The notes beneath the pieces were generated by a model that worked only from the letters and a program-made list of their open reading frames with translations, was not told where the DNA came from and did no database searches. From the NCBI GenBank assembly GCA_003158255.1, contig PMIH01000030.1:1-34725 (forward strand): a DNA stretch of 34,725 bases. The letters run 5' to 3'. Positions 1 through 34,725 of this stretch are shown piece by piece (positions within the stretch are counted from its first letter, which is position 1; every line of letters begins with the position of its first letter). This DNA is from Rhodocyclaceae bacterium. GTDB lineage: Bacteria; Pseudomonadota; Gammaproteobacteria; Burkholderiales; Rhodocyclaceae. Made by a program: the position numbers and the translations under genes.

Positions 1-73
1 TGTCCAGAACGAATGGACGCTGGTCTGCCTCGCGTGGAATTTGAAGCGCATGGCCGTATTGCGTCCACAGTAG
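1..73 (+). mobile_element. 3' end of an IS transposase CDS (DDE type, IS1182/IS5-like C-terminus), truncated by the window edge
   Basis: Frame from nt 2 reads VQNEWTLVCLAWNLKRMAVLRPQ then TAG (71-73). The pattern NEWTLVCLAWNLKRM is typical of DDE transposase C-termini. The downstream segment ending ..TCAAGTCCGACAGGCTGCTAG (about 176-198) resembles an IS terminus. Confidence 0.6.
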
Positions 74-201
74 GGCAATAGAACAAGGGCATCACGTTTC
101 CATGGCAAAACGACCTGATTTCAGCCTGAAACGCGCCGATTCGTTCCGGATCGCGGAATCACCCCGCCGGCCAGATTCAAGTCCGACAGGCTGCTAGAGC
201 C

Positions 202-249
202 GTACTCCCGTGGGAATTCCCTCCGGTCACGCCACGGCTGACTTTCGCA
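202..249 (+). repeat. Dispersed repeat, long form, copy 1
   Basis: GTACTCCCGTGGGAATTCCCTCCGGTCACGCCACGGCTGACTTTCGCA; near-identical to 1841-1884 and 7110-7153. Confidence 0.85.
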
Positions 250-276
250 ACGCGAAACCTCAGGCAATCCCGGCTC

Positions 277-1755
277 TTACTGAATGGGAGACTGAATCGT
301 GTACATGTCGGAATACCCTGTGGGCGAACCGACGTTGTAGTTGCTCGTCCACAAGACAGCGGACCCGTCCCAGGCGCAACTCACGCGCGGTTGGTTGAAG
401 TAGCCGTCGCCGGTGATGCCCATGCCACGCGAACGATGCTGGGCGAGGCGGCGAACCCGCAGGGTGAGCACGTTGATGGCGATGATCTCGTTCCGGTACG
501 GCGTCCAGCCCGCCGTTGAAGAATTGAAGTCGCTGGCACCGGGATTCGTCGTCACGTTCTCCGTATCGACGAACACCCAGTCTGCCAATGGCCCTCTGGA
601 AACCGCGGAAAAGTGTCCGTCCTGGTCGGGCCAATCCACGTTCAACAAGAGTTGGTTGTCGGCAAGCTGCTGTGCATCGGTGCGACCGCTTTGATTCTTG
701 GAAAGATCCACGCGGTAAACGCCCGGGGTGTTGTAACAGGAGTGCGTGACGAGATAGCTCTTGCCGTCCGATGGCGAGATCAGGACGCCATGATCTCCGC
801 AGCGATCCCAGAACATGGTCGGGGAACTCGCGATGCTCTTTGCAGTGTGGTCGATCGCGTAGGAATAGTGCAGCCATTCCCCGGCGGTCACCACATACTT
901 GGCATCCGGAGTGATCGACACCCAGCCGGTCGAATCGAGCGGCGCAAACGAACCGGCGTAAAGGGTATCGGTCTGGCTGTCCCAAACCTTGGCGGTGCCA
1001 TCGTATTGAACGACAAAGTAACGGCCGTCCCGGCTTTGGAAGTTCAGCGATCCACCCAGCGACTCAAGCGCGGCCGGGAATGTCTTCACCGTCGTATTGG
1101 TTTGCGCCTGCAAACTTCGGCGTATCAGGCTCGCGCCGTTGTAGTAGTAATACTTGTCCGGATCCAGCGCGTCCCAGTAAGTTTCGTAGGACATGGAGCC
1201 CTGCGGTTGGTTGGAATAGGGCTTGGTGCCGTCCGCGACTTTGACAATGTCCAACTGTTGCGATGGTCCATTGGTAAAGGCAAACATCCCGTTGGCGTTG
1301 GCCCAATGGTGAGCGTAGATATCATCGTGATTCACATTCCCGACGACGTTCGTCAATCGGCGCACGGGCGCGCCAAAGACGGGATCGGTGTAGGTACCAC
1401 CCACGGCAGGAAAATTGGCGGCGTTGGGCGTGAACAGGTTGTAGTCGTATTGGGCGGCGGTGACGCCGGACGGTGGCGCGTGCGTGGCTGCATCCTGGTT
1501 CTTCAGGACGAATGAAATCGTGCCACCACTGCTGCTTCCGCTACCGGTACTGCCACCACTACTGCCACCGCTACTGCTGCTGGTACTGCTACTACCGGTA
1601 CTGCTCCCGACACCGCTGCTGCTACCGCTGCTGCTGCTACTGCTGCCACCACCACCGCCGCAAGAAGACAGCGACAGGCTGAACAGGCAGACCACAAGCC
1701 CACTGACAAGACGATGCTGTTGTCCCACTGTTCTTCCTTCACAAGAGTCCCGCAC
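277..1755 (-). CDS. Lipoprotein with Ser/Gly low-complexity linker and beta-propeller-like domain
   Basis: 492 aa ORF; signal peptide with lipobox-like LSSC; SSSSSSGSSSGVGSSTGSSSTSSSSGGSSGG linker; repeated WD/propeller-like motifs (DGRYFVVQYDGTAKVWDSQTDTLY, SPSDGKSYLVTHS). Confidence 0.8.
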   Translation of the reverse strand: MRDSCEGRTVGQQHRLVSGLVVCLFSLSLSSCGGGGGSSSSSSGSSSGVGSSTGSSSTSSSSGGSSGGSTGSGSSSGGTISFVLKNQDAATHAPPSGVTAAQYDYNLFTPNAANFPAVGGTYTDPVFGAPVRRLTNVVGNVNHDDIYAHHWANANGMFAFTNGPSQQLDIVKVADGTKPYSNQPQGSMSYETYWDALDPDKYYYYNGASLIRRSLQAQTNTTVKTFPAALESLGGSLNFQSRDGRYFVVQYDGTAKVWDSQTDTLYAGSFAPLDSTGWVSITPDAKYVVTAGEWLHYSYAIDHTAKSIASSPTMFWDRCGDHGVLISPSDGKSYLVTHSCYNTPGVYRVDLSKNQSGRTDAQQLADNQLLLNVDWPDQDGHFSAVSRGPLADWVFVDTENVTTNPGASDFNSSTAGWTPYRNEIIAINVLTLRVRRLAQHRSRGMGITGDGYFNQPRVSCAWDGSAVLWTSNYNVGSPTGYSDMYTIQSPIQ

Positions 1756-1840
1756 CAGCGGCTTTCACGGCGCTGCGTTTCGTGGATTAGACCTTTTCTG
1801 GAATCATCAGGGAAACTGTCGTGGATTGCCAACGTCAGCT

Positions 1841-1884
1841 GTACTCCCGCGGGGATTCCCTCCGGTCACGCCACGGCGACACTT
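1841..1884 (+). repeat. Dispersed repeat, long form, copy 2 (3' end diverged)
   Basis: GTACTCCCGCGGGGATTCCCTCCGGTCACGCCACGGCGACACTT between divergent genes. Confidence 0.8.
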
Positions 1885-1945
1885 GCCAGTGCGCTCGACA
1901 GCCTCCGCAGCGGTTATGATTGCCAGCGGCCAGGGAGGGTCACGA

Positions 1946-3352
1946 ATGGGTTTGCTGCGCTTTCTTCGAAGTTTGTTCCAGCGAGGGACCGAGTCGCCGT
2001 CAGTCGCTAACGACGCGCAGGCGGACATGCCTCGGATTCTGGATGGCTTCGCTCAATCCGAGCCCAAGGCGATGGGCACGAATGCCGACGGAACGAGTCA
2101 TTCCTTCGTGCGCCGCGACGCGATACTGAACCGCACGGAACAGGTCGCCGGCTACGAGTTTTCGCTGGTGACGCGCCTGAAGGCGCGGATGACCCGACGC
2201 GGCGGCATCGCCGCGCGCGCCTACGATGTGGCGCTCCTGACCCGGCTCGAACTGCACCGCGCCGCTTCTCTGCTCGGTGCCCGGCTGGCCCTGATCTGCC
2301 TCTCGATCGAGTCTCTGGCCAACGAGGCCATTGACCGCTTGCCGCGGGACAACACGGTACTCATCTTCGAAGCGAATGCCGAGAAGGACGACTGGAACGT
2401 GCTGGCGGCCGGGCTGGCCCGATTGCAGGAGAAGGGATTTCGCGTTGGCCTCCGAGTTGCCGACGCCACCGACGCCGAATGTCCGCTGATCGCCGCGGTC
2501 GACTTCGTGCTGATCGATGTCACCGCATTCAACGGCCTCGACCTGCGCACGCTGACCCGCAAGCTCAAGGCCGTGCGGACGGCTAGCGGCGCACCGCTTC
2601 AGTTGCTCGCCGGCGACGCGCAAAGCGATGACGACTACCAGCTCTGCTACAAGTGCGGTTTCGATCTGTTTCAAGGGCCCTTCGTCGCGAACCACGACAA
2701 CCTGCGGCCGACCCACAACACGATCAACCGGGTGGCGGCCCTGTCGATCCTCAATATGCTGCGGACCGAGCAAAGCTATGCCGCGATCGCCAATGAACTC
2801 AAGAACGAGCCGACTCTGTCGTACAAGCTGCTGCGTTATCTCAATTCGGCGGCTGTGGGCTTGCAGAAAAAGGTCGACAGCCTCACCGAGGCGCTCGTTC
2901 TCCTGGGGCGCGACAAGTTCTACCGCTGGACTTCCCTGCTGCTGTTCGACTTCGAAAAGCCCGGCTACCAGGAACACCTGCTTTCGGAACGCGCGTTGAC
3001 GCGGGGCCGCACGCTCGAACTGCTGGCCGGCAAGGGCAAAGTTCCCCAACTGCCGGAGCAGCTTTTCCTGATCGGCTTGTTCTCGCTGCTGGACCGGGCG
3101 CTCGGCCGGCCGCTGCCCGAACTGGTCGAAAAGGCGGCGCTGCCCGACAGCGTGCGCGATGCGCTGCTCGGCCGCCCAGGCCCGTGCAGCGATGCCCTAG
3201 CCCTGGTGACGCTCGAAGTGGACCCCAACACCCCCGCCGATCGATTGGAGCAGGCGCTGAATGCCTGCGGCATCGACGACGAAACCTACGCCCCGATCGC
3301 CGTCGAAGCGCTCGTCTGGACTTCCCAGGTGCTGAGTGACGGGGCCGCCTGA
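1946..3352 (+). CDS. Degenerate EAL plus HDOD domain signalling protein
   Basis: MGLLRFLRSLFQRG start at 1946 preceded by GGGAGGGT. EAL-like N-terminal half (GYEFSLVTRLK, FDLFQGPFVAN) and HDOD-like C-terminal half (NTINRVAALSILNML..ANELKNEPTLSYKLLRYLNSAAVGL). The ORF-track start at 1460 is a low-complexity antisense extension. Confidence 0.85.
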   Translation: MGLLRFLRSLFQRGTESPSVANDAQADMPRILDGFAQSEPKAMGTNADGTSHSFVRRDAILNRTEQVAGYEFSLVTRLKARMTRRGGIAARAYDVALLTRLELHRAASLLGARLALICLSIESLANEAIDRLPRDNTVLIFEANAEKDDWNVLAAGLARLQEKGFRVGLRVADATDAECPLIAAVDFVLIDVTAFNGLDLRTLTRKLKAVRTASGAPLQLLAGDAQSDDDYQLCYKCGFDLFQGPFVANHDNLRPTHNTINRVAALSILNMLRTEQSYAAIANELKNEPTLSYKLLRYLNSAAVGLQKKVDSLTEALVLLGRDKFYRWTSLLLFDFEKPGYQEHLLSERALTRGRTLELLAGKGKVPQLPEQLFLIGLFSLLDRALGRPLPELVEKAALPDSVRDALLGRPGPCSDALALVTLEVDPNTPADRLEQALNACGIDDETYAPIAVEALVWTSQVLSDGAA

Positions 3353-3458
3353 CCAGCCGGTAACAAACCCCTGACCGGCCGTGCGCATGACTTTAGTAGT
3401 AGCTTGGCGGACGCCATGCTCGTAGAATAAGCAGGTCTCTTGTGTTGTTCGCCCGCCG

Positions 3459-5894
3459 ATGACCGATCACTCGCTCGCGCAGTTGATGACGTGGAACATC
3501 GTTGCGATAGGCCATGACGCGACCTTGGCCCGCGCTGCGGAGGTGATGGAAACGGCCCGCATCAGCTCGGTGCTGGTGATGGAGTTTGCCCAGCCGGTGG
3601 GAATCGTTACCGAACGGGACATCCTGCGCGCGCTGCAAGGAACTATCCCGCCCGAGCAGGTCGTGTCCAAGATCATGGGACATCCGCTGGTGACCGCCAT
3701 GAAGGACATGGCCGTGCACGACGCCTACCACCTGATGTCGGAAAAGGGCGTGCGCCATCTGCTGGTCACCGACGAGGCGAGCCATCCGGTCGGCATCGTC
3801 AGCGAAAGCGACTTCCGCTTCCACCTGGGGCTCGAGTTCTATCGCCGCATGCAGGACGTGCGCTCGATCATGAGTGCCCGGATGCCAGTATTGCCGCCCA
3901 CCGCGCTGGTGCGCGAAGCCGTGGCAGCGATGACCGCACGTGACGCAAACTGCGCCGTCGTCGCCGTGGATGGAATGCCCGTCGGCATGATCACCGAGCG
4001 GGACGCGGTGCGCTTCTACCGCGACGGCAAGAGCACGCTGGAGCTGCCTCTGGCCGAGGTGATGAGTACGCCCGTGGCGACCATTCCGACGGGCACCAAC
4101 CTGCACGATGCGATGGAGCGCATGCAGTCCCAGCGCATCCGGCACCTGGTGGTGGTGGGAGAGCGCGGCGAGGTTGCCGGCATACTTTCCGAGCACGACG
4201 TGGTCCGGCAACTGGAAACCGAGTATCTCGATTTCGCGCTGCGCGACGGCCGCCGGACCCGCCAGCAATTGCAGGACAGCGAAATGCGCCGCCGCGCCGT
4301 CTTCAACCAGGCGCGCGAGTACATGAGCATCCTGGATCTCGACGGCACATTGCGGGATTTCAATCACTCGGCCATGCAACTGATCGGCGATTGCTGGCCG
4401 GAAGACCTGATCGGCAAACCCTTCTGGAACACGCCCTGGTGGACCCACGACGCCGCGCTTCAAGCCCGCCTGAGGCAGGCTGTCACCGACCTGGCGGCCG
4501 GCCGCTCGAGCCGCTTCGAAACGAACCACCCGGGCACGGATGGCACCCTGCACCATGTGGACTTCCAACTGCATCCGATCCTCGACGAAACCGGCAAGCT
4601 GGTCCTCGCCCTGGCGGAAGGCAGCGACATCACAGAGCGCAAGCGAGTCGAATCGGAACTGCGCAAGTTTCAGTGGGCGGTCGAGCAATCGCCGGTGTCG
4701 ATCGTCATCACCGACACGGACGCGCACATCACGTACACCAATCCAAAGTTCACCGAAATCACCGGCTATTCGCGCGAGGAGGTTCTGGGCCAGAATCCCC
4801 GCATGCTCAAATCAGGCCTCACTTCCCCCGAGGTCTACGAACAGTTGTGGGCCACGATCTCGGCTGGCAAGGTCTGGACGGGGGAACTGTGCAACCGGCG
4901 CAAGAACGGCGAGATATTCTGGGAATTCGCCCGCGTCCTGCCCATCGTCGATGCGGATGGTCTGGTCAGCCATTACCTCGCCGTCAAGGAAGACGTCAGC
5001 GAGCGCCACCGGATTGAAGAACAACGTCGCCTCGCCTTGCGCGTCTTTGAGAGCAGCCACGACGGCATTCTCATCACGGATCCCCGGGGTGTCATCCTCG
5101 ACGTCAACCAGGCATTTTGCGAACTGACCGGCTATTCCCGCGAGGAAGCCGTCGGCCAACCTTCCCGCATGCTCAATTCGGGGCACCACGACGAGAATTT
5201 TTTCCAGCAGCTCTTCGAGACCGTCGAAAAGCAGGAATACTGGCGGGGAGAGATCTGGAACCGAACCAAGGCGGGCGCCATCACCGTGGTGCTGATGACC
5301 GTTAGCGCCGTCCGGGACGCTGCCGGCCAGCTGACACAGTATGTCGGCGTCTTCACCGACATCACGCAGAGGAAGGAAACTGAGCAGCGGCTCGAACATC
5401 TGGCCCAGCACGATCCGCTCACCGACCTCCCCAACCGCAGCCTGTTCCGCGACCGCTTGCAGCAGGCCATCAACAAGAACCACCGCGACGAGCAGTCGCT
5501 GGCGCTGCTGTTCATCGACCTCGACCACTTCAAGGAAGTGAACGACACGCTCGGCCACGTGGTCGGGGATCAGTTGCTGGTCGAAACGGCGCGGCGCATC
5601 GCCGCCTGCGTGCGCAACTCGGACACGGTGGCGCGACTGGGCGGCGACGAATTCACGGTGGTGTTGCAGTGCGTGGAAGACCGCGAGGCTGTTGCGCGAA
5701 TCGCCGATGACGTCATCGAGGCACTGGCCGCCCCGTTCGTCCTCGGTCAGGCAACCGCCCACATTTCAGCAAGCATCGGCATCGCCATGTGCCCCGACAA
5801 TGCCGACGAGCCGGACGCGCTCACGCACGCGGCGGACCGGGCGATGTACGAAGCCAAGTCCGAAGGGCGCAACCGCTACCACTTTTCAGCCTAG
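3459..5894 (+). CDS. Diguanylate cyclase with four CBS motifs and PAS domains (CBS-PAS-PAS-GGDEF)
   Basis: 811 aa; CBS repeats (VMEFAQPVGIVTERDIL, GIVSESDF, GMITERDAV, GILSEHDVV); PAS motifs (ITYTNPKFTEITGYSREEVLGQNPRML); intact GGDEF (ARLGGDEFTVVL) preceded by an RNSD I-site. Confidence 0.93.
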   Translation: MTDHSLAQLMTWNIVAIGHDATLARAAEVMETARISSVLVMEFAQPVGIVTERDILRALQGTIPPEQVVSKIMGHPLVTAMKDMAVHDAYHLMSEKGVRHLLVTDEASHPVGIVSESDFRFHLGLEFYRRMQDVRSIMSARMPVLPPTALVREAVAAMTARDANCAVVAVDGMPVGMITERDAVRFYRDGKSTLELPLAEVMSTPVATIPTGTNLHDAMERMQSQRIRHLVVVGERGEVAGILSEHDVVRQLETEYLDFALRDGRRTRQQLQDSEMRRRAVFNQAREYMSILDLDGTLRDFNHSAMQLIGDCWPEDLIGKPFWNTPWWTHDAALQARLRQAVTDLAAGRSSRFETNHPGTDGTLHHVDFQLHPILDETGKLVLALAEGSDITERKRVESELRKFQWAVEQSPVSIVITDTDAHITYTNPKFTEITGYSREEVLGQNPRMLKSGLTSPEVYEQLWATISAGKVWTGELCNRRKNGEIFWEFARVLPIVDADGLVSHYLAVKEDVSERHRIEEQRRLALRVFESSHDGILITDPRGVILDVNQAFCELTGYSREEAVGQPSRMLNSGHHDENFFQQLFETVEKQEYWRGEIWNRTKAGAITVVLMTVSAVRDAAGQLTQYVGVFTDITQRKETEQRLEHLAQHDPLTDLPNRSLFRDRLQQAINKNHRDEQSLALLFIDLDHFKEVNDTLGHVVGDQLLVETARRIAACVRNSDTVARLGGDEFTVVLQCVEDREAVARIADDVIEALAAPFVLGQATAHISASIGIAMCPDNADEPDALTHAADRAMYEAKSEGRNRYHFSA

Positions 5895-5998
5895 CCGTAG
5901 AGTGCCCGGACTTTGCCGCGGATCCGCCGGTTTGCAGACAGGATGCCGCCGCGACCGACTTTCGCATGATGTTCGCACAACTCGCTCCATGGTGATAT

Positions 5999-6034
5999 TC
6001 TTACCACTATCATATCGATATGAGCGAGGTAAGA
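5999..6034. promoter_or_regulatory. 36-bp nested palindrome, putative autoregulatory operator of the TA pair
   Basis: TCTTACC-N4-TCATATCGATATGA-N4-GGTAAGA; both inverted repeats share the same centre (6016.5); immediately upstream of the antitoxin ATG at 6037. Confidence 0.7.
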
Positions 6035-6036
6035 TC

Positions 6037-6249
6037 ATGACAACAACCGCGACGCTGTCCAGCAAATTCCAGATTTCAATTCCCAAGGCTATCCGTGACG
6101 AGCAGCACTGGAGCGCAGGGCAGGAATTCGTCTTCGTTCCCAAGGCGACAGGTGTCTTGCTGATCCCCGTACCGGAACTCGCGCAGCTTGCCGGCATCGC
6201 CAAGGGCGCCAATCCCGCCAACTACCGCGATCGTCAGGACCGCTACTGA
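6037..6249 (+). CDS. AbrB/SpoVT-fold antitoxin (VapB-like)
   Basis: MTTTATLSSKFQISIPKAIRDEQHWSAGQEFVFVPK..; overlaps the PIN-domain gene by TGATG. Confidence 0.88.
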   Translation: MTTTATLSSKFQISIPKAIRDEQHWSAGQEFVFVPKATGVLLIPVPELAQLAGIAKGANPANYRDRQDRY

Positions 6250-6626
6250 TGCGCGTTGTCGATACTTCTGCGTGGATCGAGTGGCTGATCGGCGGCCCGC
6301 TGCGCAAGAAGTTGGCCAAGGAAATCCCCGACAAGGCGGACTGCATCGTGCCGACCATCGTGCAGTTGGAACTGGCGAAGTGGCTGACCCGTGAGGTCGG
6401 CGAAGATCAGGCGGACCAGATGATCGCCTACACGCAGAAGTGCGTCGTCGCGCCGCTGGATACGCGCACCGCACTGCGCGCCGCCGAAATGTGGCGCCAG
6501 CACAAGCTCGCCACCGCCGATGCAGTGGTCTATGCCACCGCTGCCGAAAACGGCGCCGAACTGCTCACCTGCGACGCGCACTTCCAGGGCTTGCCGAACG
6601 TCGTGCTTGTGCCCAAGCCCCAATAG
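6249..6626 (+). CDS. PIN-domain ribonuclease toxin (VapC-like)
   Basis: [18 protein letters not shown]..; conserved acidic residues D5, E (QLELAKW), D ([11 protein letters not shown]), D (LLTCDAHF). Confidence 0.9.
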
Positions 6627-6649
6627 CCGGAAAAGCGACCCTGGGCACC

Positions 6650-7105
6650 ATGCAAATCTGGGTCGATGCCGATGCCTGCCCGAAGCCGATCAAGGAGATC
6701 CTGTTCCGGGCGGCGACGCGCACGGGCATTGCCCTGACGCTGATCGCCAACCAGATGCTGACGGTGCCGCGCTCGCCGCATATCCGCGCGGTGCAGGTGC
6801 CGAAGGGTTTCGACGTCGCCGACAACGAGATCGTGCGGCGTGCCGAGGCGGGCGACCTGGTCATCACGTCTGACATTCCGCTGGCCGCCGAGGTGATCGC
6901 CAAGGGCGTCCGGGTACTGACGCCGCGCGGCGACCCCTACGACAAAGGCAGTATCGCCGCCGCGCTGACGATGCGCAACTTCATGGACACGCTGCGCTCG
7001 ACAGGCGTCGAAACCGGCGGGCCGGCAGCGTTTTCCTCCAGCGACCAGCACGCCTTCGCGCGGCAGCTGGATCGGGAACTGGCAGGCAAAAAGCCGACCG
7101 CGTAG
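6650..7105 (+). CDS. UPF0178 family protein (YaiI/YqxD-like)
   Basis: [67 protein letters not shown] is characteristic of the family. Confidence 0.93.
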
Positions 7106-7109
7106 CGGC

Positions 7110-7153
7110 GTACTCCCACGGGGATTCCCTCCGGTCACACCACGACTGACTTT
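7110..7153 (+). repeat. Dispersed repeat, long form, copy 3
   Basis: GTACTCCCACGGGGATTCCCTCCGGTCACACCACGACTGACTTT between convergent genes. Confidence 0.85.
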
Positions 7154-7163
7154 GCCCAGCTTC

Positions 7164-9392
7164 TCAGCTGCGCAGCACCTGCACCTCGGTGATGGCGGTA
7201 TGCAGCCGGGTGGCGAGGTCGCGCGCCAGTTTGCCGACCAGGGCGACGGCGAGGTCGCCGAAATCGACCGCAAGCACTTCGAACTGTTCTCGCGTCAGCA
7301 CGTACACATCCGAGTCGGCCAGGGCCAGCGCATCCATGGCTTGGCGGTGGACTTCGATGAAGCCTTTGGCGCCGATGAGATCGCCCGGGCCGCAGGTGGC
7401 GAGGTGGTAGCTTTCCTTCTTGTGGATCGGTACGGTGAGCTTGACGACGCCACGCCGGAGGAAAAACAGCGCATCGCTGTCGCCGCCTGCCTTGAACACG
7501 CGCTTGCCTTCCTTGACCAGGCGTAACTCGACGACGGCCGCCAGCGCCGTCATGGCTTCCGGGGAACAGCCCGCCAGGAACGGCATGTCGGCGAGTTCCA
7601 CGGGCGCGCTGTCGTTCGGCTCGGCCGTTTTCTCGGCCAGTTCCTGGCTCTCGATCCACTCCAGCGCGTCGTCGAGCTGGCGGAAAGCGAAGGCGCTGTT
7701 GGTGGGGCGCACCACCCCGGTATCCTTGAGGAAGCGCTTCATCTTGAGGCCGCTGGGCAGGCCCTTGGGAATATCGCAGAACACGAGATAGCCGTGATGC
7801 TGCTCCAGCGTGTCCTTGATCTGCTCGAGGACGTGGGTGGCGGTGACGTCCAGCGACTGGACGCGACGCATGCTGAGAACGATGTACTTGCGGACGCCGG
7901 CCTCGGGTTCCAGCGCGGTCTGCAACTGGTTGGCCGTGCCGAAGAAGAGACTGCCCTGCAACTCGAAGACGACCATGTTGCTCGCATCCGCTTCGGTGCC
8001 GGACAACTCCAGTTCGGACCGTGTCCGCTTGGAAACGATCTCCTGTCCTTCGATGCGATGGCGGACGACGGAGCTGCGCGTCTGTTCGCGGATGAACAGG
8101 ATGATCGCCAGCGCCACGCCGACGCCGGAAGCGGCGATCAGGTTGCCGAACACCGCCACCAGGATCACCGAGAGGATCACCAGAAAATCGAGCCGCGTCG
8201 CCGGCGTGAAGAAGAAGGTCAGGCTGTGGCGATCGATCATGCGAAAACCGATGACGATCAGGATGCCGGCCAGGGCCGCGATCGGCACCCAGGCGATCAG
8301 GCCCGACAGCAGCAGGAAGGCCAGCAGCGAGAAACCACCGGCCATCAGCGCGGAGCGCCAGGTCTTGGCGCCGCTCGACAGGTTGACCAGCGAGGCGCCC
8401 ATGGTGCCGGAACCGGGAACGCCGCCGACGATGGACGCCGCGATGTTGCCGATGCCCTGCCCGATCAGCTCGCGGTCGGGATCGTGGTGGCTGTTGGTCA
8501 TGGTGTCCATGACCAGGCCAGTCTTGAGCGTATCGATGGAAAGCAGCGTCGCCAGCGTCAGCGCGGGCGCCAGCACTTGCGCGATTTCGTGGAAGCCGAG
8601 GCTCTGGAGCGCGAGCCAGTAGCGGCTCAGCGCATCGCCGGCGCCGGCGTCGCCACTGCCCAGCGCGCCGATGACCAGAGGATTGCGCTCGATGGTCATG
8701 AGTGCCGGATCGATCAGCGCCAAAATCAGGTACGTCGCACAACCCGCCAGCAGCGCCAGGATCGCGGCGGGCACGGCCTTGGTCAAGCGCGGCGTCAGCA
8801 CCATCGCGGCAATGACGACGGAGCCAACCAGAATGCTCTGCCACATCCACACCGACGGCGCGCGCGCGGCGTCGAGCAGGCTGGCGCCCGCCGGCGCGCC
8901 GACGAACTTCGGCAGCTGGCTGCCGATGATGATGAGGCCGACGCCGCTGAGATAGCCGCTGACCACCGGAAACGGAATGAACTTGATCAGGCGGCCGATG
9001 CCGGCGGTACCGAAGCCGACCTGGATGGCGCCCGCCAGCAAGCCGATGATGCCGATCTGGATCAGGATCGTCGGCGCCGCACCGCCCTGTTGCGTGAATG
9101 TTGTCGCCAGGGCGGCGAGCACGGCCGCGGCCGGTGCGCTGGGCGCGGAGATGAGCCGCGAGCGGCTGCCGAACGGCGGCGCCAGCAGGCCCAGCGCCGT
9201 CGCACCGAGGATGCCGGCCAAGGCGCCCTGGGCGGCGAGCGAACCGGCCAGCGCCGAAAAGATGGCAACCCCGAAGGCAATCGCCGACGGCAATGCCACC
9301 AGCATTGCGGCAAGCCCGCCCCAGGCGTCGCCGACCCAGTCGCGGGAAGAACTCGCGCTGCCGTTTCCACCACGGTTTGTCGCGCTATCCAT
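7164..9392 (-). CDS. SulP-family anion permease with STAS and C-terminal cyclic-nucleotide-binding domain
   Basis: 742 aa; SulP membrane core (GLAAMLVALPSAIAFGVAIFSALAG), STAS-like (VVFELQGSLFFGTANQL..YIVLSMRRVQSLDVTATHVLEQI), Crp-like cNMP domain (VKEGKRVFKAGGDSDALFFLRRGVVKL). Confidence 0.9.
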   Translation of the reverse strand: MDSATNRGGNGSASSSRDWVGDAWGGLAAMLVALPSAIAFGVAIFSALAGSLAAQGALAGILGATALGLLAPPFGSRSRLISAPSAPAAAVLAALATTFTQQGGAAPTILIQIGIIGLLAGAIQVGFGTAGIGRLIKFIPFPVVSGYLSGVGLIIIGSQLPKFVGAPAGASLLDAARAPSVWMWQSILVGSVVIAAMVLTPRLTKAVPAAILALLAGCATYLILALIDPALMTIERNPLVIGALGSGDAGAGDALSRYWLALQSLGFHEIAQVLAPALTLATLLSIDTLKTGLVMDTMTNSHHDPDRELIGQGIGNIAASIVGGVPGSGTMGASLVNLSSGAKTWRSALMAGGFSLLAFLLLSGLIAWVPIAALAGILIVIGFRMIDRHSLTFFFTPATRLDFLVILSVILVAVFGNLIAASGVGVALAIILFIREQTRSSVVRHRIEGQEIVSKRTRSELELSGTEADASNMVVFELQGSLFFGTANQLQTALEPEAGVRKYIVLSMRRVQSLDVTATHVLEQIKDTLEQHHGYLVFCDIPKGLPSGLKMKRFLKDTGVVRPTNSAFAFRQLDDALEWIESQELAEKTAEPNDSAPVELADMPFLAGCSPEAMTALAAVVELRLVKEGKRVFKAGGDSDALFFLRRGVVKLTVPIHKKESYHLATCGPGDLIGAKGFIEVHRQAMDALALADSDVYVLTREQFEVLAVDFGDLAVALVGKLARDLATRLHTAITEVQVLRS

Positions 9393-9550
9393 CGCTCGCC
9401 GGCTCCTGCACTGGGGTCTCCCTGGGACTGTCGCCGGGCTTCTCTGGCGCCCGGCCTAGCGGGCATTATCGCCCACAACTCCCCATCGGAACGACCGCGC
9501 CGATTGCCGGCAGCGGACGAGGCGGATCCGGCTACACCGCCCCCATGTCC

Positions 9551-9575
9551 GGCGTACCACCACGACTGACTTTCG
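9551..9575 (+). repeat. Dispersed repeat, short form, copy 4
   Basis: GGCGTACCACCACGACTGACTTTCG, 3 bp beyond the PfpI stop codon. Confidence 0.8.
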
Positions 9576-9577
9576 GA

Positions 9578-10255
9578 CTAGCAAGACGCGTTGAGCAGCA
9601 GCGCCATTTCCCGGCCGACGCCCTCGGCCGACGCTGGGTTCTGTCCTGTCACCAGCCGGCCATCGACCACGACGTTGGCCTGCCAGTTGGGCTTGGCAAG
9701 ATGCGTGGCGCCTCGTTCCTGAAGCTTGCTGGCCAGCAGGAACGGCACCACGGCGTCGAGCTGTGCGGCCCGCTCCTCGTCGTCGGTGAAGGCGGCAACG
9801 CGCTTGCCGCTGACCAGGTAGCGACCATCGGACAGCTTGAGGTTCACCAGGCCGGCAGGGCCGTGGCAGACCGCGCCGACAACGCCGCCGGCCTCGTAGA
9901 TGGCGACGGCAAGCTTTGCCAAAGGCTGATCGTCCGGGAAGTCCCACATTGTTCCGTGGCCGCCGACATAGAAGATCGCCGCATAATCTTCGGCGCGCAC
10001 GGCCGCCGGCGTTGGCGTCGTTTCGAGCTGCCGCGTCACGTCCGCCGCGGCCAGAAACGCGCGGCTGATCGGGTCGGCGGCATCGACGCCATCCATCGGT
10101 GGCTTGCCGCCTTTCGGGCTGACGAATTCGATCGCGTAGCCGGCGTCGCGCAATATGGCCCAGGGATGCGCGGCTTCGGGCACGTAGAAGCCGGTCGGCT
10201 GGCCAGTGTTGCCCTTGCGGTCGTGGCTGGTGAGGGCAAAGAGAATTTTCTTCAT
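9578..10255 (-). CDS. DJ-1/PfpI family protein (HchA/glyoxalase III-like)
   Basis: MKKILFALTSHDRKGNTGQPTGFYVPEAAHPW..; nucleophile elbow GAVCHGPAGL. Confidence 0.88.
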   Translation of the reverse strand: MKKILFALTSHDRKGNTGQPTGFYVPEAAHPWAILRDAGYAIEFVSPKGGKPPMDGVDAADPISRAFLAAADVTRQLETTPTPAAVRAEDYAAIFYVGGHGTMWDFPDDQPLAKLAVAIYEAGGVVGAVCHGPAGLVNLKLSDGRYLVSGKRVAAFTDDEERAAQLDAVVPFLLASKLQERGATHLAKPNWQANVVVDGRLVTGQNPASAEGVGREMALLLNASC

Positions 10256-10340
10256 GGCTTGATCTCGCTGAATGGTTGGGTTGGAGTGATGTACTGTAGT
10301 GACTCCGGCACGGCGACGGAATCCGCAACGCATTCATATC

Positions 10341-10363
10341 GCCTATTCCGGATGGGCATAGGC
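10341..10363. promoter_or_regulatory. LysR-type T-N11-A box
   Basis: GCCTAT-N11-ATAGGC perfect 6-bp arms in the PfpI/LysR divergent intergenic region. Confidence 0.6.
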
Positions 10364-10375
10364 AGATCGAACACG

Positions 10376-11284
10376 ATGGACAAACTCACTCAACTCAGAA
10401 CTTTCGTCAGGGTCGCCGAACGCGCGAGTTTCTCCGCCGTGGCGCGCGACATGGCGGTAACGCAATCGGCAATCAGCAAGGCCATCAACGCGCTTGAAGC
10501 CGACCTCGGCGTTCGGCTGGTGAGCCGCAGCACACGCAATGTGTCGCTCACCGAAGCCGGCCGCCGCTACTACGAGCAGTGCCGGCAAGTCCTGGCCGAT
10601 CTCGATGAAGCGGACGCGTCGCTCAAGGAAGCCAAGTCCGGCGTCTCCGGCTCGCTGCATGTCGCCGCGCCGGTGCCGTTCGGGCTGATGTTCATTTCGC
10701 CGCGCGTGATCCGCTTCCACGAGATGCATCCGCTGCTGTCGATCCAGCTCGACCTGAACGATCAGCCTTCGAATCTGGTCGAGCAGAACATCGATGTCGC
10801 CATCCGCCTGGGCCACCTCAAGACAGCCGGACTGGTGGCGCGCAAGCTGGGTGAGAGCCCGTTTCTGGCGGTGGCCTCTCCCGCCTATCTGGCCAGCCGC
10901 GGCACGCCGCAACGACCGCAAGACCTCGTCGCCCATAACTGCCTCGCCTACGCCAACGAAGAACATCCGCTGGAATGGAAGTTTGGCGGCAAGACGGCCG
11001 CGCAGTCGGTGGCAATTGCCAGCAACTACCGCAGCAACAACCTGTTAACGCTGAAGGAAGCGGCTGTCGCCGGGCTCGGCATCGCCCGGCTGCCGCTCTG
11101 GATGGTCGACCCGGAAATCAAGTCCGGGCTACTGCGCCCGGTTTTGACCGAGGCCCGCACTCCCAGCTACGGCATTCACGCAGTCTTTCCGTCCGCCCGG
11201 CAGATCCCCGCCAAGGTGCGGCTCTTCGTCGAATTCATGCAACACGAACTCGGGGCGATTTCGTATTTTCTGCGGCATCAATAG
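10376..11284 (+). CDS. LysR-family transcriptional regulator
   Basis: MDKLTQLRTFVRVAERASFSAVARDMAVTQSAISKAINALEADLGVRLVSRSTRNVSLTEAG. Confidence 0.93.
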   Translation: MDKLTQLRTFVRVAERASFSAVARDMAVTQSAISKAINALEADLGVRLVSRSTRNVSLTEAGRRYYEQCRQVLADLDEADASLKEAKSGVSGSLHVAAPVPFGLMFISPRVIRFHEMHPLLSIQLDLNDQPSNLVEQNIDVAIRLGHLKTAGLVARKLGESPFLAVASPAYLASRGTPQRPQDLVAHNCLAYANEEHPLEWKFGGKTAAQSVAIASNYRSNNLLTLKEAAVAGLGIARLPLWMVDPEIKSGLLRPVLTEARTPSYGIHAVFPSARQIPAKVRLFVEFMQHELGAISYFLRHQ

Positions 11285-11313
11285 AAGCGTGACGCTGCTG
11301 GATTAATGCGGCC

Positions 11314-11754
11314 CTATTCCGGCCGCACCTCGTCGGCCAGCGCGGCCATGATCTGGCGCCAGCCGGCCTCGGCATCGGCGCCTTGCTGACGAAAGACGCG
11401 GCTCAGGATGTCCCGTTGCGTCGCCGAGAGTTTCGACTCCAGCGCCTTGCCTTCGGCAGTCAAGGAAAGGCAGCGGCCGCGGCGATCTTCCGGGTCCGGC
11501 TCGACTTGAACCAGCGCGGCGTCGACCAGTTGCCGCAGCGGTCCATGCAGCGCCTGCTTGCTGACGCCCAGGGTCGCCAGCAGATCGCTGACGCGCTGGC
11601 CGGGCCGGCGCGCAACGAAATACAGAACGCGATGATGCATCCGGGCCAGACCCCGTTGCGCGAGTATTTCATCCGGCCGCGCCGTGAAGGCGCGGAACGC
11701 GAAGTGGAACAACTCGATGGCTTCGTGCAGTGACTGATTTCGAGCAGAACTCAT
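11314..11754 (-). CDS. MarR-family transcriptional regulator
   Basis: MSSARNQSLHEAIELFHFAFRAFTARPDEILAQRGLARMHHRVLYFVARRPGQRVSDLLATLGVSKQALHGPLRQLVDAALVQVEPDPEDRRGRCLSLT. Confidence 0.88.
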   Translation of the reverse strand: MSSARNQSLHEAIELFHFAFRAFTARPDEILAQRGLARMHHRVLYFVARRPGQRVSDLLATLGVSKQALHGPLRQLVDAALVQVEPDPEDRRGRCLSLTAEGKALESKLSATQRDILSRVFRQQGADAEAGWRQIMAALADEVRPE

Positions 11755-11756
11755 TG

Positions 11757-11813
11757 AGTCAACCTTATTGACTTTTATTGCCGTCAGCGCCATATTAGTC
11801 AATATACTTGACC
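11757..11813. promoter_or_regulatory. Two MarR-type operators overlapping a sigma70-like promoter
   Basis: AGTCAA-CCTTA-TTGACT (11757-11773) and AGTCAA-TATAC-TTGACC (11797-11813); TTGACT-N17-CATATT promoter on + strand (11768-11796). Confidence 0.7.
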
Positions 11814-11828
11814 TATATGGAGCGCGCC

Positions 11829-13007
11829 ATGGGTGGTGAACTGTGCCAGCCCCGATTGTCGCAACGAATCAGCCGACTCAAGTCGTCACTGGTCCGCGAG
11901 ATTCTGGCTACCGCGAATCGGCCCAACATGATCTCCTTCGCCGGCGGACTACCGGCAGCGGACTTGATGCCGCCGCTCCCGATGGACGCCATCACCGATC
12001 CGTCACTCTATCAGTACGGTGCGACCGAGGGCGAAGCCGCCTACTGCGAAGCCGTTGCGCAGTGGGTCAGCGAGACCGGCCTGGCGGTGACGCCTGCGCA
12101 GATCCTGCCTCTGGCCGGTTCGCAGCAGGGCCTGGACCTGGCGGCCAAGTTGATGATCGATGCCGGGACGCCGATGCTCACCGAGGCGCCAACCTATCTC
12201 GCCGCGCTGCAAGTGTTTCAATTGTTCGGCGCCGACATCGCCACTGTATCGCTACTGGCGAACGGGCCGGATCTGGCGGAACTGGAACAGCGACTGGCCA
12301 AACACAAGCCGAGCTGCGTCTATCTCGTCCCCACTTTCCAGAATCCCGCCGGCACCTGCTACAGCCCGGAAGCGCGCCGCGCTGTGGCCGACTTGCTCGA
12401 CCACTACGGCACGCTGTTGATCGAGGACGATCCCTACCGCACCCTGGCGCTTGACCTCACTCATCCCGCGACGCCGATCAGCGCCCTGCTCAAGCGCGCG
12501 CCATGGATTTACCTCGGCAGCTTCTCCAAGATCCTCTGGCCCGGCTGGCGTCTCGGTTATCTGGCGGCGCGAGAAGATCTGATGCAACGCCTGATCAACC
12601 TCAAACAGGCCTCGGACCTGCATACCCAGCGGCCCGGCCAGCTTGCCGTCAGCCATTGGCTGCGCAGCGACGAACGGAGCATGCACGTGGTAAGGCTGCG
12701 CAATGGCTATCGGCTACGCCGCGATGCGATGCAGGCAGCGCTGAACCGCCATCTCGGCGATATCGCCGAGTGGGAGGTGCCGCGCGGCGGCCTGTTCTTC
12801 TGGGTGCGCCTGCTCCGCCACAAAGCGACGCGGGCACTGCTGGCGCAGGCCATGGAAGCAGGTGTCGTCTTCATGCCCGGCGAGGCCTTCTACCCCGATG
12901 GAAGAACTCAGGAGTACATGCGACTGAACTACAGCCATGCCACCCGCGAGCAGATGGAGCGCGGCCTGGCGTTGCTGTCGACCTTGTTGCGCCTGGACGG
13001 GCAATGA
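11829..13007 (+). CDS. PLP-dependent class I/II aminotransferase (MocR/2-aminoadipate aminotransferase-like, no HTH)
   Basis: MISFAGGLPAADLMPP..GSQQGLDLAAKLMIDAGTPMLTEAPTYLAALQVF..VPTFQNPAGTCYS..LIEDDPYRTL..YLGSFSKILWPGWRLGYL; SD GGAG before 11829. Confidence 0.88.
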   Translation: MGGELCQPRLSQRISRLKSSLVREILATANRPNMISFAGGLPAADLMPPLPMDAITDPSLYQYGATEGEAAYCEAVAQWVSETGLAVTPAQILPLAGSQQGLDLAAKLMIDAGTPMLTEAPTYLAALQVFQLFGADIATVSLLANGPDLAELEQRLAKHKPSCVYLVPTFQNPAGTCYSPEARRAVADLLDHYGTLLIEDDPYRTLALDLTHPATPISALLKRAPWIYLGSFSKILWPGWRLGYLAAREDLMQRLINLKQASDLHTQRPGQLAVSHWLRSDERSMHVVRLRNGYRLRRDAMQAALNRHLGDIAEWEVPRGGLFFWVRLLRHKATRALLAQAMEAGVVFMPGEAFYPDGRTQEYMRLNYSHATREQMERGLALLSTLLRLDGQ

Positions 13008-13042
13008 CGATCACATCGCCGGGGTGCTAGACTCCGCCTGCG

Positions 13043-13177
13043 TCTTCGGGGCGGGGTGAAACTCCCCACCGGCGGTAAGCCTGCTGTTCGGGCGAGCCCG
13101 CGAGCGCCTGCGGTTCCGCAGGGTCAGCAGATCTGGTGCGATGCCAGAGCCGACGGTCACAGTCCGGATGAAAGAGG
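13043..13177 (+). ncRNA. FMN riboswitch (RFN element)
   Basis: TCTTCGGGGCGGGGTGAAACTCCCCACCGGCGGTA..GCGAGCCCGCGAGCGCC..GGTCAGCAGATCTGGTGCGATGCCAGAGCCGACGGTCACAGTCCGGATGAAAGAG; upstream of ribB. Confidence 0.95.
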
Positions 13178-13199
13178 ATGCCGATATCCACGCGATATG

Positions 13200-13251
13200 C
13201 CAGGAGACTGGCGTTCGCGCGGATGTTTGCGCTTGCCCTGGAACGTTTTTT
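13200..13251 (+). terminator. Putative expression-platform terminator of the FMN riboswitch
   Basis: CCAGG..CCTGG arms with internal GCGC pairing, then AACGTTTTTT (13246-13251), upstream of the ribB ATG. An alternative small hairpin GCCAG-GAGA-CTGGC overlaps it. Confidence 0.45.
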
Positions 13252-13280
13252 CGCCACTTAACTTTAGCGAGGAGCGTTTC

Positions 13281-13958
13281 ATGTTTTCACAACCGCAGTT
13301 CTGTAGTAGCAGTTCCCACTCCCCTCCCGACCTCGGCGCACGAATGGCTGACGCCATTGAAGCCATGCGCGCAGGGCGTCCAGTGATCCTGATCGACGAC
13401 GAGGATCGGGAGAACGAAGCCGATCTGATCGTCGCCGCGGAGACCCTGACAGTGCCGACCATGGCACTGCTGATCCGCGAATGCAGCGGCATCGTTTGTC
13501 TCTGCCTGACCAAGGATGTCGTCGACCGGCTCGAGTTGCCACCGATGGTGGCGCGCAACGAGAGCCGGTTCAGCACCGCATTCACGGTCTCCATCGAGGC
13601 GCGCCATGGCGTCACGACGGGCGTTTCCGCGCTTGACCGAGTCACGACGATCAATGCGGCAATCGCCGACGGCGCGCAGCCGGATGACCTGGTGCGGCCC
13701 GGCCATGTATTTCCACTCTGTGCGCATCCGGACGGCGTGCTCGGCCGGCGCGGTCACACCGAAGGTGCTGTCGATCTCGCGCGTCTGGCCGGCTTCAAGC
13801 CGGCGGCCGTGTTGTGCGAGCTGATGAATCCGGACGGAACGATGGCGCGGGGACAGGACATCGACCGCTTCGCCGAGGAGTACGAGTTGCCGGTGATCAC
13901 CATCGACGAGTTGATGCGCTGGCGACGACAGGAGGTGGCCGACTTCCGGCTTGGGTAG
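13281..13958 (+). CDS. ribB: 3,4-dihydroxy-2-butanone-4-phosphate synthase
   Basis: [55 protein letters not shown]..; preceded by an FMN riboswitch. Confidence 0.94.
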
Positions 13959-13976
13959 GTCACTGTCGCGTTGACA

Positions 13977-14002
13977 GGCGACGTCCCCTGAGGGTCGTCG
14001 CC
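13977..14002. terminator. Strong hairpin downstream of ribB
   Basis: GGCGACG-T-CCC-CTGA-GGG-T-CGTCGCC; no following T-tract, so a terminator role is uncertain. Confidence 0.4.
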
Positions 14003-14010
14003 CCCTTGAC

Positions 14011-14026
14011 TTGACCGACCGGTCTA
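14011..14026. promoter_or_regulatory. TetR operator 1
   Basis: TTGACCGACCGGTCTA immediately upstream of the tetR ATG (14040); same core recurs at 14695-14710. Confidence 0.7.
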
Positions 14027-14039
14027 GTATCATTCACTT

Positions 14040-14642
14040 ATGAACGCCGAACCCGACACCCGCTCCCGCATCCTCGCCGTCGCCCGCGAGATGTTCCACG
14101 GCCGCAGCTATGCCGACGTGGGCATTCAGGAGATCTGCGAGGGCGCCAAGGTGCAGAAGGGTAGCTTCTATCACTTCTTCCCGTCCAAGCAGGAACTGGC
14201 GATGGCGGTGATCGACGACATGGCAGAGGATTGGGCGCACGGCTTCGTGGCCGAGGCCTTCGACCAAAACCTGCCGCCGGTCGAGCGCTTGGACTACATG
14301 ATCGACGCCGCCTACTACTGGCAGAAGGCCGCCAAGGACATCGAGGGCCGCATGCCTGGCTGCCTGTTCGGCAATCTGGCGCTGGAAATGAGCACCCGCG
14401 ACGACGTGATGCGGGCCAAGCTGAATGCGGTGTTCGAGAAGGCCAAGGACAAGTTCCGCTTCACGCTCGACGAAGCGGTGGCAGCCGGCACGATGGCGCC
14501 GATGAACACCGAATGCACGGCCACGGCGATGCTCGCTTTCCTGGAAGGCATCATCCTGCTGGCCAAGTCGCGCAACGAGCCCGAGGTGATCCTGCGGCTC
14601 GGGCCGGCGATCAAGACGCTGAGGATCGAATCGACGCAATGA
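14040..14642 (+). CDS. TetR/AcrR-family transcriptional regulator (NemR-like)
   Basis: SRILAVAREMFHGRSYADVGIQEICEGAKVQKGSFYHFFPSKQELAMAVIDDM.. Confidence 0.9.
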   Translation: MNAEPDTRSRILAVAREMFHGRSYADVGIQEICEGAKVQKGSFYHFFPSKQELAMAVIDDMAEDWAHGFVAEAFDQNLPPVERLDYMIDAAYYWQKAAKDIEGRMPGCLFGNLALEMSTRDDVMRAKLNAVFEKAKDKFRFTLDEAVAAGTMAPMNTECTATAMLAFLEGIILLAKSRNEPEVILRLGPAIKTLRIESTQ

Positions 14643-14662
14643 ACGTTCGTTAGCTGGACGTA

Positions 14663-14684
14663 GCCCTGCCTGGGCCATTTTTTT
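14663..14684 (+). terminator. Short intrinsic terminator after tetR
   Basis: GCCC-TGCCT-GGGC-CA-TTTTTTT. Confidence 0.5.
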
Positions 14685-14694
14685 GGTCACATAC

Positions 14695-14710
14695 TTTACC
14701 GACCGGTCTA
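14695..14710. promoter_or_regulatory. TetR operator 2 (upstream of tusA-dsrE2)
   Basis: TTTACCGACCGGTCTA; ACCGACCGGTCTAGTA is identical to operator 1. Confidence 0.7.
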
Positions 14711-14747
14711 GTAGTACGCATCACCCTACCCATCAAAGGAGACACAC

Positions 14748-14975
14748 ATGGAAGCGAATCAAACTCTCGACGCCCGCGGCATGAACTGCCCCCTGCCGAT
14801 CCTGCGCACCAAGAAGACGTTGAACGCAATGCAGGCCGGCGACACCTTGAAGGTAGTGTCGACCGATCCCGGCTCAGTCAAGGACATGGTGGCGTTCTGC
14901 CAGCAGACCGGCAACACGCTGCTGGATTCGGCCCAGAGCGGCGGCGACTTCGAGTTCTTCATCCGCAAGAACTAG
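14748..14975 (+). CDS. tusA: TusA/SirA-family sulfurtransferase
   Basis: LDARGMNCPLPILRTKKTLNAMQAGDTLKVVSTDPGSVKDMVAFCQQTGN; CPxP motif. Confidence 0.93.
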   Translation: MEANQTLDARGMNCPLPILRTKKTLNAMQAGDTLKVVSTDPGSVKDMVAFCQQTGNTLLDSAQSGGDFEFFIRKN

Positions 14976-14984
14976 GAGCCGACG

Positions 14985-15611
14985 ATGAACATCGCCAAGT
15001 TGCAGATACCCGAAAGTCGCCCGCCCATGCCGACGGACCTCGCCGGAATGGAAGCCTGGTTCGACAAACGTCTTGAAGAGAAGCTGGCCGAGCGACAGAC
15101 AGCGAAGGGCCGCTCGCTCGCGATCATCGCCACCAAGGGCACGATGGACATGGCCTACCCGCCGTTCATCCTGGCGACGACGGCCGCCGCGCTGGGCTGG
15201 AAGGCCTCGATCTTCTTCACATTCTACGGGCTCGAACTCCTCAAGAAGAATCTCGACATCAAGGTCTCGCCGCTGGGCAACCCGGCGATGCCGATGAAGA
15301 TGCCATTCGGGCCGGAGTGGCTGAGGCATTTCAACGTACCGATCCCAAATGCGATCGCCGGCAACCTGCCCGGCTTCGAGAGCTTCGCCACGGCAATGAT
15401 GGAACGCACCGTGAACGCCAAGGGCGTGCCAAGCATCAAGGAGTTGCGCGACATCTGCATCGAAACCGACGTGCGCCTGCTGGCCTGCCAGATGACGGTC
15501 GACCTGTTCAGCTATCGCCAGGACGAATTCATCCCGGAGATTGCCGAATGGATCGGCGCGACGAGCTATCTCGCCGAAGCTCAGGACGCGGACGTGTGCT
15601 TGTTCGTGTGA
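14985..15611 (+). CDS. DsrE/DsrF/DrsH-like family protein (DsrE2-type)
   Basis: LAIIATKGTMDMAYPPFILATTAAALGWKASIFFTFYGLELLKK..; CQM motif (VRLLACQMTVDLF). Confidence 0.9.
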   Translation: MNIAKLQIPESRPPMPTDLAGMEAWFDKRLEEKLAERQTAKGRSLAIIATKGTMDMAYPPFILATTAAALGWKASIFFTFYGLELLKKNLDIKVSPLGNPAMPMKMPFGPEWLRHFNVPIPNAIAGNLPGFESFATAMMERTVNAKGVPSIKELRDICIETDVRLLACQMTVDLFSYRQDEFIPEIAEWIGATSYLAEAQDADVCLFV

Positions 15612-15618
15612 TGGAGAA

Positions 15619-15655
15619 AGTCAGCCGTTTGCGCGGCGTACCGCGACGGCTGACT
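15619..15655. terminator. Bidirectional hairpin between convergent genes, built partly from a dispersed repeat copy
   Basis: AGTCAGCCGT-TTG-CGCGG-CGTA-CCGCG-ACGGCTGACT; nested 10-bp and 5-bp stems. Confidence 0.65.
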
Positions 15656-15660
15656 CTTCG
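15635..15660 (+). repeat. Dispersed repeat, short form, copy 5
   Basis: GGCGTACCGCGACGGCTGACTCTTCG. Confidence 0.75.
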
Positions 15661-15662
15661 CG

Positions 15663-16034
15663 CTACTTCGCAGAATGCAGGGCGATGACGTTACCTTCGC
15701 TATCCTTGAAGAAGCCCATGTAGCCGATCTCCGGCGTGATCAGCGTCTTCGGCATCACCACCTGCCCGCCGGCGCCGACGACGCGGCCGAGCGGCGCGGC
15801 GAGGTCGTCACCGCCATTGAGATAGATGACGACACCGCCGGATGCGGCCGGCTTGTACTCGGGATGCTGGCAGAGCGCGCCGCCGGTGCCGTTCTCCGGA
15901 TAGGGGAACATGGCGAGCTTCATGCCGCCCATGTCTTGCAGGGTGAACTTGATGCCGAGCACGGATTCATAGAAACGAACTGCGCGGTTCATGTCGGTGA
16001 CGGGGATTTCGAACCAGTTGATGAGGCTAGCCAT
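15663..16034 (-). CDS. VOC/glyoxalase-like family protein
   Basis: MASLINWFEIPVTDMNRAVRFYESVLGIKFTLQDMGGMKLAMFPYPENGTGGALCQHPEY.. Confidence 0.9.
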   Translation of the reverse strand: MASLINWFEIPVTDMNRAVRFYESVLGIKFTLQDMGGMKLAMFPYPENGTGGALCQHPEYKPAASGGVVIYLNGGDDLAAPLGRVVGAGGQVVMPKTLITPEIGYMGFFKDSEGNVIALHSAK

Positions 16035-16091
16035 GATGTTTCCTTTCGTTGATGTTGCTGGCATTGGCGGGGTCATTCTGCGCCAGCGCTC

Positions 16092-16162
16092 CTGACACCG
16101 TTCTGTCAGTAGTCTTCTCGGCATGCGCTTTAGCGGGTGCTATGCTGACAGCGTCCTGTCAG
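16092..16162. promoter_or_regulatory. Two identical-arm operators between the VOC gene and the WYL regulator
   Basis: CTGACA-CCGTTC-TGTCAG (16092-16109) and CTGACA-GCGTCC-TGTCAG (16145-16162), centres 53 bp apart. Confidence 0.75.
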
Positions 16163-16170
16163 GAGCCGCC

Positions 16171-16851
16171 ATGCGTCGTGCCGACCGCCTGTTCCAGATC
16201 GTCCTCCTGCTCGGCCGCGGCCGGGCCGTGACTGCGCGCGCGCTGGCCGAAAAGCTGGAGGTTTCCGAGCGCACGATCTACCGCGACATGGGCGACCTGA
16301 TGGCGGGCGGTTTGCAGGTGGATGGCGAAGCCGGCGTCGGCTATCTGTTGCGCGCCGGGGCGCGCCTGCCACCGCTGATGTTCGATGCCGAGGAGTTGGC
16401 CGCGCTGGCGCTGGGCAGCCGCATGGTGCGCGGCTGGACCGACAAGGAACTTGGCCAGGCGGCCGAACGCGCACTGCTGAAGATCGAATCGGTATTGCCC
16501 GAGGCGTTGCGCGAGCGCCTCAACCGCGAGGCCATGCTGGTGCCGGATTTCAATGTGGCGACGCCGCGCGTGGCGCCGTTGGGCAAACTGCGGCGCGGCA
16601 TCGACGAACACCGCAAGGTGCGCTTCGACTACACAGACGCCGACGGCAGCGCCACGCAGCGCACGGTGCGGCCGCTGGGCCTGATCTTCTGGGGTGGCGC
16701 CTGGACACTGGGCGGCTGGTGCGAACTGCGCAACGACTTCCGCACGTTCCGCATCGATCGCATGACGGCCGTCAGCGTGCTCGACGAGACCTTCGACGTC
16801 AGCGAGGGCAAGAACCTCGCCGACTACCTGCGGCTGGCGCAGGGCGGCTAA
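16171..16851 (+). CDS. YafY-type HTH_11/WYL-domain transcriptional regulator
   Basis: MRRADRLFQIVLLLGRGRAVTARALAEKLEVSERTIYRDMGDLMAGG..; WYL-like region RKVRFDYTDADGSATQRTVRPLGLIFWGGAWTLGGWC. Confidence 0.9.
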   Translation: MRRADRLFQIVLLLGRGRAVTARALAEKLEVSERTIYRDMGDLMAGGLQVDGEAGVGYLLRAGARLPPLMFDAEELAALALGSRMVRGWTDKELGQAAERALLKIESVLPEALRERLNREAMLVPDFNVATPRVAPLGKLRRGIDEHRKVRFDYTDADGSATQRTVRPLGLIFWGGAWTLGGWCELRNDFRTFRIDRMTAVSVLDETFDVSEGKNLADYLRLAQGG

Positions 16852-16908
16852 CAGGCCACCGGGAGGCAGTGCTAACCTACGTCCCATCGACATCCAGGGA
16901 GACACGCT

Positions 16909-18021
16909 GTGTCGTTTCAATTGAACGCCCGCGCCGTGCGTGGCTTCGCCAAGGCGATGAAATTCGGTGCATGGCTGGCCAACATTCCCAACAAGGTGAC
17001 GCCGCCGCCGTTCCGGTTGATGCAGATCAGTTCCGGCTTCTGGTTGTCGCGCGCGCTATACGTGGCAACGCAACTGGATGTCGCCATGGTACTTGGCGGC
17101 GCGGAATTCCATGCCGACGCCATCGCCGAGCGCGTCGGTGCAAACGCGGACGCCACCGCGCGCCTGCTGCGCATGCTGGCTGCAAGCGGCATCTTCGAAG
17201 AAAGCGCGCCGCGCACTTTCCGCAACAACAAGCTGTCCGCCTGCCTGCGCGCCGACCATCCGCAAAGCGTGCGCGCGATGATCCTCATGCACAACTCGGC
17301 AACCATGAGCCGCCCGTGGTTCGAGCAACTGGAACGCGGCGTGCGCGAAGGCGCTCCGCCATTCCTGCTCGCGCACGGCGAAGAGCTATTCGACTACATG
17401 GATCACCATGCCAAATTCGATGCGCTGTTTTCGCAGGCGATGGACAGCGTCGAAGCGCTGGCCGGCGACAGCTTCGCCACCGATTTCGACTGGAGCTGCT
17501 TCGCGCGGATCATCGACGTGGGCGGCTCGCGCGGCACGAAGGCGCTGGCGATCCTGAAGCGTCACCCACACTTAGCCGCGCTGGTGGTCGACCGTCCGCA
17601 AGTGGTCGCGGAAGCGCAGCAGCACTGGGCAATGCATCCGACTCCGGAACTGCAGCGCCTGAGCTTCGTGGCCGGCGACGCGCGCGAATCGCTGCCGACC
17701 GCCCGCGACGCGCGGGACGTCTATCTGCTCTCCGCCGTGCTGCACGGTTTCGACGACGATAGCTGCGTCGCGATTCTGCGCAGCCTCGCCCGCGCCATCG
17801 GCACCCGCGGCGCGAAAGTCGCGCTGATGGAACTGGTGCTGCCCGAGCAAGGCGCCGACGCCGCCGGCACCTCGTTCGACATGCAGATGTTCATGGGCAC
17901 GCGCGGCCGCGAGCGCACGTTGTCGCAATGGCAAGCGTTGTTCGCAGAAAGTGGCCTGACGCTGGAAGAAGTGGTCGGTCTGCGCACCTTCGGCAACATC
18001 CTCGTCCTGCGCGCAGGCTAG
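16909..18021 (+). CDS. SAM-dependent methyltransferase (O-methyltransferase / hydroxyneurosporene methyltransferase-like)
   Basis: GTG start; wHTH dimerisation region (ATQLDVAMVLGGAEFHADAIAERVGANADATARLLRMLAASGIF) and SAM motif (IIDVGGSRGTKALAIL). Confidence 0.85.
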   Translation: MSFQLNARAVRGFAKAMKFGAWLANIPNKVTPPPFRLMQISSGFWLSRALYVATQLDVAMVLGGAEFHADAIAERVGANADATARLLRMLAASGIFEESAPRTFRNNKLSACLRADHPQSVRAMILMHNSATMSRPWFEQLERGVREGAPPFLLAHGEELFDYMDHHAKFDALFSQAMDSVEALAGDSFATDFDWSCFARIIDVGGSRGTKALAILKRHPHLAALVVDRPQVVAEAQQHWAMHPTPELQRLSFVAGDARESLPTARDARDVYLLSAVLHGFDDDSCVAILRSLARAIGTRGAKVALMELVLPEQGADAAGTSFDMQMFMGTRGRERTLSQWQALFAESGLTLEEVVGLRTFGNILVLRAG

Positions 18022-18038
18022 CCTCTCCCCGTAGCGCG

Positions 18039-18096
18039 GCGTACCACCACGACTGACAACGCGCTTGCGTTAGCAAACCACGTGACTTTGCGAAGC
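18039..18096 (+). repeat. Dispersed repeat, rearranged short form, copy 6
   Basis: GGCGTACCACCACGACTGAC then AACGC-GCTT-GCGTT hairpin then CCACGTGACTTTGCGAA, i.e. the TTTCGC end displaced. Confidence 0.65.
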
Positions 18097-18201
18097 CATT
18101 ATCGTTGGACGCCGAAGGCGGCACTTTTATCCGCTGGCATGGGCCGGCGACGGCACTTGGTAACATGGCGACCCCGAACACTTTGCTGAAAGTCGCTATC
18201 G

Positions 18202-19110
18202 ATGACCGCCTTTGACCGCCGCCGCTGGTTGCCTGTGGTCGCATTGACCGTGCTGTCCACGATGTGGGGCTACACGTGGGTGCTGGCCAAACAAGCACTC
18301 GCCTACGCGCCACCGTTCGCCTTCGCCGCCGAACGTTGTGTCGGTGGCGCCCTGGCGCTGTTCCTGGTCATGAAGCTGATGGGCCGCCCCTTGCGGCTCG
18401 TCGCGCCGACGCAGACGCTCATCGTGGGTCTGGTCCAGGTGGCGGGCTTCCTGGCATTCCAGACCTGGGCGCTGGTCGAGGGTGGACCCGGCAAGACGGC
18501 GGTGCTGATTTTCACGATGCCAATCTGGACGCTGCTGTTGGCCTGGCCGATACTCGGCGAGCGCATCCGCGGGCCGCAATGGCTGGCGGCGATCTGCACG
18601 CTGGCGGGATTGGCGCTCATCATCGAGCCCTGGGACATGCATGCCAGCGCGTTCAGCAACTTCCTCGGCGTGATGGCGGCATTATCCTGGGCGACCGGCA
18701 CCATCCTGATCAAGCGGCTGCGCGCTCGCCACGCGGTGGACCTTCTTTCCTTGACGGCGTGGCAAATGGTGCTGGGTGCCGTGCCGCTAGTGCTGCTGGC
18801 GACGCTGGTTCCCGAACGGCCAACGGAGTGGACGCTCTCGTTCGTGGAAATCCTCACCTTCATGTCGATAGTCAGCACTGCATTCGGCTGGTGGCTGTGG
18901 ATCTGGATTCTCGACCGCCTGCCGGCCTGGGAGGCGAGTCTGTCCGTGCTCGGCACGCCGGTGGTGGCGATCGTCTCCTCGCGCCTGGTGCTGGGGGAAC
19001 CCTTCAAGGCGACGGAAGTCTCCGGTATTGTGTTGATCGGCGCCGGCCTGATGCTGCTGTCGTTGCTGGGCTGGATTGCCAGCCGGCGACTGCTTTCGCG
19101 CGCAGACTGA
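18202..19110 (+). CDS. EamA/DMT-family transporter
   Basis: Ten hydrophobic segments; MWGYTWVLAKQALAYAPPFAFAAERCVGGALAL.. Confidence 0.88.
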   Translation: MTAFDRRRWLPVVALTVLSTMWGYTWVLAKQALAYAPPFAFAAERCVGGALALFLVMKLMGRPLRLVAPTQTLIVGLVQVAGFLAFQTWALVEGGPGKTAVLIFTMPIWTLLLAWPILGERIRGPQWLAAICTLAGLALIIEPWDMHASAFSNFLGVMAALSWATGTILIKRLRARHAVDLLSLTAWQMVLGAVPLVLLATLVPERPTEWTLSFVEILTFMSIVSTAFGWWLWIWILDRLPAWEASLSVLGTPVVAIVSSRLVLGEPFKATEVSGIVLIGAGLMLLSLLGWIASRRLLSRAD

Positions 19111-19166
19111 TATCGATTGCCGAACCTCGTCGATCGGAATGTCTTAACTGCTGAAGGAGATATGCG

Positions 19167-20201
19167 ATGAAATACCGCTTGCTCGGCAACACGGGTCTTT
19201 ATGTATCGGAGATGTGCCTCGGCACCATGACTTTCGGCAGCGACGGTTTCTGGAAAGTCATGGGCGGGCTGGGACAGCAAACCGTCAATGACATCGTCAA
19301 GCGCTCCGTCGACGCCGGCATCAACTTCATCGATACGGCCAACGTCTATTCCCTCGGCCAGTCGGAACAACTGGTCGGACAGGCAATCAAGGATCTCGGC
19401 CTGCGGCGCGACGAACTGGTCGTCGCCACCAAGGCCACGGGCGTTATGAACGAATCGCCCAATAGCTGCGGGCAATCGCGCTACCACCTGATGAACGAGC
19501 TCGACGCCAGCCTGAAGCGCCTGCAACTCGACCACATCGACCTCTACCAGCTTCACGGCTTCGACCCGCTGACGCCGCTGGAAGAATCGCTCGCCACGCT
19601 GAACGACATGGTGCGCTCGGGCAAGGTCCGCCACATCGGACTGTGCAACATGGCGGCATGGCAAATCATGAAGGCGCTGGCGATTTCCGATGCCCGCCAC
19701 TGGGCGCGCTTCGTCAGCGTGCAGGCTTACTACACCATCGCCGGGCGCGACCTGGAACGTGAGCTCGTTCCGCTCATCCAGGACCAGAAACTGGGCCTGA
19801 TGGTCTGGAGTCCGTTGGCGGGCGGCCTGCTCAGCGGCAAATTCTCGGCCGACGGCAAAGGGCCGGACGGCGCCCGACGCGCGAGTTTCGATTTCCCGGT
19901 GGTAGACAAGCCGCGCGCGTTCGCCTGCATCGACGCGATGCGCCCAATGGCGGCACGGCACGGCGTTTCAGTGGCGCAGATCGCCTTGGCCTGGCTGCTG
20001 GCGCAACCGGCGGTATCGACGATCATCATCGGCGCGAAGAACATCGAGCAACTGAACGACAACATCGCAGCGACGAAGCTTGTCCTCGATGCCGATGAAC
20101 TCGCCGTACTCGATGAGGTGAGCCGACTGCCCTCGGAGTACCCGGCCTGGATGCTGGCGCTACAGGGCACTTCCCGGGCGAAGCCGCCCATGCACGAGTA
20201 G
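19167..20201 (+). CDS. Aldo/keto reductase
   Basis: MKYRLLGNTGLYVSEMCLGTMTFG..GINFIDTANVYSLGQSEQLVGQAI..LDHIDLYQLHGFDPLTPLEE. Confidence 0.93.
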   Translation: MKYRLLGNTGLYVSEMCLGTMTFGSDGFWKVMGGLGQQTVNDIVKRSVDAGINFIDTANVYSLGQSEQLVGQAIKDLGLRRDELVVATKATGVMNESPNSCGQSRYHLMNELDASLKRLQLDHIDLYQLHGFDPLTPLEESLATLNDMVRSGKVRHIGLCNMAAWQIMKALAISDARHWARFVSVQAYYTIAGRDLERELVPLIQDQKLGLMVWSPLAGGLLSGKFSADGKGPDGARRASFDFPVVDKPRAFACIDAMRPMAARHGVSVAQIALAWLLAQPAVSTIIIGAKNIEQLNDNIAATKLVLDADELAVLDEVSRLPSEYPAWMLALQGTSRAKPPMHE

Positions 20202-20268
20202 CGCACTCGGGCGTCAGCGAGTTCTGCGGGCGTGATGGGCAGGCGGCTGGCGCTGATGGCTACGCCGC

Positions 20269-21417
20269 CTACTGGACGCGTACCGACCGCAGCAGTTCGA
20301 GCTTCGCCGTGTAGATTTCGCGCGACCGTCGAGTGGTGCTGGTGTCGCGCGCCATGGTGAGGTAGCGGCGCGCCTCTTTGACGTTGCCCAGGTTGGCCGA
20401 CGCTACGGCCAGCGCAAAGAGCACTTCGTGGTTGTACGGTTCCCGCTTCAGCTCGCGTTGCAGCAGGTCGCGCGCCGCCGCGTAGTCGCCGCCGCGCATG
20501 GCGTCGAGCGCCTGCGTCAGGTAGTGATACGGCGGTACCGGCTCGATGCGGACTCGCCGCGCGGCAAGCTGGTCGGCAGCAGCCGTGCGGCCTTCGCCAC
20601 GATAGACGAGTTCCAGGTTGGACATGATCTGCGGATTTTCCGGCTCCAGGGTTGCCGCCACCGCCAGGACGCGCTCGGCTTCCGCGAACCGATGGTCGCG
20701 CAAGTACACCACGCCGAGGGTGTTGTAGGCGGGCAGGAAACTACGATCGGCCTCGATGGCCGCGCGGGCCGACCAGTAGGCGTCGTCGAGGCGACGCGCC
20801 ACCAGATGCTCGGCCGCCCGGTTGTTGAGGAACATGGCGATGACGGTGTTCTCGTCGATCTCGCTGCGAACCAGACGGTACAGTTCTTCCGGCGGCAGGA
20901 AGTCCACCGTCAGGCGAAAGTCGCCTTCGCCCGAACGACGGTTGACCGCCCGGTTGGCGATAGAGAGATTCACGTGCTGATTGGCCAACAGCAGATCGCC
21001 GTCGCGGCTCCAGACGTCGGCCATCAGCACGTGGTAATAGCGCACGCCGAGATCGAGTTCCTGCGCCAGCGCCCCGGTCATGATCACCAGCGACAGGCAG
21101 TTGCCGGCGCGGTCATCAAATGCCTCGGCGGCGGTACGAGTCTTGGTGGCATCGTAGGCAAGCTTCAGTTCGGTCTCGCCACGCAATGCGCGGACAAGTT
21201 CCAGCGCCTTGTCGTGCCAGCCGAGCCGGTGCGCGATGTGATCTCTTAGGTAGCGCTTCATGTCCGCGCTGACGGCAAACACGTCGGCGGCGGCGGGCAC
21301 CGGCCGCGGCGCAAAGTAACGATCCTCGAACAGCGTCTGCGGTTCCGGCAGCGCGTGCCGCTGCGTGGCGCAGCCGGCGAAGAACAAGCAAAGCAAAACG
21401 ATCCACCAGCGATCCAT
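20269..21417 (-). CDS. Lipoprotein with transglutaminase-like core and TPR repeats
   Basis: MDRWWIVLLCLFFAGCATQ signal; DRAGNCLSLVIMTGALAQELDLGVRYYHVL; C-terminal TPR-like repeats (AYNTLGVVYLRDHRFAEAERVLAVAATLEPENPQIMSNLELVYRGEG). Confidence 0.82.
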   Translation of the reverse strand: MDRWWIVLLCLFFAGCATQRHALPEPQTLFEDRYFAPRPVPAAADVFAVSADMKRYLRDHIAHRLGWHDKALELVRALRGETELKLAYDATKTRTAAEAFDDRAGNCLSLVIMTGALAQELDLGVRYYHVLMADVWSRDGDLLLANQHVNLSIANRAVNRRSGEGDFRLTVDFLPPEELYRLVRSEIDENTVIAMFLNNRAAEHLVARRLDDAYWSARAAIEADRSFLPAYNTLGVVYLRDHRFAEAERVLAVAATLEPENPQIMSNLELVYRGEGRTAAADQLAARRVRIEPVPPYHYLTQALDAMRGGDYAAARDLLQRELKREPYNHEVLFALAVASANLGNVKEARRYLTMARDTSTTRRSREIYTAKLELLRSVRVQ

Positions 21418-21497
21418 GGCCGTTCGCCTCATCGAACCCGATGGACAATCCTAGGCCGTTCCGTGGCCTGTTTCAACGGGCAGACGCTTCGCCGGGC

Positions 21498-21521
21498 GGC
21501 GTACCGCGACGACTGACTTTC
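21498..21521 (+). repeat. Dispersed repeat, short form, copy 7
   Basis: GGCGTACCGCGACGACTGACTTTC. Confidence 0.8.
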
Positions 21522-21586
21522 AGCGCTGTGCCAAAGCCGGAACTATGATTGCCGGCGCCGACGAATCTCATCGTGCCGCCGCACCG

Positions 21587-22747
21587 TTACGTCGATGCGC
21601 GATAGGGCAGATGCCCGCCCATCTCCGCTTGGTAGTCGAGGATGGCGCCATCCTCGCGCTTAATGAAACGCGCCACCGCTTCGCGCATCGCCGGATCGGC
21701 GATCCAGAACGCCGACCAGGTCGGCATCGGTTCGAAGCCGCGCGCGACTTTGTGCTCACCTTGGGCGCCGGGCTCGAAGCGTTGCAGGCCATGCTTGATG
21801 GCGTATTCGATGCCGGCGTAGTAGCAGAGATCGAAGTGCAGGCCGGGGCAGTCGATGTCGGTGCCCCAATGCCGGCCGTACAGGGCCGAAGCGTCGCGGT
21901 AGCAGATCGCCGAGGCGACCGGCCGCTCGCCCTCGAAGGCGACGAATACGACCATTTGCTGCGCCAGCGCGGCGCCGACGCGGCGGAAGAAATCGAGCGA
22001 GAAAGAAGCCGGGCTGCCGAAGCGCTCGAAGGTGTCGCGGTAGTGACGATGGATCGCCTGCCACAGGGGCGGATCGATTTCGTCGCCGTGGCGTGCCTCG
22101 ACGCGCAGGCCGGCATCGCTCACGGCACGCCGTTCGCGTTTCAGCTTCTTGCGCTTCTCGGCGGTGAAGCCGGCGAGGAAATCGGCGAAGTCGACATAGC
22201 CGCGATTGCGCCAATGGAACTGAACGCCGCGCCGCAGCAGCAGGCCGGCAGATTCAAGATACGAGCGATCGGGCTCGCGCACGAACAGGCATTGCCACGA
22301 CGATGCGCCGCATTCGGCCGTCAGTTCTATTGCGGCTGCGATCAAAGCCGCGGAAATTTCAGGACTGCCGTCGCCGGCCACCAGCAGCCGTGGCCCCGGC
22401 GACGGTGTGAACGGAACGCCGCTGACGAGCTTCGGATAGTAGTCGAGACCAGCCTGGCGCCAGGCACCTTCCCACGACCAGTCGGCCGCGAAGTCGCCGT
22501 ACCAATGGTGCCGCTCGTAGAGGGGCAGCAAACCAACGGTGAGACCATTGCCATCGCGCAACGCCAGATGCATCGCGCGCCAGCCCAAGGCACCATGCAC
22601 TGTGCCGGTTTGCTCCGCCGCGCCGAGAAAGGCGCGACTGACGAAGGGATCGCCGTCGGTAGCAAGCCGCTGCCATTCGCTCTCGGCGAGGTCGAGGGCG
22701 CCGGTGAGAAGCACGGGCCTATACACGCGAAGGACCTTTCGGAACAC
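21587..22747 (-). CDS. FemAB/GNAT-like N-acetyltransferase (peptidogalycan-type, DUF482-like)
   Basis: DPFVSRAFLGAAEQTGTV..HLALRDGNGLTVGLLPLYERHHWYGDFAADWSW..KLVSGVPFTPSPGPRLL. Confidence 0.85.
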   Translation of the reverse strand: MFRKVLRVYRPVLLTGALDLAESEWQRLATDGDPFVSRAFLGAAEQTGTVHGALGWRAMHLALRDGNGLTVGLLPLYERHHWYGDFAADWSWEGAWRQAGLDYYPKLVSGVPFTPSPGPRLLVAGDGSPEISAALIAAAIELTAECGASSWQCLFVREPDRSYLESAGLLLRRGVQFHWRNRGYVDFADFLAGFTAEKRKKLKRERRAVSDAGLRVEARHGDEIDPPLWQAIHRHYRDTFERFGSPASFSLDFFRRVGAALAQQMVVFVAFEGERPVASAICYRDASALYGRHWGTDIDCPGLHFDLCYYAGIEYAIKHGLQRFEPGAQGEHKVARGFEPMPTWSAFWIADPAMREAVARFIKREDGAILDYQAEMGGHLPYRAST

Positions 22748-22829
22748 GCCAAGTCATTTGAGCATTGTGGACTCGGATGGGTTACATGGCGGATTGGCGG
22801 AATGCCGTTTACGCAACTCGCCGCTATTT

Positions 22830-22856
22830 GGCGTACCGCCACGACTGACTTTCGCA
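22830..22856 (+). repeat. Dispersed repeat, short form, copy 8
   Basis: GGCGTACCGCCACGACTGACTTTCGCA. Confidence 0.82.
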
Positions 22857-22905
22857 CGGGAGGCGAGAAAGCGGATAATCACCGCCTTGTTGAATGGAGA
22901 GTCGT

Positions 22906-23088
22906 ATGGCGAACCTGCCCAAGTCCCACAATAGCGAACCGAAACGCAAGATCAACAAGGACGTCCTGTTATGGGTGATCTTTGTTGTGTTTGTTGTTGT
23001 CTCCCTGGCGGGAATGGTGGCGATCGACGTTGTTGGCGAGGCCAGAATGGGCAATCACCAGCATCCCGCCGATGCCGCCGAAAAGTAG
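22906..23088 (+). CDS. Small single-pass membrane protein
   Basis: MANLPKSHNSEPKRKINKDVLLWVIFVVFVVVSLAGMVAIDVV..; SD GGAG 6 nt before ATG. Confidence 0.65.
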   Translation: MANLPKSHNSEPKRKINKDVLLWVIFVVFVVVSLAGMVAIDVVGEARMGNHQHPADAAEK

Positions 23089-23121
23089 ATTCCGACCCGA
23101 AGTACCGCTGGAAAACGCCGC

Positions 23122-24531
23122 CTAGGCTGCCGTCACCGGCATTCCCGCCGCCTTCGCGCGCGCCCACGGTGCCGGTTTGCGCACGGCTTCCCAGACGGGA
23201 TTGCCGATGGTCAGCGCAAGTTGCTTGGCAAGTTCCGGCATGCCCGCGTAACCGGCGTAGGCGAATTCGCGTTCCTGGTTGATGTCGAGGAACGGAATCC
23301 GTGACTTGAGCGCCATGTAGAGGTTGCGGCCGCCGGCGATGAGGATGTCGGCGCGCAGGTCCTTGTAGGCGCCGAGCAGCGCCTTCGGGCTGCCGTCTTC
23401 GATCATGTTCGCGTCCGGGCCCATAATCTCGCGGATGCGCGCCTTGTCTTCCTCGGTCGATTTCTTGGTGCCGGTCGCCACCACTTCCATGCCCAAGTCT
23501 TGCAGCGCGGAGACGACGGACCACGACTTCACGCCGCCCGTGTAGAGCAGCACGCGCTTGCCACGCAAACGCTGCCGCCAGGGTTCGAGCGCGGCATTGG
23601 CTTTCGCTTCCTCGCGCGCGATGAGCACCTCGGTGCGCGCGGTGAGGTCGGGGTCGTTCAATAGCGCAGCGAAGTCGCGCAGCGCCTGCGACATGTCGCG
23701 TACGCCGTAGAAGCTGCCTTCGAAGAATGGCACGCCGTAGCTTTCCTTCAGCTTGCGTGCGACGTTGAGCAGAGCCTTGGCGCAAACCACCATGGTCGCC
23801 TCGGCGCGGTGCATGGTCTGCACTTCGCGGAAGCGCGCGTCGCCGGAAAGCGTCGAAAGGATGCGCAGGCCGAGTTCGTCGAACAGCGGCGCAACGTGGA
23901 AGAATTCGCCGGCGATGTTGTATTCGCCGATCAGGTTGATGTCGTGCACCTTGATGCCCGGCCGCTGGGCGAATTCCGGCACTGGGTCCGGCTCGCGCGT
24001 GCCGATCACGTACTTGAACATCGCCTCGCCACCGAGACGGTTGCCAAGGTTCTTGGTGCCGTAGAAGCCGGCCGCATCGATGGGCACCACGGGCACGCCG
24101 AAGCGTTCCGCCGCCGCCTTGCACACGGCTTCCATGTCGTCGCCGACCAGCGCGGTGACGCAGGTGGCGTACACAAATACCGCCGCGGGGGCATGGTCAT
24201 CGATCGCTTGCTTGATAGCGTGGAAGAGGCGCTTTTCACCGCGGCCCATGATCACGTCCTGCTCGGTGAGGTCGGTGGTCATGCCGATCTTGAACAGCGT
24301 CGGCCCGGTGGTGCGCGTGCCGCGGTTGTCCCAGGAACTACCGGCACAGGCGATCGGTCCATGCACGATATGGGCGACGTCGGCGATCGGCAACAGCGCA
24401 ATCTGTGCGCCGTCGAAGGCGCAACCGCCGGCCGTGGCGCCGGGCTTGGGCTTGGCGCAGCCGGATTTCTCCTTCGCGTTGTGCGCGCAGGCGGGTTCGT
24501 TGAGCAGGGCTTGGATGTCGGTGGCTTTCAT
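23122..24531 (-). CDS. nifE: Nitrogenase FeMo-cofactor scaffold protein NifE
   Basis: [77 protein letters not shown]..; [21 protein letters not shown] upstream of ATG 24531. Confidence 0.95.
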
Positions 24532-24557
24532 GGGCAGGTCCTCTTTGCCTATCGGTT

Positions 24558-24573
24558 TGCAATCGCCATGCCA
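24558..24573 (-). promoter_or_regulatory. Sigma54 (-24/-12) promoter of nifE
   Basis: Minus strand TGGCATGGCGATTGCA versus consensus TGGCACG-N4-TTGCW: one mismatch, correct spacing. Confidence 0.85.
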
Positions 24574-24606
24574 AGGCCAGGTACTTGAACTTGCAGCGAT
24601 ATTGCT

Positions 24607-24622
24607 TGTCGCAAACGCGACA
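24607..24622. promoter_or_regulatory. NifA upstream activator sequence (TGT-N10-ACA)
   Basis: TGT-CGCAAACGCG-ACA, inside the larger palindrome TTGTCGC-AAAC-GCGACAA (24606-24623); about 68 bp upstream of the predicted nifE TSS. Confidence 0.78.
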
Positions 24623-24636
24623 ATGGCCGCGACTGG

Positions 24637-24678
24637 TTGACACTCTGCTTTCCAGAGTTGATACTCTGCGCCACAGAG
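24637..24678 (+). promoter_or_regulatory. Tandem 21-bp operator-like repeats overlapping a sigma70 promoter
   Basis: TTGACACTCTGCTTTCCAGAG / TTGATACTCTGCGCCACAGAG; each contains a CTCTG-N5-CAGAG dyad; TTGACA-N17-GATACT reads into the serine hydrolase gene. Confidence 0.65.
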
Positions 24679-24700
24679 CCACCACCGGAACAGATCCACT

Positions 24701-26488
24701 ATGAAATCACGCCATCTGATTGCCGCCGCCAGCGTCGCGCTCCTGCTCGCCGCCTGTGGTGGCGCCCCGCCGCGCCCCGACAGCGTCGCGCGAAACGACT
24801 ACGACGGCATCAAAACCTACGTCAGCCAATTGATCCGCCACGAAATGAACGAGAGCCAAGTCACCGGCCTGAGCATCGCCCTGGTGGACGACCAACGTAT
24901 CGTCTGGGCCGAGGGCTTCGGCTACGCCGACAAGGAACGCAAACAGCCGGCCAGCGCGCAAACGATCTATCGCGTCGGCTCGATTTCGAAGCTGTTCACC
25001 GCCACCGCGGCCATGCAGTTGGCAGAGCAGAAGAAGCTGGACATCGACCGGCCGCTGCAAAATTACCTGCCGGAGTTTTCCATCCAGTCGCGCTTTCCGC
25101 CGACGGCAGCGATCACGCCGAGAAACCTGATGACCCATCACTCGGGTCTGCCGCGCGATTTCGCCAAGGGAATGTTCACTAAGAACCCGGTCCCCTTCAC
25201 CCAACTGGTGCAGGAACTGAAAAGCAGCGATGCGGCCTATCCGCCGAACCTGACTTTTTCCTATTCGAACGTCGGCGTGACGCTGCTCGGCCATGCGATC
25301 CAGAACGTCAGCGGCGTGCCGTTTGCCGACTACATCCAGCGTTCGGTGCTGCAACCGCTGGGAATGAAGGACGCCACCATGGAGCCCGGCCCGGCCCGCT
25401 CAGAACTCATGTCCAAGGCCTACCGCAGAGGCGAACTTGCCGAAGAACTGCCGCTGCGCGACGTTCCCGCTGGCGGGCTGAATACCAGCGTCGTCGACCT
25501 CAGCCACTTCCTGTCGATGGTCTTCGCCGACGGCCGCACCGGCACGACTCAAGTGCTTCGCCCGGAATCGGTTGCCGAGATGCTGAGGCCACAGAACACC
25601 GAAGTGCCACTCGACCTGAATTTCCACAACGGCCTGGGCTGGATGCTCAGCACACTCGGTAGCTCGACCATCGAGAACGCCGGACCGGTCGCGCACCACG
25701 CGGGCGCCATGCTCTACTTCCATTCCCAGATGTACGCGCTGCCCGAGCACAAACTTGGCGTGATCGTGCTCGCCAACTCGGGCACAGCACGCCGTGTGGT
25801 CGACCATGTCGCCACCGAGACCCTGGCGCTGGCGCTCGAAGCCAAGAGCGGCATCAAGCAGCCGAAACACGCGAAGGTTCCGGCGGCCGATCCAGCCTGG
25901 CCGACCGAACAACTCCAGCCCTACGTCGGCGAGTACACCACCATCGCCGGCTTCGCCCGAATTAGCCTCGACGGCAACCGCCTGCGCGCCGACGCCTTCG
26001 GCCGCAGTTTCGATCTCGTTCCGCGCAGCGATGGGCAGCTGGGCGTCGAGTATTCGCTCCTCGGGCTGTTTCACATCGATCTCGGCACCCTGGGCGCCAT
26101 CGGCTTTTCGCGGCGCTCCGTCGCCGGCCATGAAGTGCTCGTCGCCAGAGCCGGTAGCCAGGAAATGCTGGTCGGCGAACGCGTCCGACCGCCGGCCGAT
26201 CTGGGACGCTGGCGGCAACGCCTCGGCACATCGGTCATCACCAACGCCGGCGACGATCACACCTTCGTCGATGGCATCGCGTTGATCGAGGACCACGGCT
26301 TTCTGCTGGCCGAGTTGAAAATGACCGACGGCCCCACCAGCCGCATTCCGTTGCAGATCATCTCCGACAACGAAGCGGTGATGCTCGGCCCGCTGGCCGA
26401 TGGCGGCGGCACGCTGCGTTGCGCGCAAACCAGCGACGGCGAACGGTGCGTCATCGCAGGCTATACGCTCAAGCGAGTTGCCGACTGA
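24701..26488 (+). CDS. Beta-lactamase-like serine hydrolase lipoprotein
   Basis: [21 protein letters not shown] lipobox; SxxK (VGSISKLFT), YxN (FSYSNVG), HxG-like (HHAGA). Confidence 0.9.
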
Positions 26489-26489
26489 G

Positions 26490-27266
26490 ATGTCGCGGCC
26501 TTTCCTTTCCGCGCTTCTCGCACTGCTGCTCTCGGGTTGCGGCAGCCTCGCCGGCCTGAAGCTGCTCGCACCCGAGACGCATGGCCTAGAAAGCGTGTCG
26601 CCATCGCTGTACGTCGAAATTGGTACCGACAGCGAGACTCGCCGTCGACTGCTGGAAGACATCGACCGCGCCGAGCATGCGGTCGAGGCCGCCTACGGCA
26701 GTGTGCAGTCGCATCCCGTCGTCCACGTCTGCCTCACCGAGTCTTGCTACGCCACATTCGGCGGCCACGGCTCTCGCGCGAAAGTCTATGGCGGCCGACT
26801 GATCCTGATTTCGCCGCATGGCGCCAATTGGCATTACATCGCCCACGAGTGGTCGCACGCCGAGATGCTTTCTCGCCTGACACTCGCGGCGTGGTGGTCG
26901 TTGCCGCAGTGGTTCGACGAAGGCATTGCGGTCGCCGTCAGCGACGCACCTGAAAACTCGGAAGCTCACTGGCAATTCCTGATCGCCGCCAACGTTCCCC
27001 GCCCGACCCGCGAAGCGCTGACCACCTTCAAGTCCCTGAGCCAGTGGGACGATGCCGTCGGACACTATGGCGAGAAGAAGAACCAGGAACGCAAGGCAAA
27101 GGGCGAACCGGAAATCCGCCCCGTCTATACGGCCGCCGGCCACGAACTGCGGCCGTGGCTTGCCGCCGTCGGCCGCGAGGGCCTGTTACGGTTTATCGCC
27201 GACCTGAATGCCGGCGCCGGCTTCGCTTCCCTCTACACCTCGCATTCAGACCCCACGACATGGTAG
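26490..27266 (+). CDS. Lipoprotein with zincin (peptidase MA-like) motif
   Basis: MSRPFLSALLALLLSGCGS lipobox; HEWSH with downstream WFDEGIA. Confidence 0.7.
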   Translation: MSRPFLSALLALLLSGCGSLAGLKLLAPETHGLESVSPSLYVEIGTDSETRRRLLEDIDRAEHAVEAAYGSVQSHPVVHVCLTESCYATFGGHGSRAKVYGGRLILISPHGANWHYIAHEWSHAEMLSRLTLAAWWSLPQWFDEGIAVAVSDAPENSEAHWQFLIAANVPRPTREALTTFKSLSQWDDAVGHYGEKKNQERKAKGEPEIRPVYTAAGHELRPWLAAVGREGLLRFIADLNAGAGFASLYTSHSDPTTW

Positions 27267-27844
27267 GCACGCTCACGCAACCATTTTTCGATGAGCGGTC
27301 GAACGGGATCATCCGTTTTCTGCTGCTTTCGCTGGCGCTGCACGCCACTGTCCTGTACTTCGTGAGGAGTATCGACATCGATACTCCTGCATCACCGACC
27401 CCGTCGCTATCGGTCACCCTATCCCCATTGCAGTTTGTTCCGGCCAGCGAACCGCCCACTCGCACCGATCCCGCGCAAAAGTCAGCCGTGGTGGTACGCC
27501 ACGCCGAGCCCTCGGCAGTGATGAATGTCCCGGAATCTCCCGCCAGCGAGGCGACAATTGCGCCCGCGGCGCCCACCATCGACCTGGACGCCGCACGCTC
27601 CGCTGCCCGTGCCTACGCGCACGAACCCGTGCCGCGCACGACACTCGATGCGCCGAAGCCATTGCTCACCGTGGAGGCGGCGGTTGCCCGCGCCACCGAG
27701 CCGGATTTCGTCATCGAAACGCGTGGCCCAGCGGGAGAGCGAATCGTAACAACGCGAAATATGCGCTGCGTGACACCGCTCGTGGTCCCACACTTCATGG
27801 AAGGTGTCACCGTGTTGGCGCTATGTGAGAAGAGGAAGAAATGA
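27260..27844 (+). CDS. Hypothetical single-pass, proline-rich protein (TonB-like N-terminal layout)
   Basis: MVGTLTQPFFDERSNGIIRFLLLSLALHATVLYFVRSI then Pro/Ala-rich periplasmic region; overlaps neighbouring genes on both sides. Confidence 0.65.
   Translation: MVGTLTQPFFDERSNGIIRFLLLSLALHATVLYFVRSIDIDTPASPTPSLSVTLSPLQFVPASEPPTRTDPAQKSAVVVRHAEPSAVMNVPESPASEATIAPAAPTIDLDAARSAARAYAHEPVPRTTLDAPKPLLTVEAAVARATEPDFVIETRGPAGERIVTTRNMRCVTPLVVPHFMEGVTVLALCEKRKK
27475..27500 (-). repeat. Dispersed repeat, short form, copy 9, opposite orientation and inside a CDS
   Basis: Reverse complement GGCGTACCACCACGGCTGACTTTTGC; + strand reads in frame as QKSAVVVRHA. Confidence 0.75.
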
Positions 27845-28842
27845 ACATGCACACCCACCTCGAACAAATGCATTCCATCCAGGCCATGCTCGCCGCCGGC
27901 CACCGCTGCGTGGAACTGGAGCGGCACAGCCTGCTGCTCTGGGGCAGCGTCGGCGGCGGCTTGTGCGCATTCACCGATCTGGTGATCAACCCCGATACCT
28001 TTCCCGACAACACGCAGCGCGCGATAGCCGTGCTGGTCTGGCTCGCTGCCTGGCTGGGCGGCATGTCATGGATCGATCATCGCCTCACGCACAAGGCTCG
28101 CCATGCACGCGCGGAAACGCTGCCCTTCGCCCAGGCGCAGGTGACGCGCGCCTGGTGGATGCTGCTTGCCATCGGCACGCTCGCCACCTTCGCCATGTTC
28201 TTCCACGGCGGCGGCATCATGCTCTACGCGCTGTGGACGGTACTGCTGGGCCTGGGCATCTTCATCTTCGGGCTGTTCTCGCGGCCGCTGGTGGAATGGA
28301 TCGGGCTCGCCACGATCCTGCTCGGCATCATCGGCCTCGCCGCGGGGCTGCCCTTCCACACAGCGCGCTGGCTCACCGCCTCCGCCTTCGCCATCGGCCT
28401 GCCCTTCGCCGGCTGGCTGGCGGCGCGCGTCGACGAGCACAACGCCGGCCGACGCGTGCTGACCGTCGCGGTGTGGCTCGCCGCCGTGATCGTGCCCGCG
28501 CTGGCCGTGGCGCACCTCATCCCCACCGCTGCGCCGCCGACGCCGACCACCGCAACCTTGAAGGTGCCCGCCGGCAGCACGGTGCCGCTGTACTTCGACA
28601 TGGATAGCTCGCTGATCGGCATTGCGCCCACGACCGCGCTGCCGTTGCAGGTGACGCGCGATACGGAAGTCGCGCTCACCGACGGCCAGCCCGATGGCCG
28701 CTACCGTTTCGATGGCGGCGACTGGCACACGGTGAAGGACGGCGTGCTGACGCTGCGCATCGATCGCGTTCGCCCGAAAGTAACGAACGGCACACCGGAA
28801 GTGCGCATGCACGGCGACTTCGTTTTTCACGGAGAACAGTGA
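27841..28842 (+). CDS. Multi-pass membrane protein with C-terminal soluble domain
   Basis: Several hydrophobic helices (WSVG..; LLAIGTLATFAMFF; VLLGLGIFIFGLF) then a beta-rich tail; overlaps both neighbours. Confidence 0.7.
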   Translation: MNMHTHLEQMHSIQAMLAAGHRCVELERHSLLLWGSVGGGLCAFTDLVINPDTFPDNTQRAIAVLVWLAAWLGGMSWIDHRLTHKARHARAETLPFAQAQVTRAWWMLLAIGTLATFAMFFHGGGIMLYALWTVLLGLGIFIFGLFSRPLVEWIGLATILLGIIGLAAGLPFHTARWLTASAFAIGLPFAGWLAARVDEHNAGRRVLTVAVWLAAVIVPALAVAHLIPTAAPPTPTTATLKVPAGSTVPLYFDMDSSLIGIAPTTALPLQVTRDTEVALTDGQPDGRYRFDGGDWHTVKDGVLTLRIDRVRPKVTNGTPEVRMHGDFVFHGEQ

Positions 28843-29180
28843 TGGCCCTCCTGCCTGCCCTCGACCCGCTGCTGCACCAGCCGGTGCGCACGCAGATCGC
28901 CGCCTATCTCGCCGGCCGCGGCGAGGCGACCTTCGCCGAATTGAAACGCGCACTGGCCGCCACCGACGGCAACCTGGATGCCCATCTCTCCAAGCTGGTT
29001 GATGCTGGCTACCTCGAATCGCGCAAGGAAGCCTCGGCCGCCGGCCGGCCGCAAACGGTGTATTCTCTGACTGATATTGGTCGCAGCGCCTTTTCCACCT
29101 ACGTCACCACGCTCTCGGCCCTGCTGCCGAGCAAGACCGAGACGAACGAGTTGCTGAAAGTCGCCGCCGCACCCCGATAG
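28842..29180 (+). CDS. Winged-helix transcriptional regulator (ArsR/MarR-like, HTH_34 type)
   Basis: MALLPALDPLLHQPVRTQIAAYLAGRGEATFAELKRALAATDGNLDAHLSKLVDAGYLESRKEASAAGRPQTVYSLTDIGR. Confidence 0.88.
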   Translation: MALLPALDPLLHQPVRTQIAAYLAGRGEATFAELKRALAATDGNLDAHLSKLVDAGYLESRKEASAAGRPQTVYSLTDIGRSAFSTYVTTLSALLPSKTETNELLKVAAAPR

Positions 29181-29187
29181 GGCGCAG

Positions 29188-29203
29188 GGGCCGCGAGCGG
29201 CCC
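29188..29203. terminator. GC-rich hairpin between the wHTH gene and the ATP-grasp operon
   Basis: GGGCCG-CGAG-CGGCCC; no T-tract. Confidence 0.4.
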
Positions 29204-29311
29204 GCAAACGGTGCATCCCGGTTGGCACCACGACAGAATCGCCCTTGCAGAGCGGATTTCCAGCGTGGCATGATTTTCGCTGCTATCTTGCCCCTGGGAG
29301 ATGTGAAAACC

Positions 29312-30727
29312 ATGAAGGCAAAAGCCTACGATGAGATGACCACCGCCGATGGAGCGGTGCGGCCGCATTACGCGGAGTTCGCGGCGTGGCTCGCCAGCCA
29401 GCCGAAAGAAACGCTGGCGCGCAAGCGTGAGGAGGCCGACCTCGTCTTCCACCGTCTCGGCATCACCTTCGCCGTCTACGGTGAAGCGGAAGGCACCGAG
29501 CGGCTGATTCCCTTCGACCAGATCCCGCGCATCCTGCCGGCCGCTGAATGGACCAAACTCGCCGCAGGCTTGCGCCAGCGCGTGCGGGCGCTCAATGCCT
29601 TCCTCGGCGACATCTACCACGGCCAGGAAATCCTCAAGGCCGGCCATATTCCCGCCATGCAGGTGTTGCAGAACGTGCAGTACCGGCCCGAAATGCAGGG
29701 CCTCGATGTCCCCGGCGGCATCTACGCGCACATCGCCGGCGTCGATCTGGTCCGCGCCGGCGAGGGAGAGTTCTACGTGCTGGAGGACAACCTGCGCGTA
29801 CCCTCGGGCGTTTCCTACATGCTCGAAGATCGTCGCATGATGATGCGGCTGTTCCCGGATCTGTTCGCCCGCCACAAGATCGCACCGGTCGAGCATTACC
29901 CCGACACGCTGCTGGAAGTGCTGCGCACCGTCGCCCCGGTCGGCGTCTCCAACCCGACCGTCGCGCTGCTCACGCCGGGCGCCCACAACTCGGCCTACTT
30001 CGAGCACGCTTTCCTCGCGCAGCAAATGGGCATCGAACTCGTCGAAGGTCAGGATCTGTTCGTCGCCGACGAGCAGGTGTTCATGCGCACCACGCAGGGC
30101 CCGCGGCAGGTCGACGTGATCTATCGCCGCCTCGACGATGACTTCATCGACCCGCTCGCCTTCCGCCAGGACTCGATGCTTGGCGTGCCGGGCCTGCTCT
30201 CGGTTTATCGCGCCGGCCGCATTACGCTGGCGAACGCCATCGGCACGGGCGTCGCCGACGACAAGTCGATCTACCCCTACGTGCCGGACATGGTGCGCTT
30301 CTACCTCGGCGAGGAACCGATCCTCAACAACGTGCCGACCTACATGCTCCGGAAGCCCGACGACCTCGCCTACACGCTCGACCATCTGGCCGAACTGGTG
30401 GTGAAGGAAGTGCATGGCTCGGGCGGCTACGGCATGCTGGTCGGGCCGGCCGCGACGAAGCAGGAGATCGAGGACTTCCGCGCCCGCATCATCGCGTCGC
30501 CGGACAAGTACATCGCCCAGCCGACGCTGGCGCTGTCGACCTGCCCGATCTTCGTCGACAGCGGCATCGCGCCGCGCCACATCGACTTGCGGCCCTTCGT
30601 GCTCTCGGGCCGCGAGATCCGCATCGTGCCGGGCGGGCTGACGCGCGTCGCGCTGCGCGAAGGCTCGCTGGTAGTGAACTCGTCGCAGGGCGGCGGCACC
30701 AAGGACACCTGGGTACTGGAAAACTGA
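29312..30727 (+). CDS. Circularly permuted ATP-grasp family protein
   Basis: GDIYHGQEILKAGHIPAMQVLQNVQYRPEMQGLDVPGGIYAHIAGVDLVRAGEGEFYVLEDNLRVPSGVSYMLEDRRMMMRLFPDLF.. Confidence 0.93.
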   Translation: MKAKAYDEMTTADGAVRPHYAEFAAWLASQPKETLARKREEADLVFHRLGITFAVYGEAEGTERLIPFDQIPRILPAAEWTKLAAGLRQRVRALNAFLGDIYHGQEILKAGHIPAMQVLQNVQYRPEMQGLDVPGGIYAHIAGVDLVRAGEGEFYVLEDNLRVPSGVSYMLEDRRMMMRLFPDLFARHKIAPVEHYPDTLLEVLRTVAPVGVSNPTVALLTPGAHNSAYFEHAFLAQQMGIELVEGQDLFVADEQVFMRTTQGPRQVDVIYRRLDDDFIDPLAFRQDSMLGVPGLLSVYRAGRITLANAIGTGVADDKSIYPYVPDMVRFYLGEEPILNNVPTYMLRKPDDLAYTLDHLAELVVKEVHGSGGYGMLVGPAATKQEIEDFRARIIASPDKYIAQPTLALSTCPIFVDSGIAPRHIDLRPFVLSGREIRIVPGGLTRVALREGSLVVNSSQGGGTKDTWVLEN

Positions 30728-30729
30728 TC

Positions 30730-31683
30730 ATGCTCTCGCGCACCGCCGACCACCTCTACTGGATGGCCCGCTATACCGAGCGGGCCGAAAACCTCGCCCG
30801 CATGCTCGACGTGACGCAGCGCATGTCGCTCTTGCACGGCAACCAGATCGACGAAGCCGGCTGGACCGCCGCGCTGGCCATTGCCGGTTGCGAGGCCAGC
30901 TACCGCAAGACGTACGACAAAGTCACGCCGGGCGGCGTGTTGCGACACCTGACTTTCGACACCGACAACGCCGCCTCGATCATGCGTTGTCTGAAGGCGG
31001 CGCGCGAGAATGCCCACGCCGTGCGCGGCACGCTGACATCCGAACTCTGGGAGACGATCAACGACACCTGGATCAAGGTGCGCGAGTCCAGCCCGACCAT
31101 CGTGGAAGGCAACGGCGCCGGCGAATTCTTCGAGTGGGTCAAGTACCGCTCGCACTTGTCGCGCGGCGTCACCATCGGCACCATGTTGCAGGACGAGGCG
31201 TTGTGGTTCGCGCGGCTCGGCACCTACCTCGAACGCGCCGACAGCACCGCGCGCATCCTCGACGTGAAATTCCAGGCGCTGCTGCCCGAAGGCAGCGATG
31301 CGGGCGACGACGCCGACAATGCCGGCGACTACTACCAGTGGAGCACGCTGTTGCGTTCGGTCTCGGCCTTCGAGATCTACCGCAAGGTGTACCGCGACCG
31401 CATCACGCCGCGCCGCGTCGCCGAACTGTTCATTCTGCGCGACGACATGCCGCGCTCGCTGCACCACTGTCTCGACGAAGTACACGCCCTGCTCAATCGC
31501 GTCGGCAACCGGCAGTCGGCCGAAACAGAACGGCGCGCCGGCCTGCTGCATTCGTCGCTGCAATACGGCCGCATCGAGGACATTTTCGCCGAAGGGCTGC
31601 ATCCTTTCCTGCTCGACTTCCTGGCGCGCGCGGCCGACCTGTCCGAACGCATCGCCAACGATTTCCTGGTTCCCAAGCACTAA
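30730..31683 (+). CDS. Alpha-E domain-containing protein
   Basis: MLSRTADHLYWMARYTERAENLARMLDVTQRMSLL..FEIYRKVYRDRITPRRVAELFILRDDMPRSLHHCLDEV. Confidence 0.93.
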   Translation: MLSRTADHLYWMARYTERAENLARMLDVTQRMSLLHGNQIDEAGWTAALAIAGCEASYRKTYDKVTPGGVLRHLTFDTDNAASIMRCLKAARENAHAVRGTLTSELWETINDTWIKVRESSPTIVEGNGAGEFFEWVKYRSHLSRGVTIGTMLQDEALWFARLGTYLERADSTARILDVKFQALLPEGSDAGDDADNAGDYYQWSTLLRSVSAFEIYRKVYRDRITPRRVAELFILRDDMPRSLHHCLDEVHALLNRVGNRQSAETERRAGLLHSSLQYGRIEDIFAEGLHPFLLDFLARAADLSERIANDFLVPKH

Positions 31684-31702
31684 GAACAGAACGGAGACCC
31701 CC

Positions 31703-32512
31703 ATGCTGCTGCACATCCGTCACGAGACGCACTACCACTACGACAAGCCGGTCCAGTACAGCATTCAGGCGCTGCGCCTGACGCCGCGCCTCGAAGCCGG
31801 CCTGCGTGTGAAGGAATGGCGGATTTCCTCGCCCGGACGCCAGCGGGCGCAGACCGATGCCTATGGCAACGTCAATCACTTTATGACCCTGGAGCAGCCG
31901 CACGACGAGATCAGCGTGCTCGCCGAAGGCTGGGTGGAAACCGATGATCTGGCCAGCGCCTGGATCGAGGACGAAGGCAAGTTGCCCATGCTCGCCTACC
32001 TTCAGGAAACGCCGCTGACGCGCGCCGACGATGCGCTGCGCAAGCTCGTTGCCGACAGCCTGCCGACGACAGGCGATTTCGAGTCGCGCATGCTGGCGCT
32101 GATGACGGCCGTCGAGGGCCGCATCGAATACAGCCCGGGCATGACCGATGTCGAAGGTACCGCCATCGAGGCGCTGACGCACGGCCACGGCGTCTGCCAG
32201 GACCATGCCCACGTCATGCTCGCCTGCTGCCGTGCCGCCGGCATTCCGGCGCGCTATGTGAGCGGATATCTCTACACCGGCGACGACGGCCACGCCGCCA
32301 GCCACGCCTGGATCGACGCCTGGGACGGCAGCCGCTGGCTCTCCTGCGACGCCACCCACAAGCGCTTCGCCGGCCCCACCTACTGCCGGCTCGCCGTCGG
32401 CCGCGACTACCTCGACGCCTGTCCGGTGCGCGGCATCCGCCACGGCGGCGGCTTGGAGGCCATGTCGACCAACGTCAGCGTGCAGACGCAGCAAGAACAA
32501 CAACAGCAATAG
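31703..32512 (+). CDS. Transglutaminase-like family protein
   Basis: LLHIRHETHYHYDKPVQYSIQALRLTPR..GHGVCQDHAHVMLACCRAAGIPARYVSGYLYTG..ASHAWIDAWDGSRWLSCDATH. Confidence 0.93.
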   Translation: MLLHIRHETHYHYDKPVQYSIQALRLTPRLEAGLRVKEWRISSPGRQRAQTDAYGNVNHFMTLEQPHDEISVLAEGWVETDDLASAWIEDEGKLPMLAYLQETPLTRADDALRKLVADSLPTTGDFESRMLALMTAVEGRIEYSPGMTDVEGTAIEALTHGHGVCQDHAHVMLACCRAAGIPARYVSGYLYTGDDGHAASHAWIDAWDGSRWLSCDATHKRFAGPTYCRLAVGRDYLDACPVRGIRHGGGLEAMSTNVSVQTQQEQQQQ

Positions 32513-32545
32513 CCGTGGGACAAATCGGCGTGGGACAATAACGGC

Positions 32546-33274
32546 ATGACCTATTGCATCGGAATGCTCCTCGACCAGGGGCTGGTTTTGCTGTCCGACT
32601 CGCGCACCAACGCGGGCCTCGACCACATCAACACCTTCCGCAAGATGACCGTCTGGGAAAAACCCGGCGATCGCGTGCTGGTGCTGCTTACGGCGGGCAA
32701 CCTGGCGGTCAGCCAGGCCATCGTCAACGTACTCAACGAGCGCGCCGCCTCGATGGAAGGGCAGCCGAACCTGCTCAACGCGCCGAACCTGTTCGAAGCG
32801 GCGATCCGCGTCGGCGAAGCGGTGCGCGAAGTGCACAAGCGCGACGCCGACGCCCTCAAGGAACTCGGCGTCGAATTCAACGCCTCGCTGATCCTGGCCG
32901 GTCAGATCGCCGGTGAAGCACCGCGCCTGTTCCAGATCTATTCGGCGGGCAACTTCATCGAAGCCACGCAAGACACGCCGTACTTCCAGATCGGCGAATC
33001 AAAATACGGCAAGCCCATCGTCGACCGCGTCATCAAGCCGCAGACCTCGCTCGACGAAGCCGCCAAGTGCGCGCTGATCTCAATGGACTCGACCATCCGC
33101 AGCAACCTCTCCGTCGGCCTGCCGCTCGATCTGGTCTACATCCGCCGCGATGCCATGAAGGTGGATCGTCATATCTCCATCGACGGCGAGCACCCCTACT
33201 TCGCCATGATCCGCTGCCGTTGGGGCAAGGCGCTGCGCGGCGCCTTCGACGACCTGCCGAATCCGGAGTGGTAA
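32546..33274 (+). CDS. Anbu-type proteasome-like peptidase
   Basis: MTYCIGMLLDQGLVLLSDSRTNAGLDHINTFRKMTVW..; Thr directly after Met; gene context of ATP-grasp, alpha-E and transglutaminase. Confidence 0.92.
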   Translation: MTYCIGMLLDQGLVLLSDSRTNAGLDHINTFRKMTVWEKPGDRVLVLLTAGNLAVSQAIVNVLNERAASMEGQPNLLNAPNLFEAAIRVGEAVREVHKRDADALKELGVEFNASLILAGQIAGEAPRLFQIYSAGNFIEATQDTPYFQIGESKYGKPIVDRVIKPQTSLDEAAKCALISMDSTIRSNLSVGLPLDLVYIRRDAMKVDRHISIDGEHPYFAMIRCRWGKALRGAFDDLPNPEW

Positions 33275-33276
33275 AA

Positions 33277-33292
33277 CCGGGCACCGGCCCGG
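33277..33292 (+). terminator. Hairpin downstream of the Anbu gene
   Basis: CCGGGC-ACCG-GCCCGG. Confidence 0.4.
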
Positions 33293-33323
33293 CATTGCGG
33301 GTGTTGTTTCGGCACGCTATTTG

Positions 33324-33342
33324 CTGTCGTATATAACGACAG
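33324..33342. promoter_or_regulatory. 19-bp dyad upstream of the hypothetical gene
   Basis: CTGTCGT-ATATA-ACGACAG, followed by a third half site CTGTCGC (33350-33356). Confidence 0.55.
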
Positions 33343-33387
33343 GCAACGCTGTCGCGAAGCCGACAACCCGTACCGGAAGATCGAACC

Positions 33388-33777
33388 ATGACCCCTTGCA
33401 TCGCGCAAGCGCCACGCACATCGACGACCCGCAGGAAGCGCACTGCCGCCATCGACTGGCGCCTCAACCTGCCCAAGGAGTGGCAACGGCTCGTGGTTGC
33501 GCCGCTGGCGACCGAAACCTATCGGGATTACGAGATGGCGGCCGAACGCATTATCGGCCGCGACGAGGATGAACAGCCTTGCTACTGTCGTTCGCGCTTC
33601 GTCGTCACCGAAATGCGCTCTGACGACGACGAGGAGTTCTACCAGGTCGTCGCCTATGCCGAACTGCTTTCGGCCTGGCGGCTGCGCGACGGCCGCTGGC
33701 TGATTTATCGCCTGATCAAGCGCGAGGGAGAACGCGGCAGCGGTTTCTACAGCTTCAGCGACCGCATGCCGCGTTAG
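33388..33777 (+). CDS. Hypothetical protein (129 aa)
   Basis: Intact ORF with coherent composition (WRLNLPKEWQRLVVAPLATETYRDYEMAAERIIGRDEDEQPCYCRSRFVV..); no family recognised. Confidence 0.6.
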   Translation: MTPCIAQAPRTSTTRRKRTAAIDWRLNLPKEWQRLVVAPLATETYRDYEMAAERIIGRDEDEQPCYCRSRFVVTEMRSDDDEEFYQVVAYAELLSAWRLRDGRWLIYRLIKREGERGSGFYSFSDRMPR

Positions 33778-33786
33778 GACTTTTTC

Positions 33787-34725
33787 CTACAAGGAATTGA
33801 GGAAGGCCAGCAGCGCTTCCCGCTCATCCTTGCCGAGCCGAACAAACCGATCGCGCGCTTTCGTCGCTTCGCCGCCGTGCCAGACGATCGCTTCGACCAG
33901 GCTGCGCGCCCGGCCGTCGTGGAGATAGAAGCCCGACTCGCTCACCGCCGCCGTCAATCCCAGCCCCCACAACGGCGACGTGCGCCACTCGCTGCCGCTG
34001 GCCAGCCCATCCGGCCGACGATCCGACAAGCCCTTGCCCATGTCATGCACCAGCAGATCCGTGTAGGGACGGATGGTCTGACCGGCGAGACGCGGAAAAT
34101 GCGCGCCGTCGCCGGTTTTGAGTTCCTGCCGATGGCAGGCCGCACAGCCGATTTCGGCAAAGCGCACCTCACCGCGCTTCACGACCGGATCGGCGGCATT
34201 CCGTCGCGGTGGCACGTCCAGATGCGCGAGATAGAACTCGACCTCGTCGAGCTGCGCGGCCGACAGTTCCGGCGATCCCCCATTGGGCGCTTTCTGGCAG
34301 GCCTTCTGCACCGAGGTACAGTTCTCGTCGGGAAATAGCGGTGAGGTGATGCCAATGTCGCCATTGAAGGCACCGGCCGATTGCGCACGCAATGTCGGCA
34401 TGTTGCATTTGTAGCCGAAGCGGCCAGCCTCCATGCGCTTCGTTTCCGGATTCCAGACGCGATTGACGCGGCCCTTCACGCCATCCGGCTTCGTTTCCTT
34501 GGCCATGCCTTCAAGCGTTGCCTCCGATACGGCATCGAGATAACCCATGCCGACCATCTGCTCGCCGACGCGCGGCGAGGTGAGCACGCCATCGATGGGA
34601 CCATAGGCGAGTTCGGCAAACTTGATCTGCGGTTTGCGCAGCGACACCTTTTCGCCCCCGGCCAGTCTGACCGTCACCACCTCATGCCAGCGCAGGGTCG
34701 CGCGGCCTTCGCCGGGCACGCCGGG
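33787..34725 (-). CDS. Di-heme oxidoreductase-like c-type cytochrome (DUF1111/CCP-like), N-terminus beyond the window
   Basis: FAEIGCAACHRQELKTGDGAHFPRLAGQTIRPYTDLLVHDMGKGLSD..; CxxCH heme motif; open at the window edge. Confidence 0.88.
   Translation of the reverse strand, partial: PGVPGEGRATLRWHEVVTVRLAGGEKVSLRKPQIKFAELAYGPIDGVLTSPRVGEQMVGMGYLDAVSEATLEGMAKETKPDGVKGRVNRVWNPETKRMEAGRFGYKCNMPTLRAQSAGAFNGDIGITSPLFPDENCTSVQKACQKAPNGGSPELSAAQLDEVEFYLAHLDVPPRRNAADPVVKRGEVRFAEIGCAACHRQELKTGDGAHFPRLAGQTIRPYTDLLVHDMGKGLSDRRPDGLASGSEWRTSPLWGLGLTAAVSESGFYLHDGRARSLVEAIVWHGGEATKARDRFVRLGKDEREALLAFLNSL

Follow-up and report, generated by a model that had tools for sequence, protein, structure and literature searches.

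Here, we propose that nifE has a NifA-dependent sigma54 promoter in the 169-bp gap that separates it from a divergently transcribed serine-hydrolase gene, a reading to which we assign a probability of roughly 0.93. The predicted promoter is a standard nitrogen-fixation switch. What is unusual is that the partner gene nifN, which normally adjoins nifE, sits elsewhere behind a switch of the same kind of its own.

The window, by which we mean the whole stretch of DNA that was analysed (34,725 nucleotides), is the first 34.7 kb of the 87.5-kb contig C292. This contig belongs to a draft, evidently metagenome-assembled genome (G000; 3.45 Mb, 325 contigs, 85% complete) whose nearest named relatives are unclassified Rhodocyclales/Rhodocyclaceae MAGs. 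Elsewhere in this genome, C210 bears nifDK, C273 bears nifU, nifN, a NifX-associated gene and fdxN, C83 bears nifB and pieces of NifA, and C96 bears nifV, while a V-nitrogenase cluster occupies ~46-65 kb of C292, outside the window. RpoN is encoded on C3 (464.7 bits). NifA (C83:20654-22088; L032) is found as two frames around an undetermined base, with ~44 profile residues absent and the C-terminal HTH present. Since the break in the gene coincides with undetermined sequence, we rejected a pseudogene; the break more probably reflects a gap in the assembly than damage to NifA itself. The features around the nifE start are as follows.

23122 to 24531, minus strand: nifE coding sequence, 469 amino acids plus stop, matching profile TIGR01283, with its ATG at 24531
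24539 to 24544, minus strand: ribosome-binding site AGAGGA, read directly, 7 nt before the nifE ATG
24573 to 24558, minus strand: -24/-12 (sigma54) promoter TGGCATGGCGATTGCA, predicted start 24547, conserved in the genus and in relatives
24578 to 24590, minus strand: IHF-like site GTTCAAGTACCTG, weak at 6 of 9 consensus letters, located between the UAS and the -24 element
24606 to 24623, no strand assigned: predicted NifA upstream activator sequence (UAS), the 18-bp palindrome TTGTCGCAAACGCGACAA, with its TGT-N10-ACA core at 24607-24622
24637 to 24665, plus strand: TTGACA-N17-GATACT, a sigma70-type promoter that faces away from nifE towards the serine-hydrolase gene at 24701 and plays no part in nifE control

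On the minus strand, the region ahead of nifE reads ATTGTCGCGTTTGCGACAAG ... TGGCATGGCGATTGCA ... AAAGAGGACCTGCCC-ATG. The sequence-only reading had described a sigma54 site with one mismatch to TGGCACG-N4-TTGCW and, about 68 bp upstream of its predicted start, TGT-N10-ACA inside an 18-bp palindrome; direct reading confirms both. The sigma54 element begins 42 bp ahead of the ATG, contains the GG-N10-GC core at -24/-12, and has no mismatch to the more permissive TGGCAYR-N4-TTGCW. The start at 24547 is predicted from the GC at -13/-12 (24560/24559) and gives a predicted leader of 16 nt. The palindrome, which reads TTGTCGCGTTTGCGACAA on the minus strand, has arms (TTGTCGC/GCGACAA) that pair over 7 bp per side around AAAC, and its centre lies 67.5 bp upstream of the predicted start. 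Working NifA sites usually lie ~80-150 bp upstream of the start, though this is not a strict criterion; the nifE site, at about -68, is nearer than that range, and those of the relatives are mostly at about -78. An IHF site between the UAS and the -24 element is common, but not universal, in NifA/sigma54 promoters. Against the 6 of 9 letters at nifE, the nifU and nifB promoters match the IHF consensus at 9 of 9 between their two elements, and a role for the site at nifE can only be inferred. Neither promoter element is rare in the window alone, where chance would give 1.15 sigma54 matches (with at most one mismatch) and 3.4 matches to the UAS; the case therefore rests on context, that is, on their combination and conservation.

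Conservation was assessed in 81 nifE upstream regions of up to 350 bp, comprising the window and 80 related loci from one-per-species genomes (NifE 79-94% identical), with chance counts from first-order Markov resampling. TGT-N10-ACA was present in all 81 regions (3.9 expected) and GGC-N7-TTGC in 72 (4.6 expected), counts that are non-independent trials because the loci are mutually related. The sigma54/UAS pair before nifE is not a product of chance. The combined site reads TTGTCG-N2-TTTGC-N-ACAA, in either orientation. Four genus members have nifE (G000, G001, G003, and G005); the TGT-to-TGG distance is 49 bp in each, and G003 keeps it despite a different upstream sequence and a different neighbouring gene. 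The modal spacing among relatives is 59-60 bp (48 of 79 pairs), with 49-51 bp in seven, so that most relatives exceed the nifE spacing here by about one helical turn. We rejected strict helical phasing as a rule: distances of 49, 59-60, and 70-72 bp fit, but those of 55-56 and 87-89 bp in other clades do not, for which reason phasing is suggestive only.

The same promoter type recurs across the genome. TGGCAYR-N4-TTGCW occurs nine times without mismatch in the 3.45 Mb (the reversed control, not once). The matches at nifE, nifN, and nifU have TGT-N10-ACA upstream and that at vnfH does not; of the other five, three head flagellar-type genes, one heads a ribonucleotide-reductase-like gene, and one lies inside a trpC-like gene (identities assigned by eye). 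A looser genome search for paired sigma54 and UAS elements adds nifB, nifV, and a hemerythrin-like-domain gene, along with chance matches. The pair found at nifE also precedes nifU, nifN, nifB, and nifV, with 60 bp between the elements at nifN and nifU compared to 49 bp at nifE.

Might another enhancer-binding protein, chiefly VnfA, drive the sigma54 promoter, with nifE serving the vanadium enzyme? The vnf cluster starts ~22 kb from nifE on the same contig, and together with its VnfA-like activator it spans distances of 22-41 kb from nifE, a proximity that speaks for such control. The VnfA motif of Azotobacter vinelandii is GT(T/A)C-N6-GTAC (PMC9542535), and GTAC-N6-GAAC-type sites resembling it stand at vnfH, vnfD, and the gene at 56804, whereas no GT(T/A)C-N6-GTAC-type site was found in the 400 bp upstream of nifE. 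A NifA UAS was looked for at vnfH and vnfD, and none was found. In addition, the vnf cluster has a NifE-like and NifN-like pair of its own. Since the vnf genes have VnfA-like sites and nifE has none, we assign nifE to the NifA set although it is on the vnf contig, and consider control by VnfA very improbable.

The vnf cluster itself (L010, L011) contains genes for a VnfA-like activator and for NifE-, NifN-, and NifX-like proteins, as well as vnfH, vnfD, a vnfG-sized ORF, and vnfK; GTAC-N6-GAAC-type sites precede vnfH, vnfD, and a gene for a phosphonate-binding-type protein. Classification as anf (Fe-only) was rejected, as the alpha (997.9 bits) and beta (895.6 bits) chains pass the V-nitrogenase cut-offs. 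Inside the cluster lies a gene for a NifD-like protein (L009:1438-2817; C292:51876-53255, minus strand) that scores 237 bits to TIGR01282, well short of the cut-off (653.55), and is without a visible K partner; two long ORFs (~394 and ~771 aa) on its own strand lie just upstream of it. Near a FecCD permease, and divergent from the VnfA-like gene, is a TonB-dependent receptor gene (C292:43532-45960; L010:9533-11961) with TGGCACGGGTTTTGC and the VnfA-like palindrome GTACGGAAGTGTAC at its head; this may be a metal-uptake system under VnfA control.

The product of nifE helps build the metal cofactor of nitrogenase. Here, NifE matches TIGR01283 over its full length (676.8 bits; curated cut-off 505.1), its residues 1-457 align with solved NifE (9iao/3pdi; 836 bits), and the cluster-ligand cysteines Cys37, Cys62, Cys124, and Cys250 are all present, in the numbering of the A. 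vinelandii NifEN structure. By a counting method, dN/dS within the genus is 0.076-0.091 for nifE, compared to 0.289 for the divergent serine hydrolase. A 40-residue gap in nifE of G005 was rejected as a true loss, as it coincides with undetermined sequence. Thus, nifE is full-length and under purifying selection. These findings bear on the possibility that the sites are remnants, the inherited promoter of nifE having outlasted the split in an inactive state while VnfE, or nothing, does the work. The isolation of nifE and the existence of a second NifE-like protein are compatible with this; the dN/dS of 0.08, the retained cysteines, and the exact spacing in four species despite the differing surroundings in G003 argue against it, and we regard it as highly unlikely. 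The earlier suggestion that the isolated gene is under its own nitrogen-fixation control rather than a silent relic is instead supported, given an intact NifE, its dN/dS, the conserved sites and spacing, and the encoded RpoN and NifA, and we likewise favour a working NifA-dependent promoter. In the same reading nifE was called an orphan, which holds within the window but not for the genome, where nifN is present on C273 with its own sigma54/UAS promoter.

That the palindrome instead serves the divergent serine-hydrolase gene (24701) or its repressor, and is a mere UAS look-alike, has next to no probability: it does lie ~50-67 bp ahead of where the good sigma70-type promoter of that gene would set its start, but the UAS-sigma54 pair stays in G003, where the serine-hydrolase gene does not adjoin nifE, and is kept in relatives at large. 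The serine-hydrolase promoter is itself kept, as TTGACA-N17-AATACT, in the sister species G001 and G005. It is spanned by two 21-bp direct repeats at 24636-24677 of the window (GTTGACACTCTGCTTTCCAGA and GTTGATACTCTGCGCCACAGA, 76% alike), with similar sequence in G001 and G005, which may be an operator.

The nifE promoter is ordinary, and the repeated uncoupling of nifE and nifN is the more interesting part of these findings. On C273, nifN lies behind TGGCATGGCCATTGCA and TGTAGGCTTTCCTACA, a sigma54/UAS pair with 60 bp between its elements, and each of the four genus members has preserved it. Within the genus, the promoters of nifE and nifN have near-identical -24/-12 sequences and UAS distances one helical turn apart (49 vs 60 bp). 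In G001, nifE and nifN are on one contig and the same strand, with 22.6 kb of unrelated genes separating them; as this stretch is matched both by the right end of C273 and by the left part of C292, a similar layout is likely in G000. With the usual nifEN operon split in the genus, nifE would need its own promoter, and nifN has one for the same reason.

In many Betaproteobacteria (related loci L093-L171), 0.6 to 7.8 kb or more lie between nifE and nifN; the cultured relative Azonexus hydrophilus DSM 23864 (L168) is one with split genes. We scored loci as split where nifE is more than 250 bp from nifN or on another contig, a threshold set after the gaps had been seen. Among 68 scorable loci, a sigma54/UAS pair of its own precedes nifN in 25 of the 26 split loci and in none of the 42 joined loci. 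At least 9 to 13 changes between the split and joined states occur on the nifE tree, and in phylogenetically independent pairs the nifN promoter goes with the split in seven and against it in none (sign test 0.016). A shared inserted element between the two genes was rejected, as the intervening genes are mostly unrelated between loci. A literature search, with most subscription papers outside its coverage, found no account of nifE/nifN uncoupling. On balance, we lean towards the view that betaproteobacterial nifEN has repeatedly been split (or rejoined), that a separated nifN has its own NifA/sigma54 promoter, and that two matched promoters, instead of a shared transcript, keep the scaffold subunits in balance.

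How does this compare with known systems? Both nifE elements match the published NifA/sigma54 consensus of a TGT-N10-ACA UAS and TGGCACG-N4-TTGCW (PMC4999443), but the UAS is unusually close (-68) for a typical nif promoter and the promoter serves only nifE, not a nifEN(X) operon. NifA/RpoN-type elements are similarly placed before nifE in Azoarcus BH72, where NifA and RpoN sites are predicted and nifE is among the NifA-regulated genes (PMC3916325), and in Rhodobacter capsulatus, where nifE is NifA-regulated and a nifENX operon stands behind a NifA/RpoN promoter (PMC6925177). The R. capsulatus operon thus has the same cofactor-scaffold genes behind the same type of promoter, whereas here nifN is separated, 22.6 kb away in G001, with a NifA-type promoter of its own. 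The VnfA/sigma54 promoters of A. vinelandii share the sigma54 core and activator class, but nifE lacks the VnfA motif, and it is the vnf genes on its contig that have related motifs.

In light of these arrangements, how might the nifE promoter work? RpoN-holoenzyme would sit on the -24/-12 element and stay closed. Under nitrogen-fixing conditions, NifA would occupy the TGT-N10-ACA palindrome, contact the sigma54-polymerase across a short loop, and open the promoter, occupancy, looping, and induction all being our extrapolation. The 11-bp difference in spacing from nifN and nifU, equal to one helical turn, would keep NifA on the same face. NifE would then be made together with NifN, NifB, NifU, and NifV, each from its own matching promoter, for FeMo-cofactor assembly.

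Thus, a nif gene that stands alone in a window can still be a full member of the NifA regulon, and the nifE promoter is well supported and suited to testing. More broadly, the pattern is relevant to how NifE and NifN, together one scaffold complex, may be kept in step off separate transcripts, and to how operons may be split without loss of control.
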